Assembly (NCBI GenBank): GCA_033485155.1
Contig: JAWQJJ010000001.1
Location: 62,001-126,000 of the forward strand
DNA: 64,000 bases
Reading direction: 5' to 3'
From: Methanomassiliicoccus sp.
GTDB lineage: Archaea; Thermoplasmatota; Thermoplasmata; Methanomassiliicoccales; Methanomassiliicoccaceae
Shown piece after piece: positions 1 through 64,000 of this stretch. The notes below the pieces were generated by a model that made no database searches, was not told the DNA's origin, and was given only the letters and a program-made list of their open reading frames with translations. Each line of letters starts with the position of its first letter. Positions within the stretch are counted from its first letter, which is position 1. Position numbers and translations under genes: made by a program.

Positions 1-1
1 C

Positions 2-679
2 GAGCATGTCGCTGGCCGTCCGGCCATCGTGCCCCACACCACCTGTCCCGTCCTCTACGGCATCCGGGGCGACTCTCCCCTCGACCTCGTCAAGGCGGCG
101 TCCTCGGTAGCCTCCGAGCCGGTGGACCGGTGGCTGATGTTCATAACCAACCAGGGGACCGACGACCACATAATCACCGCGTGGGACCGCTTGGTGCCAA
201 ACTCCTCGTACCTGGTGGAGGGGAATGTGGCAACAATGCCGGCCACCATACCTGGCGGCCATGTGATTTTCGCTCTTAGCACCCGGGACGGCGACGTCGA
301 CTGCGCCGCCTACGAACCCTCCAAGGGCTTCCGGGCCATCGTGCGCCAGCTGCGACCGGGGGACCGGGTCCAGGTCATGGGAGAGCTGCGCGAAGCTCCC
401 CGTACTCTCAACATCGAGAAGCTCAACGTCCTATCGTTGGCGCGGTCGATGGTGAAGCTCTCAAACCCCCCCTGCCCGGCGTGCGGCCGCCGGACCAAGT
501 CGGCGGGGCAGGGGCAGGGTTACCGCTGCCGGGAGTGCGGCACGAAGGGGCTGGAAGCGACTATGCAGGAAGAGGTGCGTCAGATCGGCCCGGGATGGTA
601 CGAGCCGCCGGTGTGCACCCGTCGCCATTTGTCGAAGCCGCTGAAGCGTATGGGCGTGCAATCGACCATCGTCGTATAG
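2..679 (+). CDS. tiaS: TiaS, tRNA(Ile2) agmatinylcytidine synthetase, C-terminal part
   Basis: TiaS attaches agmatine to C34 of tRNA-Ile2(CAT) so that it reads AUA; it is an archaea-specific cytosolic enzyme. The frame is open from base 2, so the N-terminal kinase-like half lies outside the window. The visible part begins in the conserved PNTxxPVLYGIRG-like region (CPVLYGIRG). An OB-fold-like segment follows (GDRVQVMGELRE), then a four-cysteine zinc ribbon (CPAC about 20 residues before CREC) and a short basic tail ending in RHLSKPLKRM, all typical of the TiaS C-terminus. A GTG at base 29 is inside the conserved domain and is not the real start. An AT-rich gap of 86 bases separates it from the next gene. 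Confidence 0.85.
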   Translation, partial: EHVAGRPAIVPHTTCPVLYGIRGDSPLDLVKAASSVASEPVDRWLMFITNQGTDDHIITAWDRLVPNSSYLVEGNVATMPATIPGGHVIFALSTRDGDVDCAAYEPSKGFRAIVRQLRPGDRVQVMGELREAPRTLNIEKLNVLSLARSMVKLSNPPCPACGRRTKSAGQGQGYRCRECGTKGLEATMQEEVRQIGPGWYEPPVCTRRHLSKPLKRMGVQSTIVV

Positions 680-765
680 AATGACCGGCAGTTTTTTTAT
701 ACGCCAATTCCCTGGCCGCTACGGATGGGAGTGCAGCTCCCAGGATACAGCAGGAGCATGATCAT

Positions 766-1944
766 TTGAAGGAAGCGGTCATCATCAGTGCCGCCCGTAC
801 CGCGGTCGGCAAGTTTGGAGGCTCGTTGAAGAACTTTCCAGTCCCCCAGCTGGGGGCCGTGGCCATTGCCGAGGCGGTCAAGAGGGCCACGCTGGAGCCC
901 AAGGACGTGCAGGAGTGCATGATGGGCATTGTTCTCTCAGCCGGGGTCGGCCAGAACCCCGCCCGACAGGCGGCATTGAAGGCCGGACTGCCGGTGGAGA
1001 TAGGCTCCCTGAACATCAACAAGATATGCGGCTCGGGGCTGAAGACGGTCATGCTGGCCGCTTCCTCCGTACGGGCCGGGGAGAACGACGTGGTCGTGGC
1101 CGGAGGTATGGAGAACATGAGCGCCGCCCCCTACCTTCTCATGGAGGGCCGCTTCGGCTATCGGCTCGGGGATAACAAGATCGTCGACCACCTGGTTCGT
1201 GATGGCCTGTGGGACGCCCCCACCGACCAGCACATGGGCAATACCGCCGAGCTGGTGGCAGAGCGCCACAACGTCACGAGGCAGGAGGCCGATGAACTGT
1301 CCTACCAGAGTCACGTCAAGGCCACTGCTGCCCAGAAAGCGGGCCGCTTCGACAAGGAGATCGTGCCGATCAAGATGAAGGTCAAGAAGGAGGAGATCGA
1401 GTTCCGCCAGGACGAGGGGGTCCGCCCGGACATATCCATAGACGCCCTGGCGAAGCTCAAGCCGGCGTTCAAGGAGGGCGGCGTCGTCACCGCCGGCAAC
1501 GCATCGCAGATCAGCGACGGCGCGGCCGCCGTGGTGGTGACCTCCAGGGAGTACGCCGAGGCTCGGGGAATAAAACCGCTCGCCACCATCGTCGACTACT
1601 GCACCGGGGGCACCAGGCCGGAGTGGATCATGGAGGCGCCGATCTCCGCCACCCGCACCCTGCTGGAGCGCAACAAAATGGGCATCGAGGACATCGATCT
1701 GTTCGAGCACAACGAGGCTTTCGCCACCGCCTCGGTTGCGGTCAAGCGGGCCCTCAAGGTGCCTGACGATCGCTTCAACGTGAACGGCGGCGCGGTTGCT
1801 CTCGGCCATCCCATCGGTTGCTCCGGCACCAGGGTGCTGACCACTCTGATCTACGCGATGCACGACCGCGGTGCCCGCACCGGCCTGGCAACCCTGTGCC
1901 TGGGTGGCGGGAACGCGGTGTCGATGATTATCCGCCGGGAATGA
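766..1944 (+). CDS. Acetyl-CoA C-acetyltransferase (thiolase)
   Basis: This is a full-length 392-residue thiolase. It condenses two acetyl-CoA to acetoacetyl-CoA or runs the reverse cleavage. The nucleophilic cysteine is C88 in NKICGSGLK. The second motif GGAVALGHPIGCSG carries H348, and the C-terminal CLGGGNAV carries C378. The sequence looks like the bacterial AtoB/ThlA type, not the archaeal thiolase found with HMG-CoA synthase, and no HMG-CoA synthase or DUF35 gene is adjacent. The start is TTG, with an AGGAG sequence about ten bases upstream. A strong hairpin terminator follows. Whether it serves mevalonate synthesis or acyl-CoA breakdown cannot be decided from context. Confidence 0.93.
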   Translation: MKEAVIISAARTAVGKFGGSLKNFPVPQLGAVAIAEAVKRATLEPKDVQECMMGIVLSAGVGQNPARQAALKAGLPVEIGSLNINKICGSGLKTVMLAASSVRAGENDVVVAGGMENMSAAPYLLMEGRFGYRLGDNKIVDHLVRDGLWDAPTDQHMGNTAELVAERHNVTRQEADELSYQSHVKATAAQKAGRFDKEIVPIKMKVKKEEIEFRQDEGVRPDISIDALAKLKPAFKEGGVVTAGNASQISDGAAAVVVTSREYAEARGIKPLATIVDYCTGGTRPEWIMEAPISATRTLLERNKMGIEDIDLFEHNEAFATASVAVKRALKVPDDRFNVNGGAVALGHPIGCSGTRVLTTLIYAMHDRGARTGLATLCLGGGNAVSMIIRRE

Positions 1945-1956
1945 TCACAATCCCTT

Positions 1957-1986
1957 CCCCCGCCTTAGCGGGGGTTTACTTTTTCT
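1957..1986 (+). terminator. Hairpin plus T-rich terminator after the thiolase gene
   Basis: A perfect 7-bp stem (CCCCCGC, loop CTTA, GCGGGGG; 1957-1974) is followed by TTTACTTTTTC. It begins 12 bases after the thiolase stop codon and looks like a bacterial-style intrinsic terminator. Archaeal termination mostly depends on the T-run. Confidence 0.75.
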
Positions 1987-2056
1987 CCCGCTGACCGGTT
2001 CGGCGATAGACTTTATGTGGCATCGTCCATTCCCATTCGGTGAGACCCTGCCTACG

Positions 2057-3313
2057 ATGGACGAGCTGCTGAGATCGGTGGACAACGACCGCGACGACAT
2101 GATCAGGCAGATGACCGAAATGCTCAGGATCCCAGCCATGGGACCGGAGAACGGGGGGCAGGGGGAGGTCGAACGTGCCCGCTTCATTCACGACCTGCTG
2201 CATCACATTGGGTTCGAGGACGTCGAGACCTACAATGCGCCGGACCCCCGGGTGGCGCCGGGGGTGCGTCCAAGCGTCCTCGCCAAGAAGAAGGGAAAGA
2301 CGGACCGCACGGTATGGATCGTCTCCCACATGGACACCGTGTCCCCGGGAGATGAGAAGGCGTGGACCTATCCCCCCTTCGACGGCACGGTGGTGGACGG
2401 CAAGTTGTTCGGCCGGGGGTCGGAGGACAACGGTCAGGCAGTAATCTCTTCGCTCTTCGCGGCCCGCGCCCTACTAAATTCCGGCCTTCAGCCGGAGTGC
2501 ACCCTGGGAATCGCGGTCGTCGCCGACGAGGAGGCCGGTTCGGACTTCGGCATCAAGTACCTAATACGCCAGGGCCTCTTCGGAAAGGACGACCTGTTCT
2601 ACGTGCCCGACGCCGGGGAGGCGGACGGCTCGGTGATCGAGGTGGCGGAGAAGTCGATCATCTGGCTCAAGATCACGGTCAAGGGCAAGCAGGTACACGC
2701 GTCCACTCCCAAAAAGGGCCTTAACGCCCTGAGGGTCGGCTCTGAGTTGATCCTGTTCCTTGCGGACCAGCTGGCCGGCCACTTTCCGGCCGAGGACCGT
2801 CTGTTCAATCCCTCGGGCTCCACTTTCGAGCCCACCAAGAAGCTTGCCAATGTGGAGAACATCAACACCGTACCGGGCGAGGACATCACCTTCTTCGACA
2901 TCCGTCTTCTGCCGCAGTACGACCCTGACGAGTGCATCCGGGCGGCCAAGGAGATCGGCAGGGTGTTCGAGCGGAGGACCGGGGCGGCGATCGAGGTCGA
3001 GGCAATCCGGGTCGATCCTGCCGGCAAGGCCTCGCGCGTCGACGGCGAGGGGGCCAGGGCCCTGAGTAAGGCGGTGCGCCACGTGCTGGGCGTCCAGCCC
3101 AGGACGATCGGGATCGGCGGTCAGACCTGCGCCAACTGGTTCCGCCAGGAAGGTTTGGACGCCTATGTCTGGGAAACGCTGGACGAGATGGCCCACCAGG
3201 TCGACGAGTACACCCGGGTCGACAATCTGGTTAATGATGCCAAGGTCTTCTCGGTGCTGCTGGCCAACCTGTGCTATCCCGGGCAGTTCAAGGAAACGCA
3301 CATCGAGTACTGA
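2057..3313 (+). CDS. M20 family metallohydrolase (ArgE/DapE/carboxypeptidase-like)
   Basis: This is a di-zinc amidohydrolase or peptidase of the M20 family. Metal-binding motifs are visible in order: SHMDTVSPGD (His and Asp), GRGSEDNGQ (bridging Asp) and ADEEAGS (catalytic Glu plus metal Glu). A dimerisation or lid segment with conserved His (VHASTPKKG) follows. The frame is open from ATG 2015. ATG 2057 (MDELLRSVD) fits the family N-terminus better and follows a GGTGAG about 12 bases upstream; with this start the protein has 418 residues. The substrate cannot be read from the sequence: acetylornithine, succinyl-diaminopimelate or a dipeptide are all possible. The 3' end abuts the convergent reductase gene with no spacer. 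Confidence 0.88.
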   Translation: MDELLRSVDNDRDDMIRQMTEMLRIPAMGPENGGQGEVERARFIHDLLHHIGFEDVETYNAPDPRVAPGVRPSVLAKKKGKTDRTVWIVSHMDTVSPGDEKAWTYPPFDGTVVDGKLFGRGSEDNGQAVISSLFAARALLNSGLQPECTLGIAVVADEEAGSDFGIKYLIRQGLFGKDDLFYVPDAGEADGSVIEVAEKSIIWLKITVKGKQVHASTPKKGLNALRVGSELILFLADQLAGHFPAEDRLFNPSGSTFEPTKKLANVENINTVPGEDITFFDIRLLPQYDPDECIRAAKEIGRVFERRTGAAIEVEAIRVDPAGKASRVDGEGARALSKAVRHVLGVQPRTIGIGGQTCANWFRQEGLDAYVWETLDEMAHQVDEYTRVDNLVNDAKVFSVLLANLCYPGQFKETHIEY

Positions 3314-3958
3314 TCACCTCAGCACCCGGTAGCGCAGCCACACCGCGCCCCCCTTGAGCTCGCGGGAGGAGATGAGCTCGGCCTTCAGGCCCCTCTCCCC
3401 CGGAGGTAGGTCGGGTACTTGGAACAGGGAGCTGGGGGAGGCGCCTCCAATCAGTTGCGGCTGGACCATGACGCTCACCTCGCTCACCAGCCCCGCCTGG
3501 AGCAGGACCCCGTTAAGAGTGCCTCCGCTGTCCACTCTGATCACCTTGACCGCGTGCTTCTCGGACAGCATCTCCAGCGCCGCCCGGAGGTCCACCTTGT
3601 CCCTCCCGGCGACCATCACCTCCACCCCCTCCTTCCTCAGGTACTCGAGGTGTTCTCGGGGCGTGAGCTCCGAGCATAGCGCCACCCCCGCCCGCCAGTA
3701 CATCGACGGAACAGCCCTGCCCCAGCTTCGGAAACGGCCGCGGGAGTCGACCACTGCCAGGAGGGGCCGTGACGGGTCGGTGGACCCGTCATGTTCCCAC
3801 ATTTCGATTCCGGATCGCATCATGGTCTCCGAGCCGCACAGCGTGAGGTCCTCCTTCCATGTGGAGATCAGCGAATAGTAGAGCTCCATGTCGACATCCA
3901 AACGATCCATCCGGCCGTCCACGCTGACGGCGTTGTGAATGACCAAGTAAGGCAGCAT
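3314..3958 (-). CDS. RibD C-terminal-type reductase, probable diaminohydroxyphosphoribosylamino-pyrimidine reductase
   Basis: This is a 214-residue protein of the DHFR-like RibD_C fold. In archaea such stand-alone proteins reduce the ribosyl group of the pyrimidine intermediate in riboflavin and F420 precursor synthesis, using NADPH. Typical motifs are the N-terminal NAVSVDGRMD, the VDSGGTLNGVLLQAGLVSE block and the strand VSVMVQPQLIGG. The open frame extends 27 codons further upstream, but that extension is hydrophobic and atypical, so ATG 3958 (MLPYLVIHNAV) is taken as the start. It lies 40 bases downstream of ftsY on the same strand and may be the last gene of that operon. Confidence 0.8.
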   Translation of the reverse strand: MLPYLVIHNAVSVDGRMDRLDVDMELYYSLISTWKEDLTLCGSETMMRSGIEMWEHDGSTDPSRPLLAVVDSRGRFRSWGRAVPSMYWRAGVALCSELTPREHLEYLRKEGVEVMVAGRDKVDLRAALEMLSEKHAVKVIRVDSGGTLNGVLLQAGLVSEVSVMVQPQLIGGASPSSLFQVPDLPPGERGLKAELISSRELKGGAVWLRYRVLR

Positions 3959-3998
3959 GTTCTTCCCTGAGAAGAACCAAAGGGAAAATAAAAAGAGA

Positions 3999-4991
3999 TC
4001 AGTCAGAGAAAAGGCGGTCCAGCATCCACTTGCTGTCAAACTTGATGATGTCCTCGTACTCCTGTCCGGTCGAAAGGAAGGCGATGGGCTTGCCGATGGC
4101 GTTGGCGATCGAGAGCGCGGCGCCGCCCTTGGCGTCGGTGTCGATCTTGGTCAGGATGACGGCATCGATCCCCACCGCCTTATCGAAGGCTATGGCCTGC
4201 TCGATGGCGTCATTCCCGGCCAGGGAATCGCCGACGAAGATCATCAGATGGGGGCGTACGACCCGCTTGATCTTCTTCATCTCGTCCATCAGGTTGGCGT
4301 TGGTCTGCATCCGTCCAGCGGTGTCCACTAGCACCACGTCCCGGCGCTTGGCCTTGGCGTGATCGACGGCGTCGTAAGCCACCGCTGCGGGGTCCCCGCC
4401 GGACTGGTGCTTGATGATCTTGGTACCAAGCCGCTCTGCGTGGACGTTGAGTTGCTCGATAGCCCCCGCCCGGAAGGTGTCGGAGGCCGAGAGAACGGTG
4501 GTAAGCCCCATCTTCTGAAGGCGATTGGACAGTTTGGCGATGGCGGTGGTCTTACCGGTGCCATTGATGCCCACGAACATGATGACGACCGGCTTCTCGT
4601 GCGACCGCACGTAGCCGTCGAAGTCGAACTCGCTCTTCTTCAGGACCGACTCGATGGCGTTCTTGAGGGCGGCCTCTACCACCTGGTCCAGGGTGAACTT
4701 GCGGTCGACGCGCTTACCGACCAGTCCCTCGCGGACGCCGTTCTTGATCTCCTCGATGACCGGGAGGGCGACATCCGATTCCAGTAGCCCGAGCTCCAGC
4801 TCCCACAGCAGCTCATCGACCTCCTTCTCGTCGATCTTACGGCCGGAGTCCCCGACCGCGGCCGCGGCGGCCCGCGGCGTCTGCGGTTGCTCCTTGGCTA
4901 CGGCTGGAGCTTGCGGTTGAGGCTCCTGTTGTGGTTCCTCGGTCGCTTTGCCCCGCAGGGCGGAGAGCTTCTTCTTCAGCGACTCGAACAA
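3999..4991 (-). CDS. ftsY: Signal recognition particle receptor FtsY
   Basis: This is a 330-residue SRP GTPase. It docks the SRP-ribosome complex at the membrane translocon. An acidic, proline/glutamine/alanine-rich N-terminal linker (about residues 15-50) precedes a four-helix N domain. The G domain follows, with G1 GINGTGKTT, the SRP insertion DTFRAGA, G3 DTAGR and G4 TKID. A C-terminal GTGQ-like motif reads STGQEYEDI. It lies 12 bases after pfdA in the conserved archaeal order rpl18a-pfdA-ftsY, linking ribosome, chaperone and targeting functions. Confidence 0.96.
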   Translation of the reverse strand: MFESLKKKLSALRGKATEEPQQEPQPQAPAVAKEQPQTPRAAAAAVGDSGRKIDEKEVDELLWELELGLLESDVALPVIEEIKNGVREGLVGKRVDRKFTLDQVVEAALKNAIESVLKKSEFDFDGYVRSHEKPVVIMFVGINGTGKTTAIAKLSNRLQKMGLTTVLSASDTFRAGAIEQLNVHAERLGTKIIKHQSGGDPAAVAYDAVDHAKAKRRDVVLVDTAGRMQTNANLMDEMKKIKRVVRPHLMIFVGDSLAGNDAIEQAIAFDKAVGIDAVILTKIDTDAKGGAALSIANAIGKPIAFLSTGQEYEDIIKFDSKWMLDRLFSD

Positions 4992-5003
4992 CCGCTCACC
5001 CGC

Positions 5004-5426
5004 CTAAGGACCGCGCTGCAACGCCTGGAGTTCCTGATCGACCGCCTGGGAAAGAGTGGCGGCCTGCTCCTCGATGACCATCCGGCGGTCGGCCAGCTTC
5101 TTCATCGAGTCCATCAGCTCGGTGGCCCGTTCGTCCATGGTCTTAATGGCGTCGTCCATGGACTTCTCCACGGACACCCCGGTTCCCACTCCCACGATGG
5201 CTTTGGCGTTGGTGGCGACCTTGGCGAACACGAAGGAGTTACCTCCGATGGGCACCAAGACCTCGTCCCCCTCCTTGGCCTTCTGGTACTGGACGAGCGT
5301 TTCCTTGGCCCGCCCCAGTTCCTCCAAGGAGATCTGGACCATCTGCTGGTTCTGGTTGATGCTCTCGAGCTGGGCGCGGAAGATCTCCAGGGTGGACATC
5401 GCCTGGCGCAGCTCCGCCTCGTTCAT
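5004..5426 (-). CDS. pfdA: Prefoldin subunit alpha
   Basis: This is a 140-residue subunit of the hexameric archaeal prefoldin, which holds unfolded proteins for the thermosome. The sequence has the expected layout: an N-terminal coiled-coil helix (about 1-45), a beta-hairpin core with VLVPIGGNSFVFAKV, the conserved GVGTGVSVEKSMDDAI segment, and a C-terminal helix ending in QALQRGP. Its ATG overlaps the rpl18a stop codon by 4 bases (5423-5426), which indicates translational coupling. Confidence 0.94.
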   Translation of the reverse strand: MNEAELRQAMSTLEIFRAQLESINQNQQMVQISLEELGRAKETLVQYQKAKEGDEVLVPIGGNSFVFAKVATNAKAIVGVGTGVSVEKSMDDAIKTMDERATELMDSMKKLADRRMVIEEQAATLSQAVDQELQALQRGP

Positions 5427-5656
5427 TGATGCCCCTCAGCGAGGTACTTCACCGCGTGGTTGACGATTTCCTCGCCCTGGATGCCCTTTATCTCATTGAT
5501 CTTGATCTGGGAGCGGTTGAGCCGGTGGCGGCTTCCCAAGTTGGAGTAGATCTGCTCGGTGACGCCGGCCTCGTTCTCAGCGGCGACCTCGATGCTGAAT
5601 TTCTGCCAGCTGAACTTGCCGGTCTTGAACTCACCAGTAGCGCGATAGGCCTTCAT
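5423..5656 (-). CDS. rpl18a: Large-subunit ribosomal protein L18a (LX)
   Basis: This small protein (77 residues) is the archaeal LX / eukaryotic L18a/L20a homologue of the 50S subunit. The start MKAYRATGEFKTGK and the RHRLNRSQIKINEI segment are characteristic. The open frame runs upstream to 5875, but that part overlaps the divergent radical SAM gene and has no family similarity, so ATG 5656 is chosen. It is the first gene of the operon leading to pfdA and ftsY. The eIF6 gene that often precedes it in archaea is not here. Confidence 0.93.
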   Translation of the reverse strand: MKAYRATGEFKTGKFSWQKFSIEVAAENEAGVTEQIYSNLGSRHRLNRSQIKINEIKGIQGEEIVNHAVKYLAEGHQ

Positions 5657-5725
5657 ATAAATCCTCGCCCCTTGGAATGTACTCCCTCCAATAAACCTTT
5701 TGGTGTCGGAGGGCGTAGCAGTAGC

Positions 5726-6550
5726 GTGGTCGTTCCGCTGCGTTTCTACCGTCCAGGAAAAAAGTACCCCGCCTTTTCGGTAACCGGGGGGCGGTGCGAA
5801 CTGCAGTGTGAGCATTGCCGGGGCCGCTATCTCTCGGGGATGAGGGCGGTCCTCACCTCCGAGCAGCTGCTGCACGAGGTCTCGTCCCTAGAGGCCTCCG
5901 GAGGCACCGGGTTCCTGTTGAGCGGGGGATGCGATGCCCGGGGCCGGGTGCCCCTCGGCCCCTTCCTGGGAGCGGTCCGTCAAATCAAGGAGGGGACCTC
6001 CCTTACGGTCAACCTCCATCCTGGGCTGGTGGACGCCGAGGCAGCCCGGGCGCTGCTGGCATCGGGGGCGGACGCGTTCTCGGTGGACGTCCTGCAGGAC
6101 CGCCAGGTCATCGCCGGCCGATTGCACCTGGACGCCTCTCCGCAGGACTACCGCCGAACGCTGGAGCTCCTATCCCCGGGCACCGTGGTGCCCCATGTAT
6201 GCGTCGGCCTACAGTCGGAGCGGGGGGAGGAGGATACTCTGGACCTCCTATCATCGGTGCGCATCGAGGCCCTGGTGGTGCTGGGCCTGATGGCTCCGCC
6301 GGGGTTCAGCGACGGTAGCGCCGTCCCCACCGACCGCCTGCTCCGCTTCGTTCGGCAGGCGGTGAGAAGGATCGACGCGCCGGTGCTCCTGGGCTGCATG
6401 CGCCCCCGCGGCCGGGCGGACGCGGAGATCGAGATCATAAAGGCTGGGGCGGCCGGCGTGGTCAACCCCGCGTCCGCCACCGTGGCATGGGCCCGTGCGG
6501 CCGGCGTGGAGGCGGCAGAGGTCCAGGCCTGCTGTGCCCTTCACCGGTAG
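5726..6550 (+). CDS. Radical SAM protein, COG1856-like
   Basis: This is a 274-residue radical SAM enzyme. The CxxxCxxC cluster motif (C-ELQ-C-EH-C) stands about 24 residues from the chosen start and is preceded by the conserved KYPAFSVTGGRC. It resembles the archaeal biotin-synthase-like family COG1856, whose function is unknown. A glycine-rich LLSGGCDARG follows, with TIM-barrel-like repeats of (L/V)xLG to the end. GTG 5726 was chosen because GGAGGG lies 12 bases upstream and because the longer frame to 5426 would run over rpl18a. The 3' end overlaps the convergent membrane protein by 10 bases. The substrate is unknown. Confidence 0.75.
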   Translation: MVVPLRFYRPGKKYPAFSVTGGRCELQCEHCRGRYLSGMRAVLTSEQLLHEVSSLEASGGTGFLLSGGCDARGRVPLGPFLGAVRQIKEGTSLTVNLHPGLVDAEAARALLASGADAFSVDVLQDRQVIAGRLHLDASPQDYRRTLELLSPGTVVPHVCVGLQSERGEEDTLDLLSSVRIEALVVLGLMAPPGFSDGSAVPTDRLLRFVRQAVRRIDAPVLLGCMRPRGRADAEIEIIKAGAAGVVNPASATVAWARAAGVEAAEVQACCALHR

Positions 6551-7347
6551 ACCGAGCTCTTGGTGAACCGGCTCCGGATCTTCATCGCCATTAGGACCCA
6601 GGCAGCGTAGATCCCGATGAACAGAAGGCTGAACATGGAGATGAAGGCCACGAAGGTGGGGGATAAGGTGCGGTGCACGGTGTAGGACACCTCCACCGAC
6701 TGGTCGCTGTTCACCACGATATAGTACATCCCGAACGGCGAATCGGGGAAGGTCAGATCCAGACCGGGCGAGGTGTCGTCGGCGGTGAGGACGGCATGCT
6801 GGCGAAGTGCCTCCATGCTGCCGGCGTACTGCTCGTAGTTGGCGGCGGAGACCACGATGACCTCGGCCGGGGAGCCGCTGACCACGTGTATGGTGTCCAC
6901 GGCGGTCAGGCCCAGCTCGTCGCGGTTGTCGAAGGTGGCCACGGTCATGGTCTTCCCGGACTCGCTGGTGGCGTTGGCGATGCCGTTGGCGATGAACGGG
7001 GTGAGGACGAGAAACATCGCCACTGCAGCGATAGCGATGACTATCAGGCTCCGGCGGATGGACCGCTTGAGCATGTAGGACTTGGCGCTGAAGCTCTTGG
7101 TGTACCACTGCTCGAGGTAGGTGAAGAAGAAGCCCTCCACCCCGATGACCAGGGCGATGAGGATCATGAAGTACAGGATCGAACCGATGTTGAAGTAGAA
7201 CGGCTTAAGCTGAATGTCACCGCCCATGTAAGTGAGGACGATGACGGCGGCCAGCACGATGACCACCTGTACGATCATGAGGTTCCTCTTGGCGTTGCGA
7301 ACCTGGGCCAGGCGTACCCCGTTCTCCAATGCATTGCTCAAGTCCAT
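6541..7347 (-). CDS. Hypothetical membrane protein with an extracellular loop
   Basis: This protein has 268 residues and no family I recognise. Hydrophobicity suggests four membrane segments: a pair near residues 25-42 and 55-75, a third near 97-118, and a last one near 233-255. Between the third and fourth lies a soluble domain of about 110 residues with beta-rich character. The C-terminus is basic (KIRSRFTKSSVYR). ATG 7347 is preferred over 7392 because a TATA-like TATTTATC is centred about 33 bases upstream and no Shine-Dalgarno is present, as in a near-leaderless gene. It could be a sensor or an assembly factor; nothing in the sequence decides. Confidence 0.7.
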   Translation of the reverse strand: MDLSNALENGVRLAQVRNAKRNLMIVQVVIVLAAVIVLTYMGGDIQLKPFYFNIGSILYFMILIALVIGVEGFFFTYLEQWYTKSFSAKSYMLKRSIRRSLIVIAIAAVAMFLVLTPFIANGIANATSESGKTMTVATFDNRDELGLTAVDTIHVVSGSPAEVIVVSAANYEQYAGSMEALRQHAVLTADDTSPGLDLTFPDSPFGMYYIVVNSDQSVEVSYTVHRTLSPTFVAFISMFSLLFIGIYAAWVLMAMKIRSRFTKSSVYR

Positions 7348-7419
7348 AGGAACCGGATTGAAATTTTTCTTTGCAGATAAATATCTTTGCACCTCGATGC
7401 TCCATCTGGATATCCACGC

Positions 7420-8637
7420 TCAGCCGTCCGGCGGGATGTCCAGGGTGGCTATGCGACGGCCGATCATGAAAATCGCGGCGTAGGTGGGGACCTCGCAGAG
7501 GCCCTCCACCTCGAACCGCTGGTCTCTGATCTCTACCACCGTGGGCTTGCGCACGAAAACCTCTACCGGCCGGTCGGGGTACAGCGAGGGCACCGCGTCC
7601 CGCAGCGGGTCGAACTGGTCCAGCTCCTCGCGGTCCATCGGGGTGACCCTGAGCCCGGTCTTCCCGTGTAGCGACCACGGCAGCCGGATCAGACGCTTGA
7701 TGTCGCTGGTGACCGGCTCGTCGATCTCCGCGCTGAAGCGAGGCCTTACCTCCTCGTTCATGAGCTTGAGGAAAAGGTCAAGGTGGCGGCGATCGGAGAA
7801 GCTGGAAAGGGCGTTCCCGGAGAGCATGCGGTCCGCCCCGTCCCTCGCCCCGCTCTTAGTATACAGATCCTTCAGCATCCCTTCTATGATGGCGTCCGAG
7901 GCCCCGGACAGGACCGGAAGGCGGGCCCGAAGGTCGGGAAGGTCACGGGAGCGCATCTCCTCCACCAGCCACTGCATCCCATGGCGCATTCTCCGCCGCC
8001 ATCCTCCGGAGGAGGGCGGGGGCATGGACCGTACCTTGCTCTCCTGCACGATGCCCCGGATCTCCCGGGAGGCGGTGGTCCGCTCAGGGAACACCCACTC
8101 AAGGTTGAGGTCGGTGCCTGCGATGTAGTCCACGATCTCCCGGCGCTCGTGGCTGCGCAGTCCGGTCAGCCTGGCGTCCATGACATGGATGTGATACCCG
8201 CGGCCGCCGGAGAACACGATGCGGAGGTGGGAGGCGTCGAACCCGAGGTCCCCCATGAGGAAATCGTCGATGAGGCGGAGAAGCTCCACCTTGATGCGGG
8301 CCAGCATGTCTCGGTAGGTCATGCTCTCGGCCCCCTTGACGTGGTCGGCGTCCAGGTCGAAGATGAGGTCCGCGCCCATCCACTTCTTCTCTTCCATGGT
8401 GGGCGCCCCAGGAAACTGGTAGTATGCGGACGAGTAGTAGGCGTGGGACGGGACCTGGCCCTGCAGGAAGGAGTGCAGCTCCCCCGCCCCCTCGAACCCG
8501 AGGTGGCGCTGGACGAAGTCCCGGTCAAAGAACATGAAGCCGAACTCCCGGCGATCCATCCTTTCCGGGGGCCGCGGGGGCCGGCTTGAGTAGTACCTCT
8601 GGAACCACCCCCTCATGAACTCCTGGTCCGGGCCCAT
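7420..8637 (-). CDS. priS: DNA primase small (catalytic) subunit PriS
   Basis: This is a 405-residue archaeo-eukaryotic primase catalytic subunit, which makes RNA/DNA primers with PriL. The catalytic aspartates are in DLIFDLDADH (D94 and D96 from the chosen start). The nucleotide-binding motif SGGRGYHIHV follows, and the late motif DIKRLIRLPWSLHGKTG is near the C-terminus. ATG 8637 sits about 25 bases after a TATA-like stretch (8652-8669, minus strand) without a Shine-Dalgarno, consistent with a leaderless message. ATG 8616 is an alternative with AGGAG just before it. The gene is divergent from a winged-helix protein with a 76-base shared promoter region. Confidence 0.93.
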   Translation of the reverse strand: MGPDQEFMRGWFQRYYSSRPPRPPERMDRREFGFMFFDRDFVQRHLGFEGAGELHSFLQGQVPSHAYYSSAYYQFPGAPTMEEKKWMGADLIFDLDADHVKGAESMTYRDMLARIKVELLRLIDDFLMGDLGFDASHLRIVFSGGRGYHIHVMDARLTGLRSHERREIVDYIAGTDLNLEWVFPERTTASREIRGIVQESKVRSMPPPSSGGWRRRMRHGMQWLVEEMRSRDLPDLRARLPVLSGASDAIIEGMLKDLYTKSGARDGADRMLSGNALSSFSDRRHLDLFLKLMNEEVRPRFSAEIDEPVTSDIKRLIRLPWSLHGKTGLRVTPMDREELDQFDPLRDAVPSLYPDRPVEVFVRKPTVVEIRDQRFEVEGLCEVPTYAAIFMIGRRIATLDIPPDG

Positions 8638-8713
8638 CGGCGTAAGGAAGGTCGTAAAGCTATTTGTAATTGCCAGCCTCCCTAGCAAAGCTCTAATACC
8701 ATACGCTAGAGAG
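8638..8713. promoter_or_regulatory. Shared divergent promoter region of priS and the winged-helix gene
   Basis: This 76-base region separates the two start codons. It contains the only A/T-rich element nearby (TAAAGCTATTTGTAATTG, 8655-8672). It can serve as a TATA box for priS on the minus strand and, about 45-50 bases from ATG 8714, for the divergent gene. A second candidate for the plus strand is CTCTAATACC at 8691-8700. Confidence 0.5.
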
Positions 8714-9217
8714 ATGTCCAGCATGATAGCCCACATTTTACTGGAGTATTCCTCGGACGGTCCCCCGCCTTCCACCGTGGACCGGAGGATCCAGGGCATG
8801 GGGCTTTCCCGGGACGGGGCGTACCTCGTTCTGGAGGCGGCCACCGAGGAGGAGCTGAACCGGAAAATCGACCGGCTTCACGAGGCGTTGCGGGGCAGTG
8901 GCGTCCGCTACACCATCGCCGCCGGGCGGTCCCGGGGGGAAGCGGCTGAGGAAACGGAGGTCGCCCTCGAACCGGAACCGCGGGGGGTCGTGCTCGAGGG
9001 CGTCCTCCTCGAGGCCAAGGCCGACGAGGCGATACACCTGCTGCGCCGGAAGGACATGGGGTTCGATGACCTGCTGGACGCCCTCGACCTCGGCGAGGAC
9101 GAGCTGGAGATGGTGCTGCGAGAGCTGGTCGGCGCCGGCCTGATCACCGTCCACCGGACCGATGATGGGATCAACTACCGTCTCGCGGGCCCGATGCTCC
9201 GCTCGCTGGCTCGTTGA
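8714..9217 (+). CDS. Uncharacterised protein with C-terminal winged helix, divergent from priS
   Basis: This protein has 167 residues. The N-terminal part (about 1-75) is an alpha/beta domain that looks like a small substrate-sensing or ACT-like fold (SRDGAYLVLEAATEEELNRK). The middle is acidic. The C-terminal 55 residues predict a winged helix (FDDLLDALDLGEDELEMV, then a hairpin TVHRTDDGINYRL). I do not recognise the family. ATG 8714 follows AGAGAG; the frame is open to 8615, but that extension would run into priS. Its 3' end overlaps the convergent membrane protein gene by 47 bases. Pairing with primase may mean a regulator or a replisome-associated factor; this is inference. Confidence 0.6.
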   Translation: MSSMIAHILLEYSSDGPPPSTVDRRIQGMGLSRDGAYLVLEAATEEELNRKIDRLHEALRGSGVRYTIAAGRSRGEAAEETEVALEPEPRGVVLEGVLLEAKADEAIHLLRRKDMGFDDLLDALDLGEDELEMVLRELVGAGLITVHRTDDGINYRLAGPMLRSLAR

Positions 9218-10214
9218 GCCTCCGGCGGCTGGCCACCGCCAGCGCCACCAGGGCGATGGGCACCGAGATCCAGATGGAGGTAGCGACCGACAGAAGGCCG
9301 GCCGCGGTGGCTGTGGTCAGGGTGACCCCCGTCCTGGCGAAGATGTCGGCGATCACCGTGATGTTGCCGCTACCGCCTGGCAGGAAGACCTGAAAGGTCA
9401 TGGCCAGAGAGGAGGCGACCACCACCGCAGGCAGGGATGCCAGGACCCCCAGGGCGGCCATGATGAGGGCAAGGCGGGAGAACTCCAGCGCCCAAACCGG
9501 GATGGTGAGAGCCGCGGCCAGGAACATCCATCGGCGATCGGAGCCTCTCCCGCCCCGCCGAGCCTGATCGAACGAGTCGATGGTCCGCTCCACCTTCTCC
9601 CCGACCTCGTCGGCGTAGCGGCCCCCCCTGAACCGTCGGGCCACTCGGTTGCTGATCCTCCCGCCCCACTCCACGATGTCCGGTCGGCGAAGGACCACGA
9701 TGACGGCGAGATTGGCCCCCGCCACCAGTCCGCAGACCGCCGCCAGAGGCCACCATGATCCGGTGGGGGTGGAGAGGTACAGCACTGCCACTGAGGCCAC
9801 CAGCACCGCGGTAACCAGGACGAGGTCCATCACCTTCTCCGCCACCACCGTGGCCAGGCCGGTTCCGATGGGCACCCCCTCAGCGCGGTGCACTCCCCAG
9901 ATGCGGGCGCCCTCCCCCGCCACCTTGATAGGCGTAAGATCGTTGATCGCCTGCCCCACGGCGTATTGGGACAGCACCACTCTTCCCCTGACCCGGTGCC
10001 GGGCGCTCCTCAGCAGCACATGCCATCGCAGCGCCCTCACCGCGATAGATAGGAGGTAGAGCAGTACGGCTGCGGTCACCAGGACGAGGTCGGCGCCGGC
10101 CAGGCGGTCGGCGAGCTGCCATGGCCCCGCCTGCACCACCAGGCCGGCGATCAGCGCCCCGCTGAAGATGAGGACGATGGCGTACCCACTTCCCGGTCCG
10201 CGTTTCCACCTCAT
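9171..10214 (-). CDS. UPF0104/LPG synthase TM-type flippase-like membrane protein
   Basis: This is a 347-residue polytopic protein with about eight hydrophobic segments. It resembles the lysylphosphatidylglycerol synthase transmembrane (YbhN/UPF0104) family, widespread in archaea and thought to move lipid-linked substrates. Family-like features are the early RALRWHVLLRSA segment and the N-D-x-x-P-x-K-x-G-E-x-x-R motif (INDLTPIKVAGEGARIW). The late FLPGGSGNITVIADIF region, after AMTFQV, is a third. The start ATG at 10214 has AGGTGC-like bases before it in the minus direction (cctaccat). No dedicated neighbour points to a substrate. Confidence 0.8.
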   Translation of the reverse strand: MRWKRGPGSGYAIVLIFSGALIAGLVVQAGPWQLADRLAGADLVLVTAAVLLYLLSIAVRALRWHVLLRSARHRVRGRVVLSQYAVGQAINDLTPIKVAGEGARIWGVHRAEGVPIGTGLATVVAEKVMDLVLVTAVLVASVAVLYLSTPTGSWWPLAAVCGLVAGANLAVIVVLRRPDIVEWGGRISNRVARRFRGGRYADEVGEKVERTIDSFDQARRGGRGSDRRWMFLAAALTIPVWALEFSRLALIMAALGVLASLPAVVVASSLAMTFQVFLPGGSGNITVIADIFARTGVTLTTATAAGLLSVATSIWISVPIALVALAVASRRRLNEPASGASGPRDGS

Positions 10215-10342
10215 GGTAGGTGCTTGGAAACCACTAGGTCATAAGGCCAGTCATGCCGTGGCGGCGCCAGAAGGGGTTGCGAACCGCTTCGACAAGCCTA
10301 AATAGAGCTATACAAATGGTGAAGATTCAATAGGTGACATAG

Positions 10343-11221
10343 ATGGGAGCTGTATCAGCTAACCTTCGGGTCCTCATGATGTTCAGTGTTCTGACGGCTA
10401 TTTTCGTGGCCATCGGCTGGGTGGTGGGGATCTACTTCTTCGGCAACTGGGTCGCCGGAGCGATTGTATTCCTGGTCATCGCCGGGCTCATGAACTTTAT
10501 TTCATACTTCTTCTCCTCGAAGATCGTCCTGGCGTCCTACCGGGCAAGGATCGTCAACGAGGCGGAAGCTCCCCGGCTGTACCGCATCGTCAGGCAGGTA
10601 TCCTCCACCGCCGGGCTGCCGATGCCCCAGGTGGCCATCGTGCCGACCATGAATCCCAACGCCTTCGCCACCGGCCGCAACCCGCAGCACGCCACCGTGG
10701 CCGCTACCGAGGGTATCCTTCAGCTGCTCAACGACGACGAGCTAACCGGGGTGCTGGCCCACGAGATGGCCCACGTCAAGGACCGGGACATGCTGGTCAT
10801 GACCGTCGCGGCCACCCTGGCTGGCGCCATCTCCTTCGCCGCCCGCTCCTTCCTGTGGGGCAGCATGTTCGGCGGAGGGGACCGCGACAACGGCAACTTC
10901 ATCATCGCCTTGATCGTGGCCATCACCGCGCCCATCGCCGCCATGCTCGTCCAGCTGGCGGTGTCCCGCAGCCGGGAATATCTGGCGGACTACGAGGGGG
11001 CCATGATGATCGGCCGACCCATGGCTTTGGCCAACGCGCTTCGCAAGCTGGAGACGGGCAATAAGGCCAGACCGATGAACATGGGTAGCCCGACCTCCTC
11101 GTCGCTGTTCATAGTGAACCCATTCTCCGCCAGCGGCCTGGTGAAGCTGTTCTCCACCCACCCGCCCATCGAGGAGCGCATAAAGCGCCTCGAGGACCTT
11201 GCCAGCGGCATCCGCCGGTAA
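10343..11221 (+). CDS. htpX: HtpX-type membrane zinc metalloprotease
   Basis: This 292-residue M48 protease degrades misfolded membrane proteins. It has two N-terminal membrane segments (about 9-32 and 36-55). The zinc site HEMAH is at residues 140-144, a second hydrophobic hairpin lies near 155-205, and the third zinc ligand is in SREYLADYEGA. The start ATG follows AGGTGA at good spacing, with an A/T-rich CCTAAATAGAGC about 50 bases upstream. A T-run lies just after the stop, facing the convergent PHP gene. Confidence 0.94.
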   Translation: MGAVSANLRVLMMFSVLTAIFVAIGWVVGIYFFGNWVAGAIVFLVIAGLMNFISYFFSSKIVLASYRARIVNEAEAPRLYRIVRQVSSTAGLPMPQVAIVPTMNPNAFATGRNPQHATVAATEGILQLLNDDELTGVLAHEMAHVKDRDMLVMTVAATLAGAISFAARSFLWGSMFGGGDRDNGNFIIALIVAITAPIAAMLVQLAVSRSREYLADYEGAMMIGRPMALANALRKLETGNKARPMNMGSPTSSSLFIVNPFSASGLVKLFSTHPPIEERIKRLEDLASGIRR

Positions 11222-11234
11222 AACCTCTTCCTTT

Positions 11235-11918
11235 TTATACGACCAAATCGCCCAGGAGGTTCGTCCTCCTCAGGAACTGGTAGGCCTTGTCCAGGTTGTA
11301 GACCTCGGCTAGGGAGTGGTGCACGTCGGTGCCCACCGACACCAGCACCTTGTCGTGGAACTCCCGATAGTACCTCTCAGCCCTCTCCCAATACATCATC
11401 CCGTCCCGCTTGTAGGGCCAGGCGGTATTGATCTCTACGAACACTCCGTGAGAGGCTATATGCTCGGCCACAGAATCGGGGGGCCAGGGGCCGAAGTTGC
11501 GCTCGATGTCGTTGTGGGCGAGACCGCAGGGAACGTTGATCTGGGAGAGCAGAGGCTCTAGATCGTCCAGCTCGGTCCCTTCCTCCATTTCCACATATTC
11601 GAAGAGCACGTAGTCGAGCTGGTTGAGGAGGTCGATCGGCAGGGATTCCAGATCGCAACGCTGGGGAGCGGTGTCGATCTCCACCCCCACCAGCACCGCG
11701 ACCTTGGGGTAGTCGCTCTGCAGTTCGCGGATGACCTCGATGTAGTTCTCCAACTGGTTGGCATACAGGGAGTTGCATTTCTTGGTCATCAGATGGTCGC
11801 TGATGCCGATGTGCGTCAGGTGGTTAGCTTCCGCGGTAAGGATGATCTGCTCCGGGGTGAAGTCTCCATCGGAGAACTTGGTGTGCGTATGCAGATTGAT
11901 CAGCGAATTTGCTCCCAT
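11235..11918 (-). CDS. PHP-domain phosphoesterase
   Basis: This is a 227-residue protein of the PHP family (histidinol-phosphatase / polymerase-type metallohydrolases). Metal-binding motifs are visible: NLHTHTKFSDGD at residue 8, ISDH about residue 40, GVEID near 79, and the late GTDVHH. The middle ENFGPWPPD-type region is unusual and the substrate is unknown. Its start codon lies inside the 3' end of the hps-rraA gene (19-base overlap), so the two are probably co-transcribed and coupled. A role in sugar-phosphate metabolism is inferred from that pairing. Confidence 0.85.
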   Translation of the reverse strand: MGANSLINLHTHTKFSDGDFTPEQIILTAEANHLTHIGISDHLMTKKCNSLYANQLENYIEVIRELQSDYPKVAVLVGVEIDTAPQRCDLESLPIDLLNQLDYVLFEYVEMEEGTELDDLEPLLSQINVPCGLAHNDIERNFGPWPPDSVAEHIASHGVFVEINTAWPYKRDGMMYWERAERYYREFHDKVLVSVGTDVHHSLAEVYNLDKAYQFLRRTNLLGDLVV

Positions 11919-13201
11919 TTCTCCAGCTCCTGGACCTTGGAGAGGGTGCCGCCGCGCTTGATCTCCTCCCTGATCCGGTTCTCCCGCTCGGCGACGTCCA
12001 CCGCGCGGTTGGCAATCTCCACTGCGCGCTCCTGAGGGATTACAATGACCCCGCTTTCATCCCCTACGATCCAGTCGCCGGTCCGTACCAATTGCTGTCC
12101 GCATACGATCTCCAGGCCGATGCCTCCGAACCCCTTGGGCTCTCCGGCATTGGGGGCGACATGTTTGGAGAAGGCCGGGAACCCCATCTCGTAGATGGCG
12201 TCCATGTCCCGTATCGCCCCGTCGATGACCACGCCGGTGACGCCTTTCATCCGGCAGCTCCACGCCGCCAGCTCGCCGAACACCGCGATCTCACTGCCCC
12301 CGACGTCGATGACCAGGACATCGCCCTCCTGGGCATGGTCGATGGCCTCCACCGGCTTGCACCAGTCGCCCTTGGCTGTCTGGACGGTCAATGCCCGCCC
12401 TACGATCTTGGTGCCATGTGCGATGCGCGGATGGATCCCGATCATCACCCCGGCCTTGTGCATGGCGTCGGCGATGTTGCACGTGGATGCCTTTGAGAGA
12501 GCGACGAACAGCTCGTTCTCCCCGTACTTCTTGGACATCTCGGTGGCGATGGCCCGCCCCGAGGCCATAGCCTCCTTCATCCTCCGCGTCGCCCCAGTGA
12601 CGTCGCGGTCCTTGATGATGGCTCCGCCCACGATGATTATGGACGCTCCCGCCGCCATCAGGTCCGGCGCGGTCTCCGAGGTAATCCCGCCGGCCACGGC
12701 GATGGGTATGGAAACGTTCCTGGCAACCTCCCTGACGGTCTCCACCGGTGCGGCCCCGCCCTTCATCTGCTCGTCGATGCCGACGTGGAGACAGACATAC
12801 GAAGCTCCCAGCTCCTCGGCCCGCCTGGCTCGATCGGCCTTGTCCGCCACGCCGATCAGGTCGACCATGACCCCCGCCCCGTACTGCCGGGCGGACAGCA
12901 CCGCCTCATGGATCGTCCCGTCATCGGCGAGGCCCATGACACTGACCACGTCGGCACCGGCCTTGGCCGCTATCTCGACCTCGAAGCCGCCTACGTCCAT
13001 GGTCTTCATGTCGGCGACGATTATGTGACCAGGGAAATTTTTCTTGAGCTCGCGGAGGGTGTCCGAGCCCTCCGACTTGATGAGCGGGGTCCCCGCCTCG
13101 ATCCAATCCGCACCGCCGCTCACGGCCTCGCTCGCGATCTCCAGGGCTCGCTTCAGGTGCATAAGGTCCAGTGCGACCTGCAAGACCGGTCTCATGGGCA
13201 T
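11900..13201 (-). CDS. Bifunctional 3-hexulose-6-phosphate synthase / RraA-like fusion
   Basis: This is a 433-residue fusion. Residues about 4-212 form the OMP-decarboxylase-superfamily Hps domain, with LQVALDL, DWIEAGTPLIKSEG, IVADMKTMD (catalytic DxKxxD) and AGGITSETAP. Hps condenses formaldehyde with ribulose-5-phosphate; archaea use it in reverse to make ribulose-5-phosphate. Residues about 235-415 form an RraA-like domain (STCNIADAM, GRALTVQ, DGAIRDMD, GDWIVGDESGVIVIP), related to 4-hydroxy-4-methyl-2-oxoglutarate aldolases. The Arg-Asp pair of the RraA-type aldolase site appears present (AIRDMD). No Phi isomerase gene is adjacent. The gene overlaps the downstream PHP gene by 19 bases. 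Confidence 0.9.
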   Translation of the reverse strand: MPMRPVLQVALDLMHLKRALEIASEAVSGGADWIEAGTPLIKSEGSDTLRELKKNFPGHIIVADMKTMDVGGFEVEIAAKAGADVVSVMGLADDGTIHEAVLSARQYGAGVMVDLIGVADKADRARRAEELGASYVCLHVGIDEQMKGGAAPVETVREVARNVSIPIAVAGGITSETAPDLMAAGASIIIVGGAIIKDRDVTGATRRMKEAMASGRAIATEMSKKYGENELFVALSKASTCNIADAMHKAGVMIGIHPRIAHGTKIVGRALTVQTAKGDWCKPVEAIDHAQEGDVLVIDVGGSEIAVFGELAAWSCRMKGVTGVVIDGAIRDMDAIYEMGFPAFSKHVAPNAGEPKGFGGIGLEIVCGQQLVRTGDWIVGDESGVIVIPQERAVEIANRAVDVAERENRIREEIKRGGTLSKVQELEKWEQIR

Positions 13202-13338
13202 GGGGACGCGTTAAACCCACTTAACTCTTGTGCGCTCCGTTTTCCCGGCCGATAATCGGGATGTCGGTCCAGGCTATGATATCACTCTGTACCAACGACC
13301 AGGTAAGTTCTTTAGTCCGGGAGGGCTTTGGCGGGGCG

Positions 13339-14061
13339 ATGAGCTCGTCCGGGCTGAAGGAGAGGTGCGTCACCGGCATCGAGGGATTAGACTCCATTCT
13401 AGGGGGTGGCTTCCCACGGGGAAGCCTAGTTCTGGTGACCGGTGTCCCCGGTGTGGGTAAGACCTCCCTGGCCCTGGAGTTCGCGTTCCGCGGCGCAGCC
13501 ATGGGCGAGAAGAGCCTTATCCTCACCACCGTGGAACGGCCGGCCAAACTGGTGGCCTCGGTACCCGAGTTTGATTTCTACGATCCCTCGCTGGTGAAAA
13601 GCGGCATGCTGGAGATCAAGGAGATAAGCGAGCTCTCGGGCGGCGGCCCTGCATACGGCAGCCATGAGGTAAGAGAACAGCTCACCAGGCTGGGGGAGAG
13701 CATCGCCAGCTACATCGCCGAGAACAAGGTGCGCCGGCTGGTCATCGATACCTACCATACCATCTTCTACGGCGTCAAGGACGAGACCCCGTCGAGGGAT
13801 CTCCTGCTATCTATCTCCGAGGCGATGTATGATAACGACTGCACTGGCATCCTGGTGACCGACGCTAACCCGAGCACTAGCATCGAGAGTGTCATCGTCG
13901 ACGGCGTGGTCGTCCTCGGCAACTACGAGCGGCGCTCCGATTTGCTGCGCACGCTGCAGGTTCTCAAGATGAAGGCGACCAGCCACTCCCGTGCCAAATA
14001 TGTAATCGACATTACGGACTGTGGCGTGCTCATCACGCCGATGCTGAGGGGTGGAGCATGA
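13339..14061 (+). CDS. KaiC-like / RAD55-family RecA ATPase
   Basis: This is a single-domain KaiC-like protein of about 240 residues. The entry motif TGIEGLDSILGGGFPRG leads to Walker A GVPGVGKTS and Walker B RLVIDTYHTI, and a C-terminal core strand with basic residues follows (LKMKATSHSRAKY). ATG 13339 fits the family start. TTG 13228, ATG 13261 and ATG 13276 are in frame upstream and cannot be excluded. The gene overlaps the next one by 4 bases (ATGA at 14058). Such proteins act in archaeal signalling, motility (ArlH-like) or DNA transactions. The downstream pilin makes filament regulation plausible, but that is inference. Confidence 0.82.
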   Translation: MSSSGLKERCVTGIEGLDSILGGGFPRGSLVLVTGVPGVGKTSLALEFAFRGAAMGEKSLILTTVERPAKLVASVPEFDFYDPSLVKSGMLEIKEISELSGGGPAYGSHEVREQLTRLGESIASYIAENKVRRLVIDTYHTIFYGVKDETPSRDLLLSISEAMYDNDCTGILVTDANPSTSIESVIVDGVVVLGNYERRSDLLRTLQVLKMKATSHSRAKYVIDITDCGVLITPMLRGGA

Positions 14062-14648
14062 GCAAGGACATCTGCGATGATATCTGCGTCGATGTAGCGA
14101 GGAAGATCGGCGAGGTCGGGCCGTCGGTCGCGGTAGCACTGGAGTTCCCCATGAGCTCCTATTTCGATGTGTTGCGTGGCCTGGTCGACAACTTCGCCCA
14201 TGAGAAGGGGATGCAGTGCATCTACATCACCTCGGCGGTGCCGGCGAAGACGATCCAGGGAACGCTGGAAGCGCTGGAGATCGACCCATCGGGCATCTCC
14301 TTCGTCGACACCATATCGCAGATGATTATGGAGCCCTTGGAACGCGGGTCAACTTCGATCATCTACGTGGAGAGCCCGACCGTGCTGGAAAACGTCGTCC
14401 TCAAGGTCGACTACCTGAACCGCAAGCTCAAGGAGGGCCCCAAGCTGGTGGTCGTGGATTCGATCAACTCGCTCGCCATACACAACGACGCCAAGATGCT
14501 GTCAGAGTTCCTGCACGTCCTCATATCCTGTCTGAGCGCCAAGGAGGCGTACCCCGTCATCCTCTCGATGCAGGAACAGCTTCGCCCGGACGTCCACGAG
14601 ATGCTCACCTTGGTCTGCGACCGGGTGATAAATTTGGGAGAACCATAA
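14058..14648 (+). CDS. Degenerate RecA-fold partner of the KaiC-like ATPase
   Basis: This protein has 196 residues and a RecA/KaiC-like core without a P-loop. The segment where Walker A should be reads VALEFPMSSYFDVL and lacks GKT/S. A Walker B-like strand survives (KLVVVDSINSLA), preceded by IIYVESPTVLENV, and it ends in ILSMQEQL...VCDRVINLGEP as RecA folds do. It overlaps the upstream ATPase by 4 bases, so an active plus inactive heteromeric pair is likely. It resembles halobacterial and Thermoplasmata KaiC-like or DUF835-like proteins; the exact family is unsure. Confidence 0.7.
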   Translation: MSKDICDDICVDVARKIGEVGPSVAVALEFPMSSYFDVLRGLVDNFAHEKGMQCIYITSAVPAKTIQGTLEALEIDPSGISFVDTISQMIMEPLERGSTSIIYVESPTVLENVVLKVDYLNRKLKEGPKLVVVDSINSLAIHNDAKMLSEFLHVLISCLSAKEAYPVILSMQEQLRPDVHEMLTLVCDRVINLGEP

Positions 14649-14721
14649 TATTATATGATTAATTATTTTGATTATTATCTATTTAGAAAGTCGTTATCCC
14701 AGTAGAATAATGACGTACAAA

Positions 14722-14789
14722 TCTTTATAATCCGAGGTAAAACTTCAAGGCTTAAGTAGGCTAACCCTACTACCAATGGAGGACTAAAA
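14722..14789 (+). promoter_or_regulatory. Pilin promoter with 5'-UTR inverted repeat and strong RBS
   Basis: A TATA-like TCTTTATAA (14722-14730) is followed by a perfect 6-bp inverted repeat, AGTAGG-CTAAC-CCTACT (14755-14771). It starts about where transcription should begin. A GGAGG ribosome-binding site (14778-14782) lies seven bases before the ATG. This is one of the few genes in the window with both a leader and a perfect Shine-Dalgarno, consistent with high expression. Confidence 0.6.
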
Positions 14790-15239
14790 ATGATGAAGAA
14801 GATGTGGAAGAACCGCTCTGGTGTATCCCCCGTGATCGCTACCATCCTCATGGTCGCGATCACCGTGGTTCTGGCTGCGGTCTTGTACGTAATGGTCATG
14901 GGATTCGGAGGAAGCGGAACTCCTACCGCCCCGACTGCGTCCTTGACCAAGAATTCCAGCAACCAGGTGGTGCTGACTATCAGCCCTGCAACTGAATACA
15001 CGAACCTGAAGATCAAGGTCGGAGATGGGACTGCTGTAACCCTTAACGCTAGCGATGCAACCGTTGGTTCCGGGGCATCTCTGATAACTGTGAAGTACGT
15101 CGATCTTGGTGGGGATGGAAAGGCCACAACCAGTGATTACTTCACTGTTACCAAGGGCGCGAACAACCCCTCGAGCACTCTGACCCTCCTCTGGGTCAAC
15201 GGTGACACTACCCAGTCTATCGCTAGCCTAGCGATTTAA
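14790..15239 (+). CDS. Type IV pilin-like protein (archaeal Pilin_N)
   Basis: This is a 149-residue class III signal-peptide protein. A short basic leader (MMKKMWKNRSG) is followed at once by VSPVIATILMVAITVVLAAVLYVMVMGFGG, the typical archaeal pilin N-terminus processed by a PibD/FlaK-type peptidase. The remaining 100 residues are Ser/Thr/Ala-rich with beta-strand character and no cysteine. ATG 14793 is a possible alternative start. A T-rich tract (15250-15280) serves as terminator. The assembly genes at the right end of the window (60.7-64 kb) could be its machinery, though distance leaves this open. Confidence 0.88.
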   Translation: MMKKMWKNRSGVSPVIATILMVAITVVLAAVLYVMVMGFGGSGTPTAPTASLTKNSSNQVVLTISPATEYTNLKIKVGDGTAVTLNASDATVGSGASLITVKYVDLGGDGKATTSDYFTVTKGANNPSSTLTLLWVNGDTTQSIASLAI

Positions 15240-15243
15240 ACAC

Positions 15244-15282
15244 CTTACTCAATCCCTTTTATCTTTTTTAATTTCATATCGA
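15244..15282 (+). terminator. T-rich terminator after the pilin gene
   Basis: Immediately after the pilin stop codon the sequence becomes pyrimidine-rich, with CCCTTTTATCTTTTTTAATTTC. This matches the oligo-T signals at which archaeal RNA polymerase terminates. No strong hairpin accompanies it. Confidence 0.5.
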
Positions 15283-15367
15283 ATGCTGCGTCAAAGATAC
15301 AATTTAATGCAGTTTTTATCAACATTTCCTAGTCCAAGTTTTTATCTGACCTCATAGTTGTAAGGCT

Positions 15368-15592
15368 GTGGAGACTGGTTCCAAGCGCCACGAACTGATC
15401 ATTAAAACACTGTATGGCCGCAGGCTCACCACTATCGAGTTGGAAGCATTGTTAAAAAGCGAGGGTGCCGCCTGTCCCGATGACCTCGCCCGCACCCTAA
15501 ACGTCATGCGCCGCAAGGGCCTAATCAAGGGAGCAGTATCCACCGAGCGGGGGGGCTGGGTGTGGTGGATCAAGGAAGAAGTTGAAAAATAG
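15368..15592 (+). CDS. Small winged-helix-like protein
   Basis: This is a 74-residue protein with a predicted helix-turn-helix: LTTIELEALLK, a helix-rich middle, LARTLNVMRRKGLIKGAV as recognition helix plus first wing strand, then GGWVWWIKEE. The start is GTG with no Shine-Dalgarno. A TATA-like TTTTTATC lies about 26 bases upstream (15338-15346), consistent with a leaderless message. It is followed after 20 bases by the esterase gene on the same strand. A DNA-binding role is plausible; the target is unknown. Confidence 0.62.
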   Translation: METGSKRHELIIKTLYGRRLTTIELEALLKSEGAACPDDLARTLNVMRRKGLIKGAVSTERGGWVWWIKEEVEK

Positions 15593-15612
15593 CCCCTTGC
15601 CATCATCCAATC

Positions 15613-16401
15613 GTGGAAAAGCTAGACGTCAACGGGACGGAACGCAGCTACCTCCTGCACCTCCCCCCGAACCCGGTCGGAAGGCCGCTCATCATCGCCC
15701 TGCATCCCCTGGGCAGCAACCCCAATCTGATGGAGGCCATGACCGGTTTCTCCGGCATCTCCGAGCGGGAGACCATCGTCGCCTATCCCGAGGGCACCAA
15801 AGTGTCAGAGGATGGGATGCGCTCCTGGAACGCCCGGTTCTGCTGCAAGGACGCCCTGGCCGCCAACGCTGATGACGTCGGCTTTCTGTCCTCGCTCATC
15901 GATACCATGGTCGATCGCTTCCGTGTGAGCGACGTCCTCGTTACCGGCTTCTCCAACGGCGGCATGCTCGCGCATCTCGTCGGGATCGAGCTCTCCGACA
16001 AGATCGCCGCCATCGCTCCGGTGGCCGCCACTCTCGGGCGCTCGGTCGTGGAAATGAGGCCTAAGGGCCCGCTCCCGATCCTAATCATCCACGGGACCGA
16101 GGACCGCCTCGTGCCGCTGGACGGCCGGGAGTCCAGACGCTTGATTCCGGTCGCCCAGACGGTCGAATACTGGGCCCGTCATAACGGATGCAGTGAAGGG
16201 CCGATAACAGAGGACAGAGATGGGGTCGAGGTGTCGAGATACGCCCCCTGCTCGCTGGGTGCCGAGGTCATCTACTGCAAGGTCAAGGATGCCGGCCACG
16301 TCTGGCCTGGCGGCCGCGTCCACATGCACGGCGAGCGGGATCCCCACACCCTGGACGCGTCAGCTATGATCTGTAACTTCTTCCGCGCCCTCCGGCGATA
16401 G
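15613..16401 (+). CDS. Alpha/beta-hydrolase, PHB depolymerase / feruloyl esterase-like
   Basis: This is a 262-residue esterase of the LpqC/polyhydroxybutyrate depolymerase family. The nucleophile elbow is GFSNGG, the acid lies in HGTEDRLVP, and the histidine is in the hallmark GHVWPGG. The oxyanion strand ALHPLGSN is near the N-terminus. No signal peptide is seen, so it may be cytosolic, unlike many bacterial members that are secreted. The start is GTG 15613. The natural substrate is unknown. Confidence 0.82.
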   Translation: MEKLDVNGTERSYLLHLPPNPVGRPLIIALHPLGSNPNLMEAMTGFSGISERETIVAYPEGTKVSEDGMRSWNARFCCKDALAANADDVGFLSSLIDTMVDRFRVSDVLVTGFSNGGMLAHLVGIELSDKIAAIAPVAATLGRSVVEMRPKGPLPILIIHGTEDRLVPLDGRESRRLIPVAQTVEYWARHNGCSEGPITEDRDGVEVSRYAPCSLGAEVIYCKVKDAGHVWPGGRVHMHGERDPHTLDASAMICNFFRALRR

Positions 16402-16402
16402 C

Positions 16403-16900
16403 TCAGAGGTCGAAATCGTCCTTCCGCTGCATGCGAGGCCTGGCCTGGGGGACCTTCCGGCTGCGGGGGACCGTCGGATAGTAGGCGATGACCAGCGTTC
16501 GAGCGAGGGTGTCTGACCACCGTTTGCGCGGGTCTCCCTCGGTAGCTAGCCCCACCGCGACGTCGAACGGGAGGAAGATGTACCAGAACAGCTTCGGTAT
16601 CGACCGAATGAAGGTCTGCCGGTAGGTTCGCCGCTCGCCCATGGAGACGACCTTCTGGCGCACCAAGGCCTTTCCGACGGTGCGGCCGAAGCGGCCCTCC
16701 ATGAACCCGGCGTACAGGAACCACCCCATGCCGGCGCTGAGCCCGGCGACGACGGTCGTGTTGGTCACGTTCCAGTAATGGAGCGCGAAGTAGATTGGCA
16801 CGAAGATCAGCGTGATGTCCACGAACCCGGCCACGAACCGGCGCAGCCAATGGCGCCGGAGAGCACTGCTGCTTTCCAGTATATCGAAACCTGTGTGCAT
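16403..16900 (-). CDS. RDD family membrane protein
   Basis: This 165-residue protein has the RDD layout: an early Arg in RRFVAGFVDITLIF (first membrane helix with Asp), then a second helix near residues 47-65. The loop GRTVGKALVRQKVV follows, then a third hydrophobic segment (SIPKLFWYIFLPFDVAVGL) with DPRKRWSDTLARTLVI. The C-terminus is basic and cytosolic. RDD proteins are small membrane proteins of mostly unknown function, some linked to ion transport. The 3' end nearly touches the convergent esterase. Confidence 0.85.
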   Translation of the reverse strand: MHTGFDILESSSALRRHWLRRFVAGFVDITLIFVPIYFALHYWNVTNTTVVAGLSAGMGWFLYAGFMEGRFGRTVGKALVRQKVVSMGERRTYRQTFIRSIPKLFWYIFLPFDVAVGLATEGDPRKRWSDTLARTLVIAYYPTVPRSRKVPQARPRMQRKDDFDL

Positions 16901-17181
16901 CCCTTATCCCGGCGAGGGATAGAACATCGGACAGAATAAGGTTTTTCTTTAAAATTTCGAAATAATATTCAACCCTGGTCACGGGCTCCGAACATCAACG
17001 GACATATCGAATAATGTACAAATGTGCACCTCGGGTCGCCCATCATTCATCACCAGGTCAGTCCGAAAGGCTCGTCATTGGTGCGATACTTCCACATTCT
17101 TCTTACGAATAAACATATCGCTCGGTATTTAGGCGCCTTCTTTAGATAACCGGTTCTCGCTAGGTCGAGGAGAGGATGAAG
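16901..17181. promoter_or_regulatory. Divergent intergenic region between the RDD and arsenate reductase genes
   Basis: This is one of the longest gaps (about 280 bases) and it is A/T-richer than its surroundings. TATA-like elements are ATTTTAAAG/CTTTAAAAT (16949-16958), about 50 bases from the RDD start, and CTTTAGATAA about 35-45 bases before the arsenate reductase start. GAGGAGAGG (17167-17175) is the Shine-Dalgarno. I see no reading frame, RNA gene or long repeat in it. Confidence 0.45.
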
Positions 17182-17664
17182 ATGGTAGGACAGGACATGG
17201 ATTCCCCGGGGCCGCTCAGGCGCGTCCTCTTCGTATGCTGCCACAACTCCGCCCGGTCGCAGATGGCCGAGGCCATCCTGAACGCGCGCTATGGCTCCCG
17301 GTTCGAGGCGTTCTCCGCCGGCACCGAGCCGTCGCCCCAGGTGGACCCTCTAGCCGTTAAGGCGATGCACGAGATAGGACTGGACATATCTGGGAAGCGG
17401 ACCAAGAGCGTGGACGAGTTCATCCGCGACCGCATGGAATTCGACTACGTGGTCACCACGTGTTATGAAGCAAGGCAGTTCTGCCCATACATTCCGGCTC
17501 CGGAGCAGGTCCACGCCCGCTTCGACAACCCCCATAACCCCGCAGAGGGCGAGGACCAGCTGGACGCGATGCGCCGGGTGCGGGATCAGATAGTCGACTG
17601 GGTAGTGCGGTTCTTCGGTCCTCGGACGACCCTGCTAGAACTGGAGAAGGAGAAGGAAGGTTAG
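17182..17664 (+). CDS. arsC: Arsenate reductase, thioredoxin-coupled LMW-PTP type
   Basis: This 160-residue enzyme reduces arsenate to arsenite. Counting from ATG 17176, the phosphatase-like loop is C21-CHNSA-R27 (VCCHNSARSQMAE). The two further redox cysteines, C96 and C103, lie in TTCYEARQFCP; this is the three-cysteine relay of pI258-type ArsC. A late DNP (RFDNPHNP) completes the site. ATG 17182 is preferred over 17176 because the Shine-Dalgarno GAGGAGAGG directly abuts the first ATG and is well spaced to the second. Its 3' end overlaps the convergent ArsB-like permease by 30 bases. Confidence 0.9.
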   Translation: MVGQDMDSPGPLRRVLFVCCHNSARSQMAEAILNARYGSRFEAFSAGTEPSPQVDPLAVKAMHEIGLDISGKRTKSVDEFIRDRMEFDYVVTTCYEARQFCPYIPAPEQVHARFDNPHNPAEGEDQLDAMRRVRDQIVDWVVRFFGPRTTLLELEKEKEG

Positions 17665-18873
17665 GCAATTCAGGATCGTCAGAGGGATGCCCACCCGGGC
17701 GAACTCCCAGAAGGTCAGCGTTTCGCCCTCCTTCTCCGCGTTCTGGATGATGATGACGTTGCTGGCCGCCCCGAGGATGAGCAGGTTCCCGGCGATTGTG
17801 CTCCCCGCGGCCAGGGCGACCATTTCTGTCGGCCCCCCGCCGGCCTGGGCCAGCAGCGGCATGTATAGCGCTACGAAGGGCACGTTGGAGATGAACTGGC
17901 TCAGAACGACGCTGACCCCCAGGACCATGGGCAACGAGGTCAGCGAATGAGCTCCGCCCAGGAGTTCCTGGAAGAAGCCGGTTTCCCATACCGAGGCCAT
18001 GAGCACGAACATCGAGGCGAAGAAGACCAGCGTGGGCCAATCGATGCCTTTTACGATCTCTGTCCGCCTCGAGGAGCCGAGGACTATGGGAGCGGCCGCG
18101 GCCAAGGCGATGTAGGTGAGGCGAAAATCGATATCCGGCCGGACGGCGACGAGGGCGATCTTCACCGCTACCAGGATGGCGACGATCACCAGGCTCACCT
18201 TACACAGGTTCGCCAGCTTCACGTCCTTTATGACCTCCCCGTCGAACTCCAGGGTGCGGGGGTGGAACTCTTCGCGGTAGAACAGCCGCAGGAGGACATA
18301 AGCCAACAGGAGGTTGATGATCGTGGGAAGGAGCAGCCGGGAGAAGAACGCCACGAACGGATCGGTGATCCCACCGTTCAACGCTATGAGCAGGTTCTGT
18401 GGATTGCCTATGGGGCTCATCGCGCTGCCGGTGGTCACCGCGAAGGCCAGGGCCAGCAGGAGGAGTTTCGGCGAGACTCTCTGCTTGCTCGCATAGTGCA
18501 GCACCAGCGGGGTGCCGATGATGGCCAGAGTGTCGTTCATGAGGAACGCCGATAGCAGGCCGACGCAGAATAGCAGCAGGAGGACCATGTGGTCCACGCT
18601 TCGGGCATGGCGAAATATCCTCTGCCCCAGGAAGAACAGGTATCCGCTGCGGTACAGGGCCTCGCCCACGATGAACATGCCCAGCAGGAAGAGCATGACG
18701 TCGAGGTCGACCGCCTCCAGCGCAGCGGGCAGCGAGATCTGGAGCGTCAGAAGGACGACGAGGGCCCCACCGAACATGATTTGCCATATCTTAAGGCGGA
18801 ACCGGCCTACCTGCCTGACGGCGATGAGGCCGAACACCAGGAACAGGACGACGACCGGTATGCTGAGCTCCAT
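17635..18873 (-). CDS. ArsB/NhaD-type anion permease (ion transporter superfamily)
   Basis: This 412-residue membrane protein has about eleven hydrophobic segments and two copies of the characteristic hairpin region: GLLSAFLMNDTLAIIGTPLV with SPIGNPQN, and FISNVPFVALYMPLLAQ with the late AASNVIIIQNAE. This layout matches the ArsB/NhaD/citrate-type ion transporter superfamily. Being convergent with and overlapping an arsenate reductase, arsenite export is the likeliest role, but they are on opposite strands and so not an operon. A sodium/proton or dicarboxylate carrier is the alternative. Confidence 0.8.
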   Translation of the reverse strand: MELSIPVVVLFLVFGLIAVRQVGRFRLKIWQIMFGGALVVLLTLQISLPAALEAVDLDVMLFLLGMFIVGEALYRSGYLFFLGQRIFRHARSVDHMVLLLLFCVGLLSAFLMNDTLAIIGTPLVLHYASKQRVSPKLLLLALAFAVTTGSAMSPIGNPQNLLIALNGGITDPFVAFFSRLLLPTIINLLLAYVLLRLFYREEFHPRTLEFDGEVIKDVKLANLCKVSLVIVAILVAVKIALVAVRPDIDFRLTYIALAAAAPIVLGSSRRTEIVKGIDWPTLVFFASMFVLMASVWETGFFQELLGGAHSLTSLPMVLGVSVVLSQFISNVPFVALYMPLLAQAGGGPTEMVALAAGSTIAGNLLILGAASNVIIIQNAEKEGETLTFWEFARVGIPLTILNCLTFLLLLQF

Positions 18874-18950
18874 CCCGACGGTGAAGCGCGGAGAGGCATA
18901 AAGAGGTGCCCCGGTGGGTTCTATATCCTACGAGCGCCTAGAGGTGTTCG

Positions 18951-19475
18951 ATGGCCGTGCGCCTCTATGTCTATGACGAGGACCAGTGCGATCCCAAGAA
19001 ATGCACCGGGAAGAAGCTGGTGAGGTTCCACCTAGCGCAGGAGATCGCCTCCCTGAAGCGCATACCCTATGGGGCGGTGGCCCTCACCCCCTATTCGCAG
19101 AAGGCGATCTCCAGGGAGGACCGGGGGGCCGCGGAGAAGCATGGATTGCTGGTCATGGACATGTCCTGGAACCAGATAGAGACCTTTCCCAAGCTGAGGA
19201 ACGATGTGCGGCAACGCTCGCTCCCCTACATGCTGGCGGCCAACCCTGTCAACTGGGGCAAACCATGCAAGCTGTCGAGCGTTGAAGCGCTGGCCGCGTC
19301 GCTTTACATCATGGGGTTCAAGGACCAGGCGCTCGAGGCGCTGTCCAAGTTCAGTTGGGGCGAGCAGTTCATCAAGCTCAACCAGGAACCGTTGGATCGG
19401 TACTCCGAGGTGGAGACCAGTGGCGAGGTCGTGCGTATCCAGATGGAATACGTGCCGCCGGAACGCGGGGAGTGA
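18951..19475 (+). CDS. tsr3: Tsr3, rRNA aminocarboxypropyltransferase (DUF367)
   Basis: This 174-residue protein matches the Tsr3 family. It transfers the aminocarboxypropyl group of S-adenosylmethionine to N1-methylpseudouridine of small-subunit rRNA. The motifs are DEDQCDPKKCTGKKL near the N-terminus and MDMSWNQIE. The substrate loop RSLPYMLAANPVNWGKPCKLSSVEALAA and GWGEQF-like FSWGEQFIKLN follow. Length is typical for archaea. It lies upstream of mcm on the same strand, with a separate mcm promoter between them. Confidence 0.93.
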   Translation: MAVRLYVYDEDQCDPKKCTGKKLVRFHLAQEIASLKRIPYGAVALTPYSQKAISREDRGAAEKHGLLVMDMSWNQIETFPKLRNDVRQRSLPYMLAANPVNWGKPCKLSSVEALAASLYIMGFKDQALEALSKFSWGEQFIKLNQEPLDRYSEVETSGEVVRIQMEYVPPERGE

Positions 19476-19570
19476 CGCCCGATCCGCCCGGGGATACGTT
19501 GATAAGCGAAGTCGGCGTCAGCCACATGTAGTGCGCAGAACCAAGGCCAGCGAGCTCCTCGGGGTCAAGG

Positions 19571-19636
19571 ACAAGGCTATATATTCTCCGGGGGATAGAC
19601 GGCCCCTGCGTCAGCGAGGAAGGGACAGGTGAGCGT
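19571..19636 (+). promoter_or_regulatory. Promoter and RBS of mcm
   Basis: A clear TATA box (CTATATATTC, about 19576-19585) lies some 55 bases before the TTG start of mcm. AGGTGA follows, spaced five bases from the TTG. The rest of the 161-base gap after tsr3 holds nothing else recognisable. Confidence 0.6.
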
Positions 19637-22600
19637 TTGGCGGGCCAGGAAGATGAAGGGTACGATACAGTGATGAACGGCGCGACCGGCGAGGAGCCCA
19701 GGGACGAAAAGCTCCGCCCGGGAGTGGACGTTAGCGTGATCTCCAAGTGGGAGGCGTTCTTCCAGGGTACCGAGTACATGCAGAAGGTCCGCGAGGTCGC
19801 CGACCTGTACCCAGAGGTTCGCAGCGTCAACGTCCAGTACGACGACCTGGATCGCTTCGATGCCGACCTGGCCGCCGGCCTGCTGGAACATCCTGACCTG
19901 TACCTGCTGGCAGGGAAGCAGGCAATAAAGAACCTCATGCATCAGGACATGCGCCGGGCGGGCGTGAACCTGCGCATCCTCGCCCTGCCCCGGGATTCCC
20001 GGGTGGAGATCAGGGAATTGAGGGCCAAGCACGTAGGAAAGCTTGTCTCCGTCGAAGGCCTGGTCCGCAAGGCCACCGAGGTGCGACCGAAGATCACCGA
20101 CGCGCTGTTTCAATGCCTGCGCTGCGGGCACGTGATCCGGGAGGCCCAGGAGGGCCTGTTCTTCAAGGAGCCAATGGAGTGCTACAAGGAGCAGGACGGG
20201 TGCGGACGATCGGCGGGAAGCACAAAGTTCAAGCTCCTCACCGAGGAGTCGCGCTTCGTCGACACACAGAAGGTCGAGGTCCAGGAGAGCCCGGAGGGCC
20301 TGCGGGGAGGCGCTCAGCCGGAGAGGCTTACTGGCTACCTGGAGGACGACGCCGCCGGCTCGGTGGCCCCCGGGGACCGCATCACCCTGAACGGCATTCT
20401 ACGGTCGGTTCAGAAGGGCCAGCCCGCCAAGTCCACATTGTTCGACATCAACCTGGACATCATCGCCGCGGAGTCCCAGAGGCACGAGTACGAGGAGATC
20501 CAGATATCCGAGGAGGACGAGAAGCAGATCATCGAGGTGGCCCACTCCCCCGACGTGTTCAAGAAGATCGTGGCTTCGATATCGCCGACCATCTACGGCT
20601 ATGACGTAGAGAAGGAATCGCTCGCCCTGCAGCTATTCGGAGGGGTGCCGAAGAAGCTGGACGACGGGACGCGCATCAGGGGGGATATCCATATCCTGCT
20701 GATTGGTGACCCCGGTGTCGCCAAGTGCTGCGTCGGGGACACCGACATAGGCATGCCTGACGGCTCGACGCGGAAGATCCGGGACGTCGTCGAAGACATC
20801 CTTGCGAAGAGCGAGGCGGAGAAGATCGACGACGGTGTCACCGCCGCCGCGGACCTCGATGTGCTAACGTTCTCGATGCGCGGCCGCATGGAGGGCGGGA
20901 GATGCGTCCGGGTGTGGAAGCGAACCGCTCCGGAGAAGATGCTGCGCATCACCACGGAGAAGGGCCGCACCCTCATCGTAACGCCGACCCACCCGCTGTT
21001 CGTCCAGAACGGTCCCCGCATCCGGCCAGTGGAAGCGTGCTGCCTCAACGTCGGCCGCCCCATCGCCGTCTCAACGGGACTGTTCAAGCAGTGGAATGCC
21101 GATAACTTCGGCTTCGACTGCGGGTTCGACCTCGACCCCATCGCCTCCAAAGAGGAGATTTTTCCGCCAGAGGAATGGGTGTACGACCTGGAGGTCGAGC
21201 ACTCCCACAACTACATCGCCAACGGCATCGTGTCGCATAATAGCCAGATGCTGCGATACATGTCCCGCCTGGCCCCGCGTGGCATATATGCGTCCGGCAA
21301 GTCATCGTCCGCGGCCGGCCTGTGCGTGGCTCCGGATACGTGCATAGAGGTCGACGGCGACGAGGTACCCATCGGTGAGTTCGTCGAGAAAAGAATGAGC
21401 GCCCCGGTGGAGGCACGACCGGGGCAGTGGCGCGATGCGGTGACCGAGGTAAGTAACGTCGCCACCGTGTCCGACCGTCGCCAGGTCCTCAAGACGGTGG
21501 AAACGGTTTGGCGCATAAAGACCCCTCCATTTCTTGTGGAGATTAGAGAATCCTCAGGAAGGCGTCTGACGCTGACTCCGGAAACTAAGTTATGGTGCAT
21601 GCCAGAGTCCTCCCACGATGGGTGGAGGGAAGCCTCTGAGGTCGAAATAGGCGAGAAGGTCCTGGTTCGTGATGCCTCCACCGGCAATTTCCGATGGAGC
21701 ACCGTCGAGGAGGTCAGGGAAGTCACCGACTCGCTCCCTTCGCACGTGTACGATCTCACCGTCAGCGGAACGCACAGCTTCGTGGCCAACGGGTTCGTGG
21801 TGCACAACACTGCCGCCGCGGTCAAGGACGACTTCGGCGAGGGCCGGTGGACGCTGGAGGCCGGGGCGCTGGTCCTCGCCGATAAAGGAGCTGCATGCGT
21901 CGACGAAATGGACAAGATGACCGACCAGGACCGCTCCAGCATGCATGAGGCTATGGAATCGCAATGTTATGATGAACAAACAGAGATATTGACAAGCAAT
22001 GGATGGAAATATTTCAAGGATGTCGAGAAGGATGACCTGGTAGCTTCACTCTCCTCGGAGGGGGAGCTTGTCTTTGTTCAACCTACTCAGTATGTAGATG
22101 CTGAGTACGAGGGCGAGATGTACTATATTGAAGGGAGACAGGTCAATCTGGCCGTCACTCCCAATCATAACATGTATGTCTCTATTAACAAGCGTGCCGA
22201 TGAATGGCATCCTTTCAGGCTTCAGAGGATGGACGGCCTTCCCATTGGTAAGAAGATGAAGTTCAGAAGGAATGCCACATGGAACGGCGAAGAGAAAGAG
22301 ATGTTTGACCTACCACGGGTTGAGAAGTATGGGAACCAAGCAAGGGTTCCTCGCATCTCTAGCAAGCAATTCGAGATGGATGATTGGTTGGAGTTCCTTG
22401 GCTATTTCATTTCTGAAGGAAGTGTCCAGAAGGCCAACGGCATTCCTCATCGTGTTCATATCACACAGACCAAGGACCCCAACAAGGTGGAGAAGATCGG
22501 CAAATGCATCGAGAGGCTTGGCTATAAGGCAAGCTATGACGGCCACAACTTCGCTATCTCGGACAAGCAGCTTGCCAATTATCTAGCACCTCTGGGCAAG

Positions 22601-23911
22601 TGCCACGAAAAGTACATCCCAAGGGAGTACCTCCAGCTATCTTCCAGGCAATTGCTGATTCTGTTCGAAGCCCTGATGCTTGGAGACGGCTATCATCGAA
22701 AAACCACCGGTCATCGCGAATATGGGACATCATCGAAGAAGCTAGCAGATGGCGTCCAAGAGCTAGCTCTCAAGATCGGAATTTCCGCCAATATTAAAGT
22801 GGTCCTGCCTGGACGATACTCAAGCAGGCTTAATGGTCGAAAGATCGAATATGCTGTCCCTCACTATGTGGTGTCGCTTATTGACGGGTACCGTCGAAAC
22901 ATGAATGAGCCAATGATCAACACCTCACCAAGCCGCAAGAATATTTTTAAGGTCCAGTACTCTGGAAGGATATACTGCGTCGAGGTCCCCAACCATGTTC
23001 TCTACGTCCGTCGCAATGGCAAACCCGTGTGGTGCGGCAACACCGTTTCGGTGGCCAAGGCCGGCATCACAGCGACCTTACAGTGCCGATGCTCCCTTCT
23101 GGGGGCCGCGAACCCCAAGTACGGTCGGTTCCAGGAGCATCAGTATATCGCCGAGCAGATCAATATGCCCCCGGCGCTGCTCTCGAGGTTTGACCTCATC
23201 TTCGCCATGACCGACAAGCCATCCGCGGACCGTGATGCCAGCATCACTCAGCACATCCTGAGATCGCACCGCAGGGGTCAGATACTCAAGTATGAGGACC
23301 CGGCCGCGGTCCAAGGCGTCGATGCGGAGAAGATCATGAGCGATACGACGGCCATGCTGCCAGCGCTGGACCGCGACTTCTTCCGCAAGTACGTCGCGTA
23401 TTCTAAAAAGATAAATCCTATCTTATCCGATGAGGCCATGGCCATCATCTCACAGTACTACCTGAAGATCAGGAAGCAGGGCGAGGGAGAGGGCGCCTCG
23501 GTGCCCATCACCGCCCGTCAGCTGGAAGCGTTCGTTCGCTTGTCCGAGGCGAGCGCCCGGGCCCGTCTATCCACGCTGGTGGAGGCGGATGACGCCCAGC
23601 GCGCCGTGCGCATCGTCGAGTACTACCTCCGCCGCATCGCCGGAGAAGGGGACAAGCTGGACTTCGACATAATCGCCACCGGAACATCCCACTCTCAGCG
23701 GGAGCAGATCGGCATCCTGAAGAAGCTCGTGTCCGGGCTGGCGAAGAACGCGGAGTTCAAGAAGGGCGTGCCGGCCGAGGAGATCTACAAGTCGGCCATG
23801 GCCGAGGGCATCACGGAAGACCGGGCCAAGACGCTGCTCAAGCGCCTGGCCCAGAACGGAGAGATATATTCACCGTCGCCGGGCCACTACCGCCTGGCAT
23901 CGGAGGGATGA
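19637..23911 (+). CDS. mcm: Replicative helicase MCM interrupted by three inteins
   Basis: This 1424-residue precursor yields a 731-residue MCM after removal of inteins of 172, 162 and 359 residues. The extein has the N-terminal helical and OB regions and a zinc motif (CLRCGHVI about 26 residues before CGRSAG). Walker A GDPGVAK-SQ is split by intein 1. Walker B is ADKGAACVDEMDKM, sensor 1 is LGAANPKYGRF, and the arginine finger region is LLSRFDLIF. A C-terminal winged helix ends the protein. Intein boundaries lie at three conserved ATPase motifs. The start is TTG 19637 with AGGTGA; ATG 19673 would remove 12 residues. One base separates its stop from the DUF424 gene. Confidence 0.96.
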   Translation: MAGQEDEGYDTVMNGATGEEPRDEKLRPGVDVSVISKWEAFFQGTEYMQKVREVADLYPEVRSVNVQYDDLDRFDADLAAGLLEHPDLYLLAGKQAIKNLMHQDMRRAGVNLRILALPRDSRVEIRELRAKHVGKLVSVEGLVRKATEVRPKITDALFQCLRCGHVIREAQEGLFFKEPMECYKEQDGCGRSAGSTKFKLLTEESRFVDTQKVEVQESPEGLRGGAQPERLTGYLEDDAAGSVAPGDRITLNGILRSVQKGQPAKSTLFDINLDIIAAESQRHEYEEIQISEEDEKQIIEVAHSPDVFKKIVASISPTIYGYDVEKESLALQLFGGVPKKLDDGTRIRGDIHILLIGDPGVAKCCVGDTDIGMPDGSTRKIRDVVEDILAKSEAEKIDDGVTAAADLDVLTFSMRGRMEGGRCVRVWKRTAPEKMLRITTEKGRTLIVTPTHPLFVQNGPRIRPVEACCLNVGRPIAVSTGLFKQWNADNFGFDCGFDLDPIASKEEIFPPEEWVYDLEVEHSHNYIANGIVSHNSQMLRYMSRLAPRGIYASGKSSSAAGLCVAPDTCIEVDGDEVPIGEFVEKRMSAPVEARPGQWRDAVTEVSNVATVSDRRQVLKTVETVWRIKTPPFLVEIRESSGRRLTLTPETKLWCMPESSHDGWREASEVEIGEKVLVRDASTGNFRWSTVEEVREVTDSLPSHVYDLTVSGTHSFVANGFVVHNTAAAVKDDFGEGRWTLEAGALVLADKGAACVDEMDKMTDQDRSSMHEAMESQCYDEQTEILTSNGWKYFKDVEKDDLVASLSSEGELVFVQPTQYVDAEYEGEMYYIEGRQVNLAVTPNHNMYVSINKRADEWHPFRLQRMDGLPIGKKMKFRRNATWNGEEKEMFDLPRVEKYGNQARVPRISSKQFEMDDWLEFLGYFISEGSVQKANGIPHRVHITQTKDPNKVEKIGKCIERLGYKASYDGHNFAISDKQLANYLAPLGKCHEKYIPREYLQLSSRQLLILFEALMLGDGYHRKTTGHREYGTSSKKLADGVQELALKIGISANIKVVLPGRYSSRLNGRKIEYAVPHYVVSLIDGYRRNMNEPMINTSPSRKNIFKVQYSGRIYCVEVPNHVLYVRRNGKPVWCGNTVSVAKAGITATLQCRCSLLGAANPKYGRFQEHQYIAEQINMPPALLSRFDLIFAMTDKPSADRDASITQHILRSHRRGQILKYEDPAAVQGVDAEKIMSDTTAMLPALDRDFFRKYVAYSKKINPILSDEAMAIISQYYLKIRKQGEGEGASVPITARQLEAFVRLSEASARARLSTLVEADDAQRAVRIVEYYLRRIAGEGDKLDFDIIATGTSHSQREQIGILKKLVSGLAKNAEFKKGVPAEEIYKSAMAEGITEDRAKTLLKRLAQNGEIYSPSPGHYRLASEG
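20726..21241 (+). other. MCM intein 1: mini-intein in the Walker A motif
   Basis: This 172-residue intein (precursor residues 364-535) sits between the Walker A lysine (GDPGVAK) and SQML. Block A is CCVGDT with catalytic Cys1. Block B is VTPTHPL with its His. Blocks F and G are VYDLEVEHSHNYIANGIV and SHN, and the +1 residue is Ser. No LAGLIDADG or HNH motif is present. Base composition looks like the host gene, suggesting long residence. Confidence 0.93.
21323..21808 (+). other. MCM intein 2: mini-intein before TAAAVKDD
   Basis: This 162-residue intein (precursor residues 563-724) follows SGKSSSAAGL and precedes TAAAVKDD, the motif downstream of Walker A. Block A is CVAPDT, blocks F/G are VYDLTVSGTHSFVANGFV and VHN, and the +1 residue is Thr. 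The block B position reads LTPETKL, where a Thr occupies the place of the usual His. No endonuclease motif is present. Composition is host-like. Confidence 0.9.
21965..23041 (+). mobile_element. MCM intein 3: LAGLIDADG intein after Walker B
   Basis: This 359-residue intein (precursor residues 777-1135) lies between MHEAMESQ and TVSVAKAGI. Block A is CYDEQT and block B is VTPNHNM. A dodecapeptide endonuclease is present, with motif 1 EFLGYFISEGS (intein residues 143-153) and motif 2 ILFEALMLGDGYH (232-244), which looks intact. The C-terminus is VWCGN with Gly before Asn instead of His, and +1 is Thr. The DNA is visibly AT-richer and uses different codons from the flanking mcm sequence, a sign of recent arrival. 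Confidence 0.93.
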
Positions 23912-23912
23912 A

Positions 23913-24206
23913 ATGATCACGCTACACATGCACCGCCACGGCAAGGAGTTCTGCCTGGCCGCGGCAGACAAGGACCTCCTGGGAAACACGTACCGGGAGG
24001 AGGGCATCAAGCTGGAGGTGTGCCGGGAGTTCTATGAGGGCGAGGATGCCAGCGAGGAAATGCTCCTGAACCGCCTATCGATGTGCACCGTCGCCAACCT
24101 GGTGGGAGAGGAAACCATCAACGTGGCGCTCCGCCACGGTTACGTGCACGAGGACTGCATCCTAAGGATCGCTGGGGTCCCCCATGCCCAGCTGGCGAAG
24201 ATGTAG
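23913..24206 (+). CDS. DUF424 family protein
   Basis: This 97-residue archaeal protein belongs to the DUF424 family, function unknown. Recognisable parts are the AADKDLLGNTYREEGIKLEV segment near residues 17-36 and the C-terminal GYVHEDCILRIAGVPHAQ. It starts one base after the mcm stop, and its own stop is directly followed by the nmd3 ATG, so mcm-DUF424-nmd3 form one tight operon. In other archaea DUF424 genes also sit next to translation genes. Confidence 0.85.
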   Translation: MITLHMHRHGKEFCLAAADKDLLGNTYREEGIKLEVCREFYEGEDASEEMLLNRLSMCTVANLVGEETINVALRHGYVHEDCILRIAGVPHAQLAKM

Positions 24207-25235
24207 ATGTTCTGCGTCAAATGCGGCCGAGAAGGGCGAACCTACGGCGCCCTGTGCCCCGAATGCTTCCTCCAGGCCAACCATTTCACCTCGGTGCCGG
24301 AGTTCCTGGATCTCAATATCTGCGCGCACTGCGAGGAGTATTTACTTGACAAAAAGTGGAAGCACTACGATGTGGAGGAGGAGGCGGTGAAGGATTATGC
24401 CGCCGACAACATCGTGCTCCGGCAGGACGCCCGCATAGCCGAGCTGGAGATGGGGGTGGAGAAGATGGACGCCAAGCACTATCAGGTGAGGATGATCGCC
24501 CACCTGTGCCACGAGGACCTCGAGATCGAAGAGAGCCTGGAGACCACCGTGCGCGTCCGTCGCAACGTCTGCCCCAAGTGCAACAAGATCCAGGGTAACT
24601 ACTTCGAGTCCATTGTGCAGATCCGGCCGTCGGACAAGCGATTCTCCGACGAGGAGCGAGAAACGGTGCTCAACCGCGCCCTGGCGTTCGTCGAGGGCTT
24701 GGCCAAGGACAGTCGGGACGCCTTCGTGGCCAAGGTCACTCAAGCCCATGGCGGCTATGACATCTACGCCAGCACCATCGCCCTGGGCAAGGCCTTGTCC
24801 CGAGATCTCGTGTCCACCTACGGAGCGGAGTACAAAGAATCGTCCAGCCTGCAGGGGCAGAAGGACGGCCATGACATCTATCGCGTCACCTACCTCGTGC
24901 GCCTGCCGCCGTACCGGGTGCGGGACATCGTGCTCATCAACGGCCGCCTGTACATGGTGCACAGCACCGGTCCACAGTCCGCCAAGCTCCGCGACCTCAA
25001 GAGCAACGAGCTCCTGACAGCCATGAACCAGGACCTGAGGGAGGTGCGAGTCGTCGGCACCTCCAAGGACGTGGTGGACGCCGTGGTGCTGACCGAGACC
25101 GAGCGGGAATACCAGATCATGCACCCCGTCACTTACAAGACGGTGGAGATCAAGCACCCCCGCGGTTTCGAGCGCAAGGGCGACACGGTGAAGGTGTTCC
25201 CCTACGAGGGCGAGCTGTACTTCATCGGCAACTAG
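24207..25235 (+). CDS. nmd3: NMD3-family large-subunit maturation protein
   Basis: This 342-residue archaeal NMD3 homologue binds the 60S/50S subunit and takes part in its final maturation. The N-terminal zinc-binding region has paired CxxC motifs (CVKC, CPEC, CAHC), with another CPKC near residue 118 (VRRNVCPKCNKIQGNYFESIVQ). The following alpha/beta and OB-like domains are family-typical (DIYASTIALGKALSRDLVSTYG; YRVRDIVLINGRLYMV). The gene is directly joined to DUF424. The 3' end overlaps the convergent CinA-type gene by 14 bases. Confidence 0.93.
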   Translation: MFCVKCGREGRTYGALCPECFLQANHFTSVPEFLDLNICAHCEEYLLDKKWKHYDVEEEAVKDYAADNIVLRQDARIAELEMGVEKMDAKHYQVRMIAHLCHEDLEIEESLETTVRVRRNVCPKCNKIQGNYFESIVQIRPSDKRFSDEERETVLNRALAFVEGLAKDSRDAFVAKVTQAHGGYDIYASTIALGKALSRDLVSTYGAEYKESSSLQGQKDGHDIYRVTYLVRLPPYRVRDIVLINGRLYMVHSTGPQSAKLRDLKSNELLTAMNQDLREVRVVGTSKDVVDAVVLTETEREYQIMHPVTYKTVEIKHPRGFERKGDTVKVFPYEGELYFIGN

Positions 25236-25962
25236 CCTCGTCCATCTCCGCCACCATTGACTGGAAGCGGGCCATGGCAGCCTCCGCGTCCTTCCTCCGG
25301 CCCTTGATGATGACCCGGGTGCCGTCCGTCTTGCTGGGCAGCGAAGCGAGTTGCACCGGGAACTCCGCCACGATCAGCTCGAACAGCGGCTCGAGGAGCG
25401 ACTCCCCCCGGCTCACCTTGACATCCAGGTCGATCTCCCCGTTGCCCTCGATACGGGGCAGGATATGCTCGCGGAACATGGGCACCATCTCATCAGGGAA
25501 GCCGGGGAGCAGGAAGATGGTCATCTCGCCCTTCACCGCTTCTACCCCGCACGCCTGTCCGGTGATATTCTTCAGCGGCTTGGCTCCCGTTGGCACCCTG
25601 GCCATCCGGCGCAAGGCGTCGTTCATCATGATCGGTCGGCAGTGCATAAGGGTCAGGCCCTCGGCCAACGCCTTCTCCGCCCCCGCGTCGACCACCAGTT
25701 CGACCCCCAGGTAGCGGGCCAGGGCTTCCCTTGTGATGTCATCCAGCGTCGGTCCCAGTCCGCCGGTGACCACAAGGATGTTCACCCCCAGCTCGCGGGC
25801 GTGCTCGAACCCCTTGATGATATCGTCCTCGCGGTCGGCCAGCACCTCCAGTAGGTTGAGCCTCGCGCCCTTGCGGCGTATCATCTCGATCATCTCCCTG
25901 GGGTAGGGGTCGATCTCCCCGGTCAACAGCTCGTCGCCGATGTGCAGAATGCCGGTCCTCAT
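25222..25962 (-). CDS. CinA/MoaB-type molybdopterin-binding-domain protein
   Basis: This 246-residue protein has the N-terminal domain of the CinA family only: HIGDELLTGEI, then VTGGLGPTLDDITREALA and a late FLLPGFPDEM. The C-terminal deamidase domain of bacterial CinA is missing, as is usual in archaea. CinA-type domains of this form act as ADP-ribose pyrophosphatases in some bacteria; the archaeal role is uncertain. Its ATG overlaps the TGA of the upstream ABC permease (TGATG), so it is probably translated from the ABC transporter transcript. The frame extends to 26073, inside the permease, and was not used. Confidence 0.85.
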   Translation of the reverse strand: MRTGILHIGDELLTGEIDPYPREMIEMIRRKGARLNLLEVLADREDDIIKGFEHARELGVNILVVTGGLGPTLDDITREALARYLGVELVVDAGAEKALAEGLTLMHCRPIMMNDALRRMARVPTGAKPLKNITGQACGVEAVKGEMTIFLLPGFPDEMVPMFREHILPRIEGNGEIDLDVKVSRGESLLEPLFELIVAEFPVQLASLPSKTDGTRVIIKGRRKDAEAAMARFQSMVAEMDEASCR

Positions 25963-26825
25963 CACGCCGCCATATCTCTTCTCTGGAAAATAACTAGCGC
26001 CGCGGCGATGGTGATGACGGCGTAGATGATCATGACCAGGGCGGCGGTGCCCACGTCCGGGTAGTAGTTCCACACTTCGACGGTGCTTCCGGCGGCGCCC
26101 CCGCCGCCGAAGGCGCCCCCTGTAGGCAAGGTCAGCTGCTGATCTGTGGGGTAGGGGGTCTGCATGATGTAGGAGATGGCCTGGGCGGAGAAGGTCACCG
26201 AGAAAGCCGGCTTGGCCCCGGCGAACGACAGCACCCCGTCGAGGATGGGAAAGATCAGGAAGAGGATGGCGAAGGTGAACACCAGGGCCCCCGTCGCTCC
26301 CTTCATGACGGCGCTGACCAGGTACCCCACTCCCACCGCGGCCACGATGTACAACAGGGAAAGCCCGAACGACCTATAGGTGAGGTCGGAGAAGGTCTGG
26401 GAATGCCCGATAGTGAGGAGCGAGACCACGATGTAAAACACCGAGAGGACAAGGAACATGGTTATCAGCGAGGCCAGGAGCTTTCCGGTAAAGTACACCC
26501 ACCGCTTCACCGGGTTGGGAAACATCAGGTAGCCGGTGCGGCTCTGGAACTCTGACGCCAGCGAGTCACCGGCGAACAGGGTGGCCCCGACCACAATTAG
26601 CACGCTGGACCAAAGGAAGAACCGTTGTGCGAAGTAGGCGGGGTCCTTGGGGTACTCCTGACCCAGCGCAGGAGGGATGACAAGGATGAGGGCGACGATA
26701 AGTGCGGCCAGGGCGAGGATTCCCACCATGCGTGCGCTACGCACGTACTTATACAGCTCGTAGTAGGTCACGGTCATGACCTGCTGGCCATCCGAGGGCG
26801 GGCGGTCGAACACCTCGTTCATCAT
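25962..26825 (-). CDS. ABC-2 type exporter permease (copy A)
   Basis: This 287-residue membrane protein has about six hydrophobic segments and an N-terminal cytosolic start (VTYYELYKYVRSARMVGI). An internal GYLMFPNPVKRWVYFTGKLLAS segment is typical of NatB/ABC-2 permeases. A long external loop near 195-245 is glycine-rich (TGGAFGGGGAAGS). The last four residues of the preceding ATPase frame overlap its start, so the two form an ATPase-permease pair. It is paralogous to the permease at 27838-28704; both end in FxRR(D/E)MAA. The substrate is unknown. Confidence 0.87.
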   Translation of the reverse strand: MMNEVFDRPPSDGQQVMTVTYYELYKYVRSARMVGILALAALIVALILVIPPALGQEYPKDPAYFAQRFFLWSSVLIVVGATLFAGDSLASEFQSRTGYLMFPNPVKRWVYFTGKLLASLITMFLVLSVFYIVVSLLTIGHSQTFSDLTYRSFGLSLLYIVAAVGVGYLVSAVMKGATGALVFTFAILFLIFPILDGVLSFAGAKPAFSVTFSAQAISYIMQTPYPTDQQLTLPTGGAFGGGGAAGSTVEVWNYYPDVGTAALVMIIYAVITIAAALVIFQRRDMAA

Positions 26826-27769
26826 CTCGACTCCTTGATCAGTGACATGTACAATGCCTCCAGTGGGTTACCGGACTCGGTGAACGACGATACCTTCAGC
26901 CCTAGCTCCCGGATGTCGTCGAGCAGGTCGGCCTGTTCCTCCTCACGGCCCTTGAGCTTGACCATCACCACCTCCGGGGAGAGGCGCTCGACCTCCACCA
27001 CTCCGCTCAGCTGACCGATTCGCCTCAGTGCGGCGTCATCCGCAGGCCGCGGGAACCGAACCTCCAGCATCCGGCACCCCTCGTCCCTCAGGAGTTCGGA
27101 AACCTCCCCGCTGGCCAACAGCTTCCCGTGGTCGATGATGGCGACATGGTCGCACACCTCCTGCACCTCGTTGAGCAGGTGCGAGGACATGAACACCGTG
27201 TAGTTTTCCTTCTTCAGCTCCTTCAGTATGTTACGGACCTCGACCATGCCCCGGGGGTCCAGGCCGGAAGTCGGCTCGTCAAGGATCAGGACGTGGGGGC
27301 GGTGGAGCAGCGCCTGGGCTAGCGCCAACCGCTGCTTCATGCCCTTGGAGAACTTGCCGATGCGCTTGTCCGCCCACTCTGTCAGCAGAACCAGGTGAAG
27401 CAGCTCCCCACTGCGCTCGATGATCTTCTCCCGAGGCATGCCTCTCAGCCGCCCCAGGTACATGAGCGTCTGCGTCGGGGTCAGGTACGGGTAGAACTCC
27501 GGGGTCTCCACCACCGCACCGACGCCGGCCAGGGCGGTCTTGGGGTCCTTGGTCACGTCCACGCCGTTGAGGTACGCCTCACCGGAGGACGCGTCCAGGA
27601 GGTTGGTGAGGATCTTGATGGCCGTTGTCTTCCCCGCGCCGTTCGGCCCAAGAAAGCCGAGGAAGGTGTTGCGCTCCACCATCAGGCTCAGGGAATCGAC
27701 CGCCAAAAACCCGCTAAATTGCTTGGTTAAGTCTCGGATGACGATCGGCTGGGCCGCGCCAGGGGGCAT
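26822..27769 (-). CDS. ABC transporter ATPase (copy A)
   Basis: This 315-residue NatA/CcmA-like ATPase has Walker A GPNGAGKTT and a Q-loop-region VVETPEFYPYL. The signature is FSKGMKQRLALAQAL in place of LSGGQ, Walker B is HVLILDEPTSGLDP, and the switch histidine is in SSHLLNEV. The last 90 residues form a regulatory domain unlike that of copy B. Several blocks are identical at DNA level to copy B, including 110 bases at 27477-27586. It is followed, with a 4-base overlap, by permease copy A and then the CinA-type gene. Confidence 0.93.
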   Translation of the reverse strand: MPPGAAQPIVIRDLTKQFSGFLAVDSLSLMVERNTFLGFLGPNGAGKTTAIKILTNLLDASSGEAYLNGVDVTKDPKTALAGVGAVVETPEFYPYLTPTQTLMYLGRLRGMPREKIIERSGELLHLVLLTEWADKRIGKFSKGMKQRLALAQALLHRPHVLILDEPTSGLDPRGMVEVRNILKELKKENYTVFMSSHLLNEVQEVCDHVAIIDHGKLLASGEVSELLRDEGCRMLEVRFPRPADDAALRRIGQLSGVVEVERLSPEVVMVKLKGREEEQADLLDDIRELGLKVSSFTESGNPLEALYMSLIKESR

Positions 27770-27837
27770 GACGCTACTCTTTTGAGCGCTAGGGCTATGA
27801 ATGTTGCTGAAAATGAGAAAAGAGGGTGGAAGGGGTT

Positions 27838-28704
27838 TTACGCCGCCATCTCCCGGCGGCGGAAGAACAGGTACGCCAGGCCGATCGATGCCGCGGCGTA
27901 GACGACCATCACGGCTATGGACAGGTAGATCTCGGGGTAGAATACATGCATCGAGAACGTCGTCCCATCCCCTACGGGGATCGAACTAATGGTGTCCACC
28001 GGATAAGGATCGCTCATCACAGTGCTCAGGGTGCTTCCGGCAAAGTCGATCATGAACCACGGCTTGATTCCGCCCAGCGTCCCGATCAACGAGGTGATGA
28101 TGTCGAAGATCAGGAAGAAGAGGGCGAAAGTAAGGATCAGCGAGCCGGTCGACCCCTTCATGATCGAGCTGATCAGGAATGCTACCGCTATCGCCGAAAT
28201 TCCGTATAGCAGCGCAAGACCGAGCGATGCAAAGACCCTTGTAGACATGCCTCCACTGCCGAGCACGAGGCCACACACGATGGCGACCACGTAGTAGATG
28301 ACGAGCAGAAGGCTCATCGCTGCCACCGAGGAGGCGAGCTTGCCGCCCAGGATGCTGCTCTTCTTCACCGGGTTAGGGAACAGCAGGAAACCGGTACGGC
28401 CCTGGTATTCAGAGACGATGGCATCCCCGCCGAATAACGTGGCCCCCAGTATTATCAATATGCTGACGAATCCAACATACTCACTGATGACCCCGTCCAC
28501 GGTATACTTGTGGTCGCTTGTGCCGATCAGGACGGTGATGATCGCCAGCACCAGGACCTCGATGATCAGGATACCCAGCAACCGGCGGCTGCGCAGGTAC
28601 TTGAGGATATCGTACTTGGCTACGACCCCCACCTGCTGGAGGTCCGAGGGCAGGGCCCTCGAGCCGTTCCTCGTCGCATTGGCGTTAGCTTCCATCTTGC
28701 TCAC
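27838..28704 (-). CDS. ABC-2 type exporter permease (copy B)
   Basis: This 288-residue paralogue of copy A has six predicted membrane segments, the segment GRTGFLLFPNPVKKSSILGGKLASS, and the same C-terminal RREMAA. An N-terminal stretch of about 20 polar residues precedes VVAKYDILKYLRSRRLLG. It overlaps the ATPase copy B by 4 bases. A 68-base gap separates it from the ATPase of copy A, so both pairs may be one transcript of about 4.4 kb. Confidence 0.87.
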   Translation of the reverse strand: MSKMEANANATRNGSRALPSDLQQVGVVAKYDILKYLRSRRLLGILIIEVLVLAIITVLIGTSDHKYTVDGVISEYVGFVSILIILGATLFGGDAIVSEYQGRTGFLLFPNPVKKSSILGGKLASSVAAMSLLLVIYYVVAIVCGLVLGSGGMSTRVFASLGLALLYGISAIAVAFLISSIMKGSTGSLILTFALFFLIFDIITSLIGTLGGIKPWFMIDFAGSTLSTVMSDPYPVDTISSIPVGDGTTFSMHVFYPEIYLSIAVMVVYAAASIGLAYLFFRRREMAA

Positions 28705-29636
28705 CTCGACTCCTTGATAAGGGACATGTATAGCGTTTCCAGCGCCAGGCCCGATTCCTTGTACGATACTACGCTCAGACCGAGCGCCTGCAGATCGGTG
28801 AGGGTCTTGCTCTGCGCCTCGTTCCCGCCGTTCAACGAGAACATGAACTGGTTCTCCCCAGCCGCCCTAATCTCGGCGATTCCATCAAGCTTGGACACCT
28901 TGTTGAGCAGCTCTCCAGAGACCTTCTGCAGCGTGTGCACCTCGATCCTGCGGACCGTGGTCTGTCCGACCAGATCGGCGACCGAGCCGGACCTGAGCAG
29001 CTTTCCACGATTGATCAGCGCGACGTCGGTGCACACCTCCTGCACCTCGTTGAGCAGGTGCGAGGACATGAACACCGTGTAGTCGGCTTTCTTCAGCTCC
29101 ATGAGGATCTCCCGGACCTCGACCATGCCCCGGGGGTCCAGGCCGGAGGTCGGCTCGTCAAGGATGATCACCGGCGGCTCGTGCAGGATCGCTTGAGCGA
29201 TGGCGATGCGCTGCTTCATGCCCTTGGAGAACTTGCCGATGCGCTTGTCCGCCCACTCGGTCATCTTGACCGTCTCCAGGACCTCCTTGCTCCGCCGATC
29301 GATCTCCTCCTTGCTCATCCCTCGGAGCTCGCCCAGGTAGGCGAGCGTCTCCCGGGGGGTCAGGTACGGGTAGAACTCCGGGGTCTCCACCACCGCACCG
29401 ACGCCGGCCAGGGCGGTCTTGGGGTCCTTGGTCACGTCCACGCCGTTGAGGTACGCCTCACCGGAAGTGGCGGACAGCATGTTGGTCAATATCTTTATGC
29501 TGGTGGTCTTCCCCGCCCCGTTGGGGCCGAGGAAGCCCATGAACGACCTTCGGGGGACGGTCAGGCTTAGATCGTCCACGGCCATGAAGCCCCCGAAATC
29601 CTTGGTCAGCTTGTTGATGACGATAGGTTCGGTCAT
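28701..29636 (-). CDS. ABC transporter ATPase (copy B)
   Basis: This 311-residue paralogue of copy A has Walker A GPNGAGKTT, signature FSKGMKQRIAIAQA, Walker B PVIILDEPTSGLDP and the switch SSHLLNEVQEV. ATG 29636 (MTEPIVINKLTKDFGG) is the family-like start; the frame is open ten codons further to 29666. The N-terminal two thirds are close to copy A, with identical DNA blocks, while the C-terminal third diverges. This is the first gene of the four- or five-gene export cluster. Confidence 0.93.
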   Translation of the reverse strand: MTEPIVINKLTKDFGGFMAVDDLSLTVPRRSFMGFLGPNGAGKTTSIKILTNMLSATSGEAYLNGVDVTKDPKTALAGVGAVVETPEFYPYLTPRETLAYLGELRGMSKEEIDRRSKEVLETVKMTEWADKRIGKFSKGMKQRIAIAQAILHEPPVIILDEPTSGLDPRGMVEVREILMELKKADYTVFMSSHLLNEVQEVCTDVALINRGKLLRSGSVADLVGQTTVRRIEVHTLQKVSGELLNKVSKLDGIAEIRAAGENQFMFSLNGGNEAQSKTLTDLQALGLSVVSYKESGLALETLYMSLIKESR

Positions 29637-29778
29637 TGTATCCCATCCGGGAACTAGGTCGTGCACCGGCCTTCATGGATATTAATCATTCGTGGAGATA
29701 TTTTTACAATGAGGATATCCAGGACGTTCAATGCTCCCGGCGTACAAGTGATATAGCCGGCGGAGGATATGGCGCCTG

Positions 29779-30636
29779 ATGGACCTCGAGAGCGTGGTGG
29801 AAGGAGCGGTGGTGAGCATGCTGAGAGAGGCGGTCACCACCCTCCCGGCGGACGTCGAGGCCGCGCTACGCGCGGCCGAGAGGAAGGAGACCAGTGATAT
29901 CGCCCGGGTGCAGCTGCGGACCATCCTGAACAACGTCGAGGAGGCGAGGCAGCGCTCCGTCCCCTTGTGCCAGGACACCGGCGTCCCGGTGTTCTTCGTC
30001 TCCGGGGCGATGTTCCCGGGCCTGGAGAATGGAATCCGTCGAGGATTGGCCAGGGCGACCGCGGAGATCCCGCTTAGGCCGAACGCGGTGCATCCCCTGA
30101 CCCGGCGGAACCCTGGTGACAATCTCGGCTCCGGATCGCCGCGCATAGTGTATCATCCCACTGGCGACATGCACACCGACATCACGGTCATGCCCAAGGG
30201 TGCAGGGTCGGAGAACATGTCCGCCCTCGCCATGCTCACCCCGGCGCAGGGCCTCAAGGGGGTCAAGGCCTTTGTGCTGGACACCGTGGTCCGGGCCGGT
30301 GGTCGCCCCTGCCCCCCCACCATCGTGGGGGTGGGCATTGGAGGCACCGCGGACCAGGCCGCCGAGCTGGCCAAGGAGGCTTTGCTCCGCCCGTTGGATG
30401 TCGCCAACAAGGATGCGCAGCTCGATGCGCTGGAGCGAGAGCTCACGGGTGCGCTCAACGATATGGGCGTCGGTCCGATGGGGCTGGGGGGTCGCACAAC
30501 CGTGCTGGGGGTGAGATGCGGGATGGCCTTCTGCCATACCGCCTCGCTGCCGGTGGCGGTGAACCTCCAGTGCTGGGCCGCCCGGAGGACGTCGATGAGG
30601 GTATTCCCGGACGGCAGGACGGAGAGGATGCCATGA
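29779..30636 (+). CDS. fumA: Fumarate hydratase class I, alpha subunit
   Basis: This 285-residue N-terminal subunit of the two-subunit iron-sulfur fumarase interconverts fumarate and malate. Cluster-ligand cysteines are visible in VPLCQDTGVP (C64), GGRPCPPTIVGVG and FCHTASLPVAVN. GSGSPRIV and MPKGAGSENMS are the other signatures. Tartrate dehydratase alpha is a close relative, but the fumarase reading suits an archaeal partial citric acid cycle. It overlaps the beta subunit gene by 4 bases (ATGA at 30633). Confidence 0.92.
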   Translation: MDLESVVEGAVVSMLREAVTTLPADVEAALRAAERKETSDIARVQLRTILNNVEEARQRSVPLCQDTGVPVFFVSGAMFPGLENGIRRGLARATAEIPLRPNAVHPLTRRNPGDNLGSGSPRIVYHPTGDMHTDITVMPKGAGSENMSALAMLTPAQGLKGVKAFVLDTVVRAGGRPCPPTIVGVGIGGTADQAAELAKEALLRPLDVANKDAQLDALERELTGALNDMGVGPMGLGGRTTVLGVRCGMAFCHTASLPVAVNLQCWAARRTSMRVFPDGRTERMP

Positions 30637-31223
30637 ACCTGAGGACGCCATTGTCCGAGATCGATGTACGGTCGCTCCACCTGGGACAGGAGGTGCTGAT
30701 CGACGGCACCGTGCATATAGGCAGGGACGAGGTCCATCTCCGCGCCCTGGAGATGAGGGAGCAGGGGAAAGTGATACCATTCAACATGAGCGGGGGGGTT
30801 CTGTACCACTGCGGCCCCATCGCCCGGAAAAAGGACGATGGCTGGGAGATCCTCGCCGCCGGGCCCACCACCTCGGCCCGTATGAACTCTCTGGAGCCGC
30901 AGTTCATTCACGAGTTCGGGGTACGGGCCATCATCGGCAAGGGGGGGATGTCGAAGCCCACCCTGGAGGCGATGCGGGAGCACGGGTGCGTCTACCTCGC
31001 CTTCACTGGTGGGGCAGCGGTCCTCGCCGCCCGGGGTATCCGTCGGGTGGAGCGCGTGGAATGGCTGGATCTGGGCATGCCGGAGGCGCTATGGGTGGTA
31101 GAAACGAGGGACCTGGGGCCCCTGGTGGTGGCCATGGACGCCCACGGCAACTCGCTATACGACTCCGTCAATGAGGAGGCGGAGAGGAATCTGGCCCGAA
31201 AGAAGAGGGACCTAGGGCTCTGA
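30633..31223 (+). CDS. fumB: Fumarate hydratase class I, beta subunit
   Basis: This 196-residue C-terminal subunit starts at MNLRTPLSEIDVRSLHLG. Signatures are the NMSGGVLYHCGPIA-like substrate loop and GPTTSARMNSL. GKGGMS and the GCVYLAFTGGAAVLAA region follow, with a late MDAHGNSLYD. The frame extends upstream to 30516, inside the alpha gene; the ATGA overlap marks the true start. The 3' end overlaps the convergent repeat protein by 12 bases. Confidence 0.92.
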   Translation: MNLRTPLSEIDVRSLHLGQEVLIDGTVHIGRDEVHLRALEMREQGKVIPFNMSGGVLYHCGPIARKKDDGWEILAAGPTTSARMNSLEPQFIHEFGVRAIIGKGGMSKPTLEAMREHGCVYLAFTGGAAVLAARGIRRVERVEWLDLGMPEALWVVETRDLGPLVVAMDAHGNSLYDSVNEEAERNLARKKRDLGL

Positions 31224-32243
31224 CTTCTCCTTGGTTCCGGGCTTCTCCTCCTCTTCCTTCGCCAGAAGGTCGGGGTTGGACTTGATGCGCTGCCTTAGTA
31301 TCAGCGAAGCCAGCGTCAACATGAGCGCCAGCCCCAGCCCCAAGATCATCATCGAGTGCGACAGGTCGTAGTCCAGAACGAAACCGGAGTTGCCGGGCAG
31401 GGTGTTGCGCTTCATCGAGAAGTCCGCCGCCAGCCCCTTCAGCGGCTCCATGGTGATCTTCTTCTCGCTAGTGACATATCCGTCCTTGCTCAGGTACATT
31501 ATGTAGTCGCCCGGAGACACCTGGCTGAAGGAGTAATTGCCGCCCGCGTCGGTGACCGTCACGAGGTCCGCGCCCTCCTCCGGGGTAAGGACCACCTTTA
31601 CCCCTTCCAGCGGGTCACCGTTGAAGGTCACCCGCCCGCTAAGCTTGGCGTACTGTACCGTCGTCTCCGCCAGGGTGAAGGAGACCTCCTCCACGCTTCC
31701 CTTGACCAGCGTCACCAGCTCGCTGTGGTACGAGGTGTTGTAGCCTTCCTTGGACGCGGAGACCATGTAGGTGCCCGGGGTGACATTATCGATCCGGTAA
31801 GTACCCAGGGGGGCGGAGGACACCGTGGAGAAGGAGGCGTTGACCCCGGTCAAGGTGACCAGCACCCCCGCCAGAGTGGTGTTGCCGTCGGTGACCTGGC
31901 CAGTGACCGTCCCCAGCACCTCGTACATAGTGAAGTCGATGTTGGCGCTCGTCCGGTCGACGCCCGCGTAGGTGACATTGGCCCGATAGCCGTTGTAGGT
32001 GGCCGTGACCGAGTAATTACCAGGGGCGGTAGAGTGACTGAAGCGGCCGCTGGTGTCGGTGGTCACGATGTGCGTATCGTCGCTGGTGAGGTTGCGTATG
32101 GTGATCGTGACCCCCGACAGGGCGACGCCGCTGATGTTGGTGACCTTTCCGGAGATGGTTAAGGTGTCCGCCGCCTGTGCGGACCCTGCCAGGAGCGCGA
32201 TGCTCACGAGCATGAACGCTAGGACCAGGGCGGGCCATCTCAT
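31212..32243 (-). CDS. Membrane-anchored carboxypeptidase-regulatory-like repeat protein
   Basis: This 343-residue exported protein begins with a signal peptide (RWPALVLAFMLVSIALLAGSAQA). Three beta-sandwich repeats of the CarboxypepD_reg type follow, near residues 26-108, 109-200 and 203-285. Each has the pattern (S/T)GxVT, a VTxTG/S strand and a PGxYxVxxxxxGY strand. One membrane helix (about 297-320) and a short charged cytosolic tail (KEEEEKPGTKEKSEP) end the protein. It is likely a cell-surface structural or adhesion protein. No catalytic residues are seen. Confidence 0.83.
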   Translation of the reverse strand: MRWPALVLAFMLVSIALLAGSAQAADTLTISGKVTNISGVALSGVTITIRNLTSDDTHIVTTDTSGRFSHSTAPGNYSVTATYNGYRANVTYAGVDRTSANIDFTMYEVLGTVTGQVTDGNTTLAGVLVTLTGVNASFSTVSSAPLGTYRIDNVTPGTYMVSASKEGYNTSYHSELVTLVKGSVEEVSFTLAETTVQYAKLSGRVTFNGDPLEGVKVVLTPEEGADLVTVTDAGGNYSFSQVSPGDYIMYLSKDGYVTSEKKITMEPLKGLAADFSMKRNTLPGNSGFVLDYDLSHSMMILGLGLALMLTLASLILRQRIKSNPDLLAKEEEEKPGTKEKSEP

Positions 32244-32440
32244 ATTTTCGCGAACGCCCTCCTCGCTAATAACTTTTTTCGGCTGGAGATGCGGATCGAG
32301 AAGTGCCTGGCAGTCGTTCGGGGGTTAAAACCGGATTCCGCATGGGTGTCTTGTCAGGGGAAGGTACTTTCGAACCTCTTCCCGAAACCATATAATACGA
32401 GTATGGGGAATCGAGCATGATTTCAAAGGGAGCCTAACGG
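32244..32440. promoter_or_regulatory. Divergent promoter region before the Lhr-type helicase
   Basis: This 197-base gap holds AACTTTTTTCGG close to the repeat-protein start and, on the plus strand, a TATA element (CATATAATACG, 32389-32399). A six-codon frame, MISKGA-stop, starts at 32417 and ends four bases before the helicase ATG. AAAGGGAG inside it could be the Shine-Dalgarno for the helicase. Nothing else is recognised. Confidence 0.45.
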
Positions 32441-35400
32441 ATGCACAAGGTAACTAGACGTTACAAGAAGGATGAGGTCGTGTCTCTCCTGGATCCCCTC
32501 ATCGCCAAGTGGTTCAACGGGAAGTTCAAGGACTTCACCGAGCCCCAGTCCTATGCCATTCCCCTTATCCACGACCGTCAGAGCGTTCTGGTGTCCTCGC
32601 CCACGGGGTCGGGGAAGACGCTGACGGCATTCACTTCCATCATCAACGAGCTATTCAAGTACTCCAAGGAGGGGATGCTGGAGGACCGCGTGTATGCTGT
32701 CTACATCTCCCCGCTCAAGGCGCTGGCCAACGATATCAACCGCAACCTCGAGGAGCCGCTGCGGGAGATGAGGGAGGTCGCCGAGCGGGAGGGCGAGGTG
32801 TTCCCCGAGATCCGGGTCGGGGTACGCACCGGGGATACCTCCCAGAGCGAGAGGCAGAAGATGCTGCGGAAGCCGCCCCACATTCTCATTACTACTCCAG
32901 AATCGCTGGCCCTGGTCCTGGCCGCCCCCAAGTTCCGAGAGAAGCTGTCCCAGGTCGAGTACGTCATCCTGGATGAGATCCATGAGGTATGCGACTCCAA
33001 GCGTGGGGTGTTCCTGTCCCTGACCCTTGAGAGGCTGCAGGAGATGTGCCCCCGCCGGTTCGTGCGGGTCGGCCTGTCCGCCACTCTGGCCCCCATACAG
33101 GACGTCGCCGAGTACCTGGTGGGGTACCAGGACGGGAAGCCGAGGGACGTCAACGTGGTGGAGATCATCCGCCAGCGGGACCTCGACATCCGGGTAGAGT
33201 GCCCGACCGACGATATGACCGCCCTGCCCTACGAGATCGTCAACTCCAAGATGTATGATCAGCTGTACGAGATGATCCAGGAGCATCGCACCACCATCGT
33301 GTTCACCAACACCCGGTCGGGTACCGAGCACGTGGTCTACAAGCTCAAGGAGCGTGGGCTGGAGAGCATCGAGGCCCACCATGGTTCGCTGGCCAAGGAG
33401 ATCAGGCTGGACGTCGAGGAGCGGCTGAAAAAGGGAGAGCTGAAGTGCGTGGTGTCCTCGACCTCCCTGGAACTGGGCATCGACATCGGGTTCGTGGACC
33501 TAGTGGTGCAGATCGGGTCCCCGAAATCGGTGGCCAAAGGGCTGCAGAGGATCGGCCGGAGCGGCCACGGCCATGGGCTGACCTCCAAGGGCCGAATGCT
33601 GGTGTTCGACAAGGACGACCTGGTGGAATGCGCGGTGCTGTGCCGTGCGGCGCACCACAAGCACATTGACCGCGTGTCCATCTCCGAGAACTGCCTGGAC
33701 GTGCTTTCGCAAAGCCTCGTGGGCATGTCTCTGGAACAGCGCTGGGACGTCAGCAAGGCGCTCGAGGTCGTACGCCGCTCGTACTGCTTCCGGAACCTCG
33801 GGGAGAAGCAGTTCCTCGAGGTGCTGAAGTACCTAGGAAGCAAGGACGCCTTCGAGGGTGTGTATCCAAAGCTGTGGTACGACGAGGAGGAGCGCCGCTT
33901 CGGCCGGCGGGCCGGATCGCGGATGATCTACTTCCTCAACCTCGGAACGATTCCCGAGGAGGCAAACTATAAGGTATTCACCGAGAAGGGCGGGCTCATC
34001 GGCGACCTTACGGAGAAGTTCGTCGAGCGGCTGTCGCCCCGCGACGTCTTCGTTCTCGGCGGTAAATCTTACGAGTACGTGAGGACCAAGGGCATGAAGG
34101 CCTTCGTTCGGGAAGCTTCCGGTCGGAAGCCGACCGTGCCGACCTGGAGCGGGGAGATGCTGCCGCGCTCCTTCGATCTCTCGATGAACATCGCCACCTT
34201 CCGCCGGGAACTGATGGAGAGGCTGGATCAGAATGATGATGACATCATCGCCTGGCTATGCTCTTTCGGCATCGACCGAGGCTCCGCCAGGTCGATCCTG
34301 TCGTACTTCCGAGAGCAGAAGGCAGCCTGTGACTTCATCCCCAACGACCACGAGCTGGCGATCGAGGGGTACATCGACCTCAGCGGCAACCACAACATCA
34401 TCTTCCACTTCCCCTTCGGACGTCGGGTCAACGACGCACTGTCCCGCGCGTACGCCTTCATGATGACCCAGCGCCTGGGGAGCAACGTCTCGGTATCGGT
34501 GACCGACGACACTTTCATGGTATCGTCGCCCAAGCCCATCGAGATCAGGGGCCTGGAGAGGATCCTCAGCTCCGCGAGCCTCGAGGACGTGCTCATGAGG
34601 GCGGTCAAGGATTCCGAGTTGTTCAAGCAGAGGTTCCGTCACACCGCGTCCAGGAGTTTCATGATCCTCCGCAACTATAAGGGCCGTGAGGTTTCGGTGG
34701 GCCGGCAGCAGGTGCGGTCGACCTACCTGCTGGAGACGCTCGGCAACATGGACGGCGTGCCGGTGATCGATGAGACCTATCGCGAGATCATGGAGGATGT
34801 AATGGACATCAAGAACGCCCAGGCGGTCCTCCGGTCCGTCGAGAGCGGGGAGATCAAGGTCCGCGCCATTGATTACACCTCCACACCCTCCCCCTTCGCC
34901 CACAACGCCATACTGGCGGGCATATCGGACATGGTGCTCATGGAGGATCGCGGGGCGCTGCTCCGCGAGCTTCACCGCAGGGTGCTGTCCAAGGTCATGG
35001 GCTCCGATCTCTCGGAGTTCGAGTTCACCGAGGACCGCGTGCTGCCGTACTTCAGGCAGCGCATCGGGTTCGTCAACTCCAAGGACGATCTCTTGGCGCT
35101 CATCCGCCGGGCCGGCCCCATCAGGGTGTTGAAGGAGAAGGGGAGGAGCGTGTATCCCTACACTATCGCCTCCCGTGAATCGGTGGACTCCTGGTCCGCG
35201 GAACTGGTCCACGAGGGCGCAATCGCCTCCGTGTACATCGACGACGCCTACTTCGTCGCCTCCGAGGACCTCCCGGCATACCACGCGGTCCTGGCCAAGG
35301 ACCGCCGGCTGGGAGAGCTGGAGGAGAAAGTGCTGGCCGAGACCGGCGAGGCGAAGAGCCCCCAGGAGCTGGCGGCCGCGCTGGAAACACCGGGGGACAA

Positions 35401-37822
35401 GGTCCACCAGGCGCTGAGGAAGCTAGAGGCAATCGGACGAGTGGGCAGGGTCGGCCATCGCGACGGGAAATGGTTGTACCAGGCCCGAGAGGTGGAGGCC
35501 AGGCCGCGTCAGGATGCCATGGACGAGGTCCTGGTGCGCTATCTGGAATGCTATGCGCCGTCGACCGCCGAGGAGACTGCCTTCGTGTTCGGCCTGGACG
35601 TCGATGAGGTGCGCCGGGCCCTCGACGACCTGGTGCAGGAAGGCCTGATCGCCCGCGGTCGCTACCTGGTATCAGAGCATGAACAGTATATGCTCAAGCG
35701 CGACTACCTCAGGCTGAAGACCAACAACCTCAACGCCTATGATCACCGCACGGTGGAGGGGTACCGCCGCTCCAAGCAGGACCGTTCCTTCGTTTCGCTG
35801 GACGAGTTGTTCGACAACTTCGGGGACATAGGCATGCCCCTGGACGCCTTCCACCGCGTGGAGGGCTTCAAGCTCAAGGATTGGGAGCAGATGCGCCGCG
35901 ATGGCCGGCTGCTCCTCGGGCGATTCGTACGCGGGCGTGTGCGATACGTGCGGGCCCAGGACGCCCCGGCCTATGTGGCAGCGTACCGCAATGGCCCCCT
36001 CAAGCCACTGGACGAGAGGGTGCTGGGCGTCATTCGATCGAGCGACGACGGCATGTCCATGCGCCAGATAACCTCAGCCCTGGCCGGCCGCACCAAGGAT
36101 GAAATCAAGGAGAGCATCGACCGCCTGGACCGCAACATGATGATTGTCCGCCGATTCGAGGAGCGGGAGGAGTGGTCGTCCGAGAACATTTACCAGGCCT
36201 ATGACGCCCCGGAGCACCAGGGCGACGCGCGCCGCGAGATCGTGGAACGCTTCGTCCGGGCGTACGGCCCGGTGTCGATATACACCATTACCACCGCTAC
36301 CCAGTTTCCAATCGCTCAGGTTGCCGGCATGCTCTCGGAGATGGAAGTGGAGACTATTACTGTGGGCGAGGGCAGGGAGGAGATGTACCTCTTTAAGGAC
36401 GAGCTGCCGGCCCTGGGAAACGCGCCGCGCTCCGAGCAGGTGATGCGCATAGTGTCGCTCCACGATCCCGGAGTGCAGGCGATGTGGGCGGCCATCGCCG
36501 CCCGCTACGGCGATCGCTGGATCTTCCCCATCGTGGCCGACGGCCGCCTGGTCGGGGGGGCGGAGAAGTGGAACATGAGCGGGTGCATTGAGATCCGGGA
36601 ACTGGACCTCGAGGACCCCGCGCTGCTGCCCCGGGCCCTGGAGGCGATGGAGCGGTTCATGGAGTTCTACTCGATGATGGGCTACGACATCGTGCGCCTG
36701 CGGGAGGTCCTGGGCGCCTCGCCCGAGAATTTACCGGCAGAGCATGCCGAAGTGCTCGCGGCGCACGGTTATCTCCGCATGGGGGACATGTTCGTCAAGG
36801 GCCGTATGGTCCCCGACCATCACTCCCGGGGGGACGCCCTGTCATACGTGCTGTGGAAGCAGCGCATTGATCAGAAGAGGCGCTTCCCCAACGTGGTGGA
36901 GGCGATCAAGGTCGTCGGCGGCCTCCGCTCCGATGCCGCCGCAGCCCTGAGGTGCAAGAACCGCATACCGCTGAAGAAGATGTACGAGATGGGCTTCCTG
37001 GTCAAGGTGCAGGCGATACCCGACTACGTCACATACTGCAGCCTGGAGCACGCCTCCCTGTGCCGCCGGGCCAAGAACCGGGAGATCACCGAGGAGATGC
37101 GGTCGCTGGTCCGCGCCATCGAGGACGGTAGACCGATGTCCCGCAATCAGTTGTTCGACCACTCGGTGCTCGGACGCAAGGAGACGCAGGACGCGCTCAA
37201 GGCGCTGGTCAACGGAACGGTCATCTACACCGACCAGAACAAGCGCCTGCGTCTGGTGCCGGAGATCGACATGCCCCCTCACGACGCCATGCTGGAGATC
37301 CTCCGTCACTCCTTCCGCAACTTCGGGCTGTTCACCGCGGAGAACCTCGCCCGGTATATTCGTTACGAGATGCCGATGAAGGAGCTGCGCAGCGCCTTGG
37401 CCGAGCTGGAGAGGGAAGGTTTCCTCGTCAAGGGTTTCCTCGTCGACGGTGACGAGAGCGTATACTGGATGCTCAAGGAGGACCTCGACCGGATAGGCAA
37501 GGTCCGCTCGACCGAACAGTTCGTACTCGGCCCTGAGGACGGGCTCCATACCTACCTCGCGGAGTGGATCCGCCAGAACCTGGGCGGTAGCTACTACTCG
37601 GTTATCCTGGATGGGCCGAGAATGATCGGTTCGTTCCGTGGGAGGGTGAAGGCCACCGACATCGTCCTGCATGAGTACAAGGGCAGCTCCGAGGCCCGCG
37701 CCATCCTCACCCGTCATCTGCACTCCCTCGGGCTGACCATCAGGGTCGAGGATGACGAGGACACCGTGCCCGATTGGGAGGTTCAGGCGTTCTACGAGAA
37801 GACCCATCCGGGAGAGGTGTGA
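32441..37822 (+). CDS. lhr: Lhr-type DEAD/DEAH superfamily 2 helicase with very long C-terminal extension
   Basis: This 1793-residue protein is a superfamily 2 helicase. Motif I SSPTGSGKT is at 52-60, motif Ia SPLKALANDI near 90, and DEIH at 178-181. Motif III is GLSATLAP and motif VI is LQRIGRSGHG. The Lhr winged-helix and domain IV region follow to about residue 870. The remaining 900 residues contain several predicted winged helices (segments such as SPQELAAALETPGDKVHQALRK and STAEETAFVFGLDVDEVRRALDDL). Archaeal Lhr proteins are usually under 1000 residues; this length is closer to bacterial full-length Lhr (about 1500) and exceeds it. DNA repair or crossover processing is the family role. 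It is a single gene in its own transcription unit. Confidence 0.92.
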   Translation: MHKVTRRYKKDEVVSLLDPLIAKWFNGKFKDFTEPQSYAIPLIHDRQSVLVSSPTGSGKTLTAFTSIINELFKYSKEGMLEDRVYAVYISPLKALANDINRNLEEPLREMREVAEREGEVFPEIRVGVRTGDTSQSERQKMLRKPPHILITTPESLALVLAAPKFREKLSQVEYVILDEIHEVCDSKRGVFLSLTLERLQEMCPRRFVRVGLSATLAPIQDVAEYLVGYQDGKPRDVNVVEIIRQRDLDIRVECPTDDMTALPYEIVNSKMYDQLYEMIQEHRTTIVFTNTRSGTEHVVYKLKERGLESIEAHHGSLAKEIRLDVEERLKKGELKCVVSSTSLELGIDIGFVDLVVQIGSPKSVAKGLQRIGRSGHGHGLTSKGRMLVFDKDDLVECAVLCRAAHHKHIDRVSISENCLDVLSQSLVGMSLEQRWDVSKALEVVRRSYCFRNLGEKQFLEVLKYLGSKDAFEGVYPKLWYDEEERRFGRRAGSRMIYFLNLGTIPEEANYKVFTEKGGLIGDLTEKFVERLSPRDVFVLGGKSYEYVRTKGMKAFVREASGRKPTVPTWSGEMLPRSFDLSMNIATFRRELMERLDQNDDDIIAWLCSFGIDRGSARSILSYFREQKAACDFIPNDHELAIEGYIDLSGNHNIIFHFPFGRRVNDALSRAYAFMMTQRLGSNVSVSVTDDTFMVSSPKPIEIRGLERILSSASLEDVLMRAVKDSELFKQRFRHTASRSFMILRNYKGREVSVGRQQVRSTYLLETLGNMDGVPVIDETYREIMEDVMDIKNAQAVLRSVESGEIKVRAIDYTSTPSPFAHNAILAGISDMVLMEDRGALLRELHRRVLSKVMGSDLSEFEFTEDRVLPYFRQRIGFVNSKDDLLALIRRAGPIRVLKEKGRSVYPYTIASRESVDSWSAELVHEGAIASVYIDDAYFVASEDLPAYHAVLAKDRRLGELEEKVLAETGEAKSPQELAAALETPGDKVHQALRKLEAIGRVGRVGHRDGKWLYQAREVEARPRQDAMDEVLVRYLECYAPSTAEETAFVFGLDVDEVRRALDDLVQEGLIARGRYLVSEHEQYMLKRDYLRLKTNNLNAYDHRTVEGYRRSKQDRSFVSLDELFDNFGDIGMPLDAFHRVEGFKLKDWEQMRRDGRLLLGRFVRGRVRYVRAQDAPAYVAAYRNGPLKPLDERVLGVIRSSDDGMSMRQITSALAGRTKDEIKESIDRLDRNMMIVRRFEEREEWSSENIYQAYDAPEHQGDARREIVERFVRAYGPVSIYTITTATQFPIAQVAGMLSEMEVETITVGEGREEMYLFKDELPALGNAPRSEQVMRIVSLHDPGVQAMWAAIAARYGDRWIFPIVADGRLVGGAEKWNMSGCIEIRELDLEDPALLPRALEAMERFMEFYSMMGYDIVRLREVLGASPENLPAEHAEVLAAHGYLRMGDMFVKGRMVPDHHSRGDALSYVLWKQRIDQKRRFPNVVEAIKVVGGLRSDAAAALRCKNRIPLKKMYEMGFLVKVQAIPDYVTYCSLEHASLCRRAKNREITEEMRSLVRAIEDGRPMSRNQLFDHSVLGRKETQDALKALVNGTVIYTDQNKRLRLVPEIDMPPHDAMLEILRHSFRNFGLFTAENLARYIRYEMPMKELRSALAELEREGFLVKGFLVDGDESVYWMLKEDLDRIGKVRSTEQFVLGPEDGLHTYLAEWIRQNLGGSYYSVILDGPRMIGSFRGRVKATDIVLHEYKGSSEARAILTRHLHSLGLTIRVEDDEDTVPDWEVQAFYEKTHPGEV

Positions 37823-37851
37823 GGCCGGTCCACTCTCCCGGCAGCCTAATC

Positions 37852-37891
37852 ATCGTTAAGATTTAAATATCGTTAAACCATTTTCGGGCTG
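37852..37891 (+). promoter_or_regulatory. Promoter with direct repeats flanking the TATA box
   Basis: Two identical 8-mers, ATCGTTAA (37852-37859 and 37869-37876), are spaced 17 bases start to start and bracket the TATA-like ATTTAAAT (37861-37868). The ATG of the following regulator lies 24 bases after the box, so the message is leaderless. The arrangement suits an operator for autoregulation. Confidence 0.55.
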
Positions 37892-38272
37892 ATGAAGATC
37901 CCCTGCGAGCTTATCGTGTGGTACGTTCTCCCATCGATACGGCGAGAGCTGGCCAGAGAGCTGGTGGAGAAGCACAAGCTCACTCAGGCCGAGGTCGCCC
38001 GTCGCTTCGGGGTCACTGACGCCGCCATATCCCAGTACTTGAAGTCCAAACGTGGCACCAACAAGGAGTTGGAGAATAGCGGTCGGTACGACGAGTTCAA
38101 GGCCGAGATCAGCAGGGCCGCGCAGCGCATCATCGACGGGTCGGATATCGTCACCGAGACCTGCCGGGTGTGCGAGATGGTCAAGCGCAGCGGGATGCTG
38201 GTCAAGGTTTACGAGACCCACACCGGGGTCAAGGCGCCGGCGTGTGTGTGCCCGGACTGCGGTCAATATTAG
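37892..38272 (+). CDS. XRE-like HTH regulator with C-terminal cysteine cluster
   Basis: This 126-residue protein is a COG2522-like archaeal regulator. The N-terminus (MKIPCELIVWYVLPSIRRELARELV) precedes a clear helix-turn-helix (LTQAEVARRFGVTDAAISQYLKSKRG, about 30-55). A helical linker leads to a cysteine-rich C-terminus with CRVCEM and CVCPDC, which could bind zinc or an iron-sulfur cluster. C5 near the N-terminus is also conserved in such proteins. Metal or redox sensing is inferred. Its promoter carries direct repeats that it may bind. The last 44 bases overlap the convergent glycosylase gene. Confidence 0.82.
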   Translation: MKIPCELIVWYVLPSIRRELARELVEKHKLTQAEVARRFGVTDAAISQYLKSKRGTNKELENSGRYDEFKAEISRAAQRIIDGSDIVTETCRVCEMVKRSGMLVKVYETHTGVKAPACVCPDCGQY

Positions 38273-39074
38273 CGGTCTTCTTGTTGGCCCGGTCCTCAGC
38301 GATGTAAAGATACTCCTGGGCGTAGCCGGCGAAGCGACCGAAATGCCGGCGGGCGTTCTCGCTCACCTTCCTGTAGCTACCGGACACGCCGTAGCGTTCT
38401 CGCATGGCCCGGGCGATCCTGACGTCCACCGGGCAGGCCTGCAGGTGATCCAGGGAGAACAGGGCAATGCAATCGGCTACCTTGTCCCCAATGCCCTTGA
38501 CCGTCTTGAGGTACCTTACCGCCTCAACGTAGTCTAGAGACCTCAGGCGCTCGAGGTCGAACTCCCCGTCCCGCACCGAGACAGCATAGCACCGCAACCA
38601 TTCGGCGCGGTAGCCGAGGCGGCAGGCAGTGATGTCACCACCCTCCGCCAGCTCTTCAGGAGTGGGGAAGGCGAACCTGCCATCAGCGAGCCGTCGACCG
38701 TGGGTCCGGCACACCGACTCGATCATCATCTTGATTCGCGGGACGTTGGCGTACGAGGCCAGGAGGTACGAGGCGGAGCACTCCCAGACGTCCTGACGGA
38801 TCAGTCTCATCCCTCGGAAGCGGTCGATGACCGCGGCGATGCACTCGTCCCTGGAAATGTCCTCGTAGATCATCTCGAGGTCGTCGTCCAGCCGGAAGTA
38901 TCGGCGCAGGAAGGTATCGTCGTATTCTCCCTCGGCCAGGAGCTCGTTCCCTTTCTGACGCAGGCGGAGGGAGCGGTCTCCTACGACGCCCTGCCACCAC
39001 TCCCCATCTCTGGACCATCGGAACACCTGGCCGCTGTCCAGGGTGTACCCTAGGTGGAACAGCGGCACCCTCAT
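38229..39074 (-). CDS. ogg: 8-oxoguanine DNA glycosylase / AP lyase, OGG1-type
   Basis: This 281-residue HhH-GPD glycosylase removes 8-oxoguanine from DNA. It keeps the N-terminal OGG domain with TLDSGQVFRW, like eukaryotic GQ-FRW. The helix-hairpin-helix VKGIGDKVADCIALFSL carries the catalytic lysine K198, followed by PVDVRI with the catalytic aspartate D217. This is closer to OGG1 than to the shorter archaeal OGG2 or AGOG types. Its start overlaps the 3' end of the methyltransferase gene by 4 bases. The run of genes from 39.9 to 38.2 kb on this strand is probably one operon. Confidence 0.9.
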   Translation of the reverse strand: MRVPLFHLGYTLDSGQVFRWSRDGEWWQGVVGDRSLRLRQKGNELLAEGEYDDTFLRRYFRLDDDLEMIYEDISRDECIAAVIDRFRGMRLIRQDVWECSASYLLASYANVPRIKMMIESVCRTHGRRLADGRFAFPTPEELAEGGDITACRLGYRAEWLRCYAVSVRDGEFDLERLRSLDYVEAVRYLKTVKGIGDKVADCIALFSLDHLQACPVDVRIARAMRERYGVSGSYRKVSENARRHFGRFAGYAQEYLYIAEDRANKKTANIDRSPGTHTPAP

Positions 39075-39895
39075 TGTTTCTTCCGGGCCACGAACACCAT
39101 CAGCTCGCTGGTGGCCTTGAACGGCCCCCCGTTGTAGTCGCCGTAGACCTCCGTCACCTGGAAACCACAGCGGTCCATGAGCTCCAACGCCTCGCGGTGG
39201 AACAGGTACCTGAGTGTGAACACCGAGGTCACCCGGCGCAGGGGTTTATCCTGCCGCGAGATGTCGTAGAAGTATGTGACCGTGGTCCTCTGGCTAGGCT
39301 GATCGAAGATCTGAGACTCGAACCAGGAGATGACCTCTCCCTGATGGGTCAGCTTCGTCCCACGATGCCGGAGGACCTGCTCAGGCCGGTCCAGGCGGGG
39401 CGAGAAGACCGCGAAGGAGAACAGGCCATCCTCGTCGAGGTGGTCATGGATGCGGAGCAGGGCATTCTCCTGGTCCTTGGTGTCCAGGAGGTGCAGGAAC
39501 GAGCTGTATGGGATGACGATGAGCTTGAACTTGCGTCCCAGCGCCATCTCCCTGATGTCCGCCTGCACCATGGCCACCCGCGCCTCCTCCTTGGGGTCGA
39601 GGAACGAAACCTTGGTGGCGCAGACGTCCAGCATGGCCGGGCTGCGGTCGACGCCGGTGATGTCATAACCGGCCTCGGCGAAGGGGATAAGCACCCGCCC
39701 GGTCCCACTCATGCACTCCAGCACCGGACCGCCGGTCCTCTCGGCGAGATCAAGGAAGAAGCGGATGTCGTCCTTATAGTCCTCATGCCAGATATCGTAG
39801 TACCGGGCCGAGCCCTCGTACAGGTCCAGATTCTCCGTGTCAGCGCTTATATCCGAAGCGTCGGAGGAGTTCCTTCCTTTTCTTGGCGTCCTCAT
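39071..39895 (-). CDS. Class I SAM-dependent methyltransferase
   Basis: This 274-residue protein has a Rossmann methyltransferase core. Motif I is VLECMSGTGRVLIPFA with GYDITGVDRS, motif II is MVQADIREM, and motif IV is KLIVIPYSSFLHL. The early YDIWHEDYKDD is typical of the Methyltransf_25 type. The C-terminal part (RRVTSVFTLRYLFHREALELMDRCGF) resembles small-molecule methyltransferases. ATG 39895 has GGAG five bases upstream and lies 56 bases inside the preceding adenosine-kinase-type gene. The substrate is unknown. Confidence 0.85.
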   Translation of the reverse strand: MRTPRKGRNSSDASDISADTENLDLYEGSARYYDIWHEDYKDDIRFFLDLAERTGGPVLECMSGTGRVLIPFAEAGYDITGVDRSPAMLDVCATKVSFLDPKEEARVAMVQADIREMALGRKFKLIVIPYSSFLHLLDTKDQENALLRIHDHLDEDGLFSFAVFSPRLDRPEQVLRHRGTKLTHQGEVISWFESQIFDQPSQRTTVTYFYDISRQDKPLRRVTSVFTLRYLFHREALELMDRCGFQVTEVYGDYNGGPFKATSELMVFVARKKQ

Positions 39896-40322
39896 CGGTC
39901 TCCACTCCCTTGGGGGTCTGTCCGTCCACCACCCCGACTATTCCCCGTCCCCGGTCCGTCTCGACCACCAGCACTTCCGCGGGATTGGCCGTGGCGCAGA
40001 AGATAGTGCACACCTCAGGCACCTCCTTGATGCTTCTCAGGACGTTGATGGGGTAGGCCTGGGTGAGCACGATGACGAAGGAGTGACCGGCGCCGATGCG
40101 CTGGGCATTGTCCACCGCTGCAGCCTTGAGCGCCTCGTCGTTCCCCTCTACCCTGATGAGCCGGTCCCCCGAGGCCTCGCAGAACGCCACCCCGAACCGG
40201 ATGCCCGGTACGGCGTTGACCATCGCCTCGTAGACGTCCTCGGCGGTCTTGATGAAATGGGACTGCCCGACGATGATGTTGGCGTCCTCGGGTTTCCTCA
40301 GCTCCACTGCCTCCGTCCTCAT
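39840..40322 (-). CDS. Adenosine-specific kinase homologue (COG1839)
   Basis: This 160-residue protein belongs to a small archaeal/bacterial family, with a structure known from Pyrobaculum, annotated as adenosine-specific kinase. Recognisable segments are NIIVGQSHFIKTAEDVYEAMVN, GIRFGVAFCEASG, and the glycine-rich HSFVIVLTQAYPINVLRSIKEVPEVCTIFCATANP. GRGIVGVVDGQTPKGVE follows near the end. ATG 40322 (MRTEAVELRKPED) is the family-like start; the frame is open to 40373. The 3' end overlaps the methyltransferase start by 56 bases. Confidence 0.85.
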   Translation of the reverse strand: MRTEAVELRKPEDANIIVGQSHFIKTAEDVYEAMVNAVPGIRFGVAFCEASGDRLIRVEGNDEALKAAAVDNAQRIGAGHSFVIVLTQAYPINVLRSIKEVPEVCTIFCATANPAEVLVVETDRGRGIVGVVDGQTPKGVETDEDAKKRKELLRRFGYKR

Positions 40323-40420
40323 GCACTCCCAGGACAATGAGCCCTTTCCAGCGATAAATAGCCTTGCCATCATGGTCCGACGGTGGAACGTTTTTTACTC
40401 CGCACGCCCTTGCTCTGGGC

Positions 40421-41221
40421 ATGTTGTTCGTAGGTCCGGCCGGATATCCGCCAGGCAGCAAGGGTGCCCTCCAGGCGCTGGAGAATGTCCGCAAGCTGGG
40501 GCTGGACGCCCTGGAGGTTCAGTTCGGCCGCAGCGTCAACCTCAGCGTGGAGAAGGCGCGGGAGATCGCTCCCCGGGCCAGGGAGCTGGGGATCGCGCTG
40601 AGTGCCCATGCTCCATACTACATCAACTTCAACTCCGAGGAGGCGAACCGTCAGAAGAGCGAGGAGTGGCTGCTATCCTCCCTTCGATCCGTGGACGCTA
40701 TGGGCGGGCGGATCGTAGTGGTCCATGCCGCCTCCTACATGGACCGACCACCCTCCGTCGCCACCCGGGCGGTAGTGGACGGCCTGAACCGGGTCCGCCA
40801 GGTCGCCGAGGACGAGGGGTTGTCCCCGATCATCGGCCTCGAGACCATGGGAAAGGTTGGGAGCTGGGGCACCATCGAGGAGATCGGCGAGGTCATGGCT
40901 GAGGTGGAGGGGGTCGAACCTGTTCTGGATTTCGCCCACATCCACGCCCGGGGCCAGGGCTGCCTGCGCACCGAGGATGACTTCCGCATTGTGCTGGACA
41001 GTGCTATGGATCTCTTCGATGGACGGTTGCACTGCCACTTCAGCTGCATCGAGTATACTGCCAAGGGGGAGAAGCGGCACCTTCTGCTGGAAAAGAAGGA
41101 TCCTGATTTCGCGCTCCTCTGCAGGGTCCTCCCGAGGTCGGGAAGGGACGTTACGATCATCTGCGAGAGCCCCGACCCGTCAGGGGACGCCGCCGTCATG
41201 AGGAAGATGCTGGACCAGTGA
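40421..41221 (+). CDS. nfo: Endonuclease IV-like AP endonuclease (TIM barrel)
   Basis: This 266-residue protein of the AP endonuclease 2 family cuts DNA at abasic sites. Metal-binding signatures of the endonuclease IV barrel are present: ALSAHAPYYINF, VVVHAASYM, GLETMGKVGSWGTIEEI (catalytic Glu), LDFAHIHARGQG and HCHFSCIEY, with ICESPD near the end. ATG 40421 is leaderless: TTTTTTACTC (40391-40400) is the TATA element about 26 bases upstream, and the frame extension to 40364 covers that promoter. It is next to, and divergent from, the operon with the OGG1-type glycosylase, so both ends of base-excision repair lie together. Confidence 0.88.
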   Translation: MLFVGPAGYPPGSKGALQALENVRKLGLDALEVQFGRSVNLSVEKAREIAPRARELGIALSAHAPYYINFNSEEANRQKSEEWLLSSLRSVDAMGGRIVVVHAASYMDRPPSVATRAVVDGLNRVRQVAEDEGLSPIIGLETMGKVGSWGTIEEIGEVMAEVEGVEPVLDFAHIHARGQGCLRTEDDFRIVLDSAMDLFDGRLHCHFSCIEYTAKGEKRHLLLEKKDPDFALLCRVLPRSGRDVTIICESPDPSGDAAVMRKMLDQ

Positions 41222-41302
41222 TGTTCTCAGCTTTCGATGCCAGGACGACAAGTATATATCCGAACATATATTTTTCATTCGATAGACCCAGAGGTGACCG
41301 GT

Positions 41303-42346
41303 GTGGCACAAGCCGCCGACAGCAGTAACGAGGAAACCGATTTTGAGTTCGATTGCCCGGAATGCGGCACTCATATCCAGGGCGAGGTGGACCGCTGTCC
41401 GAAATGCGGCGTGGAGTTCGTCATAGAAGAGGTCACCGAGTCCGAATGTCCGTCATGCCACGCAATGGTCCCCCTTGAGAGCCGGACCTGCCCGCTATGT
41501 GGAGGGGCCATGGCCCCTGAGGCTCCCGTCGCGGAGGTCGAGGAACAGCCACCCGCTCCTGAGGACAAGCACCAGGAGGACCTGGACCAGAAGCTCAAGG
41601 AAGAATTCTCCGCTCTCGTCTCCGAGGTTGGCCCCATGATCGCCCTGGCTAAGGAACACTCTATCGACACCACCGCTTCCCGCCGGCTCATCGACAAGGC
41701 GGTGGCCATGGGCAAGCGCCGGGAGATAGACCCCGCGGTCCGCACCATGAGGGAGTGCCGGGAGATGCTGGAACGCTCCATCGCCGACCGTCTGGAGCGG
41801 GACATAATGTACCTGGAGAACCTCGCTGACGTCGCCCGTAGGATGAGCTCGGACCACCAGTCCATCGAGAAGGCCGTCTCCGACATCAAGGAGCGGCAGG
41901 CGGCCAGGGACCTCCCCGGAGCGCTGGAAAGCATCCGAATGGCCAAGCGCAACGCGGAGAAGCTGACCGGGAAGTACGTGGAAGCACATGAGATGTACGA
42001 GGGGCTGGAGAAACTCATCATCAACGCCGAGGTCTTCTACTTGGACGTGAGGGAGCCGCGCAAGCTCCTGAACGAGGCCAGGGAAGCTGGCGAGAACGGC
42101 GACTGGACGACCATGGGCATCCTCTCCCGAAAGGGAAGGGAGGAGCTGAACAAGGTCCTGCCGGAAATGCTCAACGTCGAGCTGCGGAAGGCGAAACAGG
42201 CCCTGCTCGAACTGAAGGCCAAGGGCAAGGATGTAAGCTCGATAATCAAGACCCTCAAGGACGCCGGCGTGGCGATGAAGAGGACGCGGTACGAGGAAAC
42301 GCTGGAGCGCCTGACCGAGTTCCGGGAAGAGGAGAGAAAGCTCTGA
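41303..42346 (+). CDS. Double zinc-ribbon protein with long coiled coil
   Basis: This 347-residue cytosolic protein has no known function. The N-terminus has two zinc ribbons: CPECGTHIQGEVDRCPKCG and CPSCHAMVPLESRTCPLCG. An acidic proline-rich linker follows, then some 230 residues of helical, heptad-rich sequence in repeating 30-40 residue helices, TPR-like in look (MRECREMLERSIADRLERD; LLNEAREAGENGDWTTM). GTG 41303 follows GAGGTGA at ideal spacing. An upstream ATG (41237) is rejected because the TATA elements (GTATATATCC, ACATATATTT) fall inside that extension. Related zinc ribbons occur in three other proteins at 52-60 kb. Confidence 0.75.
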   Translation: MAQAADSSNEETDFEFDCPECGTHIQGEVDRCPKCGVEFVIEEVTESECPSCHAMVPLESRTCPLCGGAMAPEAPVAEVEEQPPAPEDKHQEDLDQKLKEEFSALVSEVGPMIALAKEHSIDTTASRRLIDKAVAMGKRREIDPAVRTMRECREMLERSIADRLERDIMYLENLADVARRMSSDHQSIEKAVSDIKERQAARDLPGALESIRMAKRNAEKLTGKYVEAHEMYEGLEKLIINAEVFYLDVREPRKLLNEAREAGENGDWTTMGILSRKGREELNKVLPEMLNVELRKAKQALLELKAKGKDVSSIIKTLKDAGVAMKRTRYEETLERLTEFREEERKL

Positions 42347-44245
42347 TCACGGCCGTATCGGCTCCATCTCCCTCTCCAGCACGGATCGCTCCTGGACCTT
42401 AAGGCTCTCCGGGCTCACCGAGACCATGAAGACCGATTGGCGCTCCGATACCTCATCCACCAGTGAGCGGATGAAGCGGATGACTCCCTCAAAGCCGGCG
42501 TTGCTTATCAGGTAGTGGAGGTCGTCCAGCAGCACCACCGACTGTCCCTCCCGATGGATGTGATCCTCCGCCAGCATCATCAGCTTTTCCAGCGAGGGGG
42601 TCACCGTCCGCGACCCTCTAGACTCGTGCTCTGTGAGCCAGTAGATTTCCGCCTTCCGGCCGCCGAGACGATCGCTCACTGTGCCCGGGTTGTTGCGGCT
42701 GAAGATCAGCGCCCGGGCTCCCCGGTCGACCTGCCTTCCGACCAGATCGTAGGCGCGCTCCGGGCGGGCCTCCTCGACGAAGTAGGAACGGCTCAGCCGG
42801 ACCTCGATCTCCCCGATGGGAGTAAGGTCCCCGGGGCCCAGCACCTCCCGGGTCAGGTCCGCGGTGACCTCCGAGCCCATCAGCGAGGCGAAGGCCAGCA
42901 CGCGGTTCATCCCCCCCTCCAACTGGCTGACGCTGTCCGGACAGGACTCCGCCACCATCTGAAGGACATCGTCGGGCACCACTGAGCCCCCCCTCGACGC
43001 CACCCTCCGCAGGATCTCGAGCCGGGTGGCCTGGTCCAGTGGCCCGATGTCCACCACCAGCCCGGACTCCAGCCGCGAGGCCAGGCGGTCCATGAGCAGG
43101 GGGACCCGTCGGGGCAGGCGGTCCGCGGTGACCACCACCTGCTTCCCCGCGGTGACCATCCGGTTGATGGCGCGCATGATCTCCTCCTGAAACCGGTCCT
43201 TTCCAGATAAGAACTGGAGGTCGTCGATCAGCAGCGTATCGGCCATCTCCAGCTCCTGATGGAGGGAGGTCCACACGCTCTCGCTCGACCCGATGTCCAC
43301 CGAATCCAGCGGCAGGTAGGTGATGTTGAGCTCCCTCCGGAGCCTCTTGATCTCGTGCCCCACCGCCTGCAACAGGTGGCTCTTGCCCATGCCAGGGCGG
43401 GAGTGGATGACCAGGGGGTTGTACCGCCGCCCTGGCTCAGCGGCTACGGCCCGGGCGGCGGCCTCGGCGAAGCGGGACCCCGGTCCCCCGACGAAGTTGC
43501 CGAAGGTCTCTCGGGGGTCCATGCGCGGTATGGACGGAGCTTCCTCCTCGCGGGTGGCGCAACGGGGGCAGTAGCCCAGCAGGTCAATGGGGCCGCCACA
43601 GTCCTCACACAGTCCGAGGCCCGCGGTGTCGGAGCGCATCTTCTGGTAATGGAGGATGAGGTCGTACACGCCCTGGGCCTGTCTCTCGACCTTCTTGTCG
43701 CCCGCTGGATTTCCCAGCCCGGCGATGCCCAGCAGGTGCTCCCCAGTGTTCTCCGCCTCCGCCCGGTGCACCTTGTCCGCTCTCAGCTTCTCCGGCGATA
43801 GCACGTGACGGGGGGCTTCCACCCGGCGCACTTTGGCACCCGGGAACAACTGCTCGAAATCTCTGAGATTCACTTCCGAGTGCAGGGAGATCGATGCCTC
43901 GGAGTTGATGGCATCGTACCACAGATACTCCGCCGCCTTCTCCCCCAGGAACCACAGCTCGTCCAAGCCCACCGGACGGAAAACATACAGGCACAGTGAC
44001 GGTGCCCCTGCGCTGATCGAAAGGAGCGATTCCGACCGCTCCCCGTCCGATCCCAGTACGATCTTGATGTAGCCGTTCAAGGAGACCAAGCGGGCGCTCT
44101 CCACAGCTGTTTCCAAGACGTTATCGCCTCCCTTCCAGCGGGAGACGACCAATCCCTGCGGGACCCCGAGCTCGAGCAGCACGCTGACCAGCGCATCATC
44201 ACGCGGCACGCTTAAAGCGTTTATGTCATGGCTCCGTTCCAGCAT
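42347..44245 (-). CDS. DnaA-like AAA+ ATPase fused to a zinc ribbon and a DUF835-like domain
   Basis: This 632-residue protein has three parts. Residues 1-205 are unknown alpha/beta. A zinc ribbon follows (C213, C216, C226, C229). Residues 247-470 match DnaA domain III closely: FGNFVGGPGSRFAEAAARAV, Walker A SRPGMGKSHLLQAVGHE (282-298), Walker B LLIDDLQFL (338-346), sensor VVTADRLP, and the DnaA-type RLASRLESGLVVDIGPLD. The lid reads VSQLEGGMNRVLAFASL. The DNA-binding domain IV is absent; residues 498-627 resemble DUF835. ATG 44245 is leaderless, 31 bases from a TATA box; the frame extends to 44560, but that would cover a tRNA. DUF835 and DnaA parts together suggest a signalling or replication-linked ATPase; function is unknown. 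Confidence 0.85.
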   Translation of the reverse strand: MLERSHDINALSVPRDDALVSVLLELGVPQGLVVSRWKGGDNVLETAVESARLVSLNGYIKIVLGSDGERSESLLSISAGAPSLCLYVFRPVGLDELWFLGEKAAEYLWYDAINSEASISLHSEVNLRDFEQLFPGAKVRRVEAPRHVLSPEKLRADKVHRAEAENTGEHLLGIAGLGNPAGDKKVERQAQGVYDLILHYQKMRSDTAGLGLCEDCGGPIDLLGYCPRCATREEEAPSIPRMDPRETFGNFVGGPGSRFAEAAARAVAAEPGRRYNPLVIHSRPGMGKSHLLQAVGHEIKRLRRELNITYLPLDSVDIGSSESVWTSLHQELEMADTLLIDDLQFLSGKDRFQEEIMRAINRMVTAGKQVVVTADRLPRRVPLLMDRLASRLESGLVVDIGPLDQATRLEILRRVASRGGSVVPDDVLQMVAESCPDSVSQLEGGMNRVLAFASLMGSEVTADLTREVLGPGDLTPIGEIEVRLSRSYFVEEARPERAYDLVGRQVDRGARALIFSRNNPGTVSDRLGGRKAEIYWLTEHESRGSRTVTPSLEKLMMLAEDHIHREGQSVVLLDDLHYLISNAGFEGVIRFIRSLVDEVSERQSVFMVSVSPESLKVQERSVLEREMEPIRP

Positions 44246-44270
44246 AATGATGCCTGAAGGCCTGACAAAA

Positions 44271-44280
44271 ACACTTAAAT
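44271..44280. promoter_or_regulatory. Bidirectional TATA element between the DnaA-like gene and tRNA-Thr
   Basis: The sequence ACACTTAAAT contains a symmetric TTAA core (44275-44278) centred about 32 bases from both the ATG at 44245 (minus) and the first tRNA base at 44309 (plus). No other A/T-rich promoter element lies in the 63-base gap, so one TATA box probably serves both directions. Confidence 0.6.
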
Positions 44281-44308
44281 CAGGGAATGGCTTGATGGAA
44301 ATCATCAT

Positions 44309-44411
44309 GCCACTGTAGCTCAGCGGCAGTCCCCGGCCAGTCCGGGGACCGCGAAAGAGCGACAGTTTCGTAAACTGTAGGTCGGGGGTTCGAAACCCCT
44401 CAGTGGCTCCA
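44309..44411 (+). tRNA. tRNA-Thr(CGT) with a D-loop intron and encoded CCA
   Basis: The acceptor stem GCCACTG/CAGTGGC is perfect (44309-44315 with 44401-44407), followed by discriminator T and encoded CCA. The D stem is GCTC/GAGC (44318-44321 with 44357-44360). The anticodon stem ACAGT/ACTGT encloses the loop TTCGTAA, giving anticodon CGT (44369-44371), which reads ACG (Thr). The T arm is GGGGG-TTCGAAA-CCCCT. The D-loop contains an extra 26-28 bases forming a bulge-helix-bulge, described as a separate feature. The anticodon loop has no intron. Confidence 0.93.
44329..44354 (+). other. Predicted 26-base archaeal intron in the D-loop of tRNA-Thr
   Basis: The sequence folds as a textbook bulge-helix-bulge. 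Central helix GCGG (44323-44326) pairs with CCGC (44349-44352). Three-base bulges CAG (44327-44329) and GAA (44353-44355) lie on opposite strands. An intron stem TCCCCGG/CCGGGGA (44330-44336 with 44342-44348) has the loop CCAGT. The D stem forms the outer helix. Cutting after the second base of each bulge removes 44329-44354 and leaves a normal nine-base D-loop, AGCGGCAAA. Confidence 0.85.
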
Positions 44412-44412
44412 T

Positions 44413-45675
44413 TCACCCCTTCTTGAGATACTCCTTCACGATCTTGATGGCGCACACGTCGCCGCACATCGAGCATCCCTCGCTCCCCTCGGTGATGCCT
44501 CTGGCCCGGTACTCCCGGGCCTTCCTCTCGTCGATCGCCTCCCGGTACATGCCGTCCCAATCCAGGGCCTTGCGGGCCTGGGACATGCGCAGGTCCCTAT
44601 CCTTCCCTCGTCCCCGGGCGATGTCCGCGGCATGGGCTGCAATCTTGGAGGCGATGAGACCTTCCTTGACGTCCTGGGGGGTCGGCAGGGAAAGATGCTC
44701 GGCGGGGGTCACATAGCACAGGAAGTCCGCCCCGTGGTAGGCGGCCAGCGCGCCCCCTATGGCCGCGGTGATGTGGTCGTACCCCGGTGCGATGTCGGTA
44801 ACCAGTGGGCCGAGCACATAGAACGGCGCACCCTCGCACACGCTCTTCTGCAGGCGGACGTTCGCCTCCACCTGGTCCAGAGGGACATGGCCGGGCCCCT
44901 CGACCATCGCCTGCACCCCGCCCTGGCGGGACCGACGTACGAGCTCGCCGAGATTGAGCAGCTCCTGCACCTGGGGCCCGTCAGTGGCGTCGTTAACGCA
45001 TCCCGGGCGGAAACCGTCGCCCAGAGACAGCACGAACTCGTGCTCCCTCGCCAGCTCCAGCAGGTAGTCGAAGTTCTCGTACAGGGGGTTCTCCTTCCCG
45101 TTGTGCAGGATCCACGCCACCAGGAAGGAGCCGCCGCGGGAGACCACGTCGGTGACCCGGGGGCTGCGCCTCAGGCGCTCCACAGCCTCCTTGGTGATGC
45201 CGCAGTGAACGGTCATGAAGTCCACCCCGTCCTTGGCATGCTGGACGATGCCGTTGAAGATATCGTCCTCGTCCATGTCCACCAGTGCTCCCTTACGTGC
45301 CATCCTGAGCCCGGTCTGGTAGATGGGCACGGTGCCGACGGGGACGGGGGAAGAGGCGATGATCTGCCGGCGGATGGCGTCGATGTCCCCGCCAGTGCTG
45401 AGGTCCATGATCGCGTCCGCGCCGTAGTCGAGGGAGATGCGCAGCTTCTCCATCTCCTCCTCGACCTCGACCCGGTCCCTCGAGGTGCCGAGGTTCACGT
45501 TGACCTTGACCGAGAGCCCCTCCCCGATGCCGCAGGGCCGTGGAGAGTGTACGGGATTGCAGGGTATCACGACCCTCCCCTCCCTGAACCTTCTAACCAG
45601 AACGTCCTCGCTGACTCCTTCCTTGCGAGCAATCTCCCTGATCCTGTCTCCGTACGGTTCGCTAGCCACGGCCAT
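44413..45675 (-). CDS. thiC: Phosphomethylpyrimidine synthase ThiC
   Basis: This 420-residue radical SAM enzyme makes hydroxymethylpyrimidine phosphate from aminoimidazole ribotide for thiamine. Conserved segments are CGIGEGLSVKVNVNLGTS, GADAIMDLSTGGD, DFMTVHCGITKEAV, LSLGDGFRPGC, MVEGPGHVPLD and the C-terminal cluster C401-SM-C404-GDV-C408 (CX2CX3C), the archaeal/short ThiC form. The gene ends one base after the tRNA CCA, on the opposite strand. Its promoter carries a palindromic operator candidate, and no TPP riboswitch is visible. Confidence 0.95.
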   Translation of the reverse strand: MAVASEPYGDRIREIARKEGVSEDVLVRRFREGRVVIPCNPVHSPRPCGIGEGLSVKVNVNLGTSRDRVEVEEEMEKLRISLDYGADAIMDLSTGGDIDAIRRQIIASSPVPVGTVPIYQTGLRMARKGALVDMDEDDIFNGIVQHAKDGVDFMTVHCGITKEAVERLRRSPRVTDVVSRGGSFLVAWILHNGKENPLYENFDYLLELAREHEFVLSLGDGFRPGCVNDATDGPQVQELLNLGELVRRSRQGGVQAMVEGPGHVPLDQVEANVRLQKSVCEGAPFYVLGPLVTDIAPGYDHITAAIGGALAAYHGADFLCYVTPAEHLSLPTPQDVKEGLIASKIAAHAADIARGRGKDRDLRMSQARKALDWDGMYREAIDERKAREYRARGITEGSEGCSMCGDVCAIKIVKEYLKKG

Positions 45676-45692
45676 CTCGATCGCGACCGACT

Positions 45693-45717
45693 AAGACCGT
45701 CTTCCTAAAAGACTCTT
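45693..45717 (-). promoter_or_regulatory. thiC promoter with palindromic half-sites around the TATA box
   Basis: On the plus strand the region reads AAGAC-C-GTCTT (45693-45703, perfect palindrome), then CCTAA and another AAGAC (45709-45713). The minus-strand TATA element (CTTTTAGG) lies between these half-sites, about 30-37 bases before the thiC ATG at 45675. The layout suggests a repressor covering the core promoter, a ThiR-like control in place of a riboswitch. Confidence 0.5.
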
Positions 45718-49165
<3,448 letters not shown>

Positions 49166-49178
49166 GGGGGAGCTTACG

Positions 49179-51731
<2,553 letters not shown>

Positions 51732-51739
51732 AGGCCGCT

Positions 51740-51772
51740 GGCCCTAACGGGCCTCGGTCATTATTTTTATTA
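51740..51772 (+). terminator. Hairpin terminator after gyrA
   Basis: A stem GGCCC-TAAC-GGGCC (51740-51753), nested in a wider GAGGCC/GGCCTC dyad (51731-51756), is followed by TTATTTTTATTATT. The T-rich tract overlaps the probable TATA element of the next gene. Confidence 0.7.
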
Positions 51773-51799
51773 TTCAGGCAGATAACTATTTAATCGACA

Positions 51800-52528
51800 A
51801 TGAAATTGTTTGACGGGGGTAAAACCACGCTCAGGGATTCCATACCGGGGCTCGACCGGATATTCCGTTCCGACATCGATGCCCCCAAGGTCATACTGGT
51901 CACCGGCCCTCCCGGTTCGATGAAGACCAGTTTCTGTCATTCGGTCATGTCAAATTATCTGAACAAGGCTGGCCAGATCGGCCTATACGTCACCCTGGAG
52001 GAGACCGCACCCAGCCACCTCAACAACATGCACGGGCTGGGGATCGAGCCGAGCCCCAACATGGAGATCTCGGACGTCACCGACCTCCGGGAGCTGGACG
52101 AGGTCGTCGACGAGGAGAAGCCCACAGACTACATCCAGTTCATAGAGCAGACGATCGAGTATTACAAGAAGAAGCACGGTGAAAAGTTCACCGTCTTCGC
52201 GCTGGACTCCCTGGGAGCGCTGTACTCCTTGATGGATGACAGCGAGAACATGCGCAAGAGGATGTTCTATTTCTTCAAAACGCTGCGGGACCAGAACCTG
52301 GTGTCCTTCATCGTCATGGAAAGGTCCCGCGGCGGACCGTCCGATCTGCTGGGCAACGAAGGCTTCCTGGTAGACGGCATCATCGAGCTTGGCCTTGACC
52401 GTTCCCGAGGCAAACTGGCCCGGTTCATCAGGGTGGAGAAGATGAGGTCCTGCAAGCATAGCATGGAGAAGCACACCGTCGAAGTCGGGGACAAGGGCAT
52501 GATCATCCTCGGGCCGACCCTGGGATAG
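51800..52528 (+). CDS. KaiC-like / RAD55-family RecA ATPase
   Basis: This 242-residue single-domain RecA-like ATPase has the entry motif DSIPGLDRIFRSDIDAPK and a modified Walker A GPPGSMKTS. A catalytic-Glu region LYVTLEET and Walker B FTVFALDSLGALYSLM follow, with the late IRVEKMRSCKHS near the end. The P-loop has Met before Lys instead of Gly, unusual but still of GxxxxxK[TS] type. A TATA element (TTATTTTTATTATT) lies 26-36 bases before the ATG, so the message is leaderless or nearly so. It precedes a coiled-coil zinc-ribbon gene by 52 bases and may belong to the surface-protein cluster. Confidence 0.83.
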   Translation: MKLFDGGKTTLRDSIPGLDRIFRSDIDAPKVILVTGPPGSMKTSFCHSVMSNYLNKAGQIGLYVTLEETAPSHLNNMHGLGIEPSPNMEISDVTDLRELDEVVDEEKPTDYIQFIEQTIEYYKKKHGEKFTVFALDSLGALYSLMDDSENMRKRMFYFFKTLRDQNLVSFIVMERSRGGPSDLLGNEGFLVDGIIELGLDRSRGKLARFIRVEKMRSCKHSMEKHTVEVGDKGMIILGPTLG

Positions 52529-52580
52529 GATGACGATCACATGTACCACGTAGCCTGCAGAACGTTCAGGAGGTTCGCAT

Positions 52581-53627
52581 ATGGCCGGTGATGAGACGCC
52601 CATCTGGGAGGTCATCGAGGAGTTCAAGGAGAAGGTCAAGACCCAGGAGTATGAGCTCAAGAAGCGCCGGGATAAGCTGGTGAGCACCGAGGAGGAGCTG
52701 GGGAAGGCCCAGAAGGGGCTTGACGAGCAGGCTGCCAAGCTGGATGCCCGGGAGCGGGAGATCCAGGGTCGCTTGGCCGAGCTGGCCCCGCGGGAGAATG
52801 CGGTTCGGGAGGCCGAGATGGCCCTCCAAGCCCGGGAGAACGACCTCCGCCAGCGGGAAGAGGAGGTGCAGCGCTCCCGAGTGGAGATCGAGCGACGCCA
52901 TGCGGATATGGAACGCCGTGAGGAGAGCCTCGTAGCACTTTCCGAGCGCAGCTCGGCGTACGAGAACGACATTAGGGCCATGAGCGAGCGCATCAAGGAG
53001 ATGGAGGGTACGCTGCTGAAGGACCAGGAACGGGCCCGTCAGCTCCTCGAGGAACTTACCACTACCAGGGAGGGATTGGTGGCCAAGGGAAAGGTATTGG
53101 CCGACCAGGAGGCGTTGTTGGCCGAGGGCCGCAAGCTCGTCCTGGAGGAGCAGAAGCGTTTCGTCGGTTGGGAGAAGTCCCTCAACGAGCGGGAGGAGAG
53201 CCTGGCCCGCCGCGGCGCTCCGCCGCCCGCCGATCCGCCCGCCAGAGAGAAGGACGAGATCGAGGCGGTCGCCGAGCCGCGTAGCGAGCCGAAGGCGGCG
53301 GTCGTCGAGGGCCCCGCACCAGAGAGCGAGCTGGACGATGAGGAGGATAACGCCCCCGCCCCTATCCTCAAGACCGAAGAGCCCAAGCCGGACGAGGACG
53401 AAGAGCCGACCCCGGTGTTCCGGGCAGAGCAAAAGCCGACGGCCCCAACCTGCCCGAAATGCTCGTCATCGATCAGCGAGGGGGACGAGAAGTGCGCTCA
53501 CTGCGGACACGTGCTCAAGGAACTCCCTAAGCCTGTTGAGGAAACGGAGAAAACAGAGAAAAACGGAGCTAAGGACGATCCCTCGAAGAAGCCCGTTTCC
53601 ATCCGTAAGATCATCCGCAAAAAGTAA
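52581..53627 (+). CDS. Long coiled-coil protein with C-terminal zinc ribbon
   Basis: This 348-residue cytosolic protein has continuous heptad-rich coiled coil from about residue 15 to 215 (many (R)EEEVQRS-type repeats). An acidic proline-rich linker (about 220-285) and one zinc ribbon, CPKCSSSISEGDEKCAHCG, follow, then a basic tail ending VSIRKIIRKK. The tail is like the RRIVRR element at the end of the giant protein encoded next. AGGAGG precedes the ATG by seven bases, a strong ribosome-binding site. It could act as a cytosolic filament or scaffold; the function is unknown. Confidence 0.75.
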   Translation: MAGDETPIWEVIEEFKEKVKTQEYELKKRRDKLVSTEEELGKAQKGLDEQAAKLDAREREIQGRLAELAPRENAVREAEMALQARENDLRQREEEVQRSRVEIERRHADMERREESLVALSERSSAYENDIRAMSERIKEMEGTLLKDQERARQLLEELTTTREGLVAKGKVLADQEALLAEGRKLVLEEQKRFVGWEKSLNEREESLARRGAPPPADPPAREKDEIEAVAEPRSEPKAAVVEGPAPESELDDEEDNAPAPILKTEEPKPDEDEEPTPVFRAEQKPTAPTCPKCSSSISEGDEKCAHCGHVLKELPKPVEETEKTEKNGAKDDPSKKPVSIRKIIRKK

Positions 53628-53769
53628 GGCCATAAACCTTTTTTTTCTACTTCATTTTTATTAATTGGATGGTTCATTTTTTGTTAATTGTATGCTCAAA
53701 TATAAATAAAGAAAATCTGCTGATACGACCAATTTCCTAAATTAGAAATAAAATTGTCTAGGTGGGTTT
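53628..53769. promoter_or_regulatory. AT-rich terminator and promoter before the CARDB surface protein
   Basis: CCTTTTTTTTCTACTTC (53638-53654) directly follows the coiled-coil gene and should terminate it. Further on, TCAAATATAAATAAAG (53696-53711) is a strong TATA candidate. AGGTGGG lies four bases before the ATG of the next gene. The stretch is the most AT-rich gap in the window. Confidence 0.55.
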
Positions 53770-56700
53770 ATGAAAGGTCGCATATTGGCCAGTAGAGCTG
53801 CGAGCATCATGATAGTGATAGGTCTTCTTCTCACACCCCTCGCTACCATAGTGTTCCTCACGGGTACGACAGAGGGTACCGGCCCCCTGCCGTCGGACTA
53901 CTCGAATGGCGACCGCATCATCGGTTCTGATTATGCGGTCGATACCTGGAGCGTGACATCCCTATACACGATGAACGGCAACCTGACGATCAGGGCCGGG
54001 GGCGTAGTCACGGTTAACGGCGGCGGACTTGTTTTCGCCGAGAATATCGGTTCGGATAAAATCGCGGGAACTGCTGACGACCGCGTATACACCCTGACCG
54101 TCGAGGACGGCGGTAAGCTCATTCTGAACAACTCGACCCTCACCACCAATCTCAACCAGCTCAACTCCTTCCCCAGCCTGGGAGTAATCGTCCGCAACGG
54201 CGGTGTGCTGGAAGCCTATGACAGCGTCCTCTCATTCCCTGGCCACATGGTGGTCGACGATTCCACCCTCAACCTGTGGAGGTCCAACATCACCGGCAAC
54301 GAGGAGGTGGGCGTGTACTGCAACGATACCTACTTCCCAGAAGCGGTGTTCCAGTACGCCCCGGTTCTGCTGTTCATGTCCTCGACCGTCAACCTGTACG
54401 ACTCATCGCTACCCAACATCTACCAAACCCCCAACTCTACCACCTACAACACCACCCAGCTCTATTCGGCGATGTATGATCACAGCTACTCCTTCGCGTC
54501 CGACATTAACAATGCGACCACCGGCGCCAGGGACAGCGTGGCCTACAACCTGGCGAGGATGCCCTCCGCAAAGGGCGCGGCCGACAACACCGGCTCGGCC
54601 CTCCAAGGCCTGAAGGTCTCCGATCTACAATACTACAACGTAGCCAGCGGAAAGACGATGTGGCTCGATGGCTTCGACACGGGCGGCCTGGTGTTCAGTG
54701 CCTCGGACAACATCCTGGCAACTCTGCATGTCCAGTACTATACCGACAGCGGATACTCCAGCGCTTCCACCGTTCAGTACCAGTATCGCAACGGGGCGGC
54801 CGGGCAGACGACCCTGTCCTTCTCCAACACCCCGGTGAACCCCGTCACTGGCACGGCTGATCAGGTCATCGCCTCGGCGACCCTGCCGGCGATGTCCTCG
54901 CTGGACCTGGCCGGCCTCAACCTTGGGTTCACCAACAACGGCGGCCAGACGATACACATCAACAAAGTGTGGATAACCTTCAGGATAGTCGAACCCGCCT
55001 ACACCAGCATCAACCTGGCTGGCAACACCCAGTTCACCGCGGTCAACTCCTATCTCGGAGTGGACTTCTCCAACAAGGAGAATCACAACACCATGGTGCT
55101 GCGCGACAACTCCATGGCCTACCTATATGGTGTCACGGTCGACACCAGCCCTGAGAAGACAGTCTCGCCCGCCAACAGGCAGGCCGCCTTCGTGGCCCAC
55201 GACCGGACCGTCGAGGCGCTGGTCACCTCGAAGTCCTCGAACGACACGACTGGCCAGAGCATTGGAAGCCTGACATCAATCGATTCATCATACTACAACA
55301 TCGCCTCTGGAAGGGTGATGGAGCTTAATGGGTTCAACACTAGCGACCTGATTGGACCACTATCTGGTGCGACGCTGACCCTGACTTACTCAACGGAAGG
55401 AAGTTATGCAATAGGTAACTATCTGCAGTGGAGGGCCAGTGATGGAACGTTCCACAACACCGCAATCCGTCCGCAGCAGACACCTGCGGCAGTCTCGGTG
55501 AGCTTCAACCTCTACGACAAAGGCGTGACCGAGGTGTCTGATGTTAAGGACCTGGAACTGAGGTTCTCCAACTCTGACCCCTCCAACAGCGTGTACGTCA
55601 GTAAAATCTCCGTGGCGATGACGGTCAGCCCGACCATCTACATCTATCGCTGGGCCAACGTCACGGTGACCGACATGCAGTCGCTGCCGGTGAACGGCGC
55701 GGCCGTCACCTCCACGCTCCAGAACTCCGGGGCATCGGCCGAGTACTATACCCCTGACGGGCTGAGATCGTATCCGTCGGATGAGGTCCTGCACTATCTG
55801 GGCAAGGACATGACCGACTACACCATAACCGACAACGAAGGTAAGGTCAAGCTGCCCTACCTGTCGGAGGTTCTGGACCAGGCCAACCCCAACCCGTATG
55901 CGGCCTATGCCTACGTGCTGACGGTGTCCTATGAGAACTCCACCGGCGCCGTTTACACCAACACCACCGGGCTGGCGTTCAACCCCTACCCGGATATGTC
56001 GGCAGGCAACACCTGGAAGATGGTCAACATCACCATGCCCGCGCTCGCTCTCGAGCTGCCGGACCTGGTCGTGCTGCCCCTGACCCTGACCCCGACCACC
56101 GTCTACGACGGTGAGAGCGTACAGGTCTCCGCCGTGGTGCACAACCGCGGCAAGACCACCGCCACCAAGGTCGAGGTCTCCATCATCGGATACATCAACG
56201 GATCGATCCCTGCGTTCTGGTCTAACCAGACCGTGGACACCATCGCCCCCGGCACCGAGAACGACCAAGCTCTGACGGCTGTGATCTGGCATGACGTCCC
56301 CAAGGGCGTGCACACCATCAGCGTAACCATCGACCCCGAGAGGAAGATCTCCGAGGAGAGTAAAAACAACAACGTGATGTCAGTACAGTTCACGGTCCTC
56401 GCCAACCTTGCTGAGCTGACCGTCAGCTCTACGGACATCACCTTCAGCCCCCAGCCGGCCAGCTCCAGCGACCTGGTCACCGCCACCATCTACGTTAACA
56501 ACACCGGGCGGGCGGCTGCCACCAATGCCACCGTCTCCCTGTATGCCGGGAGCGCCACCGAGGGCGGCCAGTTCATCGGCTCGACCACGGTGACGGTCTC
56601 CGCCGGCAGCTTCGTGAAGACCACCCTCAGCTGGAAGCCCACCCAGATCGGCACATACCCGGTCTATGTGTACGTGAATGCCGACCATTCCATCGCCGAG

Positions 56701-59700
56701 TACGGATATGATAACAACGCGGCGTTCAAGTCCATGACCGTCACCATGACCATAGATGGTCATGACCTGGTGGTCGGCGGGTCCGAGTACCCGACCTTAA
56801 CCATCACCGGTCCCAACGCCTTCAACTGGGCCTATAATGTGGTAGTCATCAACAACGGTGTGCTCACCATCAGGAACACCGCCTTCACCGAGGTCCAGTC
56901 CAGCGCCTACCAGAGCAGGATCGTCGTGCAGGACAACGGTACTCTGGTCCTCTCCGGCGGCACTATCCTGAACTCCAACTACAACCTGAACCTGTACCTG
57001 ATGGGCCACAGCAACCTGACGGTGACCGGCTCGAAGGTCATGACTCCGGTCCACATCCGGGCCGATGATAGCAGCAAGGTTTACATCGCGTCTTCGGAGA
57101 TGGGAGCGGACCTGGCAGCACCTGACACCTCCTACGCCCATGTGGCCGTCCAGGACACCATCTTCAGCCACGCGTGGTCCTCCTTCGGTGGCCATGCGGT
57201 GGCCGATGTGACCAACATATCCATCGCCTCGCTGAACGCCCAGGGTTCCGCGGTCATCAACCACTATCGCTGGGTCAAGGTCGTGGTGCTTGACGGCACC
57301 GGGGAGAAGCTCCCCAACGCCTACGTCGCCATCACCCACCCGGTGAACGGGCTGTACGCGAGCGGCCGGACCGGGTCTGACGGTACCATCACCTTCAGGG
57401 TGCTGACCGATGCCCGCACCGCGGGCATGACCGTCTACCAGGGCTTCATCGGCGACTACTTCGCTAACACGACCTACACCTACCAGGGCCAAAGCTTCGC
57501 CGGCCAATATGCCATGAACGTGGGTATAGTCGGCTACTCTGAGCCCCTGAGTCAGGCCAATATGGCTCCGGTGACGATATCCATCCCCGGCGCCCTGCCC
57601 GATCTGGACCCGCCCATACACGTGTCCACGAGCACCCCGGTACACTACCAGAATGTGACCGTGACCACCACCGTCTCCAACGTCGGTGTAGTGGCCGCCC
57701 ACAATGTCCTGGTAATGTTCAACGACACCGGTAGCACGTTCTACCAGTACACCATACCGGTGATCCAGCCAGGCGAGTCGATAACCATCAACGCCATCTG
57801 GACCGCCAGGACCCTCGGCCAGCACAACATCAGCGTGGTCATCGACCCCTACGGCCGGATCAACGAACTGGACAACACCAACAACGCGAATTACACCATG
57901 GTGGCGGTCCAGGGCATTGCAGACCTGTCCGTCCAAAGGAGCGATGTCACCATCAGCCCGAACTCCCCGGCGAGGGGGCAGACCTCCACCATCTCGGCAA
58001 AGGTCTGGAACTACGGTGATATCACCGCCGAGGATGTGATGGTGAGCTTCTACGTTACCTATGGTAGCTCCCGAACGCTCCTGACCAATGCCGTCATAGG
58101 TACCATCGACCAGGGCGAGTCCGGAGAAGCCACCGTTTCCTGGACCCCCAGCAATCCCGGCACCTACACCGTAGAGGTGGTCGTTGACGGGAACGGAGCC
58201 ATAGAGGAGATCTCCGAGGCCAACAATACGGTCTCGTTCTCTCAGAAAGTACTCAACTACGCGGACCTTAGGCCTAACTATGTGGTGCTCAACCCTGCCA
58301 GCCCGGTGAACGTCGGTGACGTCATCAATATCGAGGCGGCGGTGAAGAACATCGGCGAAGTCGCCGCGATCAACGTGTCTGTCTACTTCTACCTAGACTC
58401 CACCAATGGCAATCCGTTCGACGTGGAGACGATCGCCTCGATCAATCCGGACCAGACGGTCACGGTGACTGGCCAGTGGACGGCCGTTCTGCTTGCCAAT
58501 GGCGCTTCGAGCACTAACATATACGTGGTCGTCAACCCCAGTGGGGCGACGAACTATGTCAATGAGATGAACACTGACAACAATGTCATCACCCAGAGCC
58601 TGGTGGTCAACGACCTGAGGGCCGACCTCCAGTTCTCCGACGGGGTAACGGTCACCCAGTCCGGACAGGAGATCACCAACGCCAGCCAGGGAGAGACCGT
58701 CGACATCTCCGCCACTGCCAAGAACGGAGGTAGCACCGCGGCCATATCTGCCGCGTTCTACTTCTATGCCGTGGACGGGAACGGTAAGCAGACCTTCATC
58801 GGCGTGGCCATGAGGAACCTGGCGGCCGGGGCGGAGGTCACCGTCAACACCACCTGGCAGATCAACCTGACCATGGGCAGCTACCATCTGCTGGTGGTGG
58901 CCAACGCTGATGGCATTGTTGACGATAAGGACACAACCAACAACAACGTCTCCGCCGTGTTCAACATCGATGCACCCAACGCCAAGGTCGAGATCTATGC
59001 TCTGGACAGCACCTCCTATGCGCCCGGCTCTAATATCTTCGTGACCGGCAGGGTGTACAACCGGAACACCTCCGAGGCCATCCCCGGCGCGGTGGTCATC
59101 GTCTGGCTGGAGCGCGACGGCGTTCGGATCGGCGAACCCTTCAACGGCACCACCAACTCCGAAGGTATATTCGCCATACAGCTGTACGTGCCTGAGGGCT
59201 CCGACGGCAACTACCAGGTCCATGGGGAGTCGTCCATGGGGGACAAGGTCTTCACAACCTCCAAGAACGTGACAATCGCCGCCTCGGGCAGCGGCGGCAT
59301 CCCCTGGTACGTCTACCTGATGATCCTGGCGGTCATCGCCGCGGCCATCATCCTCTTCTCCGCCTGGCTGTACAAGTACGGGCTTGGGAAGATGGTGGAG
59401 TGCGGGGAGTGTGGTGCGCTCATCCCCGAATCATCCAAGCGCTGCCCCAAGTGCGGCGTGGAGTTCGAGGTCGGCACCGCCAAGTGCAGCGAATGCAGCG
59501 CGTGGATACCGTCGAACTCCGCCACCTGCCCGGAGTGCGGCGCCAAGTTCATCGGCGACGCCATCGAGGAGGAAGAGGACGCCTACCTCAAGAAGATGAG
59601 GGAGCAGTACGAGGCGTACGTCGACACCTTCCGCGAGGAAGCCAAGAAGGCCATGGGCAAGAAGTACTCCGACAGCAAGTTCCAGGAGTGGTTCAAGAAG

Positions 59701-60012
59701 CAGCCGAGCTACGTGAGCTTCGAGAGCTGGCTGTCCCAGGAGGAGGAGAAGCGGAAGTTCACCGGCGTCTCCTGCCCGACCTGCGGCACCCTGAACCCCC
59801 GCGGCTCACCCATCTGCCACAAGTGCGGTAGCAACATCGAGGTGCGCAAGCCGGAGATCCCGGCGGCAGAGGAGCAGCCCAAGAGCGAGGCCGCCCCCAA
59901 GCCCCTGAGGCGCATCGTGCGCCGGCCGGTGGAGAAGAGGCCGGTCAAGCCCGCAGAGCCCAAGCCGGAGGAGCAGCCCAAGCTCGATGACGGCGCCAAG
60001 CCCCCCCAGTGA
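53770..60012 (+). CDS. Giant CARDB-repeat surface protein with cytosolic zinc ribbons
   Basis: This 2080-residue protein starts with a signal/anchor segment (residues 8-32). The ectodomain has two copies of a 120-residue module (about 281-400 and 501-620, each opening with YYN(V/I)ASG), beta-helix-like stretches, and six CARDB adhesion domains. Those lie near 762-876, 880-990, 1276-1380, 1383-1490, 1498-1612 and 1616-1735. A last beta domain precedes one membrane helix (1844-1870). Inside the cell are three zinc ribbons (1878-1897, 1906-1924, 2002-2019), separated by a helical charged stretch with GKKYSDSKFQEWFKKQ. A basic RRIVRR tail ends it. Adhesion or cell-envelope function is inferred. 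Cytosolic zinc ribbons on such a protein are unusual. Confidence 0.85.
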   Translation: MKGRILASRAASIMIVIGLLLTPLATIVFLTGTTEGTGPLPSDYSNGDRIIGSDYAVDTWSVTSLYTMNGNLTIRAGGVVTVNGGGLVFAENIGSDKIAGTADDRVYTLTVEDGGKLILNNSTLTTNLNQLNSFPSLGVIVRNGGVLEAYDSVLSFPGHMVVDDSTLNLWRSNITGNEEVGVYCNDTYFPEAVFQYAPVLLFMSSTVNLYDSSLPNIYQTPNSTTYNTTQLYSAMYDHSYSFASDINNATTGARDSVAYNLARMPSAKGAADNTGSALQGLKVSDLQYYNVASGKTMWLDGFDTGGLVFSASDNILATLHVQYYTDSGYSSASTVQYQYRNGAAGQTTLSFSNTPVNPVTGTADQVIASATLPAMSSLDLAGLNLGFTNNGGQTIHINKVWITFRIVEPAYTSINLAGNTQFTAVNSYLGVDFSNKENHNTMVLRDNSMAYLYGVTVDTSPEKTVSPANRQAAFVAHDRTVEALVTSKSSNDTTGQSIGSLTSIDSSYYNIASGRVMELNGFNTSDLIGPLSGATLTLTYSTEGSYAIGNYLQWRASDGTFHNTAIRPQQTPAAVSVSFNLYDKGVTEVSDVKDLELRFSNSDPSNSVYVSKISVAMTVSPTIYIYRWANVTVTDMQSLPVNGAAVTSTLQNSGASAEYYTPDGLRSYPSDEVLHYLGKDMTDYTITDNEGKVKLPYLSEVLDQANPNPYAAYAYVLTVSYENSTGAVYTNTTGLAFNPYPDMSAGNTWKMVNITMPALALELPDLVVLPLTLTPTTVYDGESVQVSAVVHNRGKTTATKVEVSIIGYINGSIPAFWSNQTVDTIAPGTENDQALTAVIWHDVPKGVHTISVTIDPERKISEESKNNNVMSVQFTVLANLAELTVSSTDITFSPQPASSSDLVTATIYVNNTGRAAATNATVSLYAGSATEGGQFIGSTTVTVSAGSFVKTTLSWKPTQIGTYPVYVYVNADHSIAEYGYDNNAAFKSMTVTMTIDGHDLVVGGSEYPTLTITGPNAFNWAYNVVVINNGVLTIRNTAFTEVQSSAYQSRIVVQDNGTLVLSGGTILNSNYNLNLYLMGHSNLTVTGSKVMTPVHIRADDSSKVYIASSEMGADLAAPDTSYAHVAVQDTIFSHAWSSFGGHAVADVTNISIASLNAQGSAVINHYRWVKVVVLDGTGEKLPNAYVAITHPVNGLYASGRTGSDGTITFRVLTDARTAGMTVYQGFIGDYFANTTYTYQGQSFAGQYAMNVGIVGYSEPLSQANMAPVTISIPGALPDLDPPIHVSTSTPVHYQNVTVTTTVSNVGVVAAHNVLVMFNDTGSTFYQYTIPVIQPGESITINAIWTARTLGQHNISVVIDPYGRINELDNTNNANYTMVAVQGIADLSVQRSDVTISPNSPARGQTSTISAKVWNYGDITAEDVMVSFYVTYGSSRTLLTNAVIGTIDQGESGEATVSWTPSNPGTYTVEVVVDGNGAIEEISEANNTVSFSQKVLNYADLRPNYVVLNPASPVNVGDVINIEAAVKNIGEVAAINVSVYFYLDSTNGNPFDVETIASINPDQTVTVTGQWTAVLLANGASSTNIYVVVNPSGATNYVNEMNTDNNVITQSLVVNDLRADLQFSDGVTVTQSGQEITNASQGETVDISATAKNGGSTAAISAAFYFYAVDGNGKQTFIGVAMRNLAAGAEVTVNTTWQINLTMGSYHLLVVANADGIVDDKDTTNNNVSAVFNIDAPNAKVEIYALDSTSYAPGSNIFVTGRVYNRNTSEAIPGAVVIVWLERDGVRIGEPFNGTTNSEGIFAIQLYVPEGSDGNYQVHGESSMGDKVFTTSKNVTIAASGSGGIPWYVYLMILAVIAAAIILFSAWLYKYGLGKMVECGECGALIPESSKRCPKCGVEFEVGTAKCSECSAWIPSNSATCPECGAKFIGDAIEEEEDAYLKKMREQYEAYVDTFREEAKKAMGKKYSDSKFQEWFKKQPSYVSFESWLSQEEEKRKFTGVSCPTCGTLNPRGSPICHKCGSNIEVRKPEIPAAEEQPKSEAAPKPLRRIVRRPVEKRPVKPAEPKPEEQPKLDDGAKPPQ

Positions 60013-60021
60013 GGGCCGACC

Positions 60022-60052
60022 AAACCCCTTTCCTTCTTATTTTTTCTTCGTT
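60022..60052 (+). terminator. Pyrimidine-rich terminator after the CARDB protein
   Basis: CAAACCCCTTTCCTTCTTATTTTTTCTTCG follows ten bases after the stop and contains a six-T run. It is the usual archaeal type without a stable hairpin. Confidence 0.5.
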
Positions 60053-60104
60053 CACTCAACAGCCATGCGTAACGTTAATCCCACTAGGTCCCATTGAGGG
60101 CCCG

Positions 60105-60689
60105 ATGACCGACAGATGCCCGCAATGCGGGGGCAACGTCCCCCAGGGGGTCGAGGCATGCGTGATATGCGGGAACGCAGTGACCGGCGAGGCCATGGCT
60201 AAGGTGCCTCCCGCAGCGGACGCGGAGGTGAACCAAACCACCAGATGCCAGAGCTGCGGCGCCATCCTGGAGGGCAAGGAGACCTTCTGCGGACGGTGCG
60301 GCTTCCTGGTGAGCGCGCCGTTCGAGTGCCGGGACTGCCGGACAAGGATCGGGCTAGAGGACCGCTACTGCACCGGGTGCGGGCGCCTGGTCCGGCCGGG
60401 GAAGCTGAACCGCTCGACCTCCCGCCCCGTGGCCGCCCTGCTGCTCGGTCTGGTCCCCGGACTGTTCTCGGTGTGGGGCCTCGGGCAGATGTTCTCGGTC
60501 TCTATCCGCAAGGGGTTGCTGTTCTTTACCCTGGGGATCGTGCTGGCGATCGTGGACCCTTTCTCCCTGCTTGCGACCCTCAACGGCCAGGGGGACTTGG
60601 CGGGGCTGTCGATCATCGGCATGGTGCTGTGGGCGGCGCTGTGGATACTGCAGGCCATGGACGCCTACTGGGAAGCGGGCGGGGATTGA
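60105..60689 (+). CDS. Zinc-ribbon membrane protein
   Basis: This 194-residue protein opens with several paired CxxC motifs: CPQCGGNVPQGVEACVICG, CQSCGAILEGKETFCGRCG, and CRDCRTRIGLEDRYCTGCG. A basic spacer leads to three hydrophobic segments (about residues 105-122, 125-147, 163-183), with the glycine-rich start PVAALLLGLVPGLFSVWGLGQMF typical of TM2-like small membrane proteins. ATG 60105 (MTDRCPQCGG) is chosen; the frame extends to 60009 but that part overlaps the previous gene. The role is unknown; it shares ribbon style with the neighbouring proteins. Confidence 0.78.
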   Translation: MTDRCPQCGGNVPQGVEACVICGNAVTGEAMAKVPPAADAEVNQTTRCQSCGAILEGKETFCGRCGFLVSAPFECRDCRTRIGLEDRYCTGCGRLVRPGKLNRSTSRPVAALLLGLVPGLFSVWGLGQMFSVSIRKGLLFFTLGIVLAIVDPFSLLATLNGQGDLAGLSIIGMVLWAALWILQAMDAYWEAGGD

Positions 60690-60711
60690 AAAATGGGGGG
60701 AAGGGGACCGA

Positions 60712-62394
60712 TCACTCGGTCATCTTCTCCTTGACCTCTTTCATGACCTTATCGGGGTCCTTGTAGTAGGCCGATACGATCTTCGCCACCTGGCGGTAGT
60801 TGTTCACTCCGATCTTCTTCATGTACTCCAGGATATCGATGCGCCTCTTGACCTCCCGCTCCATCTCCCGGGGAGACCAGTTGCGCACCGCGCGGACTTT
60901 CTCGTAAGTATAGGAGTGTCCAGAGTAGGAGAAGGTATCGTCGGCGGGGTTCCAGGTGAACACCGAGTTGGTGATAAGCTCCCCGGTCTCGGGGTCCATG
61001 CCCACGATCTCGGTGAGGCCCTTCACCCGACGGGTCATCTTGGTCCCCACCTTCACCTGGCCCTGCAGCAGCACCAGGTTGAGGGCGGTCAGCAGCGCTC
61101 TCGGCAGATCGATGGGATCGTTCTCCAACCGGTGGACCATGGCCTGCACGTCCTCGGCGTGGAAGGTCGAGTAGGAGATGTGCCCGGTGGCCATGGCTTG
61201 GAAGACGACGTACGCCTCCTTGCCTCGAACCTCACCGACCATCAAGTACTGGGGCCTCTGCCTCAGTGCGGCAGTGAGCAGGTCGAACATGTTGATGTTC
61301 CCGCTCATGGCCCCGCCCTTTCCTCCGAAGCCCTCTCTGGTCAGGCCGGGGATCCAGTTCTCATGGGGAAGGTTCAGCTCCCTGGTGTCCTCGATGCTGA
61401 CGATCTTCATCTGCGGTGGAATGAACAGCAAGATGGCGTTGAGAGTGGTCGTCTTGCCGGAGGCGGTTCCGCCGCAGACCAGCATGGAGGAGCCGAACTC
61501 CACCGATATCCACAGGTATGCCATCATTTCGGTGGACAGGGTCTTGAACTTCAATAGATCCACCGGGGTGAACGGGTTGTCCTTGAACCGTCTAATGGTG
61601 AACGAGGAACCCCTCTTGGTCACATGCTTGCCCAGGGTGGCGTTGAGCCTCGAGCCGTCGGGGATGGTGGCGTCCAACAGCGGGTTGGCGACCGAGATAT
61701 GCTTCCCGCACTTCTGGGCCAGCCACACTACGTAGGCGTCCAGCTCATCCTCCTTCTCGAACCGGATGTTGCTCTTGATGCTGCCATACTTGCGGTGGTA
61801 GATGTACAGTGGGATGTCGACCCCATCGCAGGAACAGTCCTCGATGTTGGGGTCGATCATCATCACGTTGATGACGCCGTAGCCGGTGAAGTCGCGGCGC
61901 AGGTAGTACATGATGCGCTCCTTGGAGATCGGATTGATCTCCACCGCGAGCTTTTCCAGGAGCTTGTCGGTGGCTTTGTTGAGGATCTCCCGCTTCTCCC
62001 CGATGTCCTTGGTCTCGGCGAGGTTGATGGACACGATGAGAGCGCTCTTCAGACCATCCAGCAGAGCATTCTCGTCCGAGGTGAGCTTGGGCTCGATGAC
62101 CTCGAAGAGATACTCCCCGGCGGTGCCATCGTACTTGATGCGCACAAAGGAGTAGGGCTCCTCGATGGGGATCACCTCCACCTCCTCGACCTCCGGATCG
62201 GACAGCTTGGGGATTTCAGTGATGACCGTCGAATCGGTGGCCACCTTGCTGGGCAGCCTGACCCGGACCGGCTTCTTACGAACCTTCTGCAGGAAGGAAA
62301 GGTAACGGGAGGTTACCGACAGCTTCGGTTTCTGCTCCGCCTGCTCGTCCTCGAACAGGGGCTCGAGATCATCCTGCTTCATCGCCTCGTCCAT
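60712..62394 (-). CDS. Type II/IV secretion ATPase (archaeal GspE/TadA/PilB-like)
   Basis: This 560-residue motor ATPase powers assembly of type IV pili-like filaments. The N-terminal 190 residues are the variable domain. The core has Walker A GGTASGKTT, the Asp box SIEDTRELNLPHENW, Walker B-like QYLMVGEVRGKEA and the His box ATGHISYSTFHAEDVQ. The unusual DCSCDGVDIPLYIYHRKYG region is typical of archaeal members. Nucleotide site and length fit archaeal PilB/GspE and not ArlI. The GspF-like gene ends one base upstream, so the three genes form an operon on the minus strand. Confidence 0.92.
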   Translation of the reverse strand: MDEAMKQDDLEPLFEDEQAEQKPKLSVTSRYLSFLQKVRKKPVRVRLPSKVATDSTVITEIPKLSDPEVEEVEVIPIEEPYSFVRIKYDGTAGEYLFEVIEPKLTSDENALLDGLKSALIVSINLAETKDIGEKREILNKATDKLLEKLAVEINPISKERIMYYLRRDFTGYGVINVMMIDPNIEDCSCDGVDIPLYIYHRKYGSIKSNIRFEKEDELDAYVVWLAQKCGKHISVANPLLDATIPDGSRLNATLGKHVTKRGSSFTIRRFKDNPFTPVDLLKFKTLSTEMMAYLWISVEFGSSMLVCGGTASGKTTTLNAILLFIPPQMKIVSIEDTRELNLPHENWIPGLTREGFGGKGGAMSGNINMFDLLTAALRQRPQYLMVGEVRGKEAYVVFQAMATGHISYSTFHAEDVQAMVHRLENDPIDLPRALLTALNLVLLQGQVKVGTKMTRRVKGLTEIVGMDPETGELITNSVFTWNPADDTFSYSGHSYTYEKVRAVRNWSPREMEREVKRRIDILEYMKKIGVNNYRQVAKIVSAYYKDPDKVMKEVKEKMTE

Positions 62395-62395
62395 G

Positions 62396-63298
62396 TCAGA
62401 TCACCCTCGTTCCCACGAGCCCGATGAGCAGCATGATGAAGGCGTGCTTAAGGCCGGACGAGATCTGGCCGTCCCCCAGCACCCCGGCCAATATCCCGTC
62501 GCCGAAGGCGTGGATCAGCACCGATATAACGAACACCATCTGGATGGTGGGAATGACGTTGACCTTGATCGTCGCCAGGCCGGAGGTGTCCACTCCCGCC
62601 TTCTCCGCCCCCGAGGCCACCTGCTGGCCGGCCTCGGTCATCTTGGGCAGGAAGGTCGAGTTAAGGATGAAGATGGTGGCGATGAACACCGCGAACGCCA
62701 CGTAGATGACGACGACATAGGTGGACATTGACAACTTGCGCTCGGCCTGGTTGAGCATGGTCTCCCTGGCATCGTGGGCGACCATGGTCAGCACGTCGGA
62801 GACCGAGCCTCCGGCGTCGTTGGCCTTGATGATGATAGAGGTCATCCTCCTCACTAGGGGGGTATCCACTCTCTCCGAGAACAGCCGCATGGCCTCCGAC
62901 GCCGGAACTCCCCAATCGATCTGGGCAGCCATCCGTCGGATCTCCGGGGTGAGCTTGCCGTATCGTCCCCGAGAGGAGACCTTGATGGCCTGGGCCAGGG
63001 TCATGCCGAACCGACCGGCCTCCGCGACATCCCTGAGGAACTCCGGAAGGCGGGCCTCAATGTCCCGGATCTTCTTCCTCTGGGCGCTCTTGTAGAACCC
63101 GTAGGGGCCGCTGAAGGCCATGAGGCCTAGGAAGACATAGTCGATCCACTGGAGGGGCGTATCGAGGCCTCCAATGCCGTCCAGGAAGGCCAGGACGAAG
63201 AGGAGGGCAGCCGACGCGCAGCAGATGATGAGGATGGTATGGCTGTAGTCCAGCTTCTTAAGGTCAAGTTGTTCCAGATCTATGATGTCCTCGGCCAT
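62396..63298 (-). CDS. GspF/TadC-like filament assembly membrane protein 1
   Basis: This 300-residue protein is the platform partner of the assembly ATPase. It has two N-terminal membrane helices (about 22-38 and 50-68). A cytosolic T2SSF domain follows, with FLRDVAEAGRFGMTLAQAI and RRMAAQIDWGVPASEAMRLFSERVDTPLVRRMTSII. C-terminal membrane helices end it (about 195-215, 252-272, 280-298). It lies nine bases after the second GspF-like gene, which suggests tight co-translation. Two TadC-type partners, as in TadBC, are common in archaeal systems. Confidence 0.9.
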   Translation of the reverse strand: MAEDIIDLEQLDLKKLDYSHTILIICCASAALLFVLAFLDGIGGLDTPLQWIDYVFLGLMAFSGPYGFYKSAQRKKIRDIEARLPEFLRDVAEAGRFGMTLAQAIKVSSRGRYGKLTPEIRRMAAQIDWGVPASEAMRLFSERVDTPLVRRMTSIIIKANDAGGSVSDVLTMVAHDARETMLNQAERKLSMSTYVVVIYVAFAVFIATIFILNSTFLPKMTEAGQQVASGAEKAGVDTSGLATIKVNVIPTIQMVFVISVLIHAFGDGILAGVLGDGQISSGLKHAFIMLLIGLVGTRVI

Positions 63299-63307
63299 TC
63301 CATCACC

Positions 63308-64000
63308 TCAAATCGACGACTCCTTGGTCATGTTCCAGATGAAGAACGTGAACCCGAACTGGGAGATGGGGATCATGAGCCCGACCACGACCTCCAGCAG
63401 GAGGACGGTCATGGACGAATCATTGCCTCCGCCCGGTACGATGGCCATGATCGCCATGATGACCACGAGGAAAAGGGGGAACGCCACCACGACGGTGACG
63501 AAGGTCTCTGCCATCAGGCCCAAGGTCTCCAGCTGGGAGCGCATCTCCAGCTTGCCCTCCTTCTCGAACTGCTCGGCCTTCTGCAGGAAGTACGGCTTCA
63601 GCTGGCCGCCCGAGGTCGAGCTGGTGACCACGCCCTGGAGGAACTCCTGGAACTTGATGGACGGGGTGCGCTGGGCGGCCCGGTTGATCGCGGTGAGGAT
63701 ATCGATGCCCAGCAGCTCGGTGTCTCTGGTGATCCATGCGGCCTCGTTCTTGATCTCACCATAGATGTCCTGCTTGGCCAGTTCCTTGAAGATGACATCG
63801 ACGTTGACGTCGGCGGAGGCCATGGCGGAGATGAAGCTCATAGCCGGGCCGATACGCTTGTTGATGTCCCTGGCCCGAGTCTTGGCCTTGGAACCGGGGA
63901 CGGACATCAGCACGACGTACGCCATTACCGGCGGGATCGCCACTAACAGCATGAAGAATACAAGCACCAGTGCGGCCGAGACATGGAGGAGGGCCAGCAG
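63308..64000 (-). CDS. GspF/TadC-like filament assembly membrane protein 2, partial
   Basis: This is the C-terminal part of a second GspF-type platform protein; the frame is open to the edge of the window, so the start lies outside. Visible are a membrane segment (LVFFMLLVAIPPVMAYVVLMSVPG), the T2SSF domain with GPAMSFISAMASADVNVDVIFKELA and FLQGVVTSSTSGGQLKPYFLQKAEQFEKEG, and two C-terminal membrane helices. It is the first recognised gene of the three-gene operon here; more genes of the system probably lie beyond 64 kb. Confidence 0.9.
   Translation of the reverse strand: MLALLHVSAALVLVFFMLLVAIPPVMAYVVLMSVPGSKAKTRARDINKRIGPAMSFISAMASADVNVDVIFKELAKQDIYGEIKNEAAWITRDTELLGIDILTAINRAAQRTPSIKFQEFLQGVVTSSTSGGQLKPYFLQKAEQFEKEGKLEMRSQLETLGLMAETFVTVVVAFPLFLVVIMAIMAIVPGGGNDSSMTVLLLEVVVGLMIPISQFGFTFFIWNMTKESSI

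Follow-up and report, generated by a model that had tools for sequence, protein, structure and literature searches.

A 632-residue protein of Methanomassiliicoccus sp., encoded at 42347-44245 on the minus strand of the window (the whole stretch of 64,000 nucleotides analysed here), carries domain III of DnaA between an N-terminal region ending in a zinc ribbon and a C-terminal DUF835 domain. DnaA is the bacterial replication initiator and Orc1/Cdc6 the archaeal one (PMC5333045). We favour, with a probability of roughly 0.6, the reading that this protein is a vertically inherited non-initiator, in which DnaA domain III was captured without the DNA-binding domain IV and would now work as a nucleotide-driven switch in signalling or scaffolding, a function suggested by its predicted parts.

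The coordinates of the reading frame given in the first-pass annotation proved exact, and the gene was delimited by its ORF, Pfam matches and syntenic orthologs as N-terminal domain, linker, zinc ribbon, DnaA domain III (AAA+ core and lid) and DUF835, all on the minus strand. The AlphaFold model, built with 45 orthologs, had a mean pLDDT of 84.6 and a pTM of 0.50, so the domains are reliable and the packing between them is not. The N-terminal folded domain (about residues 21-165, 43751-44185, pLDDT mostly above 80) matched no family in a Pfam search, and its PATAN/DUF4388-like look is only an impression. Alignment showed that it is also kept in orthologs lacking the DnaA part, in which a sequence IMKYHREKS, directly ahead of DUF835, is the remnant of the conserved VYDLILxYHKMRS helix found here at residues 193-205 (43631-43669). 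The predicted four-cysteine zinc ribbon ahead of the ATPase was recovered as CEDCGGPIDLLGYCPRC at residues 213-229 (43559-43609) by sequence and alignment. It is followed by the AAA+ core (residues 242-400, 43046-43522), the lid (401-472, 42830-43045) and DUF835 (484-632, 42350-42796). In every domain for which an estimate was possible dN/dS was below 0.5, the mark of purifying selection, and the gene is therefore a functioning one.

The proposal that the ATPase is a DnaA-type AAA+ domain in an archaeon, and neither IstB/DnaC nor Orc1, was borne out by profiles, PDB sequences and fold alike. Bac_DnaA (PF00308) matched residues 243-399 with 143.8 bits (E 7e-42; Pfam cut-off 23), and among NCBIfam profiles DnaA (TIGR00362) came first with 214 bits, clearly above Hda (106), IstB (26) and RFC/ORC1 (<17), although these scores lie below the equivalog cut-offs of both DnaA (343.9 bits) and Hda (194.8 bits). 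The best matches in a sequence search of the PDB were DnaA from B. subtilis (170 bits), T. maritima (141) and A. aeolicus (99), with Hda (55) and DnaC (14) further down. Foldseek against the PDB placed DnaA domain III first (B. subtilis DnaA, 8bv3, TM 0.90), followed by Hda (TM up to 0.78) and then p97-type AAA proteins. A motif check found Walker A (SRPGMGKSHL, residues 282-291, 43373-43402), Walker B (LLIDDLQFL, residues 338-346, 43208-43234), sensor 1 and Box VII (DRLASRLESGL, 43058-43090, with the equivalents of E. coli R281 and of the arginine finger R285) as they had been described before. The AAA+ core, N-box, Walker motifs, Box VII arginines and lid are thus common to this protein and bacterial DnaA domain III (PF00308, TIGR00362). 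It differs from bacterial DnaA in a one-helix initiator-specific motif (ISM) and a lost sensor-2 arginine, two features that the first-pass annotation had missed along with the folded N-terminal domain, and it lacks domains I, II and IV, having instead the N-terminal domain and zinc ribbon ahead of the ATPase and DUF835 behind it. Orc1/Cdc6, encoded in the same genome, is likewise an AAA+ protein of the initiator superfamily, but it shows no meaningful profile similarity to the window protein, which is missing the winged-helix domain.

Phylogeny added little to this assignment, which is carried by the profile, fold and orthology evidence and not by the tree. In a tree of 61 rows full support separated the Hda pair from the DnaA-type rows, and the window protein fell with its family (99/100); a single archaeal clade of DnaA domains stayed unrejected (AU p 0.46), with no resolution of the deeper forks. 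A reduced tree put Hda, on a long branch, beside the window family with a support of 8, most likely a long-branch effect.

The distribution of the domain was examined in 293 Thermoplasmatota genomes, the phylum that made up our sample of archaea. PF00308 scored above its cut-off in 92 of them, many of these matches being weak and perhaps due to other AAA proteins, and matches of about 80 bits or more were found in 26 genomes belonging to 12 families. DnaA domain IV (PF08299) passed its cut-off in none of the 293, the control being positive in 10 of 10 bacteria; it was likewise missing from all 18 genomes checked that hold the ATPase, from the window genome and from the window protein itself. 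The ATPase is thus kept without the DNA-binding domain. The window genome contains a single Bac_DnaA match and nine DUF835 matches. When 84,980 species genomes were scanned on the basis of DUF835, 42 loci were obtained, all from MAGs with archaeal titles of Thermoplasmatota/Euryarchaeota type, and in 36 a DnaA ATPase stood in front of DUF835; near relatives in named collections were Methanomassiliicoccus sp. UBA6, MXMAG1, QR_Bin.16 and a Thermoplasmatota MAG.

Other architectures around the same ATPase were also detected. Four loci (L031, L032, L053 and L054) combine it with coiled coils and C-terminal zinc ribbons, one family (f20) has coiled-coil forms of about 430 residues, and two (f26 and f34) have a divergent form. 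In L034:1255-2856 and L037:1255-2844 an N-terminal hydrophobic, signal-like stretch, an fn3-like part and a hydrophobic segment precede the ATPase, an arrangement that would place a DnaA-type ATPase at the membrane. L013:243-2342 (353 bits) and L031:592-3387 (368 bits) pass the NCBI equivalog cut-off of DnaA, and automatic annotation may therefore name them DnaA, though domain IV is absent. As related fusions occur across Thermoplasmatota, we read the family as an old bacterial domain in a new, probably non-replicative use. Searches of an open-access library turned up no account of archaeal DnaA-domain proteins or of DnaA-DUF835 fusions; given that scope and the sampling of Thermoplasmatota only, the fusion is provisionally new.

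DUF835 does stand where the bacterial domain IV would be, as the first-pass annotation had it: PF05763 matched residues 494-627 with 80 bits (E 2e-22; Pfam gathering cut-off 33.1), and PF08299 was absent. By sequence DUF835 had no match in the PDB, and its KaiC/FlaH-like fold was read from the DUF835 part of a DnaA-less ortholog (L021, modelled with a pLDDT of 78), which matched FlaH/KaiC in a fold search. No Walker A motif was seen in the DUF835 alignment, and the functional P-loop of active KaiC is accordingly missing from it. The domain has been tabulated as an inactivated KaiC (iKaiC) in archaeal response regulators of Methanomicrobia and Thermoplasmata (PMC5847659), a paper with no mention of DnaA. 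The C-terminal domain is thus common to the iKaiC signalling proteins and the window protein, in which it comes after a DnaA ATPase and no REC or PAS domain is present. A search of IMG/VR returned no relative of the DUF835 part, and a viral vector was rejected on these grounds. After gyrA lies a single-domain KaiC-like ATPase (51800-52528, plus strand), kept in synteny, which is a possible partner of the iKaiC domain.

The gene belongs to a conserved block that runs helicase, HTH, glycosylase, methyltransferase, unknown, TIM barrel, double-zinc-ribbon (DZR) protein, DnaA-DUF835 gene, thiC, gyrB, gyrA and KaiC. The block is kept in four families (f1, f3, f4 and f6) and partly in G282, from another order. 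The same slot is occupied in G027, G040 and further genomes of f3 by a protein of about 350 residues that consists of the N-terminal domain and DUF835 only, and the full gene was not found in f2. The complete architecture is seen in other orders too, which makes loss in place of the ribbon and ATPase the simpler reading. The DZR protein (41237-42346, plus strand) is convergent with the DnaA-DUF835 gene, their stops abutting, and among relatives it accompanies the full or the DnaA-less gene wherever either is found, incomplete contigs apart. As an obligate partner it is only a lead, since it survives without the gene in three g3 genomes.

Several neighbours have features of their own. A tRNA missed by ARAGORN and found with Rfam (44309-44408, plus strand) reads as tRNA-Thr(CGU). 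Its D-loop region holds a long insert, perhaps an intron in an uncommon position; the 100-nt form recurs at the corresponding site in G003 and G006, and G019 has a form of 88 nt. The gyrB gene (45959-49165, plus strand) contains an in-frame intein (Intein_splicing 68.7 bits, with a weak HNH_3 match), and since the full-length gyrB matches of G003, G006 and G036 likewise measure about 3.2 kb, the intein may be present in them as well. Further on, 53770-60012 (plus strand) encodes a 2080-residue protein that has CARDB repeats and, after a hydrophobic segment, zinc ribbons at its C-terminus.

The position of the gene bears on the idea that the protein controls replication near the archaeal origin, either through its ISM on single-stranded DNA or in the manner of Hda with an AAA+ partner such as Orc1/Cdc6, an idea that we consider unlikely. 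Orc1 was found in 15 of 15 genomes tested, and the window genome encodes Orc1/Cdc6 twice (449 and 276 bits), the main gene lying at G000:C1:57588-58670. As this lies 3.3 kb beyond the left end of the window, a replication origin is likely near that edge. In favour of replication control, the DnaA-DUF835 gene is found 45-50 kb from orc1 and in the same relative orientation in five genomes (G000, G003, G009, G022 and G036), and the block includes gyrBA; proximity to orc1, however, is common to all genes of the block. The first-pass annotation had correctly placed gyrB and gyrA within 10 kb of the gene, with thiC and the tRNA between, and had likened this to the surroundings of bacterial origins. 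That link found no support, gyrBA being part of ordinary conserved synteny and orc1, the likely origin marker, standing about 46 kb off, beyond the window. Its report of no DnaA-box cluster was right: one match to TTWTNCACA occurs in 64 kb, with 0.75 expected.

A role on single-stranded DNA would depend on the ISM, for which the outcome was divided. In the window protein the ISM is reduced to 21 residues (43244-43306), and the AlphaFold model shows one helix (322-334) between beta strands 308-312 and 337-341, compared with two helices in DnaA. It is also 21 residues long in L004; L005 and L007 have 24, and orthologs from other families 25, like most bacterial DnaAs, against 16 in Hda. The DnaA-specific insertion is therefore curtailed in the window protein and full-length in the sister families, and the orthologs of f3, f4 and f6, which have both a full-length ISM and sensor 2, speak for the replicative reading, a DNA role being possible elsewhere in the order on account of their ISM. 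The shortened ISM of the window protein is in turn Hda-like, and Hda is likewise a DnaA-derived AAA+ protein without domain IV; but zinc ribbon and DUF835 are both lacking in Hda, whose partners are a clamp and DnaA, and no intact DnaA that could be the target of an Hda-like inactivation was found in these archaea. Missing domain IV and the trimmed ISM argue against origin recognition or melting in the window species, and the protein is probably not an initiator. Moreover, the loss of the ATPase in sister lineages that kept the rest of the protein tells against replication control. Of the earlier suggestion that a captured DnaA had been turned to signalling or replication control, the capture therefore stands and the replicative option loses ground. 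A broader version strikes us as a rather doubtful proposition: Thermoplasmatota would have taken up DnaA domain III early and made an ATPase family of it, and in lineages with full-length ISM and sensor 2 (f3, f4, f6, f20 and others) the domain would still form ATP-dependent filaments on single-stranded DNA. These would add to Orc1/Cdc6 a second, DnaA-derived layer that controls replication or the handling of DNA damage.

The state of the nucleotide site bears on a different idea, that the Methanomassiliicoccus AAA+ domain is a degenerating passenger without ATPase function, a mere structural spacer between the N-terminal domain and DUF835. The sensor-2 arginine (E. coli R334) is replaced by serine in the lid motif SVSQLEGGMNRV; it is also lost in the two nearest relatives and in L007, and kept in L004-L006, the rest of the order and most other archaeal members. 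These graded losses of ISM and sensor 2 indicate a stepwise reduction of an ancestral DnaA-type domain within the window genus. Together with an ISM trimmed in the window protein and in its closest relatives, and the deletion of the whole module in other lineages, they are what a decaying domain might look like. Against it, the Walker A lysine, Walker B Asp-Asp, sensor-1 aspartate and both Box VII arginines are intact here and kept in nearly all other archaeal members, and by dN/dS the AAA+ part is under constraint similar to that of the other domains; we think the passenger improbable.

A nucleotide-driven switch accommodates these observations better in our judgment. The two Orc1/Cdc6 genes of the host, the presence of orc1 in every genome tested and the other archaeal architectures built around the same ATPase also speak for a non-initiator. 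Domain identities, the intact Walker A, Walker B and arginine-finger residues and the KaiC-like fold of DUF835 come from sequence or structure prediction, and an undamaged nucleotide site with its arginine finger points to ATP-dependent assembly. The AAA+ domain would bind ATP and assemble head to tail through the arginine finger, and this assembly would cluster or expose the N-terminal domain and the inactivated KaiC as an output, which could contact partners, among them perhaps ATPases of the KaiC family. With its ISM trimmed and its sensor-2 arginine missing, the Methanomassiliicoccus protein would have given up work on single-stranded DNA and slowed in hydrolysis, becoming an ATP-sensing scaffold. 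The conserved core of N-terminal domain and DUF835 points to the ATPase as the modulator of a signalling or scaffold module.

Two further explanations fare much worse. That this is a helicase-loader-like or transposition-helper ATPase of the DnaC/IstB kind mislabelled as DnaA could appeal to weak IstB and DnaC/DnaI matches, but is very improbable and was rejected, given 214 against 26 bits for the profiles, 170 against 14 in the PDB, and an N-box, Box VII and lid that follow DnaA. Likewise rejected, as scarcely credible, was an origin of the gene in contaminating bacterial DNA, in a chimeric contig or in a recent transfer now decaying. The closeness of some member domains to Firmicute DnaA might be cited for it (L031, 67% identity to C. 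difficile DnaA over domain III), but the gene keeps its archaeal neighbours in at least four families and in a further order, numerous independent MAGs contain orthologs, dN/dS is low, and domain IV is lacking in the same genomes.

The host is a methanogenic archaeon, in which the ATPase of a bacterial initiator is joined to archaeal parts of signalling type. For annotators, some of these archaeal proteins lie above the DnaA equivalog cut-off but cannot be full DnaA, and the DnaA-less orthologs in the same slot constitute a natural experiment on what the ATPase contributes. With a DnaA-specific ATPase present throughout an archaeal phylum and severed from the part that binds DNA, the ATPase of the initiator is separable from initiation.
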